Shown here: piece after piece, positions 1-64,000 of the stretch
Layout of the letters: each line of letters starts with the position of its first letter
Numbering within the stretch: position 1 is the stretch's first letter
Source: Candidatus Tiamatella incendiivivens
GTDB taxonomy: Archaea > Thermoproteota > Thermoprotei_A > Sulfolobales > Acidilobaceae
Length of the DNA stretch: 64,000 bases
Direction of reading: 5' to 3'
Assembly (NCBI GenBank): GCA_015522635.1
Contig: WALW01000007.1
Span: forward strand, 62,001-126,000
Notes under the pieces: model-generated
Databases searched by the model: none
Told to the model about the DNA's origin: nothing
Seen by the model: only the letters and a program-made list of their open reading frames with translations
Program-made: the position numbers and the translations under genes

Positions 1-165
1 GAGATTATCAAGTGACCCATGGATATCACCGACTATAAGGAAGCCTTTCGACAAGTCTGCCCTATCAGCCTTCAACCAAGGTGTGAACGGTATTTTCCCC
101 ATGTATTCATTTATGAGATTGCTACAATATGTCGAGTCGATTTTACGGGTAAGTTTAATCCTCAT
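1..165 (-). CDS. PPP-type metallophosphoesterase, N-terminal part (runs off the left edge)
   Basis: The minus strand is open for 55 codons from an ATG at 165 to the edge of the window. The last visible residues are FLIVGDIHGSLDNL. GDxHG is the first metal-binding motif of the PPP serine/threonine phosphatase and calcineurin-like phosphoesterase superfamily, so the product is probably a protein phosphatase or a related metal-dependent phosphoesterase. The remaining metal motifs (GDxxDRG, GNHE) lie outside the window, so the subfamily cannot be set. A GAGGTG ribosome site abuts the ATG, and an in-frame GTG sits one codon upstream. A TATA-like element lies at about 209-219. Confidence 0.75.
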   Translation of the reverse strand, partial: MRIKLTRKIDSTYCSNLINEYMGKIPFTPWLKADRADLSKGFLIVGDIHGSLDNL

Positions 166-681
166 CACCTCAATAAAGCTAATCTCCCATATTTGTAATA
201 ATTACTGTTTTATAGTTATATTAAAAGAGATGTTCTTTCAAGCAAGGTTAAGTCTATTAACTATGTAGCTGGATGCATCTAATTAAATACGGTCCATCCC
301 TTGAGTAATTACTATTAAATGATTATGTTTTCTACTGTAAGCTCAATTATCAAATTACCTGTCTTCAGATGTTAGAGATTAATTTTTACCATTAGTTAAG
401 CATGGTACTTGAAGAAATTTCTTCACTGAAGCTAATATAACCATAGCATACTTGCTGGAAAGGTAATCTTAGTCAAATATCTCATATTCAGAATTACTTT
501 TAGCGAATAGAATACTGATCAAGTATAGTCGAGGAATTCACCATAATGTATTTCCCAGTACAATAAAGGCACTTACATACTAAGTAAACAGGAAGGAAGC
601 TTCTTCCTTATATATAACCACGAGTTTAAAGTTAACTATATATTCTTCATTCTGGACAAATATAAGCGTCAGTCATTTCCT
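166..681. other. 516-bp AT-rich intergenic region with divergent promoters
   Basis: I see no convincing gene here; the longest plus-strand frame (83-268) overlaps the phosphatase on the other strand and looks like chance. The region holds a TATA-like element for the minus gene at 209-219 and one for the plus gene at 608-617. Two imperfect inverted repeats are visible: ATACT-GATCA-AGTAT at 512-526, and a GAAGCTTC-centred repeat at 591-607 that abuts the plus-strand TATA box. The low GC argues against a structured RNA in a hyperthermophile. Confidence 0.5.
591..617 (+). promoter_or_regulatory. Promoter with adjoining inverted repeat, upstream of the 682 gene
   Basis: TTATATATAA at 608-617 is a good archaeal TATA box. 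It is directly preceded by an inverted repeat (GGAA, then GAAGCTTC, then TTCC; one G bulged) at 591-607, where a BRE or an operator would lie. A second TATA-like stretch near 636-645 could start a shorter leader, so the actual start site is uncertain. Confidence 0.4.
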
Positions 682-2544
682 ATGAGGCGGTTTCTATTGA
701 AGAAACCATTAACCATACTAACCGCGGTCCTTATCCTAGTCCTATTCACAGGATCCACTATAGCATATGCGAGTTCATCTGTGAAAACCAATCAAGCCTA
801 TATTGGAAGAACATCAGGATTTATAAATCGGCCATCAGGAGCGGGGTTCTTCATTTTAGTTGGTATGACATATACTGGGCCATTAAAAGTCCTCTATATA
901 TCTGGCAACCCGTATGATAGGGGATATGAGTATGGTTTCCTTGCTGGAGAGGAGATTTATGGACTTCTAACCTGGGCATACGTAGTGCTAAGCCATGCGC
1001 AGGGAATACCAACTAGTACTTGGAGGCAGAGACTACTTGGAGCAGCAGGATTGTATGAGAAGTATATTCCACAGGAATATATTGATGAAATGAAAGGTAT
1101 GGCAGATGGCTTCAACTATTTCCAAGCAAAATATCCGGGCTTAAGCCTCGGATATAACATAACATACCTTGATATACTTATGATCAACGCATTTGTAGAC
1201 TTTAGCTGTACTGGGGCGGCAATATCAGGGAACCTAACAGTAGATGGTAATGCTATAATAGGTACAACCATAGACGCTGAAGCCCTTGCACCCTACTTCA
1301 TATACGTGGTGGAATCGCCTGAACCAGGCGATGGGCATAGAATAGCATACTTCACAGCTGCAGGTAGCCTCTTCCAAAACGGCTTCAACGATGTGGGCGT
1401 GGGCATGATAGAACATCATATAGAGGGTTGGGAAAATATTGTAGGTATGCCTGAAATGATAAGGGATAGATACGTTTTACAATACGCTGATAATGTATCC
1501 CAAGCTATACAGCTATTCAAAGATATATTCAACAAATACGGGTTCTCCGGCTACGGTGACGATGTGTCACTATCAGATATGAAGGGGAACATAGCTAAGG
1601 TCGAAGTAACACCATACAGCCTAGGATTCATAGTAAATCCCCACACACAGCCAACATGGCCTAAAGAAGACCCCTTCCTAAAGACCGGTAGAATGCTCGA
1701 GCCGGTGCCGTACATTAAATATTACAAGGAAGGTTATAGCAGTGTCTTAAGAGGAGACGGCTGGATTGTTAACGGTTTATACACTGTTAATGAAACAGTA
1801 ATAGGAATACCTCATCATCCCTCCACTTGGCAGGAAGCCATTTCAAATGAGAGCTATAGTTGGATGTGGGAGGCACCTGAGAGATATATGATAGCCCACT
1901 ACATATACGACGCACAAATACGTGGCGACAAGCTAACGTTAAAAGATGGAGTAATAATGTCCCAGCTACCACTAGTTGGTGACGCACCACACGATGATGG
2001 AGCAATCTGGATGGAACCCCAGCTAGGCTTAGCAGTTATACTGAAAGGGCAGTCCTCATTCACAAAACCAATATACCTACAGGTATTCTTCTCCGAGAAA
2101 CCAGTCATACTAGGAAAGGTCTCATACGATCAACTTATGGGTATAGCATACAAGCTCAACGGCTCCCTAACCTATTTGGGCACACTAATACAAAGAATAC
2201 AAGACCAAATCCACAATCAATGCCAGCAATCCGCTAACATCCAGAACGAGCTCAAACAACTCTCAGAGCAACTCAGCCAAGCCTCTCAGGAATGGGAGAA
2301 GGTTATCAGCCAGTATCATAACTTGGAAGCTGATTACCAAGCACTCATAAGCCAGGGAGAACAGGTAAACTATAATGTTCAGGAGGCCAACGCCAATATA
2401 GCCAAGGTAAACAACACTCTAAACCAGGTCAAGTCAACTGGTTCAGCAATAATAGGATACCAAGCAGTTATAATCTGCCTGCTAGTGATAATTCTTGGAC
2501 TCCTAGGATACGTTGCTGTCGCGATAAGGCCTCTTACATCCTAA
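682..2544 (+). CDS. Secreted, membrane-anchored NTN-hydrolase of the C45 / acyltransferase type
   Basis: 620 residues. A signal peptide (residues about 8-30) is followed by a domain like peptidase family C45 (penicillin acyl-CoA acyltransferase and phospholipase-B-like NTN hydrolases). It shows an early NPYDRGYEYG motif (about residue 76) and the nucleophile region FSCTGAAISG with Cys near 177, followed by DGNAIIGTTID. In such enzymes the cysteine becomes the N-terminal nucleophile after self-cleavage. A C-terminal coiled coil (about 505-590) and one membrane helix (about 594-614) suggest the catalytic domain is held on a stalk outside the cell. Substrate unknown; it could cleave amide bonds of peptides or lipids. 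It stands alone with its own TATA box. Confidence 0.7.
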   Translation: MRRFLLKKPLTILTAVLILVLFTGSTIAYASSSVKTNQAYIGRTSGFINRPSGAGFFILVGMTYTGPLKVLYISGNPYDRGYEYGFLAGEEIYGLLTWAYVVLSHAQGIPTSTWRQRLLGAAGLYEKYIPQEYIDEMKGMADGFNYFQAKYPGLSLGYNITYLDILMINAFVDFSCTGAAISGNLTVDGNAIIGTTIDAEALAPYFIYVVESPEPGDGHRIAYFTAAGSLFQNGFNDVGVGMIEHHIEGWENIVGMPEMIRDRYVLQYADNVSQAIQLFKDIFNKYGFSGYGDDVSLSDMKGNIAKVEVTPYSLGFIVNPHTQPTWPKEDPFLKTGRMLEPVPYIKYYKEGYSSVLRGDGWIVNGLYTVNETVIGIPHHPSTWQEAISNESYSWMWEAPERYMIAHYIYDAQIRGDKLTLKDGVIMSQLPLVGDAPHDDGAIWMEPQLGLAVILKGQSSFTKPIYLQVFFSEKPVILGKVSYDQLMGIAYKLNGSLTYLGTLIQRIQDQIHNQCQQSANIQNELKQLSEQLSQASQEWEKVISQYHNLEADYQALISQGEQVNYNVQEANANIAKVNNTLNQVKSTGSAIIGYQAVIICLLVIILGLLGYVAVAIRPLTS

Positions 2545-2692
2545 CCTTTTTCACGGCCTATTATTCTTTTATCCTTTTTAGATCTATTGAGTAGCAATAA
2601 CTACTAGCAGGAATATATTAAAGCGAAAATAACCCATCGGGTATCTTTTATTAATTAATTTACCTAAGAGATTGATAATCTGGTGTTTCTCC

Positions 2693-3031
2693 GTGAAAAT
2701 TGCTGTTGCTACTTCGGATGGTAAGGTTGTCCATATTGGTCATTTTGGTGAGGCTAAGTTTTACCTTATATTCGATTGTAGTAGCGGGGAGCCTGTTGTC
2801 GTGGATAGGGTTGAGAATGTTTTCAGTGATATGGGCCACGAGTTAGATAGTGAGGAGGCTCGAAAGAGGAGGGGTATTCACGAGATACTAGCGGGTCTAG
2901 GGGTGTCCAGGTTGGTTGCCACTGCTATGGGTCCAGGTGGGAAGAGGTTCTTCGAGAACAGAGGTATAGGTGTAGTTATGGTTAAACCTGGGACTTCTGT
3001 GGATAATGCCGCGAGAGTTGTCTGTAAATAA
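2693..3031 (+). CDS. NifX/NifB-type dinitrogenase iron-molybdenum cofactor family protein
   Basis: A small single-domain protein of about 112 residues of the family that binds iron-molybdenum cofactor or its precursors in nitrogen fixers. It opens with KIAVATSDGKVVHIGHFGEA, including the conserved HFG, and has a central LVATAMGPGG stretch. In hyperthermophilic archaea without nitrogenase the role is unknown, perhaps handling of an Fe-S or molybdenum/tungsten cluster. GTG at 2693 is preferred because the conserved domain begins there; an ATG at 2672 would add seven residues unlike the family. No nif genes are near. Confidence 0.75.
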   Translation: MKIAVATSDGKVVHIGHFGEAKFYLIFDCSSGEPVVVDRVENVFSDMGHELDSEEARKRRGIHEILAGLGVSRLVATAMGPGGKRFFENRGIGVVMVKPGTSVDNAARVVCK

Positions 3032-3089
3032 TTGTTTATTTTATTATAAAATAGTACTTTTCGGTTTTTAACGTTATTTAGTACTGGTT

Positions 3090-4583
3090 TCATACCTTAC
3101 GCCTCACAACGAGGTATGTGAGGGCGATGGTTAATAACGCCAGGAAAATTATGGTAATAGGCTCTAGATAATGAACTTGATTGGGTCTTACTGTTTTTGT
3201 CTTCTGTAATGTTAATGGGTATATGATGTATACTGAGTTATTTGTGTATAGGCAGCCTGAGGCATAATCATCCAATGTAAACACCGGGCGTTTCCCTATG
3301 TATTTGGTTATTGTGGTGGCGTTGTTTCCTGTGATTATCCCTAGTGCTTTTGTTTGATTAGTGTTCGTTATCAGTGTTAGCATGTCTGATGCGTTTGTGT
3401 AGCACTTGTTTAGGAACCTGAATCCGTTGCTGCAATAACCCACGTAGTTTCCTTCCATTAATTTAACTGCTGACCTAAACAATGAAATGTTGGATAAAGT
3501 AATAACTAAAACATTACTCCTCAACAATAAGTTAGCTAAATCATCCACTTCAGTGGATGGTTCGATAACTATTGAATTATTTAGGGGGTATGAGTAGGCG
3601 TAGTCAAATAACATTACACTCTTAATTTGTTGCGCAGCTTCCCTTAATTGGGGGTAGTTACCATCATATACTATTGTCGTGTTTGTCAATGCTAAATACT
3701 TATAGAATGGCTCATAATCGCTGGGGTACCTATAATTACTTCCCAAGTAATTAAGCCATTCTCCCTCTAATTCATCGAGATCTAAACCGTAAACCTCCTT
3801 AAAGTATTTAATGCTTGGGCTCCGGCACATTAGCTTATATAACTTAAGGTACTTACTTAAACCGTAATTATTTATTAACCAGTAAGCAAAGCTCTCAATT
3901 TCTGCACGGTAAGCTAATCCCACTGCAGTTAACCCACTAAAAGCCTCCTTCAACGGTATGTCAGCATTGTGGTCAAATAGGTAAAGCACGGGTTCGTTAG
4001 GATAGCCATTCAGCTCAAGCTCGATAGCCTCTACTGGTAATGTTTTCATCATTAGGTAAAGGTTTAAACCCTCCCTGAAATTAACTGCTACGTCGTTAAA
4101 ACTCGGTGAAATGTAGTTCCTTATAAAGTATAGATTAACAGCATCGGATATCTTAAGGAATAGGTAATTAAGGTTCTCATAATCTTCCGTAACATTCGTG
4201 TCGAAGACATGATATCTCAGCTTGTAAGGTACGTAAATAACCGCCACACCGTTCTTAGTGATCTCAGGGAAGTAAGACACGTAAAGAGGTTTCCCAGGCT
4301 CCCTGAAATATTCTATGGAGTATATGGTTATGTTGATGCTTACATTACCCTTAATATTAAGGATCTTAACAATCTTGGAAACCATTTCCTCTGCAAGATT
4401 ATGAATCCTTGCAACATTATGCTTTAGCCAAGGGTCAGCACTAGTAGTGAGATGAATAATAACTTTTACATTGCTTTCCTGGCGAACTTCATAGGCGCTT
4501 CCTGCATGAATTACAGGTAAAAATAAACTGCTTAACAGACAAAACAAGACCAAGTAGCATGAAAATCGAATCCGCCAACACAT
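3090..4583 (-). CDS. Secreted, membrane-anchored protein with a degenerate peptidase-MA-like domain
   Basis: 497 residues: signal peptide (about 5-27), a large extracytoplasmic region and a C-terminal membrane helix (about 474-494) ending in RRKV. Residues about 135-280 recall gluzincin (peptidase MA) metalloproteases: NFREGLNLYL (about 168-177) resembles the EG-containing third zinc-ligand helix, and a later YWLINNYG...GLDLDELEGEWLNYL run resembles the family's C-terminal signature. The HExxH motif that should come earlier is absent; the matching place reads LKISDAVNLYF. It is therefore probably not an active protease. The rest, with a few Cys residues, is unrecognised. The ATG has an AGGAGGT ribosome site. 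Confidence 0.5.
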   Translation of the reverse strand: MCWRIRFSCYLVLFCLLSSLFLPVIHAGSAYEVRQESNVKVIIHLTTSADPWLKHNVARIHNLAEEMVSKIVKILNIKGNVSINITIYSIEYFREPGKPLYVSYFPEITKNGVAVIYVPYKLRYHVFDTNVTEDYENLNYLFLKISDAVNLYFIRNYISPSFNDVAVNFREGLNLYLMMKTLPVEAIELELNGYPNEPVLYLFDHNADIPLKEAFSGLTAVGLAYRAEIESFAYWLINNYGLSKYLKLYKLMCRSPSIKYFKEVYGLDLDELEGEWLNYLGSNYRYPSDYEPFYKYLALTNTTIVYDGNYPQLREAAQQIKSVMLFDYAYSYPLNNSIVIEPSTEVDDLANLLLRSNVLVITLSNISLFRSAVKLMEGNYVGYCSNGFRFLNKCYTNASDMLTLITNTNQTKALGIITGNNATTITKYIGKRPVFTLDDYASGCLYTNNSVYIIYPLTLQKTKTVRPNQVHYLEPITIIFLALLTIALTYLVVRRKV

Positions 4584-4647
4584 AGTTGTACCTCCTAATG
4601 AATTAATGTTTGAATTTTATTGAAATAATTGCATATAACATACTCCC

Positions 4648-4902
4648 TTACCACTTGAGAGAACACCTTAAAGAACCATGTGGAAATATGGCCAGGAGGT
4701 CATCCTCACTAACTAAATTACATAGTTTAGGGTCTAGAGCAGCAGGCACTTCCCTCTCCCCCTTCATATACCTGTAGAGGGATGCCCGAGAAATCCTTAA
4801 CTTCCTAGCAAAATCTACCGCAAAACCTTCTCCCACTAACTTCTTCAAGAGCTCACATCTCTGCTCTGATGTCAGGCTTCCAGGCTCACATTTCGTTGTC
4901 TC
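4648..4902 (-). pseudogene. Start-less HTH fragment, perhaps the N-terminal domain of a crenarchaeal integrase-like protein
   Basis: The frame is open from a TAG at 4903-4905 to the stop at 4648 but contains no ATG or GTG start; a TTG at 4848 is the only usual alternative. It encodes a helix-turn-helix, with FARKLRISRASLYRYMKGER as the recognisable part and a following SEDDLLAIF segment. This resembles the N-terminal DNA-binding domain of integrase-like proteins in Desulfurococcales, but no catalytic domain follows. The 3' flank of tRNA-Ala lies 70 bp away, a classic place for integration remnants. It could instead be a small live regulator starting at TTG. Family assignment is from memory. 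Confidence 0.45.
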
Positions 4903-4971
4903 CTATTCCTCCAAATTCTAATTCTCTAGTTTGAACACAGTTATAATAAAATTATAAATAAAGTATGGGTG

Positions 4972-5047
4972 TGGTGGACCGGCCGGGATTTGAACCCGGG
5001 GCCTCCGCCGTGCGAGGGCGGCGCTCTTCCAGCTGAGCTACCGGCCC
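4972..5047 (-). tRNA. tRNA-Ala (anticodon CGC), CCA encoded
   Basis: The reverse complement folds as a complete 73-nt tRNA plus an encoded CCA. The acceptor stem is GGGCCGG/CCGGTCC, the D arm GCTC/GAGC, the anticodon stem CCGCC/GGCGG around loop CTCGCAC, and the T arm CCGGG TTCAAAT CCCGG. The anticodon CGC reads GCG (Ala), and the acceptor holds a G3-U70 wobble pair, the alanine identity element. There is no intron. Confidence 0.97.
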
Positions 5048-5074
5048 ATCTCAATATCTCTTTTAGGTTCAACG

Positions 5075-5086
5075 GCTTTTTTAAGC
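5075..5086 (-). promoter_or_regulatory. TATA box of tRNA-Ala
   Basis: On the minus strand GCTTAAAAAAGC is centred about 33 bp upstream of the first tRNA base, a normal distance for an archaeal TATA box with a short 5' leader removed by RNase P. Confidence 0.55.
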
Positions 5087-5120
5087 ATTCAGTGATTATG
5101 GTGTGAGGGCTTCCTTGGAA

Positions 5121-5852
5121 CTAGGGTTTGCTTCTTTTGATGACTTCACTGGCTCCCACTAGGAATAGTATTCCTAGGATTAGTGAGACTGTTATAGATA
5201 TTTCTGGTGGCAGTATGTCGTATGATCCTGTGTAAGCGTATCTTAGGGCTTCTGTCATGTAGGTTAGTGGTAGTGCTAGTGATATTGGAATTACGTAGTA
5301 TGGCATTGCGGTTATTGGTATTATGATGTCTGATAGGAACATCATTGTGAATCTTACTATGTTGAATACTGTCATGACTTGAGTTGGATCTTTTACCATG
5401 AATGATAGGAGAACGCCGAAGGTTGATGATGCGAATGTGGTTATCAGTATGGTTATTGTGAGTAATAGTGTGAATACTGGTGGTTGCGGTAGGATTATCA
5501 GGGTTAGGAGTAGTACTGGGATTGCCGATATTATCCCCATTATGAAGCTGCTTAGTGATTTGCCTAGTGATATGCAGTTGTATCCTATTGGGAATAGTAG
5601 GAGTCTTTCGAAGGATCCTATTCTTCTCTCGAATACTATGGACATGGCTGACATGGAGGTGGAGCCGAAGAATAGTGCTAGTGAAATCATGCCTGGTGCT
5701 AGCCATTCTGTGAGTCCTCCCCTCCTCGTCATGAAGGCTAATGCAAAGACGAAGGGGAAGATTATTCCCCAGCTTAGGGAGCCTGGCTTTAGATAGTACT
5801 CTCTGAAATCCTTTCTAGCTATATAAACTGATTTAATAAACTCGTCGAGCAT
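5121..5852 (-). CDS. ABC-2 type transporter permease
   Basis: 243 residues with about six hydrophobic segments and the shape of an ABC-2 membrane protein (DrrB/NatB type): a short N-terminal cytoplasmic helix, paired membrane helices, and a GISLALPLTYMTEALRYA-like stretch before the last helices. Its ATG overlaps the stop of the ATPase gene by one base (TAATG), so the two genes are co-transcribed and translationally coupled. Together they should export a drug, lipid or other hydrophobic substrate; the substrate is not evident. Confidence 0.85.
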   Translation of the reverse strand: MLDEFIKSVYIARKDFREYYLKPGSLSWGIIFPFVFALAFMTRRGGLTEWLAPGMISLALFFGSTSMSAMSIVFERRIGSFERLLLFPIGYNCISLGKSLSSFIMGIISAIPVLLLTLIILPQPPVFTLLLTITILITTFASSTFGVLLSFMVKDPTQVMTVFNIVRFTMMFLSDIIIPITAMPYYVIPISLALPLTYMTEALRYAYTGSYDILPPEISITVSLILGILFLVGASEVIKRSKP

Positions 5853-6796
5853 TACTGTTCACCAACGATTTTCAAAAATAACTCTTCAGCATCAGCTCCT
5901 CTCAAGTTGAGTATGCTTATCTCAAGTTGAGTAAGTTTAGCGAAATTAATTAGACCTTCGATTACCGGTATAGGATCTGAGGTTACGATTTCTATATGAT
6001 CCTTCTCACTTTTTATACTCAAAGCTCCTTTAAGGTTTTCAGCTAATTCCTCTCCACTAGGGTTTCTTGGTTGAAAGGCTACTTCAACTACTTCTTTTGC
6101 ACTAAATTTTCTACTGAGTTCCCCTGGTGTTCCCGAAGCAACTAATTTTCCCTTGTTTATTATGCTTATTCTATCACATATGTGGAATGCTTCATAGACA
6201 TTATGTGTTGTTAGAAATATAGTTACGCCTGACTTATTCAATTCAAGTATTCTCTTCCAAACCATCCTTCTACTCATAACGTCTAGACCTGCAGTCGGTT
6301 CGTCTAGGAATAAAATTTTAGGGTTGTGAGTTAGTGCAGCAGCTATTGTAAGTCTCCTTTTAAGGCCTTTCGAGAGATCCTTGAATTTAAAGTCTTTCAT
6401 ACCCCAAAGTCCAAAGAATTTAAGGAGTTCCCCCGCACGTTTTAGCCTCTCGTCCTTTGGCACGCCATACATTTCAGCTGAGAAGAGGAGGTTTTGAAGG
6501 GAGGTTAGTTCAGAGTATAAATTTGATATGTCAGGGACTACACCTATTATTCTCCTAACGTCTTTGTATTCTTTAACTATGTCATAACTGTCTATTCTTG
6601 CTTTGCCTAGAGTTATTTTTGTGAGTCCGACGAGCATTCTAACAGTAGTGGTTTTACCTGCACCGTTTGGCCCTAGAAAACCAAAAATTTCATTTCTCTT
6701 GACACAGAAGGATATATGGTCAACAGCAGTAAACTGGTCATATACCTTTGTTAAATCTTTTACAGAAATAATGCAATCATCGTTGCTGCTATTCAT
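5852..6796 (-). CDS. ABC-2 type transporter ATP-binding protein
   Basis: 314 residues. The ATPase domain shows Walker A GPNGAGKTT (about 40-48), the signature LSKGLKRRL, Walker B ILFLDEPTAGLD and the H-loop TTHN. A C-terminal domain of about 80 residues (from VEVAFQPRN) is typical of DrrA/NatA-type exporters. The signature has LSKG where LSGG is usual, a common variant in this subfamily. The ATG follows a GGGGGTT ribosome site. First gene of a two-gene operon with the permease. Confidence 0.92.
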   Translation of the reverse strand: MNSSNDDCIISVKDLTKVYDQFTAVDHISFCVKRNEIFGFLGPNGAGKTTTVRMLVGLTKITLGKARIDSYDIVKEYKDVRRIIGVVPDISNLYSELTSLQNLLFSAEMYGVPKDERLKRAGELLKFFGLWGMKDFKFKDLSKGLKRRLTIAAALTHNPKILFLDEPTAGLDVMSRRMVWKRILELNKSGVTIFLTTHNVYEAFHICDRISIINKGKLVASGTPGELSRKFSAKEVVEVAFQPRNPSGEELAENLKGALSIKSEKDHIEIVTSDPIPVIEGLINFAKLTQLEISILNLRGADAEELFLKIVGEQ

Positions 6797-7019
6797 TTTA
6801 ACCCCCTGCTCATCCCTACTGTTTGACTGATCGGTTAATAATATAACGATTATATGGATTTCCTACATATCGAATTAAGAGGAAACTATCATGAATAGTA
6901 TAATGCAAAAGAACCTGCTGACTCCTTTTATTAAGGAAATTAGTATTAGCTGCTAAAAAAGCAGGTAGTTGCAGTGCTACATATTATAACAAGGACAAGA
7001 GTTACTTTCTATTACTGGT
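6797..7019. other. Divergent promoter region
   Basis: 223 bp between the ABC operon (minus) and the oxidoreductase (plus). A CCTGCT/AGCAGG pair (near 6916 and 6960) flanks an AT-rich stretch and could be an operator or part of a leader structure. No coding sequence or C/D-box RNA could be supported. Confidence 0.35.
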
Positions 7020-8399
7020 GTGAATGTTTTGACGAGTCAATGCGATTTTGATGTTATCATTCTCGGGGGAGGTATTGGTGGTTATCCGGCAGCTATATCT
7101 CTTGCCCGTAAAGGGTTCAATGTAGGCCTTGTGAATGACGGATTGATCGGGGGGGAGTGTACGAATTATGGTTGCATTCCCACGAAAGCATTGATCGGAT
7201 ACTTCGAGTACCGGAAATGCAAGAGCCTTGTGTCTGTAGATGTTTGGAGAAATGGTATTGATTTTGCTTTGCAAGCCGCTAGCAGGAGTAGAAGTGGAAT
7301 TGAGAGCGTTCTCTCTTCATATGGTGTTAGTTTTACATCAGGGAAGGGATCTTTTCTGGGAGAGAGGAACGGGTGCTATATAATTAATATAGGAGATAAA
7401 GTTTACAGTGGAGAGAAGGTGTTAATCGCAACAGGATCGTCACCAGTTATCCCCATTGTTGTTAGGGGATTGCCTAGATTGCTTGATAATAGGAATATTC
7501 TCAGCCTTAAGGATCCTCCTAAGTCTATTCTTATCCTAGGTGCTGGTGCAGTTGGTGTGGAGTATAGTAGGATATTTGCTAATGCTAGTATTCGTGTTGT
7601 TCTCGTCGAGATGTTGAAGAATGTTTTACCCGGGTTGCCTAGAGATCTTTCCAAACAAGTTCATAAGGGACTTGACGAGCTTGGTGTGGAGGTTTATACA
7701 TCAACCGTACTGGATGAGGTATTGGTTATTGACGGTGATAGAGTCTGGTATAAGCTCTCTAGTGGTGAAAAAGGAGCTGTTGACTATGTTTTCAATGCCA
7801 CCGGTAGGAAGCCGAATACCATGGAGCTTAAGCTGGATAATATTGATGTTGAGGTGGATGAAGGGGGTTTCATTAAAATAGATGATAAGCTACAAACCAG
7901 TGCTCCAGGAATTTATGCTGTCGGGGATGTTATCGGCCCTCCGTTGTTAGCTCATAAGGCTTATTATCAGAGTCTCGTAGCTTCAGAGAATATTGCAGGT
8001 AACGAGGTTGTATTTGATTATCCTGTACCTACGGTCGTATTCTCTCACCCCGAGATCGTTCAGGTAGGCTATACTTGGAGTGATGCGAAGAAGGAAGGGT
8101 ATAACGCGGGTAGGAGGAGGGTGCCACTATCTATTTTGACAAGGAGTTTCATTGAGGGTTGGAGTAACGGTTTTGCTAGAATGGTATATGACAGGGATAC
8201 AGGTAAAATCCTCGGTTTCGAGATGGCGGGCCCTTTGGCTTCAGAGCTGTCCGGGCTGGCTTCTTATTTAGTGGCTAATAGAGTTAAGGTGGAGAGTTTG
8301 CATAGAACTGTTTTCCCACATCCTACTATGGCTGAGATCTTCAGGGAGCTTGAGGAGGCTGTGAGGGGAGAGCCCATACACTATTATCTTAAACTTTAA
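7020..8399 (+). CDS. FAD-dependent pyridine nucleotide-disulfide oxidoreductase (dihydrolipoamide dehydrogenase-like)
   Basis: 459 residues. An N-terminal FAD-binding GGGIGG motif (about 17-22) is followed by the redox-active pair GGECTNYGCIPTKAL, an NAD(P)-binding GAGAVGVEYS motif (about 178-187), the second FAD motif YAVGDVIGPP, and a dimerisation domain ending in the HPTMAEIF signature with the catalytic His. This matches dihydrolipoamide dehydrogenase and the related mercuric reductase-like group. No E1 or E2 dehydrogenase genes are near, so its partner may be another thiol protein or free lipoyl compounds. GTG start; TTG nine bases further is also possible. Confidence 0.85.
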   Translation: MNVLTSQCDFDVIILGGGIGGYPAAISLARKGFNVGLVNDGLIGGECTNYGCIPTKALIGYFEYRKCKSLVSVDVWRNGIDFALQAASRSRSGIESVLSSYGVSFTSGKGSFLGERNGCYIINIGDKVYSGEKVLIATGSSPVIPIVVRGLPRLLDNRNILSLKDPPKSILILGAGAVGVEYSRIFANASIRVVLVEMLKNVLPGLPRDLSKQVHKGLDELGVEVYTSTVLDEVLVIDGDRVWYKLSSGEKGAVDYVFNATGRKPNTMELKLDNIDVEVDEGGFIKIDDKLQTSAPGIYAVGDVIGPPLLAHKAYYQSLVASENIAGNEVVFDYPVPTVVFSHPEIVQVGYTWSDAKKEGYNAGRRRVPLSILTRSFIEGWSNGFARMVYDRDTGKILGFEMAGPLASELSGLASYLVANRVKVESLHRTVFPHPTMAEIFRELEEAVRGEPIHYYLKL

Positions 8400-8526
8400 A
8401 GTGGAACTTCTAGGTGGATCGTTTTTATATTCATTCAGGTCTCTCCTCGAAAGATCCTATGATAATATAAAACTCGGCTTAGACAAGTTGTTAATAGGAG
8501 AACAGGCCCGGGTGGATTAATGATTG

Positions 8527-9786
8527 ATGATAGCACATCTTGCTGATATCCATTTGGGGGCTAAGCCTTATCAAATGGAGTTCAGGCGTAGGGATATATT
8601 TGAAGCCTTCTCGGAACTCGTTGACAGCATTATAAGCGAGAAGCCTGACCTTGTTGTCGTGGCGGGAGACTTCTTCGACAACCCTAGGCCTGATAATGAT
8701 ACATTAATCGTTGCATTAAAGGATCTCCGGAGGCTTGTTGACAAAGGTTTTCCCATAGTGTTTACCTACGGTGAACATGACTATCCTAAGGTGAGGGATA
8801 GGACTCCTGTCGAGTTACTAGCTGAATCTCTCAACGGCAACGTCTATGCACCTCCTAAGATCTCGTTCTATGAGGGTAAACCGATCATAGACCCGTTCAT
8901 CTACAAGATGGACGGCCTAACTATCTACTTAACACCCTTCATTAAGGCTTCACATGAGAAGAGGAGAGATATTACTAAAGAGATAATGGCTATCTTCGAG
9001 AATGACCGAAGGAACAGGGGAGGTAAATCACTTATTGTAGCCCATCTCGCTTTCGAAACAGACTTTCCATTTGGAGCCATACTAAGCTCACCAGCACTAC
9101 TGCCGAAAGCGGATTACGCCGCGATGGGCCATATTCATATACCCTCAATATGCCTTGAAGATTGCTTAGACCATGGTGTGACTCCCTATGCTTACCCCGG
9201 GAGTTTAGAGGCTCTCAGAAAAGACGAGATAATTGAAAAAGGTCGTGGCTATTACCTTGTTGACCTATCTGGTGATGAACCAGTTATACACCGTGTAATT
9301 ATTAGAAATATTAGACCTCAGTATATTATCGAGTCTACGCCTCAGAGGCTGATGAACGATATAGGTATCCTTAAACTCAAATACAGTGATACTTGGATGA
9401 AAGAGCCTCTCATACACGTTGAGTTGACAGTACCAAGGGAAATGAGGATCACGGGCAGATCCCTCAACCAGCTAATAGAATCGATTAAAGCAAAGTATGG
9501 AATCCACATTAGAGTTTGGTATAAGAGAATCGAGGATGAAAGCCGTGATAGAACAGGGAGTTCTACACTGGACGTTAAGAGTATGGTTGCACGCCTAATA
9601 GACCCCTCTGGGAAGAAAGATAAAGGTAAACTCTTGGAAGCTGCGAGTATAATTCTAGAATTGAAGGATGCTTTGCTCACCGGAACGGATGAGGATCTAG
9701 AAAACATTCTGGCCAAACTTTCTGGGTATAAAAACGTCCTCCTAGAACAGGAGAAGATTCCTAAGACATTGGATCGTTTCTGGTGA
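8527..9786 (+). CDS. mre11: DNA double-strand break repair nuclease Mre11
   Basis: About 419 residues. Calcineurin-like motifs are present: HLADIHLG at the start, VVAGDFFDNPRP, FTYGEHDYP, IVAHLAF and AAMGHIH. With Rad50 it forms the end-processing complex that opens and trims broken DNA ends. Motif III reads GEHD instead of the usual GNHD, so the metal-ligand Asn is replaced by Glu. A TTG at 8524 directly precedes the chosen ATG; GGTGGA at 8511-8516 is the ribosome site. First gene of a four-gene operon; rad50 begins one base after its stop. A TATA-like AATATAAAA lies about 60 bp upstream. Confidence 0.93.
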   Translation: MIAHLADIHLGAKPYQMEFRRRDIFEAFSELVDSIISEKPDLVVVAGDFFDNPRPDNDTLIVALKDLRRLVDKGFPIVFTYGEHDYPKVRDRTPVELLAESLNGNVYAPPKISFYEGKPIIDPFIYKMDGLTIYLTPFIKASHEKRRDITKEIMAIFENDRRNRGGKSLIVAHLAFETDFPFGAILSSPALLPKADYAAMGHIHIPSICLEDCLDHGVTPYAYPGSLEALRKDEIIEKGRGYYLVDLSGDEPVIHRVIIRNIRPQYIIESTPQRLMNDIGILKLKYSDTWMKEPLIHVELTVPREMRITGRSLNQLIESIKAKYGIHIRVWYKRIEDESRDRTGSSTLDVKSMVARLIDPSGKKDKGKLLEAASIILELKDALLTGTDEDLENILAKLSGYKNVLLEQEKIPKTLDRFW

Positions 9787-12537
9787 ATGGTAATGAGGAA
9801 AAGAAGCTTGCTCTTGGACTCTTTGGAGTTGAAGGATTTCCTCAGCCATGAGGATACAAGGATTACTTTCGAGAAGGGAATACATGTTCTCGCCGGGGAG
9901 AATGGCGCAGGTAAAAGCAGTATAGTTGATGCATTGTTTCTCCTTCTAGCCCAGCCTCAACAACCTAGGAGCATAAGGGGAGGCCGTAAAACAGATTTGA
10001 TAAGGAGATCCACGGATAAGACAGTGGTTACTGGAGAGTTTACTGATGAGGTGACTGGAGATAAATTTAAGATTAGGGCAGTTATTTCAAAGCATACTAG
10101 TGAAGCTTATGTCTTCAAGAACAAACAGGTAGTGGCTTCTGGTGTAACAGCTGTTAGAGATTATCTCAGGAAGGAATTCTATCCGGAAGGACTGGATCCC
10201 GAGAATATGTTGGCCAACACTACGATTATTAGACAAGGCGGACTTGCAAATATACTTGACATGATCTCAGGAGGCCGTGTAAGGACAAGGAAGGAGTATT
10301 TCCAGGAGCTTCTTGGATTAAATGAGTATGAGAAAGCTGTGGATAAACTCAAAAATAAGGGGATAACCATCCCATTAGATCCTCCTTACAATAAAACCTT
10401 CTATCCCACAGAGTCGAGAGAAAATGGTTTAGAAGCAGTTAACAGAGATATTATGAGGACGAAACAAGACCTTGATAAAATTATAGTCAATATAAAATTC
10501 GGGGAGGATCAAGTAAAGCAACTCTCAAATAAGATAAATAAGTTAGAGGCACGTAAAAATGATATACTCATCAGACTTAGGGAACTTGAGGAAAAAAGAG
10601 ATCAGCTTAAAATTAAGAGGACGCTAATGGAGGTTAGGGAAAAGACTCTCGAAGAAATCGTGAATGGAATTAGGAAGCTAGAGGATGAAAAGCAGGAAAT
10701 AAAAAAGAAAATAGCTGAACTCGAGATACCTGAGGACATAGGAAGCCTATACAATAAAGTTCTGATACCATTACAAGAAACTGAATACAAAATCAGGGAA
10801 CTAGAACCTGGCATCTCGCAATTAGAAGAGAAGCTAAATGAAGCCAAAAAAGCCCTGGAAGAGAAGGGAAAAGCAGAGGAATACGAAGCGGTTCGGAGCG
10901 AGATCGATAGATTGAATAGGGAGATAATGGAACTCGAACATGATATTGTATTATATCGAGATAGCCTCAAAAAGCTCGATGAGTGGAAGAAGAAAGAAGA
11001 GGGGTTCCTAGCGGAACTGGAAACGGAAGGGGTTCCTTCGGAAACAGTGGAAAATGCGATAAAGGATTTACAGAGTATAATAAACGGAACTAAGGTGAAG
11101 CAGAACAAGGTAAACGAGAGGTTACGAGAGCTTGAAATAGAGGAAGAGTCTATCAAAGCAAAAACTAAAGAATTGAAGGAGAAACTTGACCTAATCTCTT
11201 CCGGAACAAGTAATAGGTGCCCATTATGTGGCCACGAGTTATCCACCGGAGAAATGAGTGATTTGGGGGAGAAGCTATCCAAGCAATTAGAGGATCTTGA
11301 ACAGAGGACTAGTCAAATAGAGCCTGAGATTAATAGACTGAGAAGGGAAAGAGAAACCATTGAGCAGGAGTTAGTAGCATTCCAGGAATTGTATATGAAA
11401 GCTCAAAGTCTAAACTTCTCTAAACCAGTGGTTCCAGACGGTCTAGTTGGGCAAATAACGAAGATGGAAAACGAGAAGAAAATAATGGAACTATCTTTTT
11501 CGCAGCTCGAAGAAAAGAAAAAAGAACTTGAACCAACCTGGCAGGCTTTCCATGCTATAAGGAGAAAATACGGTAATTTGGAAGCCGCCAAACAACAAAT
11601 CGAACAAGAGCTAGCTGAGAAGAGAAGGGACCTTAATATTCTAACAGATAAAAGGTTATCGCTAACGAAAAAAGCTCATGAATATGCTTGGAAATGGAGT
11701 TTACCTGAAGACTTAACTAAACTTGTACCTCTTGTTAAAGAGTTGCTGGAAAAGGAGAAGGAAAAACTAATGCTTCAAGCGAGGTTATCTGAGATTGAAT
11801 CTAGTATAAGTGAGAAGAAGGAGAAAAAGAGGGAAATAAGGAGGGAGATTGAGAACCTTGAAAAAGAAATAGCTGTACTCAAAGAAGAATCAAAGGAATA
11901 CGATAAACTGAGGCAGGACGAGGAGAATATAGAAGGGGAGCTAATTAACCTAGCTCAGCATAAAGGAAGACTCGAAGGCGAGCTTAAAAAGCTGAAGGAA
12001 ACTCGAGGCATGCTATCCGATTACATGTACGAATTAAGGCAGGTGTCTAGAAAACTGCAAATTCTATACAAGATTCGGAAGATCCTAGAAGAGCTTCCAT
12101 CCCTAATTCTATACGAGACCTTGAAGAGGCTGGAATCCCAGATGACTGAGATTATTAGAACATTTAACTTGACATATACAGGAGTTTCAGTAGACCCTGA
12201 AACACTAGAATTTAAGGTATTAGATCCGACTGGAGCTGAAGTGAGCATATCCCAGTTAAGCGGAGGCGAGCAGACAGCGATTTCCTTAGCTTTTGTTGTA
12301 GGGTTGAACAAAGTTTTGGGCGGTATTATGGGGTTCCTAGTTTTGGATGAGCCTACAACCCATTTAGACCCGGAAAGAAGGAAATCCCTAGTCGAAATCA
12401 TAGAGAATGCTGTTGCAGGAATAACTGGTGTGAGGCAACTGGTTCTGGTCACACACCATGAGGAAGTAAAGGATGCAGCTGACGTGCTCTGTAACGTGTA
12501 CAAGGCGAATGGATCAAGTAAAGTTGAGTGTGAGTAG
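9787..12537 (+). CDS. rad50: DNA double-strand break repair ATPase Rad50
   Basis: 916 residues, an SMC-like ATPase. The Walker A GENGAGKSS lies near residue 38. A long antiparallel coiled coil is interrupted by the zinc hook CPLCGH (about 478), where two Rad50 molecules clasp a zinc ion. The C-terminal lobe holds the signature LSGGEQTAISLAF, Walker B FLVLDEPTTHLD and a switch His in VTHHEE. Length is normal for archaeal Rad50. It follows mre11 without a gap and precedes nurA by two bases. It tethers DNA ends and gates Mre11 by ATP binding. Confidence 0.97.
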   Translation: MVMRKRSLLLDSLELKDFLSHEDTRITFEKGIHVLAGENGAGKSSIVDALFLLLAQPQQPRSIRGGRKTDLIRRSTDKTVVTGEFTDEVTGDKFKIRAVISKHTSEAYVFKNKQVVASGVTAVRDYLRKEFYPEGLDPENMLANTTIIRQGGLANILDMISGGRVRTRKEYFQELLGLNEYEKAVDKLKNKGITIPLDPPYNKTFYPTESRENGLEAVNRDIMRTKQDLDKIIVNIKFGEDQVKQLSNKINKLEARKNDILIRLRELEEKRDQLKIKRTLMEVREKTLEEIVNGIRKLEDEKQEIKKKIAELEIPEDIGSLYNKVLIPLQETEYKIRELEPGISQLEEKLNEAKKALEEKGKAEEYEAVRSEIDRLNREIMELEHDIVLYRDSLKKLDEWKKKEEGFLAELETEGVPSETVENAIKDLQSIINGTKVKQNKVNERLRELEIEEESIKAKTKELKEKLDLISSGTSNRCPLCGHELSTGEMSDLGEKLSKQLEDLEQRTSQIEPEINRLRRERETIEQELVAFQELYMKAQSLNFSKPVVPDGLVGQITKMENEKKIMELSFSQLEEKKKELEPTWQAFHAIRRKYGNLEAAKQQIEQELAEKRRDLNILTDKRLSLTKKAHEYAWKWSLPEDLTKLVPLVKELLEKEKEKLMLQARLSEIESSISEKKEKKREIRREIENLEKEIAVLKEESKEYDKLRQDEENIEGELINLAQHKGRLEGELKKLKETRGMLSDYMYELRQVSRKLQILYKIRKILEELPSLILYETLKRLESQMTEIIRTFNLTYTGVSVDPETLEFKVLDPTGAEVSISQLSGGEQTAISLAFVVGLNKVLGGIMGFLVLDEPTTHLDPERRKSLVEIIENAVAGITGVRQLVLVTHHEEVKDAADVLCNVYKANGSSKVECE

Positions 12538-12539
12538 GG

Positions 12540-13793
12540 ATGACGGTGTATCCTTCTGATTTCTATGCGAAAATAAGTGTGAAGAGGGGATTGCTAGAAA
12601 AGCTTGCTTACACCCAGTTCATGGAATCTATGAAACTAGATAGTTATAGGAAGACTATCGATAAGCCTGTGAAGCCTATACAGCAAGCTGCTACTGATGG
12701 AGGGCTCGGAGTAAAGAGGCTTGCTGCTTTCACCGTCTATATGGTCAGAGGATATAGTGTAGCGTACAAATCTAACAATATGGGTGATAACGTTCCATTA
12801 GGAGAGGCTGTATACGCTGATCTAGGTGTACTTATACCGCCTTCTAGAGAAGAAACTAGGATATCTATCTACCGTGATACAGCTGAGCTATGGAGTGCTT
12901 TAAAAATATTGGACGCTATGGATGCAGGTGGTATATACCTTGGAGATGGCAGTATTGTCAGCCTCATAGTTGAACCAGTAGTTTATAGAATGCTGAGGAG
13001 TGCTGAGAGACATCCTATCAAATGCATAAATGAGAGGGTTAATCTAAATGTTCTGGAATCCGAGTCTTTGAAGGAGCCATTAGCGTCGAGGAGATTATTA
13101 GATGTTGACGAGGCTTCAGCTGTTGGGGAAGGTGGGATCCTGCTTTTAACTGGTGACAGGGAACTTCGTGACTGTGCTCTTTACCTTGAATTCTTGGAGA
13201 AAACTCTTCTTCTCAGAAGGTTACTAGAGAAGGCTTGGGAGAAGAATATTGCACCCATATTCATATCTAAGTCAAGTAGAACAAGTTTCCTATACAACCA
13301 TGATCTATATAGTGATGTATTTCTAGTACAACTAGTAGATCCCATGGAGCCAGGATATTTCTATAACCCTGAAAGGGTGAGTGTTTCGGGGGACATTGAA
13401 GGACATCTATGGAGGCTATTAGAGAAAGGGACTATCAGTAGCCTCGACTTATTCCCAGGGAATGTTCTGGGACTAGCAGAGTTCTACGGTAAATTGAACG
13501 TGCTGAGATTCTATGCTAGATTAGCAAGAGATTCTCCCGTCCTAAGAGTGGAAATACCTTTCTCATCAGGCGAGCTTGAGGGAATGAGTAAAAAGGAGTT
13601 GTCAAAGAACATGGAGTTTACTATTGCCAGTGTAACAAGAGAATTGGCGGGGCTCGAGTTAACAGATGGTTATCCCATGATTCTAAAAATTGTGCATGAG
13701 AGAAGTAAGATTTCCGCCATAGAGGCAGATATATTATTCAACTCTTTAGGTCTCCAAGCTAGACACGGATCCCGTGAGGTGCTCGGAGAATGA
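12540..13793 (+). CDS. nurA: DNA end-resection nuclease NurA
   Basis: 417 residues. The N-terminal AATDGGLG carries the conserved metal-binding Asp of the NurA nuclease domain, followed by the VYMVRGYSV strand; a second acidic motif lies in ISIYRDTAEL. NurA is a toroidal 5'-3' exonuclease that works inside the HerA hexamer to make single-stranded tails for RadA. The start ATG lies two bases after the rad50 stop, and its end overlaps herA by four bases (ATGA), which suggests coupled translation with its partner. Confidence 0.9.
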   Translation: MTVYPSDFYAKISVKRGLLEKLAYTQFMESMKLDSYRKTIDKPVKPIQQAATDGGLGVKRLAAFTVYMVRGYSVAYKSNNMGDNVPLGEAVYADLGVLIPPSREETRISIYRDTAELWSALKILDAMDAGGIYLGDGSIVSLIVEPVVYRMLRSAERHPIKCINERVNLNVLESESLKEPLASRRLLDVDEASAVGEGGILLLTGDRELRDCALYLEFLEKTLLLRRLLEKAWEKNIAPIFISKSSRTSFLYNHDLYSDVFLVQLVDPMEPGYFYNPERVSVSGDIEGHLWRLLEKGTISSLDLFPGNVLGLAEFYGKLNVLRFYARLARDSPVLRVEIPFSSGELEGMSKKELSKNMEFTIASVTRELAGLELTDGYPMILKIVHERSKISAIEADILFNSLGLQARHGSREVLGE

Positions 13794-15328
13794 GTGATAT
13801 TAAACTGGAACCCATTGGGGTAATAGTCGGGGAGAGCAGTCCCCTTCAAAGTATCGTGTTATTTGACCCGGACTATGTTATCAAACCTAGGGTGGGAATG
13901 TATATTACCACCGAGACGGAGGAAGGAGTCATTCTTGGTATAGTTGAAAGCATAAGGGCCGGTAACCCTCTTCTCCCAGGAGATATGGCGGACGTCAATG
14001 ACGCCCGTAAGATGAGTAGGTTTAGAGATCTTCCAGGTAAGAAGTATTTGAGAGGATTAGTTCAGTGGCTTTCCCTACTGAAAGCTCTTGAGAAAGGGGA
14101 GGTAAGAGCACCTAGTCTCCCACCTATCCCATCCAGCGATGTTTATCCGGCATCACGTGAAAGCCTTGCAACAATATTTGGTCCAGAAGGGAGGAAATGG
14201 ATAAGAATCGGACGATTGTTATCTGACGAAACTGTCCCATTTAAGATAAACGCAGATCAGCTAGCAAGACACCTGGCTATACTTGCGGTTACTGGCGGGG
14301 GTAAAAGCAATACTGTATGCATTCTAACCAAGAGGATAGTAGAAGAACTCGGAGGGACAGCAGTTATATTCGACATGCACGGCGAATATTCTAGCATGGA
14401 TTTACCTGGTGTAATTAATGTCCAGAACCCTCAGATAAACCCTGTCAACCTAACGTTCGAGGAGCTTAGAACACTTGCAAGGCTACCTGAAAACGCTCAT
14501 AATCAGGAGAGAATACTCAGGGAGGCCTGGGAGAAAGTTAATGAGATTAGATTAGAGAAGAAGATTTCTGCAAGGGAAATAATGGATCTATTAAAGAACA
14601 CTGTCAAGTCAACAATTGAACAAAAGAATGACTCTACAACAAAAGGTGCTGCTAGAGGGGTTCTGAATAGACTGGATGATATAACCTATTACTATGGGGA
14701 TATACTCGATGGGTTCGCTCCGACTGAACTAGAAGAATTCATCGTGCCGTCGAAACTCAATGTAGTGGACCTATCAAGCGTTGATGAGAGAGCTGCTGAT
14801 GCTGTAGTTGCACATTACTTAAGGAGACTTCTTAGAGCTAGGAAAGAGTATATTCGTAAGAAGGGAGCTAGCGGCTATCCCGTCCCGGTTATAGCTTTCA
14901 TAGAAGAGGCTCATATACTTGTACCGTCAAATGGCTACACATTGACGAAGTACTGGGCTTCAAGAATAGCACGCGAAGGAAGGAAATTCCAGCTTGGAAT
15001 AACCCTAGTAAGCCAGAGGCCTAAGAATGTTGATTCAGAAGTCCTAAGCCAAACTAACAATAAGGTCATTCTAAGGATAGTAGAGCCCACTGATATGAGT
15101 TATGTGCAGAGATCAACAGAGCAGATGTCTGACAATATAAAGGATCTACTTCCCGGGTTGAATCCTGGTGAGGCTGTGGTCGTCGGTATGATGGCGAGGC
15201 TCCCTGCGATTGTCAAAGTTGACTTATGCGATGTTAAGAGGGCAGGAAGCGATGTCAGCTTATCTGATTTATGGATGATCCATAATATAGCTAAGAACAG
15301 TTCACGCGATGTTAGCGATGTAATGTAG
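13790..15328 (+). CDS. herA: DNA end-resection helicase/translocase HerA
   Basis: 512 residues: an N-terminal HAS-barrel (about 1-90) that docks NurA, then a FtsK/HerA-type RecA fold with Walker A TGGGKSNT (about 168), FDMHGEY, Walker B FIEEAHIL and the sensor SQRPKNVDSEVLSQ. Hexameric HerA pumps DNA into NurA. It is the last gene of the mre11-rad50-nurA-herA operon; in the crenarchaeal clusters I know best, herA sits beside mre11 instead. Confidence 0.95.
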   Translation: MSDIKLEPIGVIVGESSPLQSIVLFDPDYVIKPRVGMYITTETEEGVILGIVESIRAGNPLLPGDMADVNDARKMSRFRDLPGKKYLRGLVQWLSLLKALEKGEVRAPSLPPIPSSDVYPASRESLATIFGPEGRKWIRIGRLLSDETVPFKINADQLARHLAILAVTGGGKSNTVCILTKRIVEELGGTAVIFDMHGEYSSMDLPGVINVQNPQINPVNLTFEELRTLARLPENAHNQERILREAWEKVNEIRLEKKISAREIMDLLKNTVKSTIEQKNDSTTKGAARGVLNRLDDITYYYGDILDGFAPTELEEFIVPSKLNVVDLSSVDERAADAVVAHYLRRLLRARKEYIRKKGASGYPVPVIAFIEEAHILVPSNGYTLTKYWASRIAREGRKFQLGITLVSQRPKNVDSEVLSQTNNKVILRIVEPTDMSYVQRSTEQMSDNIKDLLPGLNPGEAVVVGMMARLPAIVKVDLCDVKRAGSDVSLSDLWMIHNIAKNSSRDVSDVM

Positions 15329-15357
15329 CCTAAAAACACGTATGGGTATATTTGAGT

Positions 15358-15416
15358 TAGAGGAGGTCAGCACCGGTGGAGGCCGCCCATTCCCTCCTCA
15401 GCAGAAGGGTGGCCTA
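15358..15416. ncRNA. GC-rich structured element between convergent herA and the sugar kinase
   Basis: This stretch is far richer in GC than its surroundings. GAGGAGG at 15360-15366 can pair with CCTCCTC at 15393-15399, enclosing GGTGG/CCGCC (15375-15379 with 15383-15387). Alternatively AGGCCGCCC (15380-15388) pairs over nine positions with GGGTGGCCT (15407-15415), putting CCTCCTC in the loop, so the two could form a pseudoknot or switch. It could be an unrecognised small RNA on either strand or a bidirectional 3'-end structure. I could not fit it to C/D or H/ACA rules. Confidence 0.4.
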
Positions 15417-15429
15417 TGTGCAATTTGCA

Positions 15430-16287
15430 TCATCCCAGGATATATTGATGGATGTCTGGAGGTTTTAATGCATAATACATGCTAGTCATAAGTGCTTCAA
15501 TAAACGCCTTCCTAGGCTCCCATGTTATACAGAGGAACAAACCATAGGATAACGTGAACACGTCTCCACACCCTACTCCGGGTGAAGGGGAGGTTTCTTT
15601 CGGCCTTGCCCTCAGCCGCGGGTTTCCATTGGAATCCAATAATACTGCACCATCCGGTCCTAGCGTATATAGTAGACTATGCCTGGATATCCCTGCTATC
15701 TCATCCAATAAAGCATCAAATTCACGTTGTGATATGTCATCCGAGGATAAGTGAATGACATCTACAATTTTCCGCGGAAATACGCTTGCAAGCTCTTCTG
15801 AGGTCATCACTCTAAGATAGCCTTGAAGGTCAAGTATCGACCATTGAGCTCTACTCGACAATTCTTTAAGCGTTTCTATAGGTAGCTCTCCGTATACAGG
15901 GCTGATTATAAGGAGAGCAGGATCTAGATTCTTTACTTTCTCTAAAGCCTCAAAACCTATTTCTTGAGGGGGATGTTTGAAAAAGACTTTCCTCTTTCCG
16001 CTAGTGTAATCTAGAACAATTCTCGCTGTAGGATTACTTGTTTCGATAAAAACAGGATTTCCTCCCCGCTCCCTTATAGCCTTATAAAATTCCTCCCCGC
16101 CTTTAGTGTTGATATGACTGACAATATCTAACCTAGACAACCTATAGGCCTTAGAGACCCATGACATATGATACCCCGGGCCTCCTAACCTGAGTTCTCT
16201 GCCTTCACTCGTTACTATTTCATCGATCGTCAGCGTAGATATAACCAACGGTTTACAGGGAGCGAACACGTCATATTCATCGCCCAC
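15430..16287 (-). CDS. PfkB (ribokinase)-family carbohydrate kinase
   Basis: About 285 residues. It has the N-terminal glycine turn of ribokinases (LRLGGPGYHMSW) and the C-terminal catalytic motif GVGCGDVFTLSYG, whose Asp is the catalytic base; the usual GAGD is GCGD here. It should phosphorylate a sugar, nucleoside or related small molecule. GTG at 16287 is chosen because GGGGTGAG lies just ahead; a further upstream start at 16311 would overlap the previous gene by 35 bp. Last gene of a minus-strand run with the cation efflux and DHH genes. Confidence 0.75.
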   Translation of the reverse strand: MGDEYDVFAPCKPLVISTLTIDEIVTSEGRELRLGGPGYHMSWVSKAYRLSRLDIVSHINTKGGEEFYKAIRERGGNPVFIETSNPTARIVLDYTSGKRKVFFKHPPQEIGFEALEKVKNLDPALLIISPVYGELPIETLKELSSRAQWSILDLQGYLRVMTSEELASVFPRKIVDVIHLSSDDISQREFDALLDEIAGISRHSLLYTLGPDGAVLLDSNGNPRLRARPKETSPSPGVGCGDVFTLSYGLFLCITWEPRKAFIEALMTSMYYALKPPDIHQYILG

Positions 16288-17146
16288 ATTTCTCACCCCT
16301 TGGCTCAACATGCACTGTGAGCTGTGAATAGTATTTACACCCTATTTCCTCTATTTTATCTGCCAAGTCATGTGCCTCAACAATAGAGTACTTTTCTGGG
16401 ACCCTAACAACTATATCGCCTTGATATCTCCCCGGGTAAACCTCCCTTATTCTCAGCGATGCTACCTCCACTTTTAAGGCATCTTCAATTTCCTTGATGA
16501 TTGATTCTATAAGGCGGCTACTAGGAGCAGTATCTGAGGTAAGCCTGATGTATTTCCCAGCATTCTCCAAGATCTCGTAAAATATGAATCCTAGGATAAT
16601 TAAACCTCCAATATAATCGAATATGGGAGATGATGCGAGTGAGAGTGATATCATGGCAATAGCTACGAGGCTTTCAAGTATCTCACTTATAGTGAAGAGA
16701 CCATATACTTGCAGCGGATCTTCCATCTTCCTAAGAATATATGGAAGCGGAGAATAGAATATTAATCCTGCAACAGCAGAGTAGAGTGCTCCTCTCATTA
16801 GGCCCTGACCGGGTCTATGGTGAATAAGCTCCATCGTTGATACTCCCGCTATGAAGCTATAGGTTAGTATAACTATGAATGAGCCGGCTAGACTTAACCG
16901 CAGATGGCCGTAAGGGTGTTTTTCATCCGGCCCCTTGCTTGTATATTGACTGTAATATATAGCAGCTCCTAGAGCTACTAGGTTAGCTGTACAAGTAAAT
17001 GCATCAACCATGAGTGTTATGGAACCATATAGTATCCAGCCTACGCTCTTCGCTACCGTTCCCAAAACAGCTAGAACTGCGACTGTACCTAGTTTTAACA
17101 CAGTTCTAGTCAAACCATACACCTTTAACGAATCATATGTATCCAT
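16277..17146 (-). CDS. Cation diffusion facilitator (CDF) family transporter, atypical metal site
   Basis: 289 residues with six membrane segments followed by a cytoplasmic ferredoxin-like domain ending in TVHVEPRGEKCGR, the CDF layout. The KHPYGHLRL motif after helix 2 is conserved. The usual first-helix DxxxD pair reads DAFTC and the usual HxxxD of helix 5 reads EILES, so the transport site is not the standard zinc site and may favour another metal. It overlaps the upstream DHH gene by 22 bp and the kinase gene downstream, so the three are probably one operon. Confidence 0.8.
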   Translation of the reverse strand: MDTYDSLKVYGLTRTVLKLGTVAVLAVLGTVAKSVGWILYGSITLMVDAFTCTANLVALGAAIYYSQYTSKGPDEKHPYGHLRLSLAGSFIVILTYSFIAGVSTMELIHHRPGQGLMRGALYSAVAGLIFYSPLPYILRKMEDPLQVYGLFTISEILESLVAIAMISLSLASSPIFDYIGGLIILGFIFYEILENAGKYIRLTSDTAPSSRLIESIIKEIEDALKVEVASLRIREVYPGRYQGDIVVRVPEKYSIVEAHDLADKIEEIGCKYYSQLTVHVEPRGEKCGR

Positions 17147-18228
17147 GAGAGAATACTTTCCACAGCATCCTCGCCTGCCTTACCTTCTATCTCTATTCCT
17201 ACAACATTATTTCCAGGCTGATACTTTCCTCCTGCAGTGAAACCCTCTGATCTAGCATATTTGATCAAGTCAATCAGCTTAGGCTCCTCCCGCTCAGTTC
17301 TAATGTAAACATATGTTCTATCTAGAGGCTTCCAGTGATATGAAACCATAATGATCTTGTTCCTATAAATGTTGGCTAACTTCCTAGCTATAGCAGAAAC
17401 ATGCCTACCTTTACCCTCAAGCCTGAACAATCTAACACCAGCAATATCAGACCCGTTCTCCAATGCTTTCTGTATTAATGAATTATACTCTTCTTCAACC
17501 TGTACACGAAGTATTGAAAGCAGTCCATCCTCTAATAGAATACGGCAAGGATCAGTATCATAATCACCCATTCTAGAGGCGAGATGCTCTAGTATATCCC
17601 TTCTTCCCATAATGTCTGCAGCCATAATTTGAGCCACACATTCAGTGATAAGACTATAGTCCTTTAAGTGGTCTAGTTTTGCTTCAACCATATATTTCTG
17701 GTACACCCTGCTGGCTCTAGCTTTCTCTCTTATGTCACCAACTATACTCAGTGCCACCACAAGAGGCTTGTACATACCGGTCAAACTTGCTATAACATGC
17801 GCGGCACTAGGCCAAAACCCCCTTGGATCTCCATTGCTAGCAGGGTTAAACCATAGGATAAACGGTTTCATAGGAGGCTCTAACTGGTAGTGATGATCTA
17901 TTACAATGATGAGTTTCTGCAGCTTGGCCCATAGAAGGTCGAGTGATCCACCAGGTAGGTTATAATCTACTATGGCTATAGCTCCTGATTTACCACATCT
18001 CCTCTTGATTTCCTCTATTACTCTTCCATCAACCCTATAGGTATACGGTGGAACATAATAACCGGCAACGGTCTTTGATACTAACGAAAGAGTAGCAGCT
18101 GAAGCAACGCCGTCAGCATCCCAATGGTGAACTATGCATAAAGTTTTAGACCCTATTACCTGTAATATTTTCCTAGCAGTCGCCCTCAAATCACTTGCAC
18201 TCAAACCTAACCCCTCTATAACACCCAT
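17125..18228 (-). CDS. DHH-family phosphoesterase (archaeal RecJ-like)
   Basis: 367 residues. The N-terminal motif HHWDADGVAS (about 34-43) and the DHH motif VIDHHYQ (about 109-115) mark the DHH superfamily; the C-terminal GGKYQPGNNVVGIEI resembles the DHHA1 glycine-rich substrate loop. Archaeal members include RecJ-like and GINS-associated nucleases and small-nucleotide phosphodiesterases. Sequence alone does not decide between single-strand nuclease and nanoRNase. It starts with ATG and leads a tightly overlapping minus-strand operon. Confidence 0.85.
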   Translation of the reverse strand: MGVIEGLGLSASDLRATARKILQVIGSKTLCIVHHWDADGVASAATLSLVSKTVAGYYVPPYTYRVDGRVIEEIKRRCGKSGAIAIVDYNLPGGSLDLLWAKLQKLIIVIDHHYQLEPPMKPFILWFNPASNGDPRGFWPSAAHVIASLTGMYKPLVVALSIVGDIREKARASRVYQKYMVEAKLDHLKDYSLITECVAQIMAADIMGRRDILEHLASRMGDYDTDPCRILLEDGLLSILRVQVEEEYNSLIQKALENGSDIAGVRLFRLEGKGRHVSAIARKLANIYRNKIIMVSYHWKPLDRTYVYIRTEREEPKLIDLIKYARSEGFTAGGKYQPGNNVVGIEIEGKAGEDAVESILSWIHMIR

Positions 18229-18250
18229 TAACCTCTAACATTAAAATATA

Positions 18251-19045
18251 GTGAATAGTGAAATCAAATCACAGAGGGATAATATAGAGTTGCCTGAAGT
18301 TTACGGAGCAATAAAAAACTCGGTGATCATAGGGGGCTATACTGTTCATGTGGATGACTATGGTAAGAATTTAAAGAAATACCAAAGACTAACAAGCACC
18401 GGTGAAGCAGTTTCCACAGCAGTGCTACCTGGAGACTCTGTATTATTGGCGGAGCCTTCCATGCCCATCTTCCTGCCTTTCCAGTATGAAAGTGAGGCAT
18501 TACTGATAAGGCTTTCGGAGCCAGTATATGTTACTCCAAACTATACTTCAGTATTCTATTTAGAAGCTCCGTTTGACGTTGTAGTTTACGACGAGGACGG
18601 CGAGATCATAGATATATTCACAGTAGAGGATCCTAAGTACGGTCTTTATGGAGATCCGAATAATGGTGTCGTGTGCAGATATGGGAAATCAGGTGTCTAC
18701 GTATCTGAGGAAGAAATACCTAGGGGGAAAGCAGTTTTACCCGTTAAAGTTAGAAACTCGTTTCATACGACTCTAAAGATAACATTAATCGTAGTTCCCT
18801 ATAGACTGCTTAAAGCATACTATACCAAGGAAGGGAAGATTTACTATTCCATTGCTAAAATAGAATTAGAGGATAAGAATAGAGCAGTAGTTTACGCTTC
18901 CAAGGAACCTCCGCTCAAAGGTCTAAGGCAATCGAGAATAGATCCCTTCAGGAGAAAGGGGATATTTATACCAACTGAGGTTGGGAGGTTTGAGTTAGAA
19001 TGGGGGTTCTCGTTACCCTTAACCAGGCTTTCACCGCAATCGTAA
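18251..19045 (+). CDS. DUF432 family protein next to an MscS channel
   Basis: 264 residues, soluble, rich in beta-strand-like segments (for example the EAPFDVVVYDEDGEIIDIF run), with no catalytic motif I can name. As I recall, the archaeal DUF432 family often sits beside MscS channel genes, as here: the channel gene begins 46 bp before this one ends. A role as a channel partner or regulator is an inference from this arrangement. GTG start at 18251, 22 bp from the divergent DHH gene, so the promoters must be very compact. Confidence 0.65.
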   Translation: MNSEIKSQRDNIELPEVYGAIKNSVIIGGYTVHVDDYGKNLKKYQRLTSTGEAVSTAVLPGDSVLLAEPSMPIFLPFQYESEALLIRLSEPVYVTPNYTSVFYLEAPFDVVVYDEDGEIIDIFTVEDPKYGLYGDPNNGVVCRYGKSGVYVSEEEIPRGKAVLPVKVRNSFHTTLKITLIVVPYRLLKAYYTKEGKIYYSIAKIELEDKNRAVVYASKEPPLKGLRQSRIDPFRRKGIFIPTEVGRFELEWGFSLPLTRLSPQS

Positions 19046-19878
19046 AGGAGTTTAAAGGATCACTAGGTAATTTAAATGCAGCTGATATAATAGCTGCAAG
19101 TATAGTCATAATATTATCATATGTAATAGCAGTTGTTTCTAAGAAGCTAGTAGAGAAACCTCTGAGAAAAGTTGCCCCCCAAGATATCGCGACTCTAGTA
19201 TCGAGAGTAGTATATTATACTGTCTTATTCTTCGGGTTACTATCGGTCCTAGCACTATTTAATATAAGCCTCTCCGGCCTGTTAGTGGCTGGCGGGATAG
19301 CAGGTATCGTAATAGGATTCGCTAGCCAAACGGTCTTCTCAAACTTCCTCAGCGGCTTGTTCATTTATTTCGATAAACCCTTCAAAATCGGAGACGCTAT
19401 AGAAATAGGAGGGGAGAGCGGTATAGTCACGGACATAAACGTGTTTAGCACAAGAATCAGGAGATGGGATGGAGTTCATATAAGAATACCGAACGAAGAT
19501 ATATTCAAGTCACAGATAAAGAACCTCATTCAAAATAAGGTTAGAAGGGTTGATTATACTATTGGAATAAGCTATCAGGACGACCCGGAAAAAGCTAGGG
19601 CAATAATTGGTGAGCACCTTGAAAAGCATCCACTAGTATTAGCGGAGCCTCTTCCAACAGTGTTTCTCAGCGAACTGGGTGATAGTGCTCTAGTTATCCA
19701 AGTACGCTTCTGGACGCTGACGAAATACTGGTTTCAGGCAAAGACAAGTATACTAGAAGAATTATACAAGAAGCTAACGGATAATGGTATAACGATACCC
19801 TTCCCACAGCAAACCATTTGGTTTGCTAATACGCTTGAGCATCATAACACTAGTATTGAACCTGGAAAACATAAGTAA
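19000..19878 (+). CDS. Small-conductance mechanosensitive channel, MscS family
   Basis: 292 residues: three membrane helices, with a pore-lining TM3 rich in Gly and Ala (AGGIAGIVIGFASQTVFSN), then the beta domain FIYFDKPFKIGDAIEI and the alpha/beta C-terminal vestibule. It opens on membrane tension and releases solutes on osmotic downshift. The first ATG overlaps the DUF432 gene by 46 bp; a later start would shorten the non-conserved N-terminus but is less likely. Confidence 0.9.
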   Translation: MGVLVTLNQAFTAIVKEFKGSLGNLNAADIIAASIVIILSYVIAVVSKKLVEKPLRKVAPQDIATLVSRVVYYTVLFFGLLSVLALFNISLSGLLVAGGIAGIVIGFASQTVFSNFLSGLFIYFDKPFKIGDAIEIGGESGIVTDINVFSTRIRRWDGVHIRIPNEDIFKSQIKNLIQNKVRRVDYTIGISYQDDPEKARAIIGEHLEKHPLVLAEPLPTVFLSELGDSALVIQVRFWTLTKYWFQAKTSILEELYKKLTDNGITIPFPQQTIWFANTLEHHNTSIEPGKHK

Positions 19879-19975
19879 TAAAAGCCCTCGCAGTTTTCGA
19901 ATTTAAAACATGTATATATACGATGAAAAGCCTAGGATTGAATAATTGTACGTATACCAGAAAGGTGTACTGGTA

Positions 19976-20530
19976 GTGTGGGGGAACCTTAGCGATCAGA
20001 TAGTGAGTTATTACTGGGTAATGTCAGCTCTACAAGGACAGCCTTGGGTGCCATTCGTCCCAAGCAATCCGGATATAGTTAGAGAGGCCTTCAGGCATAT
20101 CAGGCTTGGAAAGGATGACGTGTTCTACGACCTAGGATGCGGCGATGGTAGAATTGCTGTACTAGCAGCAAGCGAGTTCAATGTGAGGAGATCAGTTTGT
20201 GTCGAGAAAAACCCTAAACTGGCTGAGAAGGCATTATCAACAGTCAAAGAGGAAAGACTTGACGGAAAGGTTATCGTAATCAATAGAGACATGTTTCAGA
20301 TCCCAATAAGCGATGCAACAGTTGTTTATATGTATTTACTTACAAGTGTTAATGAAATGCTTCGATCGAAGCTGGAAAGAGAGCTTATACAGGGAACTAA
20401 AGTACTTACCCTAGACTTCAAGATTCCAGGATGGACGCCCTATAGGACGCTAGGTACAGGAAAAGGCTGGCAGAAAACTATCTACATTTACGTGAAGGGA
20501 GTATCAAACATTGTAACAAGACAAATATAG
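19976..20530 (+). CDS. Class I SAM-dependent methyltransferase
   Basis: About 184 residues. The SAM-binding motif I is FYDLGCGDGRIAV, followed by an acidic VEKNPKLAEKA motif and a MYLLTSV motif IV region. The layout resembles small archaeal proteins related to the Dot1/KMT4 and protein-lysine methyltransferases, but the target is not known. GTG at 19976 is preferred since AGGTGT lies six bases ahead; a TTG at 19946 would add ten residues. Confidence 0.75.
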   Translation: MWGNLSDQIVSYYWVMSALQGQPWVPFVPSNPDIVREAFRHIRLGKDDVFYDLGCGDGRIAVLAASEFNVRRSVCVEKNPKLAEKALSTVKEERLDGKVIVINRDMFQIPISDATVVYMYLLTSVNEMLRSKLERELIQGTKVLTLDFKIPGWTPYRTLGTGKGWQKTIYIYVKGVSNIVTRQI

Positions 20531-20543
20531 CTTGGTGTACTTA

Positions 20544-21707
20544 ATGTCTTCTAAAATTCCCCGAATAATTATTCTCTTCGGCTTAGTGTCATTATTCGCT
20601 GACATGACGTATGAAGGAGGTAGGAGCGTCCTAGGGCCTTATATGGACTACTTCAAAGCAACAGGTACAATTGTAGGAGCTTTATCTATAGGAGAACTCT
20701 TAATGCATCTCTCCAAAGGGCTAGGTGGCTATCTAGCAGATAGGGCAGGATCTATCAGAGCCAGATGGACAATAATATTCGCAGGATATGGACTAAACCT
20801 TATATCCATGCCGCTTTTGGCATTTGCCGGAAACTGGATACAGGTATTCATACTAGTTTTAGCCGAACGAATCGGGAAGGGCCTTAGAACTCCGGTTAGA
20901 GACGCTATTCTGGCAGAGGCTTCAGTTACTTATGGAAGAGGGAAAGCGTTTGGTATCCACGAAGCACTTGACCAGGTAGGAGCAGTGATAGGCCCGTTTT
21001 ACTTCGGGCTCTCTATGATGACTGGTCATACATACAGGACTGGTTTTCTGGCATTGTCAATACCAGCGACGGTATCACTTTTATTACTAGGATATACATA
21101 CATATGGAGTAAATCCAACCGTACCATCCTCAAATCCGGAGGCTACCAGAATATTGGCTTACATTTCAGCCTTTCTTCCTATATCCTGGTAGCAAGTCTT
21201 CTTTCTATAGGTATAGTTCAATGGGCCCTTCTCTCCTTCGTTTTATCAAGGGGAGGAGTAGATGTTTCAACAATCGCATATGGCTATGCCGTAGCAATGG
21301 GTATAGATGCATTATCTGCCCTCGGCGCAGGCTTTATCTACAGTAAGGTCGGGTTAAAAACACTATGGATCGTCCCGTTATTTTCTGTACTTGCAACCCT
21401 GCCATTCATCTCCCCCGGATCCGTATGGTTAATTGTAACAGGCATAGTTTCATGGGGTATAGTCATGGGTTTAGAGGAATCAGTATTCCGTGCTGCATTG
21501 GGGGATATTGCATCAAAATCAGATTTAGCCGGCGCCTACGGCGCTTATGGGTTATCCGTGGGTTTAGCTGGATTCTTAGGCAACTTATTCATGGGTTATC
21601 TAGCAGATACCAATCCCCTGATGATTCCATTATTTGTAGGTGTAATCGAACTAGTAGCGTTAACGGCCTTATTCACGCTTCCAAGAAGAGGATCCACTCA
21701 ACTCTAG
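20544..21707 (+). CDS. Major facilitator superfamily transporter
   Basis: About 387 residues with 11-12 hydrophobic segments. The loop after helix 2 reads GGYLADRAGSIRARW, the MFS motif A, and AERIGKGLRTPVRDAIL is typical of a prokaryotic subfamily of uncharacterised MFS efflux proteins. Substrate unknown. ATG at 20544 follows GGTGT; the frame extends 12 bases further up to a TTG. Its 3' end overlaps the convergent aldolase gene by 39 bp. Confidence 0.85.
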   Translation: MSSKIPRIIILFGLVSLFADMTYEGGRSVLGPYMDYFKATGTIVGALSIGELLMHLSKGLGGYLADRAGSIRARWTIIFAGYGLNLISMPLLAFAGNWIQVFILVLAERIGKGLRTPVRDAILAEASVTYGRGKAFGIHEALDQVGAVIGPFYFGLSMMTGHTYRTGFLALSIPATVSLLLLGYTYIWSKSNRTILKSGGYQNIGLHFSLSSYILVASLLSIGIVQWALLSFVLSRGGVDVSTIAYGYAVAMGIDALSALGAGFIYSKVGLKTLWIVPLFSVLATLPFISPGSVWLIVTGIVSWGIVMGLEESVFRAALGDIASKSDLAGAYGAYGLSVGLAGFLGNLFMGYLADTNPLMIPLFVGVIELVALTALFTLPRRGSTQL

Positions 21708-22271
21708 TCTCTTTATCTCAGTATATGAGAGGAACTCTAGTCCTTCCAAAGAGTCGAGAGCGTGATATAGGCTCTTCTCACTATAGGCTACTGCACCGTG
21801 CCCCACTAGTATACCTGTTTTACATCCAGTCTCAACTAATCTTTTAGCTGTGACCTCGGCAAGCTCCGTACTTCCACTCGGCAGCCTAGGGATGAAGGCA
21901 ACACATTCACCGACAGTGTATTTCGACTCAACATACTTCAACGGATCGAGGGGTAAACTCAACTCCCCTGCCAAAACGGCGTGAGGAAGGTGGGCGTGGA
22001 GGACGGCCTTTGCTTTTAGAATCTTTTTATAGATGTGTAAATGCATTCTGTACTCACTGGAAGGTTTCCCAGAAATCGCCTCTCCCTTGAGGCTTACTAC
22101 AGCAATATCACGGGGATCGAGTAGGTTTTTTGGAACAGCACTAGGAGAAATATACATCATCCCACGGGATCTATCTACTATACTAGCATTACCTCCCATT
22201 ATATTAATCAAGCCCCTCTCATAGAGGAGTTTCATCACCTCAACGATTTCTTTTCTCGGGCCAATATCCAT
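21669..22271 (-). CDS. Class II aldolase/adducin family protein
   Basis: About 200 residues. The metal-binding motif HAHLPHAVL (zinc ligands His-x-His), the N-terminal GNASIVDRS and the C-terminal VGHGAVAYS with a third His place it with L-fuculose-1-phosphate aldolases and related class II aldolases. Archaeal members cleave or form sugar phosphates via an enediolate. The exact substrate is not visible. The frame may begin at TTG 22277 or ATG 22271. It shares a short divergent promoter region with fumarase and overlaps the MFS gene tail to tail. Confidence 0.82.
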   Translation of the reverse strand: MDIGPRKEIVEVMKLLYERGLINIMGGNASIVDRSRGMMYISPSAVPKNLLDPRDIAVVSLKGEAISGKPSSEYRMHLHIYKKILKAKAVLHAHLPHAVLAGELSLPLDPLKYVESKYTVGECVAFIPRLPSGSTELAEVTAKRLVETGCKTGILVGHGAVAYSEKSLYHALDSLEGLEFLSYTEIKRLELSGSSSWKRE

Positions 22272-22380
22272 GGACAAAGTTTTTCCCTACTTTTCTATAT
22301 AACAGGATTAAACTAAGTATTTAACCTAGATAATAGTAGAACATTTGCATGTACAAATCAAACTGGATCGTTAAGACAGG

Positions 22381-23286
22381 GTGAAACAAGTGCCTCTAAC
22401 ATACAATCAACTCGTGGATTTCTTCTACAATTTAATACTGACTGGAGCAACAAGAATGCCTTTAGACGTTTATACAGCTCTCAAGAAGGCATATGACGAA
22501 GAAGAGAACCCTGTAGCCAAAAAGCAGTTTGAGGCTATCTTGAAAAACATTGATCTTGCAGCGAGAATGACTAGACCAATATGTCAAGACACAGGGACAC
22601 CATACTTTTTCATAGAGGTTGGAGAGGAGTTCCCATTAAAGACTAAGATAAAACAAGCAGCAGAAGAAGCTCTTGCAAAACTGACTAAACAAGGATACCT
22701 CAGACCGAACAGCGTTGACCCATTTTACTTCAAGAACCCTGGAAACAATGCTGGGAGGCATATTCCATGGTATCACTTCGAAATAACTGATGGAGAGAAA
22801 CTTGACGTCTGGTACTTAGCTAAAGGCGGCGGCAGCGAGGCTCCTAGTACGCTAGTCATGAGCACTCCACTCAAAGGATTTGAGAACTTGAAGAAAACCG
22901 TTGTAGAAACGATAGCTAAGTATGGTGCAATGCCTTGTCCTCCTGTAATCGTTGGAGTAGCGGTAGCAGCGGGTGCCGACATAGCTTTAGCGCTTGCAAA
23001 AAAGACATTATTACGGGATACGCTGGCAAGGAACCCTGATCCGAAGCTAGCCAAACTAGAGGAGGCTCTACTCAAAGCTGTCAACGAGCTTGAAATAGGG
23101 CCTCATGGTTTTGGAGGGAAAACAACAGCTTTAAACGTCCACGTAGACTATGCCTTCAGGCACCCAGCGACATTCGCTATCGCAGTAATAACAGGATGCT
23201 GGGCGACAAGGAAGAGCCACGGAGTCATAGATTCCACAGGAGAATGGGGAATAACTTCAAAGCATTACGAACCCGAGGAGGGGTGA
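22381..23286 (+). CDS. Fumarate hydratase class I, alpha (N-terminal) subunit
   Basis: 301 residues, the N-terminal half of the Fe-S fumarase/tartrate dehydratase family. The three cluster-binding Cys residues appear in RPICQDTGT (about 68), AMPCPPV (about 185) and VITGCWATRK (about 273). With the next gene it hydrates fumarate to malate in the citric acid cycle. GTG start at 22381. The beta subunit begins five bases after its stop; succinate dehydrogenase follows. Archaea often carry this split two-gene form. Confidence 0.93.
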   Translation: MKQVPLTYNQLVDFFYNLILTGATRMPLDVYTALKKAYDEEENPVAKKQFEAILKNIDLAARMTRPICQDTGTPYFFIEVGEEFPLKTKIKQAAEEALAKLTKQGYLRPNSVDPFYFKNPGNNAGRHIPWYHFEITDGEKLDVWYLAKGGGSEAPSTLVMSTPLKGFENLKKTVVETIAKYGAMPCPPVIVGVAVAAGADIALALAKKTLLRDTLARNPDPKLAKLEEALLKAVNELEIGPHGFGGKTTALNVHVDYAFRHPATFAIAVITGCWATRKSHGVIDSTGEWGITSKHYEPEEG

Positions 23287-23291
23287 CAGGT

Positions 23292-23918
23292 ATGAATGAA
23301 TCTAAAATATATCATTTGAGGACTCCCCTAAAAGACGAAGATATGGAGCAACTTAAACTTGGGGACATAGTATACCTTTCCGGGACAGTGTTCACAGCAA
23401 GAGACGAGGCTCACGCAAAGATATTGGAGGTAATAGAGAAGGGAGAACAGTTACCAATGGATTTCAAGGGACTAGCACTATACCATTGCGGACCGGTTGT
23501 AAGAGAGAAAGACGGTGGATACGAGATAGTTGCAGCAGGCCCAACTACGAGTATGAGAATGGAAAGCGTTGAAGCAGAGTTCATAGAAAAAACAGGTATT
23601 AAAATGGTTATCGGAAAAGGTGGAATGGGCCCCCAGACGGCAGAGGCTATGAGAAAGTACAAGGCAGTATATGCTACATTCACGGGAGGTGCAGCAGTTC
23701 TAGCAGCAGCTGCCGTAAAGAGAGTTATCAATGTTTACTGGCTAGAGGAACTCGGCATACCGGAGGCTGTTTGGGTATTAGAGGTAGACGAGTTCGGCCC
23801 GCTGGTCGTCACTATAGACTCGACTGGTAAGAATTATTATGAGGAAAAGCTCACAGAAGCAAGGGAGAAAGCTCAGAATGAAATAATACCTAGCCTCCTA
23901 AGGGAGAATATTCCATAG
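23292..23918 (+). CDS. Fumarate hydratase class I, beta (C-terminal) subunit
   Basis: 208 residues, the C-terminal domain of class I fumarase, with GDIVYLSGTVFTARDEAH, GPTTSMRME and the catalytic-region GKGGMG motif. ATG at 23292 has GGGTGA in front and matches the family start; the frame stays open for 96 bases upstream inside the alpha gene, which should be ignored. A T-rich stretch (23938-23947) follows and may end transcription. Confidence 0.93.
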   Translation: MNESKIYHLRTPLKDEDMEQLKLGDIVYLSGTVFTARDEAHAKILEVIEKGEQLPMDFKGLALYHCGPVVREKDGGYEIVAAGPTTSMRMESVEAEFIEKTGIKMVIGKGGMGPQTAEAMRKYKAVYATFTGGAAVLAAAAVKRVINVYWLEELGIPEAVWVLEVDEFGPLVVTIDSTGKNYYEEKLTEAREKAQNEIIPSLLRENIP

Positions 23919-23937
23919 GGAGGGCGAGGAACCATTA

Positions 23938-24044
23938 TTCTTTTTTACAAGTTCAAACCTTATCTATTCAATCAATATCCCCGTATATGTGCGGGGAGAC
24001 CGTGCGCGGTTAGAATAGACTAAGAGTGTGATGGTGAAAATCAA
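23938..24044 (+). promoter_or_regulatory. Leader of the succinate dehydrogenase operon with two tandem hairpins
   Basis: After a T-rich run (23938-23947) there is a weak TATA-like element near 23960, then two GC-rich hairpins: CCCCG/CGGGG (23979-23983 with 23992-23996) and ACCG/CGGT (23999-24002 with 24007-24010). They sit at the probable 5' end of the sdhA transcript, about 35-65 bases ahead of its start. They may protect or regulate the mRNA; no known riboswitch class is recognised. Confidence 0.35.
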
Positions 24045-25793
24045 TTGCCGGTCGAAACGATAACGCATGATGTACTGATCCTTGGATCAGGTATAGCCGG
24101 CCTTAGAGCCGCGGTCGAGATAAAAAGGCAATACAGTGAAAAGGTTGATGTCGGAATAATTAGTAAAATGCAATTAATGAGAAGCCACAGCGTTTCAGCT
24201 GAAGGAGGTACTGCCGCAGTCTTATATCCGCAGGAAGGAGATAGCTTTGCATTACATGCTTGGGATACTGTTAAAGGTAGTGACTTTCTGGCAGACCAAG
24301 AGGCTGTATGGAATTTTGTAAAGCAAATGCCTGAGGAAGTATATCTGCTCGACCACTGGGGTCTCCCATGGAACAGGAGACCTGACGGCAGAATAAACCA
24401 GAGACCCTTCGGAGGACACAGCTACCCAAGAGCAGTCTTCGCAGCAGACAAGACAGGTTTCTATGAAATGCAGACACTATACAATAAACTTCTACAATAT
24501 GAAGGCTGGGAAAGATACGACGAATGGTTTGCAACTAACATAGCAATGGAGAATGGAGAATACAAAGGACTATTCGCCCTCAACCTCAGAGACGGTAAGC
24601 TCTACTTCTTCCGGAGCAAAGCACTCATCATAGCTACAGGAGGAGCAGGAAGACTATTCAACTTCACAACATACGCCCACACAGTAACGGGAGACGGTTA
24701 TGCAATGGCCTTTAGAGCAGGAATGGCTCTAAAAGACAATGAATTCTTCCAGTTCCACCCAACGGGACTCGTGCCAAACGGCATATTAATAACGGAAGGT
24801 GCGAGGGGAGAGGGGGGATACCTCTTAAACAATAAAGGAGAAAGATTCATGAAGAAGTACGCACCTAACTATATGGAACTGGCTCCGAGAGACGTTGTAA
24901 GCAGGTCAATGTGGAGTGAGATACTAGAGGGAAGAGGATTCCTCCACGAGCAGAGTGGACTGGAATACATACAACTAGACCTCAGGCATATAGGCGAAGA
25001 TAGATTGAATGAGAGGCTACCTGCTGTAAGGGAAATAGCCATCCGTTACATAGGAGTAGATCCAGCTGAGGAACCTATACCGGTAAGACCGGTAGCTCAC
25101 TACAGTATGGGTGGTATAAATAGTAATATGTATGCTATGGCTTTAGATGCTGAGGGCAAGTGGATCAAGGGGATTTGGGTAGCTGGAGAAGCCGGTTGTA
25201 TGAGTATGCATGGAGCCAATAGGCTTGGAACAAACAGTACGGCAGAATGTTTGGTTACAGGTAAAATGTCTGGATTTCTAGCAGGTAAATATGTTTTGGA
25301 GGGAGCTCAATTGCCTGGAATGCCTTCAGAAGATAGAATTAAGAAAGAGGAGAAGTGGATTTACGATGAAATGCTAAAGAAGGAGAGTGGAGAGTCGCTT
25401 TATACAATAAGGAACGAGCTTAAGGCAACAATGGGTAAGAACTTCTATATATTTAGGAATGAAGAAGACATGAAGAAAGGATTAGCAAAGATACTTGAAC
25501 TAAGGAAAAGGATGAGGGATATCTATCCATTCGATAAAAGCAGAGTTTACAACACTGACTTAGTAGCAGCCATTGAAACACAGGATCTTCTTGATGGTGC
25601 TCTAGTGGTTGCTAAGGGAGCCCTTGCCAGACAGGAGAGTAGAGGAGCACACTTCAGACTAGACTTCCCTAAGAGAGACGATGAAAACTGGTTGAAACAC
25701 ACAATAGCAGTCAGATATGGAGAAGATGATGTTCAATTGACTTATACTCCGGTCGAAATTACGACCTGGAAGCCTGTAGAGAGGAAGTATTGA
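24045..25793 (+). CDS. sdhA: Succinate dehydrogenase flavoprotein subunit
   Basis: 582 residues. N-terminal FAD motif [10 protein letters not shown]; the His of [12 protein letters not shown] is the usual covalent FAD site; substrate-binding motifs [16 protein letters not shown] and [11 protein letters not shown] follow, with the C-terminal helical and capping domains. It oxidises succinate to fumarate at the inner face of the membrane and passes electrons to SdhB. TTG start after GGTGAAAATCAA. First gene of sdhA-sdhC-sdhD-sdhB, just downstream of fumarase. Fumarate reductase activity cannot be excluded. Confidence 0.95.
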
Positions 25794-25803
25794 GGTGGTA
25801 TCC

Positions 25804-26265
25804 ATGAGTGGGGATAACTCGAAAAAGAATCTTCCAGGCCTTCTTCAGGCTAGTTTAAACCCTTGGCTTATTAAAGTGAAGGATCATCCTGAGAGGCTAG
25901 CCTTCATACTTCATAGGGTAACTGGTGTAGTAATAATACTGTATCTTATAGCGCATGTGTATGTTACAAACACCCCTACTAGAGTAGGCTGGGATGCATG
26001 GACGCAGGTTATGGTGCAATTCGGGAATAACATATGGAATAAAATAGGGGAATGGATAATAGCTGGATGCGTAATATTCCACGGATTAAACGGTATCAGA
26101 TTGTTACTCGTTGAATTCTTCGGAATAGGAGTTGGTAGGCCGGTGCATCCTAAGCCTCCATATAGACCTGTTAGCTTATACGCGGGCCAGAGGCTCATGT
26201 TATTGATAGTTTTCGGCCTAGCTATAATTGGATGGGTCTGGGCAGGCCTCATAATATTCGGGTGA
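25804..26265 (+). CDS. sdhC: Succinate dehydrogenase membrane anchor, cytochrome b subunit (SdhC-like)
   Basis: 153 residues with three membrane helices. HRVTGVVIILYLIAHV is the SdhC signature near helix 1 with possible heme ligands; IFHGLNGIRLL marks helix 2. With SdhD it anchors the enzyme and reduces quinone. ATG 25804 has GAGGTGG five bases ahead. Ends five bases before sdhD. Its FHGLNG motif is repeated in SdhD, suggesting a duplication. Confidence 0.88.
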   Translation: MSGDNSKKNLPGLLQASLNPWLIKVKDHPERLAFILHRVTGVVIILYLIAHVYVTNTPTRVGWDAWTQVMVQFGNNIWNKIGEWIIAGCVIFHGLNGIRLLLVEFFGIGVGRPVHPKPPYRPVSLYAGQRLMLLIVFGLAIIGWVWAGLIIFG

Positions 26266-26270
26266 TAAAA

Positions 26271-26621
26271 ATGGGTAAAGCGTCAAATATCCAGATATGG
26301 CAATATCTGACTGCAATACTACTTATCTTCTTCCTAGGCTTCCACTTAGCAGAGAGGATACCACAGATAACAGGAATGAGTTACCATCAGAGCTTGGATG
26401 CGGAGAACGCTTATCATAGTTTCAGTAGCTATGGATGGGTCCTCTGGATTCTGGCCGCTATAGCATTATTCCATGGATTAAACGGGTTAAGGGGGATATT
26501 CCTCGAATGGAGGCAGGGAAAAACGTATACATTGACTGTCAATGCTCTTTTCTGGATAGTGTTCTTAGTACTCCTAGGTGTAGCTACATGGACTATAATA
26601 GCCCTACCTGCCCTTGGGTGA
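26271..26621 (+). CDS. sdhD: Succinate dehydrogenase membrane anchor, second small subunit (SdhD-like)
   Basis: 116 residues with three membrane helices. The first holds GFHLAERI, the second LFHGLNGLRGIFLEW, almost the same motif as in SdhC; the His residues are likely heme ligands. ATG 26271 follows GGTGATAAA, whose TGA is the sdhC stop. The subunit completes the quinone site. Lies between sdhC and sdhB. Confidence 0.85.
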   Translation: MGKASNIQIWQYLTAILLIFFLGFHLAERIPQITGMSYHQSLDAENAYHSFSSYGWVLWILAAIALFHGLNGLRGIFLEWRQGKTYTLTVNALFWIVFLVLLGVATWTIIALPALG

Positions 26622-26634
26622 GAGGTGAAGAAAT

Positions 26635-27549
26635 ATGAGTCTAATTGAAGGAGGAATACCGACTCCGCCTGAGAAGGTTCTGTTCAAAATAAAAAGATTC
26701 GACCCTGAGAAAAAAGAGTTCTACTGGAAAGAGTATGAGATTGCAACATACAAAGGGATGACTGTTCTAGATGCTCTTTTAAAGATCAAGGAGGAGCAGG
26801 ATAGTTCGCTAGCTTTCAGGTACAGCTGTAGAATGGGTATATGTGGTAGCTGTGGAATGGTAATAAATGGTATGCCCAGCCTGGCTTGTCAAGTACAGGT
26901 AGGTGCGGTAGCAACGGAAGGTAACCCTGTTGTTACAGTAGAACCCCTCTATAACTACCCGCCTATAAGGGATTTATTCACGGACTTTACAAGCTTCTTC
27001 GAGAAGCACAAGAGTGTGAAGCCTTATTTGATAAGGAAGGATCCGCAGGAGACTGAAACTGGAGATGCGGAGTTTGCAATGACCCCGGAGGAATACGAGG
27101 ACATATACCAGTTCTCCCTTTGTATAAGTTGTGGAGTTTGCTATGCAGCCTGTCCAGTGTCAGCAAGTGACCCCTCGTATCTAGGCCCTCAGGCACTGGC
27201 GTATGCATGGAGATATGTTAGGGACGTTAGGGATGAAGGTTATGAAGAAAGGCTAAAGATAATTGATACAGAGGAAGGATGCCATCGTTGCCACTTCGCA
27301 GCCACGTGTAGTGCTGTATGCCCTAAAGTAGTTGACCCTGCTATGGCTATACAGAAACTACGGAGCGCACTGTTTAAGAAGAAGCTTGGTGCGTGGAAGA
27401 AGAAAACGAGTAAGAAAGTCGGTCCATACCATTATGAGGGCCCTAGTAAGGCTAAGAAAGTGCCTCAGTTAACGGAGGCGTTGCTACCTAATGTTGACTT
27501 AGAAGCTAAGATGAAGGAGCCTGTTAATATAGACATAGAACTCAGGTAA
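26635..27549 (+). CDS. sdhB: Succinate dehydrogenase iron-sulfur subunit
   Basis: 304 residues. The N-terminal ferredoxin domain has CRMGICGSCGM and a fourth Cys in SLACQV for the [2Fe-2S] cluster. CISCGVCYAACP binds [4Fe-4S], and CHRCHFAATCSAVCP resembles the classic [3Fe-4S] site of SdhB. A lysine-rich tail of about 50 residues follows. The pattern is the ordinary SdhB type, unlike the Sulfolobus enzyme with extra clusters and SdhE/SdhF anchors. Last gene of the operon; T-rich sequence follows at 27553-27590. Confidence 0.95.
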   Translation: MSLIEGGIPTPPEKVLFKIKRFDPEKKEFYWKEYEIATYKGMTVLDALLKIKEEQDSSLAFRYSCRMGICGSCGMVINGMPSLACQVQVGAVATEGNPVVTVEPLYNYPPIRDLFTDFTSFFEKHKSVKPYLIRKDPQETETGDAEFAMTPEEYEDIYQFSLCISCGVCYAACPVSASDPSYLGPQALAYAWRYVRDVRDEGYEERLKIIDTEEGCHRCHFAATCSAVCPKVVDPAMAIQKLRSALFKKKLGAWKKKTSKKVGPYHYEGPSKAKKVPQLTEALLPNVDLEAKMKEPVNIDIELR

Positions 27550-27607
27550 TTCTCTTTTTAATTCATACTAAACATTATTTTTTCCTATAACTTCTCTAAT
27601 TTTTAGT

Positions 27608-28375
27608 GTGGGAAACTTGGAAGGCTTTATAATTCTAATAGGAACAGCTGGATCTGGTAAAACACATCTTGCCGACTCATTTGGTAGATGGTTAGAAAAT
27701 ATGGGTTACAGCATAGCAAGAGTAAACCTTGATCCTGCAGTAGACTGGCTCCCTTATTCTCCCGACATAGATGTCAGAGATTATGTATCAGCGCAGAATA
27801 TTATGTCAGAGATGAAGCTTGGACCTAACGGTGCATTACTCGCCAGTATCGACATGCTTGTCGGGCATATTAACGACTTGAAGAGAGATCTATCACAGTA
27901 TAGGGTTGACTATTATATAGTGGATACTCCAGGTCAGATGGAGTTGTTCGCGTACCGTACCTCTGGGCCGGTAGTCTTAGAAAGTCTACTCGGTAGTAGT
28001 GAAGCAGCGACGATATTCCTGTTAGACCCCATTTTCGTGGAGAAACCCTCAAGCCTTGTCTCTGCGTTTCTCTTATCGGCTTCTACCTATCTTAGGCTTC
28101 TTAGACCTCAGGTTAATATCGTATCTAAATCGGATCTGTTGCTGCCTGATGTAATAGAGTTCCTCCAATCAGGGTCGGAAGAGGGTGGATTATTGAGTGA
28201 AATGGTTGGAAGGGAGGATAGGAGTGATCCACTCTTATATAAGATGGCGGAGGTTCTCGATGAAACAGGGTTCACCGGCCGTTTAATTCCAGTATCGAGT
28301 ATTACAGAATTCGGATTCGAAACTCTTTATTATGAGTTGCAGAAGATATTCGCGGGTGGAGAGGAAAAGGACTAG
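27608..28375 (+). CDS. GPN-loop GTPase
   Basis: 255 residues. P-loop GTAGSGKT near the N-terminus, DPAVDWLPYSPDIDVRD as switch I, the diagnostic GPN insertion in MKLGPNGAL, the DTPGQMELF switch II and SKSD for guanine recognition. GPN GTPases form dimers; the eukaryotic relatives assist RNA polymerase II assembly. GTG start. It lies between sdhB and acdA, possibly with its own promoter in the AT-rich gap. Confidence 0.92.
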   Translation: MGNLEGFIILIGTAGSGKTHLADSFGRWLENMGYSIARVNLDPAVDWLPYSPDIDVRDYVSAQNIMSEMKLGPNGALLASIDMLVGHINDLKRDLSQYRVDYYIVDTPGQMELFAYRTSGPVVLESLLGSSEAATIFLLDPIFVEKPSSLVSAFLLSASTYLRLLRPQVNIVSKSDLLLPDVIEFLQSGSEEGGLLSEMVGREDRSDPLLYKMAEVLDETGFTGRLIPVSSITEFGFETLYYELQKIFAGGEEKD

Positions 28376-28432
28376 CTGTGGTAGATGTATAATAAACCCC
28401 ATGCTCTCCATATATTCTAAGGTAGGTGTGGG

Positions 28433-29821
28433 ATGGTGAATCAAAGGCCGGATTTAGAACCGTTTTTCAACCCGTCAAGCATTGCAATTGTTGGCGCCTC
28501 TCCCAAAAAAGGAAGCCTTGGAAGGGCTATTCTTGACAATCTGGTATCACGGTATAGAGGATTTATCTATCCAGTCAATCCTAAGTATATAGACGAATTG
28601 GGACTTAAGTGGTATTCCGGCATAAAGGAGATCCCTGAACCACCTGAGCTTGCCATAATCGCTGTTAAGGCCGATTTTGTTCCAGGAATATTAGAGGAGG
28701 CAGGTATGAAAGGGTCTAAGGCGGCTATAATAATAAGTGGAGGGTTTGCTGAGTCAGGCGAACGTGGAAGGCAGCTACAGGAAGAAGCGTCTAATATAGC
28801 ACGAAAATATAATATTAGAGTTATAGGTCCTAACTGTATTGGAGTATATAATGCTTTAGTAGGTTTGGATACCTTCTTCCTCCCACAAGATAGGATGAGG
28901 AGGCCTCCGAGAGGCCCGATAGCTATTATAAGTCAAAGTGGAGCTTTTCTTGCGTCAATAATGGATTGGGCTGCTTTAGAGGGTATAGGTATAGCTAAAG
29001 CAGTAAACTTTGGGAATAAAATGGATGTCGATGAGGTGGATATGTTAGAGTACTTCGGCTGGGATGATGATATACGGGTTATACTTATGTATATCGAAGG
29101 TTTAAAGCCTGGCAGAGGCAAGGACTTTATTGAAATAGCTAAGAGAGTAACTTCCCGAAAGCCTGTAATACTCTTAAAGGGTGGGAAGACCTCTCGTGGT
29201 GCTAGGGCAGCTGCTAGCCACACAGCTGCACTTGCCGGAGATTATAATGTACTTAAGGGAGCACTTAAGCAGGCACGAATACTAGAGTCAGACGAGGTTC
29301 TAGATTTATTTGATATGGGTAAAGCACTGGCTAACTTGAGATACCCGCGTGGAAAGAGAGTAGTCATAGTGACAAATGCTGGTGGACCCGGGGTCATAAT
29401 GGTAGATAACCTTATACGATACGGCTTAGAAGTCCCAGAGCTATCAAAGGAACTACAGGAAAAGCTTAAGTCGGTGTTTCCACCTAGAGTCGCTGTTCGC
29501 AACCCCGTTGACTTAACAGGAGATGCTAGTAATGAAGCTTATGAGAAGGCTCTGACGACTATAGTAGAGAGCGGTGAGGCTGATATTATAGTGGTTATAG
29601 CGTTAATGCAACCCCCAGTACTTAAGATAGAACTAGGAGATTTGATAGCTGATATTGCTTGGTCACACCACAATATACCTTTCGTTGTAGTTACAATGGG
29701 GTCTGATATAGCAAAGCAATTAGAAGAGAGAGTAGAGGGTAGAGGTATACCGGTGTACAACTTCCCAGAGAGAGCTGCAAGAGCTGTATATGCAATAGCA
29801 CACTGTTCAAAATGTAGGTGA
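28433..29821 (+). CDS. acdA: ADP-forming acetyl-CoA synthetase, alpha subunit
   Basis: 462 residues. CoA-binding Rossmann domain (SIAIVGASPKKGSLGR), a succinyl-CoA-synthetase-like ligase domain and the catalytic His of ASHTAALAGDY (about residue 263), which is phosphorylated in turnover. With AcdB it turns acyl-CoA, ADP and phosphate into the acid, CoA and ATP, the archaeal way to gain ATP from peptide or sugar fermentation. ATG with AGGTGTGGG ahead. The beta gene follows after six bases, so subunits are separate here and not fused. Confidence 0.93.
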   Translation: MVNQRPDLEPFFNPSSIAIVGASPKKGSLGRAILDNLVSRYRGFIYPVNPKYIDELGLKWYSGIKEIPEPPELAIIAVKADFVPGILEEAGMKGSKAAIIISGGFAESGERGRQLQEEASNIARKYNIRVIGPNCIGVYNALVGLDTFFLPQDRMRRPPRGPIAIISQSGAFLASIMDWAALEGIGIAKAVNFGNKMDVDEVDMLEYFGWDDDIRVILMYIEGLKPGRGKDFIEIAKRVTSRKPVILLKGGKTSRGARAAASHTAALAGDYNVLKGALKQARILESDEVLDLFDMGKALANLRYPRGKRVVIVTNAGGPGVIMVDNLIRYGLEVPELSKELQEKLKSVFPPRVAVRNPVDLTGDASNEAYEKALTTIVESGEADIIVVIALMQPPVLKIELGDLIADIAWSHHNIPFVVVTMGSDIAKQLEERVEGRGIPVYNFPERAARAVYAIAHCSKCR

Positions 29822-29827
29822 AAACGA

Positions 29828-30523
29828 TTGAATCCTATGGAAATAATAGATAAAGCCCTGTCGCAGGGTCGTAGTAAACTATTAGAAAATGAGGCGTATG
29901 ACCTCCTCGCAAAGTATAGCATACCTGTTCCAGAGCATTGTCTAGCTAGGAACATGGAGGGACTCCAAGCTTGCTCAAGTAAAGTTACATTTCCACACGC
30001 ATTGAAAATAGTTAGTCCCGACATTGTACATAAAAGCGATGTCGGCGGTGTCATAATAGGACTGAGGAACATCAATGAAGACATTAATGCATACAGGAAA
30101 ATAGTGGAAAACATTAGCAGGAAAGCTCCAGGAACTAGAATCGAAGGTGTTCTCGTCCAGCAAATGGTCCCTGAGGGACTTGAAGTTATTGTAGGTGGTA
30201 TTAGAGACAGGTTCTTTGACATAGTTGTCATGTTCGGCCTTGGAGGAATATTTGTCGAGGTATTACATGACGTCTCTTTCAGAGTTTCTCCTCTAACCTA
30301 TAGAGATGCCCTTGAAATGCTTGACGATATTAAGGCTAATAAAGTGCTATATGGATTTAGGGGCATGCCTCCGAGAGACAGAGAGGCATTAGCTAAAATA
30401 ATATATGGGATTTACCAGCTAATGGAGAAGCACAGAAATATAAAGGAGATTGACCTTAACCCGGTCATGAGTTATGAACATGGAGCGTATATCGCAGATG
30501 CGCGTGTGATAGTTGGCCAGTAA
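29828..30523 (+). CDS. acdB: ADP-forming acetyl-CoA synthetase, beta subunit
   Basis: 231 residues with the ATP-grasp fold: an N-terminal LLAKYSIPVPEH segment, ALKIVSPDIVHKSDVGGV for nucleotide binding, EVIVGGIRDRFFDIVVMFG, and EIDLNPVM near the end. It binds ADP/ATP and accepts the phosphate from His of AcdA. TTG start with AGGTGAA six bases ahead; ATG 12 bases on is an alternative. Confidence 0.93.
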   Translation: MNPMEIIDKALSQGRSKLLENEAYDLLAKYSIPVPEHCLARNMEGLQACSSKVTFPHALKIVSPDIVHKSDVGGVIIGLRNINEDINAYRKIVENISRKAPGTRIEGVLVQQMVPEGLEVIVGGIRDRFFDIVVMFGLGGIFVEVLHDVSFRVSPLTYRDALEMLDDIKANKVLYGFRGMPPRDREALAKIIYGIYQLMEKHRNIKEIDLNPVMSYEHGAYIADARVIVGQ

Positions 30524-30539
30524 ACATGAAAGTTAATGG

Positions 30540-31436
30540 GTGGGTAGGTCGATAGTCTTGCAAGAAGCAGAAAACGTTGAGGTTCAGGAGAAGGATATGC
30601 TTAACAAAATAACGGAATTAAGGCAGAAACTTAAGGAAATAATTGAACATAGAAGCATTCTTATCGATGAGATTAAGATTGAGAGAAGGAAAAGAAGGGA
30701 ACTCCTCGATAGGAGAAGAGAGCTTATAGAGGAATTGAAGAAACTCCGCGAAGAGAAGAACAAGTTGTTTGAAGAGCTAAATAAACAAAAAGAGAAGAGA
30801 AACGAGCTAAGTAAAATGTTACACGACAAAATAGATGAATTGAAGAAGTTCAAGGAACAATTCAAGGATGACAGTATCATGAGGGTAAGCATATCTTCTA
30901 TACAAAGAAGAATACAGCAACTTGAATGGAAACAGCAAACCCAAGTTCTATCTTCACAAGAAGAAAACGAGATAGTAAGAAGGATTATGGAATTAGAAGA
31001 ACTATTGGAGAAGGCTCGTGAAGCAAAGAAGCTAAAGACGCAGTTCATATCCATCAAAGCAGAATTAGCGAAGATAAGAGTAGAACTCAAGGATACTACT
31101 GCAAAACTGAGGGAAATTAGAGAGAATATTGGTAAAGTTAAGGAGAGAATATCTGGCTTGAGCAGTGACGTCAATGATCTTAATAAACAAATCGATATTA
31201 TGACTGAGGATATCGAGGAGAAAAGTAAAAACATTGAAGGATTATCAAAGGAGAGGACTCAACTAAAGTCCCAGCTTAAGATTCTGAATGAACAGCTACG
31301 CGCTGTTCGTATGGGAGAGGACGCTAAGAAAGTTGAAGAATTTGTAGAAGAAAGGAGAAAACAGGTCATGGATAAGATGAAGAAGGGAGAGAGACTGACG
31401 CTTGAAGAGATGAAGATACTGTACGGAGAGCTATAA
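30540..31436 (+). CDS. Long coiled-coil protein
   Basis: 298 residues, nearly all charged coiled coil (Glu, Lys and Arg rich) with no membrane segment or enzymatic motif. Crenarchaea carry related proteins, often misannotated as phosphoserine phosphatases. A structural or chromosome-associated role would be a guess. GTG at 30540, or TTG at 30558, may start it. Base composition is purine-rich on the coding strand as expected from Lys/Glu codons. Confidence 0.7.
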   Translation: MGRSIVLQEAENVEVQEKDMLNKITELRQKLKEIIEHRSILIDEIKIERRKRRELLDRRRELIEELKKLREEKNKLFEELNKQKEKRNELSKMLHDKIDELKKFKEQFKDDSIMRVSISSIQRRIQQLEWKQQTQVLSSQEENEIVRRIMELEELLEKAREAKKLKTQFISIKAELAKIRVELKDTTAKLREIRENIGKVKERISGLSSDVNDLNKQIDIMTEDIEEKSKNIEGLSKERTQLKSQLKILNEQLRAVRMGEDAKKVEEFVEERRKQVMDKMKKGERLTLEEMKILYGEL

Positions 31437-31541
31437 GGGAATTGGCCGAGTTTCTGGGTTTAACCTATAAGTTAATTTTCGATACATCTCACAATATTTA
31501 TTCTAGCAAGAACAATAATTAACTTACTAGAGGAGCCGGGG

Positions 31542-32702
31542 ATGACTGATTCGGGGCCTATTCTAGTATTGGTAATAGATGTCGACGATGATTTAGGCAA
31601 TGCTGGCATCCAAACTCCTATAATAGGAGAGGAGGCTGTATTAGAAGCTGTTCAGCATTTCGCTTTACAATACCCTGAAGATAGTGATGTTAATGCGATT
31701 TACGAAGGCATCAAATTGTATAGAGAACTCGAGAAAACTGGTAGTAATGTCTATATAGGTGTTTTAGCAGGCGATCCTGTTAATAGTGTTAAAGCTCATA
31801 TGAGAATACTCTCGGAGCTAGATAATGTTCTAGAGAAGCTTGGACTAGAGAAAAGAAAGATAAGGGCAATTATCGTTACGGACGGAGCTGAAGATGAAAC
31901 AGTGATACCTGTAATATCCAATACTGTGGATATTATCAGTGTGAAAAGAATAGTAGTCACGCAACACGTGGGTATTGAAACAACTTATGTCATACTTGGT
32001 AGGCTTATTAAAAAGGCAATATTTGAACCTAGGTTCTCCAAGTATTTCGTAGGAGTCCCCGGGCTTATAATCCTTGTGGGGGCTATATTGACAATAATGA
32101 ATTGGTTCACATATGCGGTTGAGGCTGGAGCTGTTATACTTGCATTAGCAATGATAGTAAGAGGATTCAGCCTGGAACCGTATCTAGAGAAACTTGCGAC
32201 TGACCTTAAAGCCTTCTTCATCCCTGGAGGGGAGCATTACCATCTCATAGTTGTTGCAAATGCTACTTTAACACTAAATGCCATCCTATCATTGTTCCTT
32301 ATCTATTATAACTGGTCGGTATCAGAGGATATTGTACATAGAATTGGATATATTCTCTGGTATCCATTAATAATCTTCGGCTTCGGTGTACTAGCTTTCC
32401 AGATAGGTAGATTAATGGTTTACATGGAGTTAAACAAGAAGAAAATGTATGATGAAACCCTCAAAATACTGGTAACTATCACGCTGATACTTGCAGGATA
32501 CGTTCTAGGAGACGGACTCAGGAGTCTCCCAGCTAACCCGAGCTCTGACTTATTATCCACGGTGATACTTGAGTCAGGTTTCCTGCAGATACTGTTTGGG
32601 GGTCTAGGAATAATTGCGATGCTATATGTATATTTAAGAGTAACAGGAAAATATGAAGCTATTTCCCAAAGTTCCTCTGAACACCCTGAAACCAGCGAAT
32701 AG
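31542..32702 (+). CDS. DUF373 family membrane protein
   Basis: 386 residues. A soluble N-terminal domain (about 1-165) begins VLVIDVDDDLGNAG and includes VLAGDP, typical for DUF373; five to six membrane helices follow (about 170-375). Function unknown. Its 3' end overlaps the convergent uppS-like gene by 44 bp. A TATA-like CCTATAAGTTA near 31465 could drive it; ATG with a GGAG ribosome site. Confidence 0.8.
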   Translation: MTDSGPILVLVIDVDDDLGNAGIQTPIIGEEAVLEAVQHFALQYPEDSDVNAIYEGIKLYRELEKTGSNVYIGVLAGDPVNSVKAHMRILSELDNVLEKLGLEKRKIRAIIVTDGAEDETVIPVISNTVDIISVKRIVVTQHVGIETTYVILGRLIKKAIFEPRFSKYFVGVPGLIILVGAILTIMNWFTYAVEAGAVILALAMIVRGFSLEPYLEKLATDLKAFFIPGGEHYHLIVVANATLTLNAILSLFLIYYNWSVSEDIVHRIGYILWYPLIIFGFGVLAFQIGRLMVYMELNKKKMYDETLKILVTITLILAGYVLGDGLRSLPANPSSDLLSTVILESGFLQILFGGLGIIAMLYVYLRVTGKYEAISQSSSEHPETSE

Positions 32703-33408
32703 CCTGGTAGAGATCTGCTATACTGAACGCAGGCCATGGTTTCTCGGAAAAATATAACTCCGCATACCTAGCGTTTACCGGGAAAAAGTCGCTTAATCTT
32801 TTCCGATCTCCCGTTCTAATAACAAGATCGATCGGTGGAAGCATTCTATAGCTTATAGGTCTCTCCACTCCTTTTTTATCCATATTAATTTCCCAAACAG
32901 TGCTATAGCAAAGAGCTATACTTAGTATTCCACCAATCCTATTCTTTGTAGAGTTTTCAAGCTTGAGTATCCTGTCAACTATACTGCCAGGTAGTAATGA
33001 GAGATCTCCAAAGAAGACGACTCTTATCCCGTTGCTAATTAGGTCCTCATCTCTAGATAGCTCTTCCACTCCTCTTACAATGAGATCATAGAGAGTTTCA
33101 AGTTCTTCACTACCCCTTTTCATACAGTTGTCTAGCGACATCGCGTAAACTGATAGATATTTTACCCCGATTCTTAAGAGTTCCTTCATTATATTCCTCA
33201 AATTTTCATAACCGAGGTTATACGCTATTTTATATGAGAGGTTTGCGAGACGGGAATATCTCCTATTCCCATCCGGGATGATACCCACATGTAACGGTAG
33301 TTTGGATGGGTCTAGGTATGTGTCCACTGATCCTTTGACTAGTTCCTTTATTTTCCTCTGGATTTTCGTGGCAGATGTAGCAAGGTTACCTGTAATACTA
33401 TTTTCCAA
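32659..33408 (-). CDS. uppS: Cis-prenyltransferase (undecaprenyl/dolichyl diphosphate synthase family)
   Basis: 249 residues. HVGIIPDGNRRYSR holds the catalytic Asp; NLGYENLRNIMKE, VYAMSLDN and the C-terminal RTGDRKRLSDFFP with YAELYFSEKPWP complete the family signature. It builds the long cis-polyprenyl diphosphate that becomes the dolichol-type carrier for N-glycosylation. TTG start at 33408, GGGGATG ahead. Divergent from the XTPase gene and overlapping the DUF373 gene tail to tail. Confidence 0.92.
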   Translation of the reverse strand: MENSITGNLATSATKIQRKIKELVKGSVDTYLDPSKLPLHVGIIPDGNRRYSRLANLSYKIAYNLGYENLRNIMKELLRIGVKYLSVYAMSLDNCMKRGSEELETLYDLIVRGVEELSRDEDLISNGIRVVFFGDLSLLPGSIVDRILKLENSTKNRIGGILSIALCYSTVWEINMDKKGVERPISYRMLPPIDLVIRTGDRKRLSDFFPVNARYAELYFSEKPWPAFSIADLYQAIRWFQGVQRNFGK

Positions 33409-33506
33409 CGTTTCATCCCCATGGTCAGTTTAGCCTTGTATGAATGTTCGGCTAATCAATATATTAAGATTAAACAAGTCCATTGATAATTCTATGGTGA
33501 TATATA

Positions 33507-34100
33507 TTGGGGGTTACAAGTAAAGCGTTGATAGGTACGGATAACTCCATGAAAGTCCTCGCAGCCAAGTTAGCCTTCGGGAAAATTGGTATTACCAATG
33601 TAAAAGGTGTTAGTGTAGAAACGGGAATACCACCTCAACCTGTGGGTTTAGTTGAAACGCTTGCTGGAGCGTTAACTCGAGCGGTTAAAACCAGGAATAT
33701 TTGTGGAGACTGTTTCACATCTGGAGTTGAATCCGGAATAATTCCATATCCTGCCCCCACTGGTTATATTATACAACAAATTGCCATTGTAGTAGATCGC
33801 CAAGGAAGGATTAGCCTAGGATTAAGCCAAGGTTTTGAGTTATATGAACACGAGGCTATGGGAGTTTCAATGGGAACCGAGCTGGCTAAAGTCGGGTCAA
33901 AGTATAGGAGCAGTATCAATATTAAAGAGAATCTAGGTTATATAGGTTGTATGACTCATGGTTTAGTGACTCGTTTTGATCTAACAGTGAATGCGTTGTT
34001 AATGGCGTTAAAGCCTTGGATACAGGGTGATACGGCTGTACTTCCATATTACATGGATTATATAGATAGGCTAAAGGATGTATTCGGAATAGACTTATAA
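33507..34100 (+). CDS. Inosine/xanthosine triphosphatase, DUF84 (YjjX) family
   Basis: 197 residues. ALIGTDNSMKVLAAKLAFG at the start, GVSVETGIPPQPVG, and FTSGVESGI are typical of the DUF84/YjjX phosphatases that remove ITP and XTP from the nucleotide pool. TTG at 33507 has GGTGA six bases ahead. It runs into the S8e gene after 41 bp. Confidence 0.82.
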   Translation: MGVTSKALIGTDNSMKVLAAKLAFGKIGITNVKGVSVETGIPPQPVGLVETLAGALTRAVKTRNICGDCFTSGVESGIIPYPAPTGYIIQQIAIVVDRQGRISLGLSQGFELYEHEAMGVSMGTELAKVGSKYRSSINIKENLGYIGCMTHGLVTRFDLTVNALLMALKPWIQGDTAVLPYYMDYIDRLKDVFGIDL

Positions 34101-34141
34101 TCCTCCAACAATGCCTAAGGTGAATTATTGAGGGATAGTTA

Positions 34142-34534
34142 ATGGCTGTATACCACGAGAGGGATAGGAAGAAGCCTAGTGGTGGAAAAAGGAGGTACAA
34201 TTATAAAGCTAAGAAAAGGGCATTGTCTGGAAGGTACTTTGTGCCTACTATATTAGCATCCGAAGAGAAGGAAGAGAGGAAGAAGCTTAGGGTTAGAGGA
34301 GGAGGATTTAAACTAAGGTTAAATAAGGCAGTATATGCTAATGTTATCGATAAAAAAGCTGGTACGGCGTTTAGAGCTAAAGTACTTGAGGTCTCAGAGA
34401 CGCCTGCTAATAGGGAATATAAGAGGAGAAACATTATCACTAAGGGCACTGTAATCGAGACTGAGAAGGGATTAGCCGTTGTGGTCAGTAGACCGGGTCA
34501 GGAAGGTGTTATAAACGCCGTACTCGTTTCTTAG
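34142..34534 (+). CDS. rps8e: 30S ribosomal protein S8e
   Basis: 130 residues. Lys/Arg-rich N-terminus with YHERDRKKPSGGKRR, then LRVRGGGFKLRL and ITKGTVIETEKG, all conserved in archaeal and eukaryotic S8e. ATG follows GAGGGATAG. Likely co-transcribed with the gene for SRP19. Confidence 0.97.
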   Translation: MAVYHERDRKKPSGGKRRYNYKAKKRALSGRYFVPTILASEEKEERKKLRVRGGGFKLRLNKAVYANVIDKKAGTAFRAKVLEVSETPANREYKRRNIITKGTVIETEKGLAVVVSRPGQEGVINAVLVS

Positions 34535-34615
34535 ACCTTCGCATGAACTTGTTCTAATAGAGTGTTCTTCCTCTTTATTGGTTTCCACGTTCTATTCTTG
34601 TTATGGTGGTTTCAT

Positions 34616-34912
34616 TTGACTAAAAGAGAATATGCTGGTATCAAAATGGTTGTTTGGCCTGAGAACATAGATTCAACTAGAACTAGAAGGTTGGGAAGGA
34701 AATTATCTGTAAGTGATTCTATTAAAAAGCCGTCGGTTGAAGAGGTTTATGATGCCTCAGTTGAGCTGGGTTTGGATCCTGAGTTGGTTGAAGTTAAGTA
34801 TTCGAGGAACTGGATGTATAGTAGAGGATGTGTTCTTGTTGCGAAGAAGGGGTCGAAAATTGAGTTGCTGAGAATGATTGTCAAAAGAATCGAGGAAAAG
34901 AGGGGGCATTGA
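34616..34912 (+). CDS. srp19: Signal recognition particle 19-kDa protein
   Basis: About 98 residues. VVWPENIDSTRTRRLGRKLS is the SRP19 signature, followed by a short basic C-terminal half ending in KRIEEKRGH. It binds the tips of helices 6 and 8 of SRP RNA and helps load SRP54. The frame extends upstream through a hydrophobic stretch that does not belong to the family; TTG at 34616 has GGTGG five bases ahead and is the probable start. Confidence 0.92.
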   Translation: MTKREYAGIKMVVWPENIDSTRTRRLGRKLSVSDSIKKPSVEEVYDASVELGLDPELVEVKYSRNWMYSRGCVLVAKKGSKIELLRMIVKRIEEKRGH

Positions 34913-34967
34913 TTTATGTCTTTATTCATATCTAGACCTCCAGTATATAGCTAGTGTTTTCCACTAT

Positions 34968-34986
34968 GTGTAGTTTCATTCTACAC
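34968..34986. terminator. Hairpin between srp19 and gar1
   Basis: GTGTAG and CTACAC form a perfect six-pair stem around the seven-base loop TTTCATT. It lies 55 bp after the srp19 stop and well before the gar1 promoter (a TATA-like CTACTATATTCC near 35050). It may mark the 3' end of the S8e-SRP19 transcript. Confidence 0.3.
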
Positions 34987-35096
34987 TCTAATACTTCTGA
35001 TAACCCCATGAACGTTTGATTTACCGTTAAATCCCTCCTCAAACAAAACTACTATATTCCGGCACCGATAACCGGGGCATCATGGGATAATCCGAT

Positions 35097-35432
35097 ATGA
35101 AGCAGAAACTCGGAACTGTATACACTATAGCTCCAGGAAAACTAATAACAGTAAGACTGGGTAATATTCGAAAACCACCAAAACTCGGCTTAAGAATTTG
35201 TAGCAAACAGGAAATGACGCCTATTGGGAGGCTCATAGACATAATAGGCCCCGTAGAAAGCCCATATGCGGTGATCAAACTAGACGCCGGGGCCCAGGTC
35301 TCGATAGGAGAACCCGTATATGTAGAACCTCCCAGAAGCCGGCGGAAACCCAGGCATAAACTTGAGAGGCGGAAAGGACCTCGAAAACAGAAGAATTTCA
35401 TGCGAAGAAACTCTGTGAGAAAGAAAAGATAA
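35097..35432 (+). CDS. gar1: H/ACA snoRNP protein Gar1
   Basis: 111 residues. A small beta-barrel core (KLGTVYTIAPGKLITVRLG, then GRLIDIIGPVESPYAVIKL) with GEPVYVEPP and a highly basic tail. Gar1 completes the H/ACA pseudouridylation complex with Cbf5, Nop10 and L7Ae. ATG at 35097. The TFB gene follows after 10 bp, an arrangement kept in many archaea. Confidence 0.9.
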   Translation: MKQKLGTVYTIAPGKLITVRLGNIRKPPKLGLRICSKQEMTPIGRLIDIIGPVESPYAVIKLDAGAQVSIGEPVYVEPPRSRRKPRHKLERRKGPRKQKNFMRRNSVRKKR

Positions 35433-35442
35433 TCATACCCCG

Positions 35443-36558
35443 GTGAAAGGTGCTGGGGGATATTTACACGTGTCCATAGATAATAAGGGATTCTCGAATC
35501 CCGGCGTTAATGATCCAAACCTGACCTGTGTAGAGGAATGCAATGATCCTCACGCATATTTTAACACAATAACTAGAACATGTGTTTGCGACACGGAAAT
35601 AGATTCAAAGATTCTATACAATACTGATGGGTTGAGCAGGCAGAGGAGAAATGATGGCATTGTCCCTAATGATCCAACGAGGCATGATAGAGGTATTGGT
35701 GTCTATAGTATTGACACGAGAAGAGACGGACTTGGTAAGAAGCTAACAGGGTCAAGGAGATTAGAGGCACTTAAAATTAGGAAGAATAGTAAGAAAACGA
35801 AGAGAAGTGAGAGGGGCGAGATTACGAGTAGGCAAGAGTTGGTTAATCTATCTGTTAGTCTAGGTGTAGAGAGCAATACAGCACTATTGTCAACAGCGTC
35901 CCGGATATTAGGAGAAGCAATTAAGATAAGACTAGTTAAAACCGGTAACAGGAAATACTTTGTGGCTGCATCCTTGTATAAGGCAGGTGTAACGCACGGA
36001 GTTAATATAAGTATACCTGAAATAATGAAGTACTATGGTAGGGATTTCGCTAAAGAAAAAATGTGGGACGCCTTAACTAAGCTTGAGAAGACGGGTATAC
36101 TTAGAAAAATAATTCCTGATGCATCAAAGAGAGTTACTAATGTGAAAACTGCAGCGACAAGAGCCCTAGTCGAAATAGGGAATAAGCTTAGTGTTGAGCA
36201 GAGTGTTGTCATAGCTGCACTCAAACTCTTAGATAAAATTGATAGAATTGTAAAGGTACAAGGAAGGAGTTCGTATGCTGTAGCAGCCACTACCATGTTT
36301 TTGACATCCAGATTCTATGGATTAGAGACAGACAAGCTCATTCAGAAAAATATTGCATCAGCAGCAAACATAGTAGATGCAACAATCAGGAAGACCTATA
36401 CCAGGATGTTCAAAGACTCAGTAATAATAGTGTATCTAGGGCGCAAGTCACAGGAAACTACATATGGTACAATACCCTCATACGGGTCACATGAGATAAC
36501 AGGTCTCCCAGGATATGTGAGGTATATAGGCAAGGAACCTATTCACACTAGTTCTTAA
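35443..36558 (+). CDS. tfb: Transcription initiation factor B with an unusual zinc ribbon
   Basis: 371 residues from GTG 35443, or 362 from GTG 35470 (GGGGGA eight bases ahead). The core has two cyclin-like repeats (about 130-225 and 230-320) and a linker NDPTRHDRGIGVYSID like TFB. The N-terminal ribbon is odd: Cys at about 29, 33, 47 and 49 (CxxxC, then CxC) replace the usual CxxC pairs. The B-reader is also divergent (GLSRQRRNDG). The position after gar1 is where the main TFB often lies, so this may be the housekeeping factor or a paralogue like crenarchaeal TFB2/TFB3. Confidence 0.85.
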   Translation: MKGAGGYLHVSIDNKGFSNPGVNDPNLTCVEECNDPHAYFNTITRTCVCDTEIDSKILYNTDGLSRQRRNDGIVPNDPTRHDRGIGVYSIDTRRDGLGKKLTGSRRLEALKIRKNSKKTKRSERGEITSRQELVNLSVSLGVESNTALLSTASRILGEAIKIRLVKTGNRKYFVAASLYKAGVTHGVNISIPEIMKYYGRDFAKEKMWDALTKLEKTGILRKIIPDASKRVTNVKTAATRALVEIGNKLSVEQSVVIAALKLLDKIDRIVKVQGRSSYAVAATTMFLTSRFYGLETDKLIQKNIASAANIVDATIRKTYTRMFKDSVIIVYLGRKSQETTYGTIPSYGSHEITGLPGYVRYIGKEPIHTSS

Positions 36559-36693
36559 TCTTTTTCACGGGATACTTAACCCACTAATTCGCTCGTTGAA
36601 ACACTTAATAGCCTCCTAAGCAATATTATAAATGAGGATACCGGTTTACCGATAGTATATACCCGAGGCTTATTAGTATTAGGTGTACTCCAA

Positions 36694-37092
36694 GTGAGTA
36701 AAAGGGCTGTTACAGTAGAAGAAGAGGCGTTGCGGATCATAAAGGAATCAGGCAAGAAAGGGATTCTGCAAGCAGAGTTAAGGAAGATCCTTAATATAGA
36801 TAGTAGGGAGGGAAGTAGGCTTATTCTAAGACTTCTGCGTAAAGGTGTTATTCGAAGAAAGGAAGAAATGTATAATGGGAGAAAGACTTTTCGTATCTTC
36901 TATGTTGAAATAGTGCAACCTGAGGGAAGGCTTAAAATAAAGCCTGGTATTGCACTTCATATACCATGTTTCACTTGTCCCTTCCTAGATACATGTGGTG
37001 AGGGGAGTATATATGATCCTACCAGATGCCCTTACTTAACAGCTTTCATAGACCAGTTGAAGGAAGAGTTGAAAAGTAAGGGAAGAATATAA
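36694..37092 (+). CDS. Transcription factor TFE beta subunit (RPC34/hRPC39-like)
   Basis: 132 residues. A winged helix (about 5-75, with ILQAELRKILNIDSREGSRLI) is followed by four Cys in CFTCPFLDTCGEGSIYDPTRCPYL, matching the [4Fe-4S] domain of crenarchaeal TFE-beta, the counterpart of RNA polymerase III subunit RPC34/39. With TFE-alpha it helps open promoter DNA. GTG start with AGGTGT ahead and TATA-like sequences near 36625. It lies 135 bp after the TFB gene, so two basal factors are neighbours. Confidence 0.85.
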   Translation: MSKRAVTVEEEALRIIKESGKKGILQAELRKILNIDSREGSRLILRLLRKGVIRRKEEMYNGRKTFRIFYVEIVQPEGRLKIKPGIALHIPCFTCPFLDTCGEGSIYDPTRCPYLTAFIDQLKEELKSKGRI

Positions 37093-37106
37093 GGTGAAAT
37101 ACATCC

Positions 37107-38309
37107 TCAAACAAGGTCACGGCATATTCTAAAAATCTCTCTTACTGGTGCATTAGTCCGAATACTTTGTGGGTCTAGGTAACTAACTACAGCATTATAT
37201 CCTATGCTCTTCAATGATTCAACTACTTTTCTTGATTTAGGGATTTTGCCTCTCATAAGCCTAGCGCAATGATCGAGTCTGTATGGGGGATTGATAGAAG
37301 TATCGTACTCCTCTATTAGCTTACCTATAAACTCGAGGATTTTGCCTTTCAAGTGGGATTTCAGTGAATCCACTTCTCTAGCCAGGTTCTCCATGAATTC
37401 CTTCTCCCCTAGCTGTCCAGTCCATAAGGGGCCATAAGTTAACATTCTCTTCCCCGTATAGGGGTCTATTTCACATTCCCTGGGTACCGGTCCATTAGTA
37501 TAACAAGTATAACCTGTATATGGGGAGTAGCGGAGGTATCCTATTTGGCTTACCGATCTATTAGCTTTTTCAGGGCCCCTCTCTAGCAGGATAAATCCAC
37601 GGACATAGTAGTCTCTATAAAAAGATAGCAGAGGTTTGACTCCTTTCTCCAGGGAACCCCCTATTCTAGCTATTGCACCTAAAATTACCCTTATTCCTAG
37701 TTCCCTGGAGAAAGGAGTCTTACCAGATAAACTGTAGTATCTCCTAATTGCGGCTTTTATCCTAGCACCCACCACTGGAGCTATATCTGTAGCAGTGAAA
37801 CCAATCATGCCCCTGTGCCCCACGAGTCGAATAGAGTTATCTGTAAAGGGTAGAGGGCTACCGTAGGGGTCTATGTCAACATAAAGTATTGGTTCATTTA
37901 GTATCGTTTTAATGTGCAGTAATGCGTAGTTCGCCTCATAGTTTAGCGGTGCAACCAAGTCTTCAAGGTTGTTTAACTTTATGTTCTTGTTTACCAGGCT
38001 ATATGCCCTAGGATTTTTATCGTTTGCATAAATTTTTTCAATCCCTCTGGATTCTAATGAATACCTTATAGCACGGACACCCGTGGCTGATAATAGGTCA
38101 ACAGCTTTAATGCTTCGTTTAGGACAATATAAGGTATAATATGCTGATAACGCTAACACACTTATATCTCTATTGAAAATCATCAGGGGATTATAAAATA
38201 CGGGAGCCCAGCTGGGTTCGAACCTACCATCCCACCGCTTATACCTTGCTGGATTAGGTATTAAGAGTCGTGCTTTTCCTTCTTGTACTTCTATAAGATT
38301 CTCGAGCAA
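37107..38309 (-). CDS. trm1: tRNA (guanine26-N2)-dimethyltransferase
   Basis: 400 residues. AVDLLSATGVRAIRYS is the SAM-binding motif I; VDIDPYGSPLPF is the catalytic motif IV; the C-terminal domain with TYGPLWTGQLG is typical of Trm1. It dimethylates G26 of tRNAs. TTG start with AGGAGGAT ahead. Convergent with the TFE-beta gene, separated by 14 bp. Confidence 0.95.
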   Translation of the reverse strand: MLENLIEVQEGKARLLIPNPARYKRWDGRFEPSWAPVFYNPLMIFNRDISVLALSAYYTLYCPKRSIKAVDLLSATGVRAIRYSLESRGIEKIYANDKNPRAYSLVNKNIKLNNLEDLVAPLNYEANYALLHIKTILNEPILYVDIDPYGSPLPFTDNSIRLVGHRGMIGFTATDIAPVVGARIKAAIRRYYSLSGKTPFSRELGIRVILGAIARIGGSLEKGVKPLLSFYRDYYVRGFILLERGPEKANRSVSQIGYLRYSPYTGYTCYTNGPVPRECEIDPYTGKRMLTYGPLWTGQLGEKEFMENLAREVDSLKSHLKGKILEFIGKLIEEYDTSINPPYRLDHCARLMRGKIPKSRKVVESLKSIGYNAVVSYLDPQSIRTNAPVREIFRICRDLV

Positions 38310-38335
38310 TTCTCAATCCTCCTATGCACCCCTAC

Positions 38336-38872
38336 TTACTTGCATACTGATATAAGCTCAGTTTCTACAGTTTTCCATGTATTATCCCGATTATCTTTAT
38401 CAATCCAAAAAGTTTTCCCTTTACTTTTTATCAAGTTAAAGATCTCCGGGTGGCTATTTCTTAACCTCCGGTGATAGACTACTAGAAATCTTTCGGCAAT
38501 CGCAAGAATCCTTTTCATCTCCATTTCAACGCTTGAAAATACAAGTTCCATAGGCCCGATCTCGTCAATCACAATGAAATCTGAGTCAAGCGATCTGGCT
38601 AGGATTTCATGCATGAAAGCACCTGCTTCCATTAGTACTCCATAAGACCCCACTCGGAACCTGCTTCCTATGTTTCTTTTAGCTAGCCAGACTTTTCGCC
38701 CAGTTTCTATGTCCTCTATTTGGAAACCGAGGCGTTGTCCTCCTACCCTGACTTCTGGAGTATAGAACCCGGTGACTTCGCATCCCCGAGAAGTAAGGAG
38801 CGAAACGGCTTTCTTAACGATAGTAGTCTTACCTGAGCCTGGAGGGCCCGTTAAACCTATTCTTGCTATCAA
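38336..38872 (-). CDS. NTPase THEP1 family
   Basis: 178 residues. Walker A GPPGSGKTT at the start, TGFYTPEVRVGGQRLGF, Walker B FIVIDEIGPMEL, and a C-terminal basic region. THEP1 proteins hydrolyse nucleoside triphosphates in vitro; the cellular role is unclear. The start TTGA overlaps the stop of the COG1395 gene by four bases, indicating one transcript. Confidence 0.9.
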   Translation of the reverse strand: MIARIGLTGPPGSGKTTIVKKAVSLLTSRGCEVTGFYTPEVRVGGQRLGFQIEDIETGRKVWLAKRNIGSRFRVGSYGVLMEAGAFMHEILARSLDSDFIVIDEIGPMELVFSSVEMEMKRILAIAERFLVVYHRRLRNSHPEIFNLIKSKGKTFWIDKDNRDNTWKTVETELISVCK

Positions 38873-39846
38873 TCCTTTCTTTCCTTCCTAGCTATTTCTT
38901 TCCTAATATAGTCTGGAACATCTTTTGCTCTTATAGGTTCTAAGCCAGTAGCCTCAACATCTGCCTTAGATATGGAAGTAGAGTCATAAATGTAGAATGC
39001 TTTACTTTCAACTACTTTACTTGCTTTACCTGTGTTCTCAAGTTTCGCATATAATTTTTCAAGACCTGTCTTTTTATGCTCTACTACAAAGAGTATCCTT
39101 TCGTCCAAGCGTGCTGCTATATCTATGCTGGACCTCTTAAGATGGAATGCATCCCCTCCAAGAGCCTTTATTTCGTTTATCACCGTTTCCTCACATGGGT
39201 TGTGTGCTTGGGTTTCCTTAGATGATTTAGTCCTAGTTGACTGGAACAGGTTTATGGGATCAAGAATGTTGTTCCCGAATAATTCAAGTAGCCTCTTACC
39301 TCTCTCAATGTTGGGTTCTAGAGTTTCCCTCTCATATTCATATATAGTTTTACGGGAAACACCTACATGCTCAGCTACGTTTCCAAGGCTGAGGCCAGAT
39401 TCCAATCTTGCCTCTTTGAGTTTCTCACCTGATATACTGACATGCAATCCATCTTTAGCAGTCTTAACATAAATCTTCCCCCTACCCGATAAGAGCCCTT
39501 CCAGAGTGTCTGGTGTTATTGCATAGGAATCATATATAGCATAGGCAATAAAGTCAACTAATTTCTCACCAGACCAACTATCCGCTATTATCAAAGGTGA
39601 AGTACCGATGGTTCTTGATGCACCTAAGAGCTCGTTAATTTCTGTCCTAGGAAGATTTGCTATATCATCTGTTACTTTAACAAGTACAGGTTTACCGTTA
39701 ATTTTAGCTATCAAGTCAATGCTTCTCCTAGTATGACTTGGAGGGTAATCGAGGACAGTGACTTCTTCAGCGTACTTATATAGCATTCCTATCGTCCGGT
39801 AGAATAACTCCTTCAAACCCCTTCTACTAATCAACTCAATATACAC
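38869..39846 (-). CDS. Archaeal HTH-type transcriptional regulator, COG1395 type
   Basis: 325 residues. An N-terminal alpha/beta domain reminiscent of restriction-like folds (for example DLIAKINGKPVLVKV), a central Cro/XRE HTH (LSLGNVAEHVGVSRKTIYEYE, about 160-180), and a C-terminal repeat of the first fold (SIDIAARLDERILFVVEHKK). The repeated domain resembles a sensor or an inactive nuclease. GTG start at 39846, or TTG at 39834. Between the DUF61 and THEP1 genes in one run. Confidence 0.8.
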   Translation of the reverse strand: MYIELISRRGLKELFYRTIGMLYKYAEEVTVLDYPPSHTRRSIDLIAKINGKPVLVKVTDDIANLPRTEINELLGASRTIGTSPLIIADSWSGEKLVDFIAYAIYDSYAITPDTLEGLLSGRGKIYVKTAKDGLHVSISGEKLKEARLESGLSLGNVAEHVGVSRKTIYEYERETLEPNIERGKRLLELFGNNILDPINLFQSTRTKSSKETQAHNPCEETVINEIKALGGDAFHLKRSSIDIAARLDERILFVVEHKKTGLEKLYAKLENTGKASKVVESKAFYIYDSTSISKADVEATGLEPIRAKDVPDYIRKEIARKERKD

Positions 39847-39847
39847 C

Positions 39848-40291
39848 CTACAATGATAATATTATAGTAAACAGGCTCTTATATAGTGAAATTAACTTGG
39901 CCACCTCATTATACTCAAGAATTCTCTCCCCTTCTACTCCAAACTCCCCCTTAAGTAGTACTTCCACTATTCTCCTGTCCCACTTATCTCCCATGACCCT
40001 GAAAACACGTTTATCGCCTACTGCAGCATATTCGATAACTATTGGTATTAGTGTCCTAGGATGCAGGTACCAAGGAATATTTTCAGCAGCATATATGACT
40101 TCATTCTTATCGAGCTTATGTATAGTTCCGTCTTTAAGTTCTATCGTATAGTCCTGCTCCTCTAGGATATGCTTCAGACTTTTCCGTTTCCTGGGGGTGG
40201 TATTAAATAAGGAAACAATATCCCTCTGGTATTTGCGTATTATAAAATTAGAGCCTCCAGGAGGGAGGCTCCCCTCTTCTTTGAACTTCAC
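39848..40291 (-). CDS. DUF61 (UPF0216) family protein
   Basis: 147 residues. The RKRKSLKHILEEQDYTIELKDG region and YLHPRTLIPIVIEY fit the archaeal DUF61/UPF0216 family, whose function is unknown. GTG start; the GTGA overlaps the fibrillarin stop, so it is translated from the same mRNA as flpA and nop5. Its position suggests a link to RNA modification but nothing in the sequence proves it. Confidence 0.75.
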   Translation of the reverse strand: MKFKEEGSLPPGGSNFIIRKYQRDIVSLFNTTPRKRKSLKHILEEQDYTIELKDGTIHKLDKNEVIYAAENIPWYLHPRTLIPIVIEYAAVGDKRVFRVMGDKWDRRIVEVLLKGEFGVEGERILEYNEVAKLISLYKSLFTIILSL

Positions 40292-40992
40292 TCCCTCTTA
40301 TACCTGGCGTACACCATTGCGTGATCCTTATCGAACGGCTCGAGGTGTACTACATCCATTATCTCGAACCCACCTTCCCGCAGTGTCTGGACCTCACGCT
40401 TGTAAACTTCACTGGGCTCCATAGTTACATCAACGCTTCTGGCCTTTATCGCTAACAACAGGTATCCATTGTCTTCTAAGAAGAACTTAGCGTTCCTCAC
40501 TACTATAGCTGCCTGCTCAGGCTGAGCTATATCTGCATATAGACCGTTTACTCCTTCAACTAGGTGCCTATATTTTTCTGGGAACCGGGCATCACCCAGT
40601 ATTGGATATAGATTCTCTCTGGCTTCAACGACTAGTAGGAATTCTCTCATGACTCTCGGAGCAAATTCTACACCGTAAAGTCTACCTTCAGCTCCAATTA
40701 TATCACTGATGTGGCTGGGTGTTGTACCGCTTGCAGCTCCAAGGTAGAGGATTCGATCCCCCTCGATTATTGGAAGTTCCTCTATTCCCTTAAGTATGCC
40801 TGCTGCGAGCTTTGACCTATATGCATTCCATTCTCTATATTCTACACCATCTATTATGTGAAGTCTCTCACCATATACTCTATTACCCGGTACTAGGTTC
40901 TTCGTTGCAAGCCTCTCGCTGCCATCTTCCAGTTCTATAATGTATACACCATTATATTTAGGGTGTTCTTTTACACCTATTGCTTCAACCAT
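40288..40992 (-). CDS. flpA: Fibrillarin-like rRNA/tRNA 2'-O-methyltransferase
   Basis: About 234 residues. SAM motif ILYLGAASGTTPSHIS, acidic YGVEFAPRVMREFL, catalytic Asp in GLYADIAQPEQA and Lys in LLAIKARSVDVT are typical. It is the catalytic subunit of box C/D sRNPs, recruited by Nop5. ATG at 40992 is chosen because AGGAGGTG lies six bases upstream. It follows nop5 directly. The same window holds candidate C/D sRNAs. Confidence 0.96.
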   Translation of the reverse strand: MVEAIGVKEHPKYNGVYIIELEDGSERLATKNLVPGNRVYGERLHIIDGVEYREWNAYRSKLAAGILKGIEELPIIEGDRILYLGAASGTTPSHISDIIGAEGRLYGVEFAPRVMREFLLVVEARENLYPILGDARFPEKYRHLVEGVNGLYADIAQPEQAAIVVRNAKFFLEDNGYLLLAIKARSVDVTMEPSEVYKREVQTLREGGFEIMDVVHLEPFDKDHAMVYARYKRE

Positions 40993-40997
40993 TTCAT

Positions 40998-42275
40998 TCA
41001 CCTCCTACTTCCTTTCTTACTTCTCTTACGCCCTCTACCATAGCCTCCTTTCCTAGGTCTACGAGGGAATCTTGAAGGCTTGGGCTTCTCTTCCTCCTTC
41101 TTCCTTGCAGGTGGTTTTGCATAGATAGTCTTGATCTCTTCAACACGTTTCCCTAATTCTTCGTTGAGTCTATCTCCAACGTATCTTCCCGTGAATGCAT
41201 CTATTTTCGCAGCTATTGCTAGTTTAGAAGCTAAAGCTCTGGCCACTTTCCCCCTCTGCCATCTCGGACTCTTATGTATATCTGGGTATTGGAATATTAT
41301 TCCATGTTTTGGTGGTCTACCGCCTGTTCTCAGTGATCTAAATAAAGCTTTTTCAGCTCCAAGCACTTGTATTGTACTGGCTGGCATTCTGGCTAGCCTG
41401 TCGAGTGATCCTGCTAGGCTTATTAGTCTGGCTCCTAGCAGAGCTCCTACTAGAGCGGTTACATTAGGCGCTACCTCCTTCATGACTGAAGCTATGTATC
41501 CGGCTAGATTGTTTCTAAGCTGATATAAATCGTAGGTAATTCTTGCTAGAGTCTGGATAGCATCGATATCAAAGTCTGATAGGTCTGCTCCAATACTCTT
41601 TTTAGCAGTCTCGGCTATTTTCGCTGCATCGCCCTTATTGAATCCTAGTTTAACCAGGTTATCCACTGTTATATTGTCTCTCGAACCTAATTGAGAAACT
41701 ATTCTCACATACTTCTCATGATCCTCTACTAAATCATCTAGTTCTGGATAGTGTACAGAATACCATTCCCTAAGCCTGGCAACAAACAAGTTTATAGTTT
41801 TATCAATGTCATCAGTAGCCCTTATAGCTTGGGCTGCGAGTTGATCTCTCTTCTGTGCATGAGTCCTCAGCTTCCTCCTCGTATACTCGGATGTCGCCTT
41901 GTGCATGAAGTCCATTACTGTTGCAATGGACTCGAGGAACCCTGTTTCAACGGCCAGATCGAATAATCCTATTCTTTTTCCCGCTAGAATGGGGTGTCCT
42001 TCTACATACTCTGCTGTAAAGCCTTTCTTATTGACTTTAGGGACAATGGCCTCGTCTTCCACATATACCTTATCGACACCCTTCTCTTTCAATACGTCAA
42101 GCAGTTGCTCAAGTGCTGAGGTAAGTTCACCCTCCTCCAATTGGAGAGCCTGATGTACTGTTTCGTCAATGTCATTTGGGGGATGGCTATATGCGATTAA
42201 ACCCCCATCACTGGAGAACGCATAGCTCCCCAGTACAGAATCAAGTATATATGCCTCCAATTCTCCGATCACCAC
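40998..42275 (-). CDS. nop5: Box C/D sRNP scaffold protein Nop5 (Nop56/58)
   Basis: 425 residues. N-terminal fibrillarin-binding domain, a central coiled coil (about 130-240), and the Nop domain with GSLDRLARMPASTIQVLGAEKA and the conserved KHGIIFQYP segment; the tail is Lys/Arg rich. It bridges L7Ae and the guide RNA to fibrillarin. GTG start at 42275, with a TATA box 24 bp upstream, so the transcript is probably leaderless. Confidence 0.96.
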   Translation of the reverse strand: MVIGELEAYILDSVLGSYAFSSDGGLIAYSHPPNDIDETVHQALQLEEGELTSALEQLLDVLKEKGVDKVYVEDEAIVPKVNKKGFTAEYVEGHPILAGKRIGLFDLAVETGFLESIATVMDFMHKATSEYTRRKLRTHAQKRDQLAAQAIRATDDIDKTINLFVARLREWYSVHYPELDDLVEDHEKYVRIVSQLGSRDNITVDNLVKLGFNKGDAAKIAETAKKSIGADLSDFDIDAIQTLARITYDLYQLRNNLAGYIASVMKEVAPNVTALVGALLGARLISLAGSLDRLARMPASTIQVLGAEKALFRSLRTGGRPPKHGIIFQYPDIHKSPRWQRGKVARALASKLAIAAKIDAFTGRYVGDRLNEELGKRVEEIKTIYAKPPARKKEEEKPKPSRFPRRPRKGGYGRGRKRSKKGSRR

Positions 42276-42293
42276 TCACTGATTATACTTAAG

Positions 42294-42306
42294 TATTATA
42301 AATAGC
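42294..42306 (-). promoter_or_regulatory. TATA box of the nop5-flpA operon
   Basis: On the minus strand GCTATTTATAATA is centred about 25 bp ahead of the nop5 GTG codon. This spacing puts the transcription start at the start codon, a leaderless mRNA as is usual for first genes in crenarchaeal operons. Confidence 0.6.
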
Positions 42307-42346
42307 ATAGAGACTATAAAATAATAGGTTTCCATCGTACCCTAAC

Positions 42347-42355
42347 CTTAAATAC
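42347..42355 (+). promoter_or_regulatory. TATA box of the S30e gene
   Basis: CTTAAATAC is preceded by a purine-poor BRE-like AAC and lies about 48 bp upstream of the ATG. Transcription should start near 42377, just ahead of the GGAGGAGGTG ribosome site at 42379-42388, leaving a short leader. Confidence 0.55.
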
Positions 42356-42397
42356 CTCCTAAAACTATTTTCTTGGTTGGAGGAGGTGTAACGTAAA

Positions 42398-42568
42398 ATG
42401 CCGAGTCATGGTTCACTTACGAAAGCAGGCAGAGTTAGGGAGTTAACGCCGAAAATAGAGCCGAAGTCGAGGAAGAATAAACCGCCGAGAATAAGGAACA
42501 AGAGCAAATATACTGTAAGGATACTGCAAGCATCTTCCCAGCAGAGCAGGAGAAGGAGAAGGTTCTGA
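42398..42568 (+). CDS. rps30e: 30S ribosomal protein S30e
   Basis: A 56-residue gene starting MPSHGSLTKAGRVRE, the signature of archaeal S30e, and ending in a run of arginines (RRRRRF). The strong GGAGGAGGTG ribosome site is 10 bases upstream. S30e sits near the A-site of the small subunit. It has its own promoter between the divergent nop5 and the gatDE genes. This gene is easily missed because of its length. Confidence 0.95.
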   Translation: MPSHGSLTKAGRVRELTPKIEPKSRKNKPPRIRNKSKYTVRILQASSQQSRRRRRF

Positions 42569-42721
42569 ACCTACGGGTTATACTTTTAATTCGATTCAGT
42601 CCAACCCAAAATTATCTAGTCAAATGTGCATTGTTATGTTAAGTTTTCGTTTGCTCGAAGTTAAAATACTAGGAGTAAACAGACTACCTAAACGGCTATT
42701 AATCCCTAGAGGGGATATTGG

Positions 42722-44083
42722 TTGGATGAAACCGAGTATCGTGGTATAGTTAAGGAAAAACTACAAAGTGCTGCCGCTGACATAGGAAGTCCAGTCCTAG
42801 TTTCAAGGAAAGATGGCTTCACAGTAGAGGGAAGAGTTCTCCCTAGATACATGCTCTCATCGCCTGATATACTAGTTATTAAACTGTCTAATGGGTACAA
42901 TATTGGCGTTAAAATAGATGATTCAACTGTAATAGAGAAGATCGACGAATCCGAGGAAGCGAAACCTTCAGGGACTACGGTATATCTCGATGAGCACTCC
43001 AGAAAGCCGCCTGAGAAAAAGGTTTACATAGTCGGCACAGGTGGGACTATAGCCAGTAGGATAGATTATAGAACTGGTGCAGTATATCCCTATATAAGCA
43101 CTGAAGAACTCTTGCAAGCGGTTCCTGAGCTCCATAGTCTAGCTGAAGTGGAGGTATACGAGTTATACAATATATTCAGTGAGGATATGACACCACGCCA
43201 TTGGAGTAGGCTTGCTGAAAAAGTTTACGATCTCTTCGAAAAAGGAGCTACTGGTATTGTTGTAGCACATGGAACAGATACCATGGGTTATACAGCAGCA
43301 GCACTAGCATTCGCTTTTAGGGAAACTCTTCCTGGCCCCCTGGTATTTACAGGGAGCCAGAGGAGTAGTGACAGACCCAGTAGCGATTCAGCTTTTAATA
43401 TTATATCTTCTGTTCTCGTAGCCTCTAGAAGCGATGTAAGGGAAAGCATCGTAGTTATGCATGGAGTGACGGGAGACGATTATGCATTAGCTCACAGAGG
43501 TGTGAGAGTAAGGAAAATGCATACTAGTAGAAGGGACGCATTCCAGTCCATAAATACTCTACCCCTCTTGAAGGTATACCCTGAGAAAATGATGTTCGAG
43601 CAAATAGGTGAGCCACTGTTCAGGAAACCTTTCAGCGGATCCGTTCAACTGAAGGCCGATTACTCGGATAAAGTTGGTTTAGTCAAGCATTATCCCGGAA
43701 TGAATGGGGAAATGATTGATATGCTGGTCGATAGGGGATATCAGGGAATAGTAATTGAAGGAACAGGATTTGGACATGTGTCAAATAAAGCGATAAAAAG
43801 TATAGAACGGGCCGTGGATAACGGGATACCTGTAATATCTACAAGTCAATGCATATTTGGTAGAGTAAACCTCAACGTATACTCGACTGGTAGAAGAATG
43901 CTTAGGGCAGGTGTTATTCCTGCGGAAGACATGTTGTCAGAGACAGCTTATGTTAAGTTATCCTGGCTTCTTGGGCAGGGACTCGAATTCCCTGAGATTA
44001 AGAGGCTTTTCCGTCAGAACATAGTGGGAGAGATGGATGATAGGACCACTCTTAGAAGCTATCCGAGGTGGTATCATGGCTGA
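42722..44083 (+). CDS. gatD: Glutamyl-tRNA(Gln) amidotransferase subunit D
   Basis: 453 residues. An N-terminal small beta domain (about 1-90) precedes an L-asparaginase-like domain with GTGGTIASR, VAHGTDTMGYTA and VFTGSQRSSD, the catalytic Thr, Asp and Lys motifs. GatD releases ammonia from glutamine (or asparagine) for GatE. TTG start at 42722 after GAGGGGAT. Its end overlaps gatE by eight bases. Confidence 0.95.
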   Translation: MDETEYRGIVKEKLQSAAADIGSPVLVSRKDGFTVEGRVLPRYMLSSPDILVIKLSNGYNIGVKIDDSTVIEKIDESEEAKPSGTTVYLDEHSRKPPEKKVYIVGTGGTIASRIDYRTGAVYPYISTEELLQAVPELHSLAEVEVYELYNIFSEDMTPRHWSRLAEKVYDLFEKGATGIVVAHGTDTMGYTAAALAFAFRETLPGPLVFTGSQRSSDRPSSDSAFNIISSVLVASRSDVRESIVVMHGVTGDDYALAHRGVRVRKMHTSRRDAFQSINTLPLLKVYPEKMMFEQIGEPLFRKPFSGSVQLKADYSDKVGLVKHYPGMNGEMIDMLVDRGYQGIVIEGTGFGHVSNKAIKSIERAVDNGIPVISTSQCIFGRVNLNVYSTGRRMLRAGVIPAEDMLSETAYVKLSWLLGQGLEFPEIKRLFRQNIVGEMDDRTTLRSYPRWYHG

Positions 44084-45995
44084 GAAACTGGATTATAAGG
44101 AACTTGGTCTAAAGGTTGGCCTGGAATTACATCAACAACTAGCAACTACTCATAAATTATTCTGCGGTTGCCCTGCGGAATTGGCACCTGAAAGTGAAGA
44201 AGAGGAGAAATTTCTTAGAAGACTGAGGCCTACAAGAAGTGAGCTAGGCGAAATAGATCCCGCTGCATTGTTTGAGTGGGAAAAAGGGAGAAAATACTTG
44301 TATAATGTGCCAGTCAATCATTCCTGCCTAGTAGAAGCGGATGAGGAACCTCCTCATCCGCTTAATAGAGAAGCACTCTTAGTAACACTTGGTTTTGCAT
44401 CGTCTCTAGGCTCGAAACCCGTGGATGAAGTATACACAATGAGGAAGATAGTTATTGACGGTAGTAACACCAGCGGATTCCAGAGAACCTCTCTTGTAGC
44501 TCTTGGTGGGAGCATTAAAGTGGAAGGGAAACATATAGGTATACAAACAGTTGTATTGGAGGAAGATGCTTCAAGGAAGCTTGGGGAGAAAGGTCTGGTA
44601 ACGGTCTATAAGCTCGATAGACTTGGTATACCCCTTATAGAAGTAGCTACAGCTCCAGATATAGAGTCTCCGGAGGAAGCCAAAAATGTAGCTTATCATC
44701 TGGGGCTTCTTTTCAGGCTAACTGGAAAGGTTAGGAGGGGTATTGGAACAATAAGGCAAGACGTAAACGTGAGTATACGTGGCGGAGCGATAACGGAAAT
44801 CAAGGGAGTTCAAACATTGGAGCTTATACCTAAAGCAGTTGAAATGGAAGCACTACGCCAACACAGGCTCCTAAAACTTAAGATTATGCTTAGTGAGCGG
44901 GGATTATCCAAGGATAATATTAGCCCGGAAATATATGATCTGACTGATATGTTCACAGGAACAAAGAGTAAGATAATAAGTGAAACTCTAAAGAAAGGAG
45001 GTAAGTTGCTAGGCGTTGCTCTTAGAGGGATGAGGGGAATACCCGGATATGAACTCGTTCCTAGTAGGAGGTTTGGAACAGAATTAGCTGACTATGCAAG
45101 ATTCTGGGCTGGAGTAGGAGGGCTATTCCATAGTGACGAACTCCCTGCATATGGTATAACACAGAGCGAGTTAGACATGGTTTACAAGGCTCTAGGATTG
45201 AATGAGGAAAAGGACGCTTTTATACTTGTAGCTGACGATGAGGAGAAAGCCTTCAAAGCTTTGAGAGCAGTATTAGATAGAATAATACAAGCATTCGATG
45301 GAGTACCTGAAGAGACGAGGCAATGCCTTCCAGACGGTACAACGAGGTTTCTAAGGCCTAGACCTGGAAGTGCTAGGATGTATCCGGAGACCGATATTCC
45401 TCCCACACTTATTACGAGTAAATTACTTAAGGAGGCCGAGAAGCTTAAGCCCCCACATCCAGACATCCTCGTAAAGCGGTTGTCTAAAAAATACGGTTTA
45501 AATAAGCAATTAGCCTTGCAGTTAATTAGATCCCCTTACTTAGATACCTATACTTTGCTTGCTGAAAAATACAAGGATAAATTGAACTGCACTTGGATAG
45601 CTAGTGTTTTCACAAATATAATACCTATGATGAAAGGAGAGGGTGTTCCAGTAGAGCATATACAAGAAAACACTCTAGAAGAAACTATAGAGATGGTCGC
45701 TAGAGGAGAGATTGGTAAAGAAGCAGTGGAGCAGATTCTCAGGGAAATTGCTGAGAACCCGGGTAAGCATCCACGTCAGATTGCTGAAGGACTTGGTCTG
45801 ACTGGTTTAACTGAGGAAGATATTAGAGGACTGGTTGTAAGTATAATTGAGGATAACTTGGATAGCGTCAAAGAGAAGGGGGATAGAGCTTTTGGGTTGA
45901 TAATGGGTAGAGTTATGGCTAGAGTTAGAGGACGATTCGACGGCAAGAAGATAGCCGAAATAGTCAGGGAGGAGCTTGCAAAAATACTTCTCTAG
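44076..45995 (+). CDS. gatE: Glutamyl-tRNA(Gln) amidotransferase subunit E
   Basis: 639 residues. KVGLELHQQL at the start, IRQDVNVSIRGG and ITEIKGVQTLELI are GatB/GatE signatures; an AspRS-like insertion lies in the middle and a YqeY-like tail ends the protein. It uses ammonia from GatD to turn Glu-tRNA(Gln) into Gln-tRNA(Gln). ATG 44076 follows GAGGTGG and is preferred to an upstream extension inside gatD. GatDE is found only in archaea. Confidence 0.96.
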   Translation: MAEKLDYKELGLKVGLELHQQLATTHKLFCGCPAELAPESEEEEKFLRRLRPTRSELGEIDPAALFEWEKGRKYLYNVPVNHSCLVEADEEPPHPLNREALLVTLGFASSLGSKPVDEVYTMRKIVIDGSNTSGFQRTSLVALGGSIKVEGKHIGIQTVVLEEDASRKLGEKGLVTVYKLDRLGIPLIEVATAPDIESPEEAKNVAYHLGLLFRLTGKVRRGIGTIRQDVNVSIRGGAITEIKGVQTLELIPKAVEMEALRQHRLLKLKIMLSERGLSKDNISPEIYDLTDMFTGTKSKIISETLKKGGKLLGVALRGMRGIPGYELVPSRRFGTELADYARFWAGVGGLFHSDELPAYGITQSELDMVYKALGLNEEKDAFILVADDEEKAFKALRAVLDRIIQAFDGVPEETRQCLPDGTTRFLRPRPGSARMYPETDIPPTLITSKLLKEAEKLKPPHPDILVKRLSKKYGLNKQLALQLIRSPYLDTYTLLAEKYKDKLNCTWIASVFTNIIPMMKGEGVPVEHIQENTLEETIEMVARGEIGKEAVEQILREIAENPGKHPRQIAEGLGLTGLTEEDIRGLVVSIIEDNLDSVKEKGDRAFGLIMGRVMARVRGRFDGKKIAEIVREELAKILL

Positions 45996-46033
45996 TGGAA
46001 GCTAAAAAACTTAGAACGTCAAAGAATCATATA

Positions 46034-46100
46034 GGGGGATGATATGTACTCCCGACACTGAATACTCCGGTGTGACGAGAAGGCATTTGTATGACCCTCC
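46034..46100 (+). ncRNA. Candidate box C/D sRNA downstream of gatE
   Basis: The element is framed by GGGGG (46034-46038) and CCCTCC (46095-46100), which pair over five positions. Inside are a C-like box ATGATAT (46039-46045), a 12-nt guide, a perfect D' box CTGA (46058-46061), a C' box GTGACGA (46072-46078), another 12-nt guide and a D-like box ATGA (46091-46094). Two guides of exactly 12 nt fit archaeal dual-guide C/D sRNAs. The C and D boxes deviate from RTGATGA and CTGA. Targets were not identified. It ends six bases before the convergent small membrane-protein gene. Confidence 0.5.
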
Positions 46101-46105
46101 ATCAC

Positions 46106-46405
46106 CTATTTTCTCTCAACCCATCTTATGACGAGCCACCATGAAAAAAGCCAAACTATGCTTAGGATACCGCCAACTATAGTTACTTTCAGGCGCCACA
46201 TAAGATCAGTGTTAATTTTATAAAGATAGAAGACGGCGATGTCTAGGGCTATGAAACTGACTATTCCATATGTATAAACGAGAAGAGTTCGCTTGAGAGC
46301 CTTTAATACTCTATTGAAATCAAGTCTAGGGCATTCAGGCAACCATTCCACCACTCTTGAATTCGGGGGGAATAATGTATTATATATAAGATATTCTAAC
46401 CCCAT
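46106..46405 (-). CDS. Small two-helix membrane protein
   Basis: About 99 residues if it starts at ATG 46405 (an upstream start at 46480 would overlap the divergent gene). Two hydrophobic segments (TYGIVSFIALDIAVFYL and the GGILSIVWLFSWWLVI run) surround a short loop; the end is basic. No family is recognised. Divergent from the flippase-like gene. The absence of a clear ribosome site makes the start uncertain. Confidence 0.5.
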   Translation of the reverse strand: MGLEYLIYNTLFPPNSRVVEWLPECPRLDFNRVLKALKRTLLVYTYGIVSFIALDIAVFYLYKINTDLMWRLKVTIVGGILSIVWLFSWWLVIRWVERK

Positions 46406-46456
46406 AAAATTCAGCTTTCCATGTGAAAAGGATACAATATAGGTGTAAGCAGTCAA

Positions 46457-47365
46457 ATGAATGTAACAGAGATACCGCATGTGTCGACACCGACGGGAAT
46501 AAGCTGGGGGAGTTTCATAGTAGCGTTAACTCTCTATCTTGCTGGCTTGCTTTTAAGCTTCGCAAGATGGTATGTGTTACTCAGAAGTTATGGTGTTAAG
46601 GAAAATTTTACAAGAGTCTCTATAGCTTACCTTTCAAGCTATGCTGTTTTCACATTTACTCCCCTAGGGAGGTTGAGTTCTGAAGGCTATCGAGTTACAC
46701 TTATACTAAAAGATAAGCCGGGATCTGGGGTCATAGCTAGTGTCGCATATGAGCGAATGCTGGATGGGCTTTCAATACTAGGTCTTTTTATAGGGTTGAT
46801 TATAGGAGTGATACTAGGATTGAATCCGTTATACCTAAGTGTAGGTTTCATGGTTCTGATACCCTTTATACTAAGCATTCAAGGGAGCTTGTCACGTTTC
46901 AGTATCGGCATAGAGAAGTGGGCCAATAGACTTCCCAAGGTTGGTAAATACTTGTCAAAGTTTATGGGGGGTGAGGCAGATTTTGGGGAAGAACCCGAGA
47001 AACGGACTAGAGTAACCTCAGCTTTAACTACAATAGTAATGTGGGTGCTTAACATGTTTCATATAGCAGTACTATTAAAGGCGCTAGGATTAAATAACGT
47101 ATTACTAGGGGCTCCTGCTGTTTTATTAGTTGAAATGCTAGGACTAGGGCTTCCAGTCCCAATACCTGCAGGTCTCGGCGTTATGGATTCTCTTACAGCT
47201 ATAACACTGAAGGCTGCTGGTCTTGGAACAAGTTTCGTTGGCCAATACCTAATTATTGAGAGAGTAATCATATCAATAATACCGGGTCTATTAGGACTTC
47301 TAGCAATGGTTCACCTTGGAGTGCGCTTGATCTGGCGGAGGAAGTCAAAAGACATATATGGATAA
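46457..47365 (+). CDS. Flippase-like membrane protein (UPF0104 / LPG synthase TM family)
   Basis: 302 residues, about eight membrane helices. LSFARWYVLLRSYGV, FTFTPLGRLSSEGYR and VAYERMLDGLSILGLF are typical for the YbhN/AglD-type domain found in lysylphosphatidylglycerol synthases and archaeal glycosylation proteins. It may move a lipid-linked molecule across the membrane. ATG at 46457. Substrate unknown. Confidence 0.8.
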   Translation: MNVTEIPHVSTPTGISWGSFIVALTLYLAGLLLSFARWYVLLRSYGVKENFTRVSIAYLSSYAVFTFTPLGRLSSEGYRVTLILKDKPGSGVIASVAYERMLDGLSILGLFIGLIIGVILGLNPLYLSVGFMVLIPFILSIQGSLSRFSIGIEKWANRLPKVGKYLSKFMGGEADFGEEPEKRTRVTSALTTIVMWVLNMFHIAVLLKALGLNNVLLGAPAVLLVEMLGLGLPVPIPAGLGVMDSLTAITLKAAGLGTSFVGQYLIIERVIISIIPGLLGLLAMVHLGVRLIWRRKSKDIYG

Positions 47366-47419
47366 CTTATAATTATCTTCTGAACTATATTTGTCAAATA
47401 GGATCGAGCGTGGATAGTA

Positions 47420-47746
47420 ATGAAATGGATGGGTAGCGATTTCTGGGGAGGATATGGACGTGGAAGAGGATGGGGAGGAATGGGACCTTGGAACGAGGGA
47501 CCGTCAAATGACCCTGTCCTTGAAAGAGTTCCCGCTGGTCGTAAGGTAAGAGTAAAGTATATTCTAGGGGGATGGAATGCTAATAGTAGGCTTGCATCTA
47601 TGGGAATAATTCAGGGTGCAGAGATAGAAGTAGTGAAAAACGATTTGAATTATCCTTGGACTCCTATTATAGTTAGAGTTAATGGCGTTGAGATCGCTCT
47701 TGGTAGAGGCATAGCTTCCAGGGTTATTGTAGAGAATACGGAGTGA
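47420..47746 (+). CDS. feoA: FeoA-domain protein with Gly/Trp-rich N-terminus
   Basis: 108 residues. The FeoA beta-barrel (about 35-105) has LERVPAGRKVRVKYI and GIIQGAEIEVV. An N-terminal extension of about 30 residues is rich in Gly, Trp and Arg. FeoA is an SH3-like helper of the ferrous iron permease. It overlaps feoB by four bases (GTGA), so the two are coupled. Confidence 0.88.
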   Translation: MKWMGSDFWGGYGRGRGWGGMGPWNEGPSNDPVLERVPAGRKVRVKYILGGWNANSRLASMGIIQGAEIEVVKNDLNYPWTPIIVRVNGVEIALGRGIASRVIVENTE

Positions 47747-49923
47747 TCGTCTCCTGTCTTTCCTGCTGTTACCGGGAGAGGTGTATTTTTCTATTGGAAG
47801 GTGAAAGGGACTCCAAGGATCAAACATACCATGTTAATATACTTGAAGGCTGTACAGTCAAAGTAGTTCTCTTGGGTCCTCCTAATACAGGGAAATCTAC
47901 TTTATTCAATATTCTTACAGGAGGAAATGTATTAGTAGCGAACTGGCCTGGAGTAACTGTGGATGTAGAGATCGGTAAGATTAAAACACTTAGGGGAACA
48001 ATATGTATAGCGGATTTGCCTGGAACTTATAGTTTATACCCTACTACACTAGAAGAAAAAATAGCCGAGGCATTCATACTGGACAATAAACCTGACTGGA
48101 TAGCGGTTCTAATAGACGCGACGACACCGGAGAAAAGCCTGGGACTTCTGATCCAAGCCATAGAGGCTTTTGGAAGTAAGGTTATAGGAATTCTTACAAA
48201 GAAGGCGGTAATGCATGGTCTAGGAATCCACATTGACGTTGAAGGTCTAAAGAGAGAGTTGGGTGTGAATATAATTGAGACCTCGGCTTTAGAGGGGATA
48301 GGTTTAGAAGAATTAAAAGAAGCCATATCTATTAAACCTACGGAGAAAAGCGGGTTTACTTCTTTAAAAATAAACTATGGTCCTTTAGAAGCTTATATAA
48401 ACATGCTTGAAGGTAATACAGACTTAATAAATTTTTCAGCGGATTATTGCTTATCGACGAGATATACAGCAATATCCCTCCTAATGAAGGACCTTGTAAT
48501 ATTCGATAAAATACCAAATAACCTGAAGGCTAGAGTTCAAGAACTAGAAGAGGAAGCATCCAAAGCTTTCTCGTCTGGGTTAAGTCAAATAATATTCGAA
48601 AAACGATACCAGTTTGTTGACCAGCTTGCAAGCAAACATATTGTTAGAACAAAGGAATCAATAATCATGGATAGAATAGATAAGTTACTAACACATCCTA
48701 TATTAGGACCGATTAACAGTTTACTTTTAATCTTTATAGTCTTCCTAGCTGTTTTCTCTGTGAACACCGGTTTCCCACTAAATGTAATCTTAGATTACAC
48801 AGGTTATCATAATGCAGCAGCCATAGTCGAAGAGTACAGTCTTACCTCTCTTCTAGGAGAATTCTTCGATTGGTTAGCAACAAGCGTATATAATTATATA
48901 GGTGGTCAAGGTGGAGACTTACTGGGGAACGGGATAATAGGTGGAGTAGGAGCAGTACTCAGCTTCGTCCCACTAATTCTTATGGTCTACTTCTTTCTCG
49001 GAATACTAGAAGATACGGGTGTTATTTCCCGTATTGCTTCCAGTCTACACCCCTTCTTAGAGCCGTTCGGGTTAACAGGACGAAGTGTCTTCCCACTATT
49101 TATATCGCTAGGGTGTAATGTACCAGGAGTTTATGCAACGCGAGCCTCGAGTATAGAGGAGAGAGTTAAATCTCTATGGGCAGTGCCTTTCATACCTTGT
49201 CAAGCTAGACTAGTAGTTATACTAGCCTTCGCCGATGCCTTCTTCCACGATCCTATAACAAAAACTCTAGCTGTCCTTGGACTTTACGGTGCAGGTATAT
49301 TTGCTGCATTATTTACAAGCGTTATAGCAAGTGTTTTCTTCAAAGGGAAACTGGGTGTAGAAAGAAGAACCCCTTTAGTCCTAGAATTACCTTATCTTCA
49401 TAAACCATCATGGAAAGTCGTTTACTGGATAACACGTGATAATACCCTCCACTTTATTAAAAAGGCTGGAACAGTCATCTTTGTGATGAGTATAATAACT
49501 TGGACAATCGTTAACTACGGACCTCAAGGATACACAGGAACTATAAGCGGGTCTTTTGGGGAATTAATAGGTGAGAAACTCAGCTTTATCTTACATCCTC
49601 TAAACATAAAAGGCATCTACGCAAATATTCTAACTTTATCACTTATTGTAGGTTTAGTTGCCAAGGAAGTCGTACTATCAACCATTGTACAAGCCACAAG
49701 CATCGGAGATCCGATAAAAGCTGTTGCATCTCTTGGACTGACTCATGCTCAAGCATTCGGTTTCCTCTTGATTGTGACGTTATACTTTCCATGCATTGCA
49801 ACACTAGCAGCTATGTATACGGAGACTAGGAAAATGTCCTATATACTCCTTTTCGCATTATATAGTATTGCACTAGCTTTATCAGCAGGATATATAGGAT
49901 ATCTACTTCACATTATAATTTAG
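47743..49923 (+). CDS. feoB: Ferrous iron transport protein B
   Basis: 726 residues. The N-terminal G domain has GPPNTGKST (about 45-53), VANWPGVTV, DLPGTYSLYP and LTKK in place of the usual NKxD; then the membrane part with two Gate motifs (about nine to ten helices, including PLFISLGCNVPGVYATR and VPFIPCQARLVV). An extra N-terminal tail carries Cys at about 5, 8, 9 and 14 (CLSCCYRERC), possibly a metal or Fe-S site in place of FeoC. GTG start. It imports Fe(II). Confidence 0.93.
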   Translation: MIVSCLSCCYRERCIFLLEGERDSKDQTYHVNILEGCTVKVVLLGPPNTGKSTLFNILTGGNVLVANWPGVTVDVEIGKIKTLRGTICIADLPGTYSLYPTTLEEKIAEAFILDNKPDWIAVLIDATTPEKSLGLLIQAIEAFGSKVIGILTKKAVMHGLGIHIDVEGLKRELGVNIIETSALEGIGLEELKEAISIKPTEKSGFTSLKINYGPLEAYINMLEGNTDLINFSADYCLSTRYTAISLLMKDLVIFDKIPNNLKARVQELEEEASKAFSSGLSQIIFEKRYQFVDQLASKHIVRTKESIIMDRIDKLLTHPILGPINSLLLIFIVFLAVFSVNTGFPLNVILDYTGYHNAAAIVEEYSLTSLLGEFFDWLATSVYNYIGGQGGDLLGNGIIGGVGAVLSFVPLILMVYFFLGILEDTGVISRIASSLHPFLEPFGLTGRSVFPLFISLGCNVPGVYATRASSIEERVKSLWAVPFIPCQARLVVILAFADAFFHDPITKTLAVLGLYGAGIFAALFTSVIASVFFKGKLGVERRTPLVLELPYLHKPSWKVVYWITRDNTLHFIKKAGTVIFVMSIITWTIVNYGPQGYTGTISGSFGELIGEKLSFILHPLNIKGIYANILTLSLIVGLVAKEVVLSTIVQATSIGDPIKAVASLGLTHAQAFGFLLIVTLYFPCIATLAAMYTETRKMSYILLFALYSIALALSAGYIGYLLHIII

Positions 49924-49950
49924 GCTGACTATAATATCAGGGTGCTAATG

Positions 49951-50012
49951 GGTGGGGATGAGGACACTTGCCCCCTGGGATTGATGAAGACATTACCGCG
50001 AACCGACCCACC
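49951..50012 (+). ncRNA. Candidate dual-guide box C/D sRNA, both guides against 16S helix 18
   Basis: GGTGGG (49951-49956) and CCCACC (50007-50012) form a perfect terminal stem, with GGGATGA (49955-49961) as the C-like box, CTGG (49975-49978) as D', TTGATGA (49981-49987) as C' and CCGA (50003-50006) as D. The D' guide ACTTGCCCC (about 49966-49974) is complementary to GGGGCAAGU, and the D guide ATTACCGCG (49992-50000) to CGCGGUAAU. As I recall, both target strings lie within about 30 nt in crenarchaeal 16S rRNA around the 530 loop. Two independent guides hitting one region is strong support, although C and D boxes are degenerate. Confidence 0.65.
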
Positions 50013-50032
50013 AACTAGGAGAGTGGTCTGTT

Positions 50033-51250
50033 GTGGATTGCTTGAAGAATAAACCTGTTTTCATAGAATGGGATAAAGCATCTAGGATAACTAGCATGCC
50101 AATATTGGTGAATAAACTGGGATACAAAACCGAGCCTCCTGATTGCATAAAATGGCTTCATGGCACATATACGATAATAGGAGAATGCCCCGGCAAAGCC
50201 GGTCAGCTAGTCACTGACCAACCGGCTCCTCCCACTAAAGATTGTGTTTTTAATATAGGCCAAAACATTAGTTCTGCATGGCTTATCAAGTTAGCTCTAC
50301 AGGAATCCCTCCTTATGGAGAAGGAGGGATTCAATGTATGGCTTAATACCTCAATATACACAAGTGTGAACGACTTTAAGGTTTCATCTAGACCTTTCCC
50401 AGGCTCTGTTTGCGGGAGCGACGGAACCTGTTATGGAACCCCTAATATTCGTCCTCTTACAGCTGGATCATCTAGGCCAGTATATTCCATTGAGATGAAG
50501 GTTTCTAGGAAGACTATGAGGATTAAACCAATAGAGAATTATCGATCTGTTTGGATGGGTAGAAAAGGTTATGCCCGAATAGATAATAAGGAATGGACAG
50601 GGTATATAGATCGCAATAGAATTACAGGTTTATTCTATTTAAAAAATTCAAGTATACTTGAATTCGAGACAAACTACTACCGACCAAGACTGACATTCCT
50701 TCATCCATATAGCTTTGTGCATGGAAGAATGGAGGAAGGAGAGAGTATAATATCACCTGTAATCTCGCTTGAGGGGGTAGATGGAAGGGTACTAACTATA
50801 GTTTCACCCTCTCCCGTAAGGGCTTCACTAAACAACGGTATCCTTAGAGTAGAATCATTCAAGGACGAATATCCTATACTCGTCTCGGAAAACCCTCCTT
50901 TGGCGAGTTTGAAGGGCCTATATAATTCAATGGCCCCTGTAGTTGAGTTAGACGGATATACCACTAAAAGGATCAAGCTACCCATCGCCTCGCTAAGAGT
51001 TGGATGTGGTTTAATCGATTACATAGACTTTAATAAGGATGAACTGTTGCTGAACCTGTATAACCCCGGAGAGAATGTTTGTCTAGGAGAGTTAAAGTTT
51101 ACAGGAGTTGTTTCTGAAGCATCTCAGGATAACAATATATTAGAACCTCTCTATGACAGAGTGAGGATAAGCCTACCAAGTCATTATTATGGACAGGTTA
51201 AAGTGAGAATTAAGAGAAGTTTATCTTTCCTATTGAGAATGAGAGAATGA
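50033..51250 (+). CDS. Uncharacterised 405-residue protein
   Basis: No family recognised. It has no signal peptide or membrane helix. The N-terminal 160 residues hold several Cys residues (in IGECPG, TKDCVF, SVCGSDGTCYG) and a Pro-rich stretch; the C-terminal part looks rich in beta strands (TNYYRPRLTFLHPYSFVHG, LRVGCGLIDYIDF). An ordered NIGQNISSAWLIKLALQES suggests a folded domain, possibly a carbohydrate-binding or hydrolase fold, but this is a guess. GTG start at 50033 after GAGTGGT, 20 bp after the sRNA candidate. Normal base composition. Confidence 0.65.
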   Translation: MDCLKNKPVFIEWDKASRITSMPILVNKLGYKTEPPDCIKWLHGTYTIIGECPGKAGQLVTDQPAPPTKDCVFNIGQNISSAWLIKLALQESLLMEKEGFNVWLNTSIYTSVNDFKVSSRPFPGSVCGSDGTCYGTPNIRPLTAGSSRPVYSIEMKVSRKTMRIKPIENYRSVWMGRKGYARIDNKEWTGYIDRNRITGLFYLKNSSILEFETNYYRPRLTFLHPYSFVHGRMEEGESIISPVISLEGVDGRVLTIVSPSPVRASLNNGILRVESFKDEYPILVSENPPLASLKGLYNSMAPVVELDGYTTKRIKLPIASLRVGCGLIDYIDFNKDELLLNLYNPGENVCLGELKFTGVVSEASQDNNILEPLYDRVRISLPSHYYGQVKVRIKRSLSFLLRMRE

Positions 51251-51255
51251 TTGAT

Positions 51256-51627
51256 CTAGGATTCCCTTACTCCCCGAATTATCTTACATATACTACAAGT
51301 TTTCTCATGGAATAATGCAGGCTCATATTGTTTATTCGATATAGCAAATGCAATATCTTCTATGTGCTGCCTGGTTTCCGGGCAGTTCAGGATTCTATCT
51401 ATAAGCTTTATCCCCCTTTTCCCTTTCTTATAATTGGTTATTGCTGCTGGTGTTAGATTGAGCATTTTTGCAACTCTATAGCTAGTGAACCCGTATTCTT
51501 CTGTTAAAACTATTGCTAAGGCTGCTCTTATCGCTGGAAGAACATACTTGGCAGCAATTTCGCAAGGGAACATTATTTCTTCCATATCGCTATTACTTAT
51601 CTGCGGTTCACCATCTCCGTCATACAA
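51256..51627 (-). CDS. Small HTH transcriptional regulator, COG2522 type
   Basis: 123 residues from ATG 51627; starts at 51585 or 51570 are possible. MFPCEIAAKYVLPAIRAALA and SYRVAKMLNLTPAAITNYKKGKRG form a dimerising helix and an HTH, as in the archaeal COG2522 regulators. The tail holds a CSICK pair and N-terminal Cys that may bind metal or sense redox state. A TATA-like AAATATATAACG lies about 45 bp upstream. Convergent with the 50033 gene, five bases apart. Confidence 0.8.
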   Translation of the reverse strand: MYDGDGEPQISNSDMEEIMFPCEIAAKYVLPAIRAALAIVLTEEYGFTSYRVAKMLNLTPAAITNYKKGKRGIKLIDRILNCPETRQHIEDIAFAISNKQYEPALFHEKTCSICKIIRGVRES

Positions 51628-51714
51628 ATAAGTAACACCTGATAAGGAGAAGAATGATTAACAGGCGTTATATATTTCACCTACATACAAGAGAGTGAAT
51701 ATCTGTATAGAAGG

Positions 51715-52428
51715 CTAGAGCCCTGTAGCGTCCCCGTAATCCTTCATCTTCATCTTCTCAATCTCGCCGCGGTCAGCATATTCCACATAATTAATGAAGT
51801 CCTCTTCCACGGGAAGACCGATGAACACCTTAACGCCGTTAATTGTTATTGTGGGTACGCTCTGGACATTATATCTATCAGCTATATCCGGGTTCTCGTA
51901 GGCTTCAACTATATCTGATACATATCTTTTTGAACCCGTCTTCCAGCTCTCAAATGCAAACATATTTGATAATAGAGCGGCATATGGGCAATATGGACAA
52001 GGTGGTGTGACTATTACTTCAACATAAATGTCCCTACCGAGTCTTACAAGTTTCCTCCCTGTCTCATCCTCTAAGCCTGATTCACCTTCACTAAGCCTCA
52101 TAATGGTCTCAATAAAACCTCTAAACTCCTCTCCAGATGGTATACCAGTATATTTAATCATGCCATCCAGTAGTGTTAATGTGGGGATTCTTCTAACACC
52201 TTCTTTCTCAAGAACTGTATGGTTCTTTGCTTTATCGAATACTTTGGTAATCACTTTACCGTCAGGAGCGCTCTCTTTTACGAACTCGACCAGTTTTATT
52301 GTCTCACCGCACGTTGGGCAATTGTTTGATACAAATATATGAATCTCAACCGGATCGAGCATCTCACTAAGAGTCTCTATAGCTTCATTTCTCTCATCCT
52401 CGGATAACTCAAATTTTATCGGGTACAC
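51715..52428 (-). CDS. Protein disulfide oxidoreductase (tandem thioredoxin folds)
   Basis: 237 residues with two thioredoxin folds. Active sites are CPTC in the first half (about 37-40) and CPYC in the second (about 145-148). This PDO type is common in hyperthermophiles, where it forms and reshuffles intracellular disulfides. GTG start with GAGGTGG ahead; a TATA-like CTATTATAATC lies about 50 bp upstream. A cis-Pro motif (VPTITI) is visible in the second fold. Confidence 0.93.
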   Translation of the reverse strand: MYPIKFELSEDERNEAIETLSEMLDPVEIHIFVSNNCPTCGETIKLVEFVKESAPDGKVITKVFDKAKNHTVLEKEGVRRIPTLTLLDGMIKYTGIPSGEEFRGFIETIMRLSEGESGLEDETGRKLVRLGRDIYVEVIVTPPCPYCPYAALLSNMFAFESWKTGSKRYVSDIVEAYENPDIADRYNVQSVPTITINGVKVFIGLPVEEDFINYVEYADRGEIEKMKMKDYGDATGL

Positions 52429-52593
52429 TGCTTTCCACCTCGGCTATGCAAGATGAAAGTTTAGAGTTACAACAAGATTATAATAGTTTAACATGCGTTT
52501 AACAGCGATAAACCCTTGGAAAAGCAAGCAAATAATACCTAGGATAGCATGCCTCCCTATTAAGAAACTTTACTAAACGTAAGAAAGCTAGAG

Positions 52594-55251
52594 TTAGGCA
52601 TCGCAGGTCAAGCATCCGCCCGCATAGTCTTCACTTGCAGTAACCACTTCGATGATCTTCGAAACCTTACCTCTACCAAGCCTAACCTTAGCCTTCCCAG
52701 CTGTCTCCCTAGTCTCACTACCACTCGGCTCACTTGTCACTTCAACATTCTCTATAGCGGTTTCTTCACTCTTTGACTCAGCCTCAATAATAAGAGCAGG
52801 CTTAGGCTCTTCAGGCACTGTCCTTTCAACTACTTGTTTCTCCTTGCTAACCTTATCCGGCTGTGGTTCTTTTTTAACGCCAAACTCTATTACTTGGGTA
52901 CTCTTACTTCTATCTCTATATATTGTGATACCTTTGACGCCGAGCTTCCATGCTAGCAGATATACTCTCCTGACAGTTTCAGGTGGTTCGTCTTGACGTA
53001 AGTTAACAGTTTTACTTACACCAGCATCGACCCAAGCTTGCCAAGCTGCTTGGTGTAGGAGATGCCATTCGGGGTCAATGTCGTGTGCAACTTTATAGAC
53101 TTTCCTTAGTGTTCTAGGTAGATACTTGTTACCAGCTATACTGCCGGTTTGAGCTATCTCAAGTATTAGTTCAGGGTCATCTAGCTCATATTTGGCTAGA
53201 TCCTTCAGGAAGAGGCTGTCTACCTCTATGAATTGCCCTACACTCACGAACCTCATAAATGCTAATGCAAATAATGGTTCTATACTACTGCTGGCACCAG
53301 AGAGTATACTTATAGTCCCTGTTGGTGCTATACTTAGTAATGCAGCGTTTCTTAGACCGGTTCCCTTTATTTCTTCCTCTAATTTATCCCAGTCAACTTT
53401 GCCTCTCTCTCTAAGGAGTCTTCCCGCTATACCTTCACCTTTGACGGGTAAACCAGCGATTGACAAAAGGTCTTCCGGATTGTCATGCTTCTTTGTTCTC
53501 CAAACAAACCGGTATAAATCGGGGTTCCAAGCAGGGAAGGTGCCTTTCTCCTTAGCCAACAGCATGCTCTCCTTGTAGGAGTAATATGTTATCCACTCGC
53601 CGACTATCCAAGCTAGTTTCACAGCATCCTGACTATCGTAAGGTATTCTTAGTCTTATCAGCATCCTAGCCCATCCCATAACTCCTAGCCCAACTTTCCT
53701 AGTCTTCAAGTTAGCTCCTGTTATCTGGGGTAATGGATGCCTATTAGCGTCGATAACGTTATCTAGGAACCGTACAGCAACCATGACATCTTTAGCTAGG
53801 CCTTCCCAGTCAATGTGTGGTACATCTTTCTCATCCTCATAAACATACTTCTCCAAGTTAATGCTTCCTAGGTTACAGTTCTCCCATTCAAGCAAGGGTT
53901 CCTCTCCACAAGGGTTTGTAGCGTTTATCTTACCAAGATACCATGTAGGATGTCTCCGGTTTATCTCGTCAATGAAAAGCATGCCAGGGTCTCCTCCCTC
54001 CCATGCAGAGGTGTATATTTCTTTGAAGATCTTACTAGGATCAACCCAGTCTACTATAGCTCCTTTTGACTCGGCAATTGACAATGCTTCTTCCATCGTT
54101 ATCAAGAGGGAGTCTTCATAGGGTACTGAACCTTTCTCCTCAAGCTCTTTGGCTAATATATCTTTCACCCAGTCTTCCCTAATGCTATGTCTTGCCTCGA
54201 CGATGGCGTAGTATCTGCTGTCCTTTAGGCCGAGTAAATCTGTTTTACGTGGGTTTACAAGAGGCCATTTCTCACCATTCTCGAGCGCCTTCATAAACGA
54301 ATCGTATACTCCTACACTTATATTGAAGTTCTGTAAATTAGCGTCCTTAAGTGCTCCTGTCTTCGCTTTTACAAAATCCATTATATCAGGATGCCATACA
54401 TGCATTACACCCATGTTTGCACCTCTACGCTTTCCTCCTTGCTTTATCACATCAGTGTTGACATCGAATAGTCTCATGAAGCTTATAGGACCGCTTGAGA
54501 CTCCAGCTGTGGAAGAGACAGCATCATTCCTGGGCCTTAGCTCTGAGAAGTCAAAGCCTGTGCCTCCTCCCTGCTGGAATATTATAGCCTGAGCTCTGAG
54601 AGCATCATATATACCGTCTCCTCTTGGAGTTGTTATAGAATCTCTTACTGGAACAACGAAGCAAGCGGATAATATCCCCAGTTTCGTGTCAGCATTCATA
54701 AGAGTGGGGGTATTCGGCTTGAACCTGTGGGTATTCAGTAATCTGAGGAATTCATTTTCTATTTGCTTAATTTCCCCCTCGCCCTTACCGTATCTTTCCT
54801 CTACTTTTGCTAGGAACTTAGCTACTCTTTTATGGAGCATATAGGGTGTTTCAAGGTATCTTGACGTTTCAGGATTCCGGAGCAGATAGCGGGCTTCTAG
54901 AACTTTGATCGCGTTAAACGTAAATGTGAGATCTATGGAATTGAATTCCCACCAATTCCCCTTTCCAAATACATCGTTATATATTCTAGCAAGTGCGTAT
55001 CTCTTCGCGGGTTCCTCCCACTTAGGGTTTTCCAGGATTTTCTCGATCATAGTTTTCTCTACTATATCACTTATTTTCTTTGAAAGAATTACATTATCGT
55101 GAGCGAGTTGCGACATTACTTCATTATACAGGTTGAGAGCCTCATCCCGGGATAATCCTCCGGCAAGAATGGCTCTCTCAATGCTCTTGTAAAGTTTTCT
55201 ATAGTAGAACTTTTCCTTTGAACCGTTTTTCTTAATGATAGTAACAACCAT
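52594..55251 (-). CDS. nrdJ: Ribonucleotide reductase, adenosylcobalamin-dependent (class II)
   Basis: 885 residues. An ATP-cone opens the protein ([20 protein letters not shown]), followed by the ten-stranded barrel with [28 protein letters not shown], the loop [13 protein letters not shown] and a long linker; the C-terminal CLTCDA holds the Cys pair that re-reduces the active site. This pattern matches class II enzymes that use B12 and work with or without oxygen. No intein is present. ATG start after GGAGGATG. B12 or siroheme precursors could come from the cobA-hem operon at 59-64 kb. Confidence 0.95.
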
Positions 55252-55553
55252 ATGGACTTCATCCTCCCGGGTCGGTTAGCGGGGCGTGTATACCCATACA
55301 CATGATTGCTAAGGTAGTACATTTTAGTGTGGAGCTTGATTAATCTAGCCTTTTCCACAGGTTTCCATCCAATTAATAACGTAAGTTTACAATGGTAATA
55401 CCATTGATCACTTCTAGAATAATGATTTAATTGTAATTGAAATAGGAATACTGATCAATATCTTGGTCAAACCCATAAAACCTTCTTTGAGCACATGAAA
55501 TGATATGGTGGGATGATCCTATAGAGAATAAAGATGTTGAGTGGTGAATAATT
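55252..55553. other. 302-bp divergent intergenic region between nrdJ and two unknown genes
   Basis: On the nrdJ side a hairpin GTGTAT/ATACAC (55286-55301) lies in the probable leader, about 35 bp before its ATG. On the other side CAATGGT and ACCATTG (55390-55406) form a perfect seven-base inverted repeat with a three-base spacer, a candidate operator. A 13-base word GAATACTGATCAA (55446-55458) also occurs at 510-522. I find no RNA gene or coding sequence; no cobalamin riboswitch is evident. Confidence 0.4.
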
Positions 55554-55871
55554 GTGAAAAAGAGGCATGAAGGGGATATTGTAATCTACATAGAGAGGAT
55601 AGATGAACTACTATGGGCTGACATAGACAGGCTAATTTTCGAGAACAAGTTGCCAACACCTGATGAGAGAGAGTACAATAGGCTTCTAGACTTCATATAT
55701 AGAAAACTTAAGAAAAACTGGTTCAAGAATAAGAAACCATCACCCAAAGATTTCGAGAGGCGCTTGAAATACTATTATGTGCGGAAGAGAAATGAATTAT
55801 TCATTGTGTTAAGTTATCTTATAACAACTTATTACCAACGAAAAGGATTATTTCAAGGAAGATTTAACTAA
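55554..55871 (+). CDS. Uncharacterised small basic protein
   Basis: 105 residues, GTG start at 55554. The sequence is rich in Lys, Arg, Tyr and acidic residues, likely all helical, with no Cys and no known motif; LLDFIYRKLKKNWF is the most regular part. It is followed 16 bp later by another unknown gene, so they are probably co-transcribed. The clean ORF and the downstream gene argue it is real. Confidence 0.55.
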   Translation: MKKRHEGDIVIYIERIDELLWADIDRLIFENKLPTPDEREYNRLLDFIYRKLKKNWFKNKKPSPKDFERRLKYYYVRKRNELFIVLSYLITTYYQRKGLFQGRFN

Positions 55872-55887
55872 CATCCTGTTCCTTTAG

Positions 55888-56622
55888 GTGATTGAGTCGG
55901 CTAGGAAGTCACGGAGAAAGAAAATAGGTCTGACTCCGCTTGTGGAGGAAGTTACAGATAGATTAATCATTGAAAACGGCTATGATGTCATAGGAATTCC
56001 GAGGGAAATGTTAAGAACTCTGGTACAAGAAATCGTTGAGGATATAGCCTCTCAAATGTCAAGTAAGCCGAAGCCGGGGCCAGTTTATAATAGGATTAAA
56101 AGTAACATCAGCTTGTTTGAGAAGGCGTTAACTGCAAAGCTGGCAGAGAATCTTGACGGATTGAAGGGGGATCTCGTGGAATTCATTGTAACTAGGAATC
56201 CTGAACTGTCAAGCAGGATAACCCCTATTCTGTATAAGAAGCTCGTCGAATTAAATAGAGATGATCTCATAGAAGTACTCAGGGAGCACTGGAGTAAAAC
56301 CCATCCAGAACTTTATTTAGTGTGCCCTAGATGTAGGTTCAAAAGCCTAACACCTGACTTTAGATGCTTGGTATGCGGGTATTCTCCGAATGAGGAGGAG
56401 ATCAGGGAGTTTAACAATATTGATCGTTTATTAGATGAGTTTATAGATTCTCAAGATGCTGAGTCTCTAAAAAAACTCCTATTAACGGGTTTCTTCTACT
56501 TTTCAGATAGTATCAGGATCCCTGAGCCGCCTCAAAAGCCTTTTGAGTCAATGTTCTTCCTCACTAGAAGAGATAAAGCTAGAGTGATTTCCCGTCTCCG
56601 CGAACTCGGCGAGGATCTCTAA
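55888..56622 (+). CDS. Uncharacterised protein with a C-terminal zinc ribbon
   Basis: 244 residues. Mostly helical (about 1-145), then a zinc ribbon CPRCRFKSLTPDFRCLVCGYSP (about 148-170), then a further helical part. The first half recalls nucleic-acid-binding helical domains but no family is known to me. GTG start at 55888. Its 3' end overlaps the convergent Ncs6-like gene by 75 bp, an unusually long tail-to-tail overlap. Confidence 0.65.
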   Translation: MIESARKSRRKKIGLTPLVEEVTDRLIIENGYDVIGIPREMLRTLVQEIVEDIASQMSSKPKPGPVYNRIKSNISLFEKALTAKLAENLDGLKGDLVEFIVTRNPELSSRITPILYKKLVELNRDDLIEVLREHWSKTHPELYLVCPRCRFKSLTPDFRCLVCGYSPNEEEIREFNNIDRLLDEFIDSQDAESLKKLLLTGFFYFSDSIRIPEPPQKPFESMFFLTRRDKARVISRLRELGEDL

Positions 56623-57324
56623 AGTTCTCAGAGAATTGAATTCAACTTCATGGCTGTCTTTCAATAAGTTAAATAATATATTGCCAGAACCCATTTCATT
56701 ACAAGAATGCTTGGGCTCCAGTAAAGGTAAACCGCGTATAAAAGCATATTTCAGTATAAGTTCCTTCTCCAATCCAAACAAAGCACTAATCACTAGTGGA
56801 CCAGTATCGTGAAATGGTCTAGACGCTTTTATTAGATCTTTTCTACCAGCCAGTATGGCCTGTAAACCAGCTTTTATTAGAAGCAACCGAGAATAAGGTG
56901 TTATAACAACGTCAAAACCTGATTCTAAACCTATTTTCCTAGCATTCTCAATATCTTCTAGAACGCATTCTGCTAGCTGTTTCCCCTTAAATCTATAATT
57001 ATAAGTTGAAACGCTCCATTGCGATTTAATTAGATTCTGGGTGTAATTCAACATATCTCCTGGAATAATAATAGATATTTTTGTTTTATATTTTGATTCA
57101 ACTCTAGGGACTATTCTCATGGAGATGAGGCTCTCAATAGGAGAAAGCCAAGTTCCATAGATAAGTATATTCATCCCTGTCGTGAGTCTTCTAGTTTTAC
57201 CTAGAGTTTTCTTCACGTTTTTTACTACAACCTTTTCTAGGCATTTACTACATATGTATTCGCCGCTTGATGACCTGTATAAGTCTGCACCCCTTTTACC
57301 GCATATGCTACATTTTCTTATCAT
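56548..57324 (-). CDS. Degenerate Ncs6/TtuA-like protein with zinc ribbon but no PP-loop
   Basis: 258 residues. The N-terminal zinc ribbon has Cys at 5, 8, 25 and 28 (CSICGKRGADLYRSSSGEY, then CSKCLEK), matching the tRNA-thiolating enzymes Ncs6/TtuA. Next, MNILIYGTWLSPIESL sits where SGGKDS should be, so the ATP-binding PP-loop is missing. The remaining CVLED and FDVVITPYS parts still resemble the place of the CxxC and TGHNxDD motifs. It is likely a non-catalytic partner or a decayed paralogue. ATG with GAGGGAT ahead. Confidence 0.5.
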   Translation of the reverse strand: MIRKCSICGKRGADLYRSSSGEYICSKCLEKVVVKNVKKTLGKTRRLTTGMNILIYGTWLSPIESLISMRIVPRVESKYKTKISIIIPGDMLNYTQNLIKSQWSVSTYNYRFKGKQLAECVLEDIENARKIGLESGFDVVITPYSRLLLIKAGLQAILAGRKDLIKASRPFHDTGPLVISALFGLEKELILKYAFIRGLPLLEPKHSCNEMGSGNILFNLLKDSHEVEFNSLRTLEILAEFAETGNHSSFISSSEEEH

Positions 57325-57408
57325 CGCTATCCCTCTAACCAGGTATTATTTTTTTATGTTGGCTTATTGTGTTTGCATGCCTTAACTAGAACTACATTAA
57401 TAGAAAGA

Positions 57409-57416
57409 TTTATATA
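57409..57416 (+). promoter_or_regulatory. TATA box of the thermosome gene
   Basis: TTTATATA with the purine-rich BRE-like GAAAGA just upstream is a strong archaeal promoter. The predicted start near 57438 gives a leader of about 33 nt with GGGGTGA ahead of the ATG. Heat-induced expression is expected for this family; no operator is visible. Confidence 0.65.
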
Positions 57417-57470
57417 GAAGCCATTTTACATGGTTTTACGTGAAGCACAAGTAGGAAGGGGTGACAGAAT

Positions 57471-59150
57471 ATGGCAGCAGGAATACCTGTACTCGTACTT
57501 AGAGAAGGAACCCAAAGAACAACGGGAAGAGATGCTCTGAGGAACAACATCCTCGCTACAAGAGTTATGGCTGAACTTCTTAAGTCAAGCCTTGGGCCTA
57601 GAGGACTAGATAAAATGCTAGTAGACAGTTTTGGTGATGTAACAATAACAAACGATGGAGCAACAATAGTGAAAGAAATGGAGGTACAACACCCAGCAGC
57701 TAAGTTACTCATTGAAGTAGCCAAAGCACAGGACGCTGAAGTTGGGGACGGAACTACCACAGCAGTAGTTCTAGCTGGAAGCCTCCTAGAGAAAGCAGAG
57801 GCTCTCTTAGACCAGAATATACATCCTTCAATGATAATTGACGGTTACGTTGATGCTTTGAACACAAGTGTAGAGGAACTAGACAAGATAGCTGTAAACG
57901 TAGATATAAACGATAGAGATCTACTCAAGAGAATTGCAGCAACAGCATTAGCTAGTAAATACATTGGCTCGGGACCGGAGAAAGACGTGATCCTAGATAT
58001 AGTAGTAGAGGCAGTAACCTCGATAGCTGAACCCACGGATAACGGAACTTTCAGAATAGATCTAGGACATGTAAAGATAGAGAAAAAGAAGGGAGAAAGT
58101 CTAGCCGACACCACGCTAATTAGAGGGGTTGTCCTAGATAAGGAAGTAGTACATCCCGGCATGCCTAGAAGAGTAGAGAAAGCAAAGATAGCTCTACTTG
58201 ATATGCCGCTCGAAATAGAGAAGCCGGAGATAACTGCAAAAATTAATATAACAGATCCAACTCAGATCAAGGCATTCAAAGAGAAGGAAACTAAGGCCAT
58301 AGAAAAGATGGTTGAAAAAATAATTGAAACAGGAGCCAATGTAGTCATAACCCAGAAAGGTATCGATGAACTCGCACAGCATTATCTAGCTAAAAACAGT
58401 GTAATGGCTGTTAGAAGAGTTAAGAGAAGTGACATAGAGAAAATTGCTAAAGCTACAGGTGCTAGAATAATAAGTACACTCAAAGACCTCAAACTAGGGG
58501 ATCTGGGAGAAGCAGAGCTCGTAGAGGAGAGAAAAGTAGGTAATGACAAGATGATATATATAGAAGGTGCAAAGAACCCGAAGAGTGTAACAATACTTGT
58601 GAGAGGAGCGAACGACATGCTACTTGACGAAGCAGAAAGGAGCATTGAAGATGCACTCCACGTCCTCAGGAATGTACTGAGAGACCCGAAGGTCGTCGGC
58701 GGAGGAGGAGCACCGGAAGTAGAGCTAGCTCTAAAACTGCGTGAGTTCGCTAGGAAAGTGGGGGGTAAACAACAACTAGCTGTGGAAGCGTTTGCGGAAG
58801 CACTTGAGGAAATACCAACAATCCTGGCTGAAAGTGCAGGTCTAGATGCTCTGGACTCTATGATGAAGTTAAGGCAGCATCATTCAGCAGGTAAAGTATT
58901 CGCTGGCATAGATGTATTAAATGGTAAGGTTGTTGAGGATACTACTGCTATAAACGTGTATGAACCTATACTAGTTAAAAAGCAAGCAATAAAGAGTGCT
59001 GCAGAAGCAGCCCTTGCAATACTAAAGATAGACGACTTAGTATCAGCATCGCCTCCAAAGAAGGAGGAGAGGGGAAGAGAAGCTGGCGCTGGTATGGGCG
59101 GCATGCCTGGTATGGGCGGTATGGGCGGTATGGGAGGAATAGGCTATTAA
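57471..59150 (+). CDS. Thermosome (group II chaperonin) subunit
   Basis: 559 residues. [46 protein letters not shown] and [11 protein letters not shown] are all present; the C-terminal tail repeats GGM/GMGG. It forms double rings that fold proteins in ATP-driven cycles. Single copy in the window; crenarchaea have two or three, and which subunit this is cannot be told. ATG after GGGGTGA. Ends 26 bp before the convergent hemD. Confidence 0.97.
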
Positions 59151-59176
59151 ACCTCCCTCAATAAACTTCAACTTTT

Positions 59177-59944
59177 CTAAAGTAGTTTATTTTTATCCTT
59201 GATCTTTTCTCTAGCATTACATGCTATATTTCTCGCAAGAATAATAGCCTCCTCTAATAAGGGACGACTGGGTATATATACAGTAACACTACTACACATA
59301 TTGTTTATGGTTTTCAAAGTCGTTCTTCCAAGCGCAATTAAGGGGGAATCATTCGGGCACCCGTAATACTCTATAAATATTCTAGCTATTAGGGAGGAAG
59401 ACAGAATAATAGGACTTCCCTTAGGTATAACTATTCCCCTAACTTTATTCATTGGAATAACATCGTATAATGCGACTTTCCTATAATGAATATTGCAATC
59501 CTTAAGCTTCTCTTCCAATATAGAAGATGCTTGCCTTGCCCTTAGTAGAAGAGAGCATCTTGGGTGAATCTCACATAATAAATCGCCTAAACCCCAACTA
59601 TCCCACTCGATAGGAAGGCAACAAGGTTTTATATAGAATTCGTTTTCCACTGCTTTACCCGTTGATCCGCCTATAACGATGATTGATTTCTCACTCAACG
59701 AGTTCAGTATACTGCTTAGTAATCCTTGCTTGTAGAATAATTCTTTCGTTATTCTAACACCCCTAGGACTGGTAAAAATAATATAGTCACACTTCTCTAT
59801 AGCATCGAGTATCTCCTTACCAGAATTTTCAATAGGAGATATATGGACTAGGGGTATCCACTGAAGATTAATATCAGCATTCTCTTGTAGATCAGGTTCC
59901 TCCGGTCCGAAGTAGAATAGTTTACAGGCATTGTAATTTGCCAA
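59177..59944 (-). CDS. hemD: Uroporphyrinogen-III synthase
   Basis: About 255 residues. Weakly conserved overall, but the two-domain pattern with IIFTSPRGVRI, IVIGGSTGKAVENE and LLLRARQASSILEEKL fits HemD, and it lies last in a hem operon. It closes and flips ring D of hydroxymethylbilane. TTG at 59944 with AGGTG ahead is preferred; GTG at 59953 would add three residues. It overlaps cobA by 23 bp. Confidence 0.8.
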   Translation of the reverse strand: MANYNACKLFYFGPEEPDLQENADINLQWIPLVHISPIENSGKEILDAIEKCDYIIFTSPRGVRITKELFYKQGLLSSILNSLSEKSIIVIGGSTGKAVENEFYIKPCCLPIEWDSWGLGDLLCEIHPRCSLLLRARQASSILEEKLKDCNIHYRKVALYDVIPMNKVRGIVIPKGSPIILSSSLIARIFIEYYGCPNDSPLIALGRTTLKTINNMCSSVTVYIPSRPLLEEAIILARNIACNAREKIKDKNKLL

Positions 59945-60662
59945 GTTTAACACCTAACTCTACCGATTTACCAATGAAAATTACTGCAGGATTCTCTATG
60001 GCAGTTTCTACTTTCTCAGTTAAATCCATTAATCTTCCACACAAAATAGACTCGTCCTCCATTCCTAGTCGCTGGATTATCATTGCGTGTTCGTCTACGC
60101 CTCTTACCTCCATCACTTGTTTTAGAATCTGTTTTGCTTTACTGGCAGCCATCAATAACACAAGCGTACCAGGTGTTTCAGCTAGTTTAGAGTAGTCTAG
60201 CTCTATTTTCTTCTCCTCTGCTAAATGACCTGTAGCAACTGTGAACGAGCTAGTATAATTCCTGCCTGCTAGGGGGATAATAAATTTGGCTGCAGTAGCT
60301 GAGTAGCTAGTGATTCCAGGAATGATTTTGCAGTTAATACCTTTTCGAATCAAGTATTCACACTCCTCTTCGCCTCTACCGAAAATTAGAGGATCACCTC
60401 CTTTAAGTCTCACAACGATATTAAATCTCCCGGAGAGGTCTAGGAGAAGATCATTTATTTCACCCTGATTCATGGAATGTGATCCAGGAGACTTTCCCAC
60501 ATAGAATAACTCAGCTGTAGGATTAGCGTAGTCAAGCAAGCCTCTCGGTATTAGCCGGTCGTAAACTACTGCATTTGCAGATTGTAAAAGTCTATATCCT
60601 TTAAGTGTTATATAGTCCTTGTCTCCGACACCACCACCTACGATAAATACCTTGCCGGTCAA
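59922..60662 (-). CDS. cobA: Uroporphyrinogen-III C-methyltransferase (SUMT)
   Basis: 246 residues. FIVGGGVGDKDYITLKGYRL, VYDRLIPRGLLD and VRLKGGDPLIFGRG are the SAM-dependent tetrapyrrole methylase signature, with NCKIIPGITSYSATAA further on. It makes precorrin-2, the branch to siroheme, cobalamin and archaeal heme. TTG start with GGGTGT six bases ahead; TTGA overlaps the hemC stop. Confidence 0.93.
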   Translation of the reverse strand: MTGKVFIVGGGVGDKDYITLKGYRLLQSANAVVYDRLIPRGLLDYANPTAELFYVGKSPGSHSMNQGEINDLLLDLSGRFNIVVRLKGGDPLIFGRGEEECEYLIRKGINCKIIPGITSYSATAAKFIIPLAGRNYTSSFTVATGHLAEEKKIELDYSKLAETPGTLVLLMAASKAKQILKQVMEVRGVDEHAMIIQRLGMEDESILCGRLMDLTEKVETAIENPAVIFIGKSVELGVKLGKLQCL

Positions 60663-61552
60663 TATTTTACACCCTTCTTTAGTATAATAGCGGTTCTTGA
60701 CGCTACACTGATGATATCATCTCTGTCCCCACTTGCTTCAGCGTATGATAGTAGTGATCCGTCAGGGGACAACATAATGCCCCGGCAAATAGATCTGTTA
60801 CTCTCTAAGCAACAGTATCCTCCAGACGGTACATTACATCCTCCACCCAATTCTTTAAGAAACTCTCTTTCAGCCATTGCCTCACTATAATTCAAGTTAT
60901 CAACCACGTCACGCAGCATTCTCGTAACTTGGCTTGACTTAAGAGATGTTACCGCGATAAATCCCTGCCCGGGAGACGGGAGGAAATCCTTTAATGAGAG
61001 TCGCTTGAATGGTCGGTTGTAACCTATTCGATCTAATGCTGCAGCCGAAGTTATAATGTAATCGTATCCCGATCCTAATTTGCTTAAACGAGTCTCAATG
61101 TTGCCACGGATAGATCTGACTGTTAAACTAGGATTATAGTGGAGAAGTAAGCTTTTTCTTCTAGCACTCGAAGTACCGACCACGTTTCCGGGTTGTAGAT
61201 CTTTAATGCTAACTATTTGTTTACCCCTTGCAGGAACCAATGCATCTCGAGGGTCACCTCTGTTTGTAACATATGAAATTGTTAACCTGGAATCTAGTAT
61301 TGAAGGTAGGTCCTTGAGGCTATGAACAGCAATATCTGCTTTGCCTTCTAAAATAGCTCTATTCACGTTCTTCTCGAATACACCAGCTACTCCTATCTTT
61401 TGAAGGGGAGAATTATAATATAGATCACCGTGACTCTCGATTTTCACAATCTCGTAGTTTATCGACTCTAACCTATCCTCGAGTTCTCTAAGGAGGACAT
61501 CAACTTGGATGAGACTTAGCTTGCTTGGCCTAGTAGCTATTCGTATTTTCAC
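60659..61552 (-). CDS. hemC: Hydroxymethylbilane synthase (porphobilinogen deaminase)
   Basis: About 297 residues. IRIATRPSKLSLIQ at the start, AVHSLKDLPS, GTSSARRKSLLLHYNP and GGGCNVPSGGYCC, with the Cys that binds the dipyrromethane cofactor. It joins four porphobilinogens. GTG at 61552 after GGGGGTTGAT is the likely start; TTG at 61558 is also possible. Between hemL and cobA in the operon. Confidence 0.95.
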   Translation of the reverse strand: MKIRIATRPSKLSLIQVDVLLRELEDRLESINYEIVKIESHGDLYYNSPLQKIGVAGVFEKNVNRAILEGKADIAVHSLKDLPSILDSRLTISYVTNRGDPRDALVPARGKQIVSIKDLQPGNVVGTSSARRKSLLLHYNPSLTVRSIRGNIETRLSKLGSGYDYIITSAAALDRIGYNRPFKRLSLKDFLPSPGQGFIAVTSLKSSQVTRMLRDVVDNLNYSEAMAEREFLKELGGGCNVPSGGYCCLESNRSICRGIMLSPDGSLLSYAEASGDRDDIISVASRTAIILKKGVKY

Positions 61553-61554
61553 TA

Positions 61555-62829
61555 TCAACCCCCTAGTCTGGGCACAGTTTCCTTTAAGGCCTCAATAGTC
61601 TCCTCTAGTATTTCGCTCCTGTGTTTTGTTGAAGTGAATATTGACTCCGATTTACTTGGTGCTATAAATACTCCTCTCTCAAGCAGACCTCTCTGGAACT
61701 TCTCAAAGAGAGCAGTATCACTTCTTCTAGCATCATCAGCATTTTTCACCTGCTCGACGTTGAAAAATACTTGGAACATACTCTCGACTCTATTTATAGT
61801 ATATGTTATTTTTATGTCATCCAGAAGGTCGGTGAGAGTTGACGAGAGGATCTCAGCTGCTTGGGATGCCGCCATTAATTCTCCTTTCTCAAGTATCTCA
61901 AGTGTTGCAAGTCCGGCGGTCATTATCACAGGATGAGCATTGAATGTCCCTGCATTGAATACTTTGCCTAAAGGCGTCAGGAGATCCATTATGTCTTTTC
62001 TACCTAGTACAGCACCTACCGGAAATCCGCCTCCGATTATTTTGCCTAGTGTAACGAGATCAGGCTTAATTCCATAATAACCCGTAGCACCGCTTAGCGC
62101 CAACCTAAATCCTGTTATGACTTCATCGAATATTAAAAGCGATCCATATTCCACAGATATCTTCCTCAAAAACTGTAGAAAGCCCTTATCTCCTGGGATA
62201 ACACCTAAATTACCCATAACTGGCTCTACAATAATGGCTGCAACTTCATTTCCGTGTTTCTCCATGATTTCCGTGACGCTGTAAGGGTCATTGAATTTAG
62301 CAACAAGAGTATATTTAGCAGTATCACCTAAAATTCCATGGCTAGCGGGAACAGAATAGTGCTCTACAGCGCTACCAGATGAGACCAGTAAATAGTCGTT
62401 GCTACCATGGTAGCAACCATCGAATTTCACAATGTATTTTCTATTAGTGAAGCCTCTAGCAAGCCTGATAGCGATTAATGTAGCTTCAGTACCACTATTA
62501 ACAAACCGGATTTTCCCGTCTGGATACATGTGATCTAAGATTTTCCTAGCCAGCTCTACCTCTACAGGTGCCGGTATACCATAAAGCCATCCATTATTTA
62601 ATTGCTCAGATATTCTAGTCAAAACTCTATCATCTCGGTGGCCGAGTATAAGTGGTCCATAACCTAGAACATAGTCAATATATCTGTCTCCATCTACTGA
62701 ATAGATGAATGCGTCTTTTGCTTTATTTGCATAGAAGGGATAGGGCTTCAAAGCGGCTCTAACTGGACTGTTTACTCCTCCAGGAAACAGATCTTTGGCG
62801 CTTGACCAAAGCTTCCAGGAATAAGCCAT
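61555..62829 (-). CDS. hemL: Glutamate-1-semialdehyde 2,1-aminomutase
   Basis: About 424 residues of the class III aminotransferase fold. SPVRA, VNSGTEATLIAIRLAR, EPVMGNLG, LIFDEVITGFRL and the PLP-binding Lys in TLGKIIGGGFPVGA are present. It makes 5-aminolevulinate from glutamate semialdehyde. ATG at 62829 follows GGTG eight bases ahead and lies just after the hemB stop; the frame is open to GTG 62847. Confidence 0.96.
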   Translation of the reverse strand: MAYSWKLWSSAKDLFPGGVNSPVRAALKPYPFYANKAKDAFIYSVDGDRYIDYVLGYGPLILGHRDDRVLTRISEQLNNGWLYGIPAPVEVELARKILDHMYPDGKIRFVNSGTEATLIAIRLARGFTNRKYIVKFDGCYHGSNDYLLVSSGSAVEHYSVPASHGILGDTAKYTLVAKFNDPYSVTEIMEKHGNEVAAIIVEPVMGNLGVIPGDKGFLQFLRKISVEYGSLLIFDEVITGFRLALSGATGYYGIKPDLVTLGKIIGGGFPVGAVLGRKDIMDLLTPLGKVFNAGTFNAHPVIMTAGLATLEILEKGELMAASQAAEILSSTLTDLLDDIKITYTINRVESMFQVFFNVEQVKNADDARRSDTALFEKFQRGLLERGVFIAPSKSESIFTSTKHRSEILEETIEALKETVPRLGG

Positions 62830-62836
62830 GAGCAAT

Positions 62837-63838
62837 TCACCTTTCACGCATGAGTTTCGCGAGAAGCGGAGCGAAATATGTTATGATCAAATCAGCTCCA
62901 GCCCTCTTTATCGCAGTAGCAGCCTCTAATACAGCTCCATCAAGCTCTAAGAACCCCTTTCCAGATGCAGCTCTTATCATCATGTATTCACCGCTCACGT
63001 TATATGCCGCTAATGGTATCCTAGGGAACGTTTCCCCTACTAGTCTTATTATATCCAGGTAAAATAGAGCAGGTTTCACCATTACTATGTCAGCACCCTC
63101 ATCAATATCAAGTTGAATCTCTTTTAGAGCTTCCATACTGTTCCTCGGATCCATCTGATAAGATGATCTATCTCCAAATTTAGGAGCAGACTCCATTACA
63201 GATCGGAAGGGTCCATATAACACGCTCGCATACTTTGCAGAGTAAGCCATTATACCTACATCACTGAATCCTGACGAGTCCAAAGCGCTTCTTATACTCC
63301 TGACTTGACCGTCCATCATACCTGAAGGAGCAACAAAATCAGCTCCAGCCTCTGCTTGGGATACAGCTATTTTACCGTAAACCTCAAGAGTCGAGTCATT
63401 ATCTATTATTTTTACCCCGTTTCTCTCAACTGGTAATCCGCAGTGTCCATGTGTTGTATAATTGCATATACACAGGTCAGTAAATATTACTGGTTCGCTT
63501 CCAATGTTATTCCGGACGTATCTAACCGCTCTATATACGGGGCCTTCTGTAGAGTAAGCTCTGGACCCATGGAAGTCTTTCTTACCGGTTATCCCGAAAA
63601 CTAAGAATCCTTTAATACCGAGTTCTAGATTTGATAGAATAAAGTCGGCTAAATCACTTGATTCAGGAGGATAATAGAAATGTCCCTCTAAACCTTCAGC
63701 CGGCTTCTTTTCACTTATTGCCTCGTTTACGAATATAGGTAAGATTAAATCATCAGTTGATAGATGGGTTTCCGCGAGCATGTCACGTAACTCCTTTTTT
63801 GAACGGAGTCTTCTTAGCCGTGTGACTGGGTATTCCAA
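62837..63838 (-). CDS. hemB: Delta-aminolevulinic acid dehydratase (porphobilinogen synthase), zinc type
   Basis: About 333 residues. Zinc-binding Cys in DLCICNYTTHGHCGLPV, catalytic Lys in AYSAKYAS and in VMVKPALFYL. It condenses two aminolevulinates to porphobilinogen. The start may be TTG at 63838 with AGGTGG five bases ahead, or GTG at 63847. It follows hemA almost without a gap. Confidence 0.95.
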   Translation of the reverse strand: MEYPVTRLRRLRSKKELRDMLAETHLSTDDLILPIFVNEAISEKKPAEGLEGHFYYPPESSDLADFILSNLELGIKGFLVFGITGKKDFHGSRAYSTEGPVYRAVRYVRNNIGSEPVIFTDLCICNYTTHGHCGLPVERNGVKIIDNDSTLEVYGKIAVSQAEAGADFVAPSGMMDGQVRSIRSALDSSGFSDVGIMAYSAKYASVLYGPFRSVMESAPKFGDRSSYQMDPRNSMEALKEIQLDIDEGADIVMVKPALFYLDIIRLVGETFPRIPLAAYNVSGEYMMIRAASGKGFLELDGAVLEAATAIKRAGADLIITYFAPLLAKLMRER

Positions 63839-63847
63839 TTCGACCAC

Positions 63848-64000
63848 CTAAACCCGAGAATATTGTTTAAGGAAAACGTTTAATGCTTGATCATTATCAA
63901 GACGGGCTAGTTCCTTAAGAGATATGATTAGGGGATGAGCCATTTTTTTCAGGGAAGCATTTAGCGCCAGTCTAACATAGCCATGATATTCTGTGGGTAT
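63848..64000 (-). CDS. hemA: Glutamyl-tRNA reductase, C-terminal end (runs off the right edge)
   Basis: The frame is open for 50 codons from the window edge to TAG at 63848-63850, immediately ahead of hemB. The residues LKKMAHPLIISLKELARL followed by NVFLKQYSRV resemble the C-terminal dimerisation helix of glutamyl-tRNA reductase, where a K-x-x-H-P-like motif and a short helix end the protein. Operon position ahead of hemB supports this. It could be another enzyme of the pathway, since the catalytic part is not in the window. Confidence 0.6.
   Translation of the reverse strand: MPTEYHGYVRLALNASLKKMAHPLIISLKELARLDNDQALNVFLKQYSRV

Follow-up and report, generated by a model that had tools for sequence, protein, structure and literature searches.

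The window analysed here, a stretch of 64,000 nucleotides of Candidatus Tiamatella incendiivivens, carries on its forward strand a small RNA gene which extends, from terminal stem to terminal stem, over positions 49951-50012. The gene is located in a gap of 109 nt between feoB (47743-49923, forward strand; Pfam FeoB_N, FeoB_C and Gate), which lies upstream and outside the RNA, and an open reading frame of 405 aa on the same strand (50033-51250), downstream, that displays no Pfam match; in the sister genome G001 the sRNA is found between the same two neighbors. The boxes of a C/D sRNA are present in order, C (ATGAGGA), D' (GGGA), C' (ATGAAGA) and D (CCGA), together with a C/D kink-turn, and the own-genome copy scores 71.8 bits against a covariance model derived from 52 of the BLASTN homologues. 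Two protein components of the corresponding RNP, fibrillarin (40297-40974, reverse strand, E 5e-103) and Nop5 (41139-41816, reverse strand, E 7e-75), are encoded in the same genome. Their genes lie side by side in the window (40297-41816, reverse strand), about 8 kb from the sRNA.

The terminal stem is formed by GGTGGG (49951-49956) and CCCACC (50007-50012), as stated in the original prediction, and the corresponding columns covary in the 52 homologues. In fact, all 8 stem pairs of the homologue alignment show double-sided changes. The cells altered on both sides number 105, a value that the shuffles put at 56.8 and that none of 500 of them reaches. The structure covariation score amounts to 0.409, well above that of the shuffles (0.183) and of slid controls (no higher than 0.245). 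The stems of 64 homologues also set the register of the C box. When ATGANGA is taken as the C box, with a standard 3-nt bulge, the stem directly adjoins the D box in most homologues, and an abutting stem of at least 3 bp (mostly 3-9 bp) is found in 43 of the 64, whereas GGGATGA, the C box read originally, leaves an abutting stem of 0 bp in 46 of the 64 and is ruled out. The C box is ATGAGGA (49958-49964), preceded by a bulged G (49957), and the kink-turn bulge G-A-U has the normal size of 3 nt. With such an ordinary bulge, the suggestion that an odd C box might alter L7Ae binding is unsupported. Position 5 of the C box is a G and position 2 of the D box is a C, both departing from U, and the pair that they form after the G.A pairs is G-C instead of U-U; in relatives the same pair is A-U, G-U, C-G or a mismatch, and U-U is found in just 4 of 129 variants. 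The thermodynamic fold of the sRNA is unremarkable (z -0.64), as expected of a protein-dependent kink-turn RNA, and being uninformative it was dropped as evidence for the sRNA.

Between the C and D boxes, the D' guide CACTTGCCCCCT (49965-49976), with its core CTTGCCCCC at 49967-49975, is followed by the degenerate D' box GGGA (49977-49980). The D' box had been misregistered before; GGGA occupies the position homologous to the D' box of relatives, based on the homologue alignment and tallies in which CAGA is the most frequent form, the other reading being CTGG at 49975-49978. A 3-nt D'-C' loop, TTG, precedes the C' box ATGAAGA (49984-49990), in a register common to most of the 129 homologous variants. 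The D guide CATTACCGCGAA (49991-50002) has its core ATTACCGCG at 49992-50000, and 125 of these variants show a 2-nt spacing between guide and D box. The D box itself, CCGA (50003-50006), reads CTGA in G001.

Apart from the degeneracy of its C and D' boxes, nothing speaks for a chance match in intergenic DNA, a reading that we regard as exceedingly improbable and that conservation already refutes, as more than 100 genomes carry the sRNA, its stem covaries and both guides are complementary to the organism's own 16S rRNA. When both strands of the 64-kb window were scanned with a C/D grammar, drawn up after the family was seen, the only candidate was this sRNA, and none arose in 60 resamples generated by an order-1 Markov model of the window. 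Likewise, a 9-nt antisense match to 16S is found in just 1.4% of the 12-mers of the window.

The alignment of the guides to the organism's own 16S, which the original prediction had called for, was carried out with the single 16S gene of this genome (G000:C14, L001). The D' core establishes 9 consecutive Watson-Crick pairs with positions 464-472, to which T49976 adds one G-U pair with G463, and the D core establishes 9 consecutive Watson-Crick pairs with positions 488-496, both guides displaying the approximately nine or more base pairs to rRNA, with the plus-5 base covered, that characterize a guide. Each target, GGGGGGCAAG (463-472) and CGCGGTAAT (488-496), occurs once in this 16S, and no second site with nine pairs for either guide is found elsewhere in it. 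These unique best sites, one in each arm of helix 18 around position 530, are 24 nt apart, within the roughly 30 nt that had been anticipated. The proposed complementarity to helix 18 holds for the 9 Watson-Crick pairs of each guide but not for the first base of ACTTGCCCC, which is unpaired because the target in the organism's own 16S is GGGGCAAGA and not the GGGGCAAGU given originally. With the boxes in order, a conserved stem and both guides pairing with the own 16S, the original reading of the element as a box C/D double-guide sRNA is borne out. Both GGGGGGCAAG and CGCGGTAAT are present in 7 of 7 16S sequences of relatives (7 of 29 relatives with a 16S in the assembly). The 16S of genome G054 (L110/L098) diverges right after CCCCGCGAG, reading CCGAGCCGGAGCTCGGCGCG, and the match there is longer and weaker; this divergence beside helix 18 possibly represents an rRNA intron or insertion.

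Positions of the own 16S were converted to E. coli numbers by a gapless alignment to the E. coli sequence, and we take own G467, C469 and C490 to be E. coli G505, C507 and C528, respectively. In E. coli, the 530 pseudoknot joins 505-507 with 524-526. According to the rule of five, the D guide with the D box CCGA is predicted to direct modification of own C490, that is C528, as originally proposed, and C528 is also the residue indicated in the 125 of 129 variants that keep the 2-nt spacing to the D box. The D' guide, in turn, is predicted to direct modification of own G467, or G505, when GGGA is taken as the D' box, while CTGG would instead give C507. The site of the D' guide (G505 or C507) is less certain than that of the D guide because GGGA is degenerate, and the G at the first position of the D' box could weaken methylation there. 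C507 had been the residue predicted at first, and placing the D' box at the homologous position shifts it to G505, in agreement with the published call for Ignicoccus.

This published call concerns sR206 of Ignicoccus hospitalis, an sRNA from the RNA-seq set of that species (PMC4644070), for which a D target at 505, plus a mismatched contact at 16S G36, and a D' target at G482 are listed (Dennis et al. 2015, Table 3, PMC4644070). In the numbering of these authors E. coli G530 is 507 (PMC4644070), therefore 505 corresponds to C528 and 482 to G505, and own C490 and G467 map to sR206 positions 505 and 482. The I. hospitalis copy recovered by the same covariance model (L158) leads, by the rule of five, to 16S G482 and C505, and we infer that L158 is sR206, the match being made via the predicted sites and not via the published sR206 sequence. 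Although both RNAs have the same two guides, predicted sites and box register, the C box of the I. hospitalis RNA is ATGACAA, compared with ATGAGGA here, and the terminal stem and D'-C' loop also differ; for the window guide, no G36-type contact of at least 7 bp was found in the own 16S. Judging from the shared guides and predicted sites, the window RNA is probably a new orthologue of the described double-guide sRNA sR206. The novelty implied by the original prediction is reduced because sR206 had already been published, and what is new here is the added member, the corrected anatomy and the breadth of conservation, the two sites having been reported for sR206. Four other RNAs, Tte sR114, Pca sR28, Sac sR115 and Iho sR21, are likewise box C/D double guides directed at helix 18 and the 530 loop (Fig. 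3b, PMC4644070), with a D' guide to A535 and a D guide to G515 (E. coli numbering); an identity with these guides is ruled out, since the targets differ, and the window sRNA is a different RNA. The Rfam families sR23, sR43 and snoPyro_CD, which are alike in general C/D architecture but unlike in their guides, score 18.6, 16.8 and 10.5 bits, respectively, against a gathering cut-off of 45 bits, and no Rfam family covers the window sRNA. A term search of two papers on crenarchaeal ribosome cryo-EM (PMC11698992 and PMC10516650) yielded no mention of 2'-O-methylation in helix 18.

The sRNA is widespread among relatives. Among 197 genomes of the order, 53 yield BLASTN homologues. The search of related genomes that had been proposed, run with the covariance model on 214 genomes of the order, located the sRNA in 112. 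In family f11, the genomes of 2-3 Mb that were examined gave no match to the model. A pattern scan of named genomes returned 60 records, nearly all of them belonging to Desulfurococcales, Acidilobaceae, Pyrodictiaceae or Ignisphaera. Beyond the order, the phylum contains weaker relatives, among them those of 12 genomes of family f20. The f20 sequences that were examined (L146-L148 and other matches) keep the D' guide and display a D guide lacking one A (ATTCCGCGG), from which the rule of five still leads to C528. Directly upstream of several homologues (L014, L013, L015, L007, L023 and others of the Ignisphaera-like family f3, and L010 of f10) a second C/D-like sRNA was observed, with guides around CTTGGCCG and GGTAGCC, which ends almost at the start of the helix-18 sRNA and forms a tandem pair with it; an exact pattern finds no copy of this partner in the genome of the window.

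Based on the dual complementarity of 9 bp, the conserved boxes, the covarying stem and the presence of fibrillarin and Nop5 genes in the genome, we are highly confident that the element is real, conserved and functional-looking, and that it most probably represents a box C/D methylation-guide sRNA aimed at both arms of helix 18. The transcript is expected to form a C/D kink-turn at its ends and a C'/D' kink-loop in its interior, to which, assuming expression and RNP assembly, L7Ae, Nop5 and fibrillarin would bind. On the 5' side of helix 18, the D' guide would then pair with the equivalent of E. coli 501-510, a stretch that contains pseudoknot strand 505-507, and the D guide would pair with E. 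coli 526-534, allowing fibrillarin to 2'-O-methylate C528 through the D guide and G505 through the D' guide (or, in other species, neighboring positions). Since both guides bind one helix, the RNP would probably also prevent the two strands of the pseudoknot from joining before their modification. A role in the folding of the decoding centre, previously put forward in the literature for this RNA, is a reasonable hypothesis.

How far each guide serves methylation may be considered in light of the variation in the family. In the 129 variants, the distance from the D' core CTTGCCCCC to the first NNGA is 2 nt in 90, 1 nt in 20 (the spacing of the window copy, giving G505) and 0 nt in 19, which moves the predicted site over 504, 505 and 506, a drift that is only indicative, given that the pattern by which the variants were partly gathered demanded the cores, and that the first NNGA was counted as the D' box. 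That the core is kept while the predicted base moves would fit an sRNA acting mainly as a folding chaperone, in which selection would maintain the pairing with the two strands of the 530 pseudoknot, and methylation would come second, at the D' site if not elsewhere. Chaperone roles were indeed proposed for double guides by Dennis et al. (2015), in whose table sR206 appears and who describe helix 18 as a methylation hotspot (PMC4644070). Nevertheless, the exact spacing of the D guide to C528 in 125 of 129 variants favors site-specific methylation there, and with the drift of the D' site being only indicative we regard a predominantly chaperone function as rather unlikely. A similarly doubtful explanation is that the D guide alone directs methylation, at C528, the D' half serving as a binding anchor with a box, GGGA, too degenerate to work; the D' boxes of the family are far more variable than its D boxes, but degenerate internal boxes are common among archaeal sRNAs, and in the orthologue sR206 both guides are predicted to work (PMC4644070).

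Returning to the guide sRNA aimed at both arms of helix 18, we may tentatively hypothesize, at low confidence, that selection acts, across Desulfurococcales-type archaea, on a clamp holding both 530 pseudoknot strands, with C528 as a fixed methylation site and the D' half acting as an anchor with a drifting one. Taken as a single locus, the sRNA described here is ordinary. At the level of the order, roughly half of the genomes sampled retain a decoding-centre double guide known from the RNA-seq list of one species, and such wide retention is unusual, because most archaeal guides turn over fast. The chaperone idea becomes testable by comparing species with and without the sRNA and, if the clamp proves true, this sRNA would act throughout the order as a chaperone in the folding of the decoding centre.
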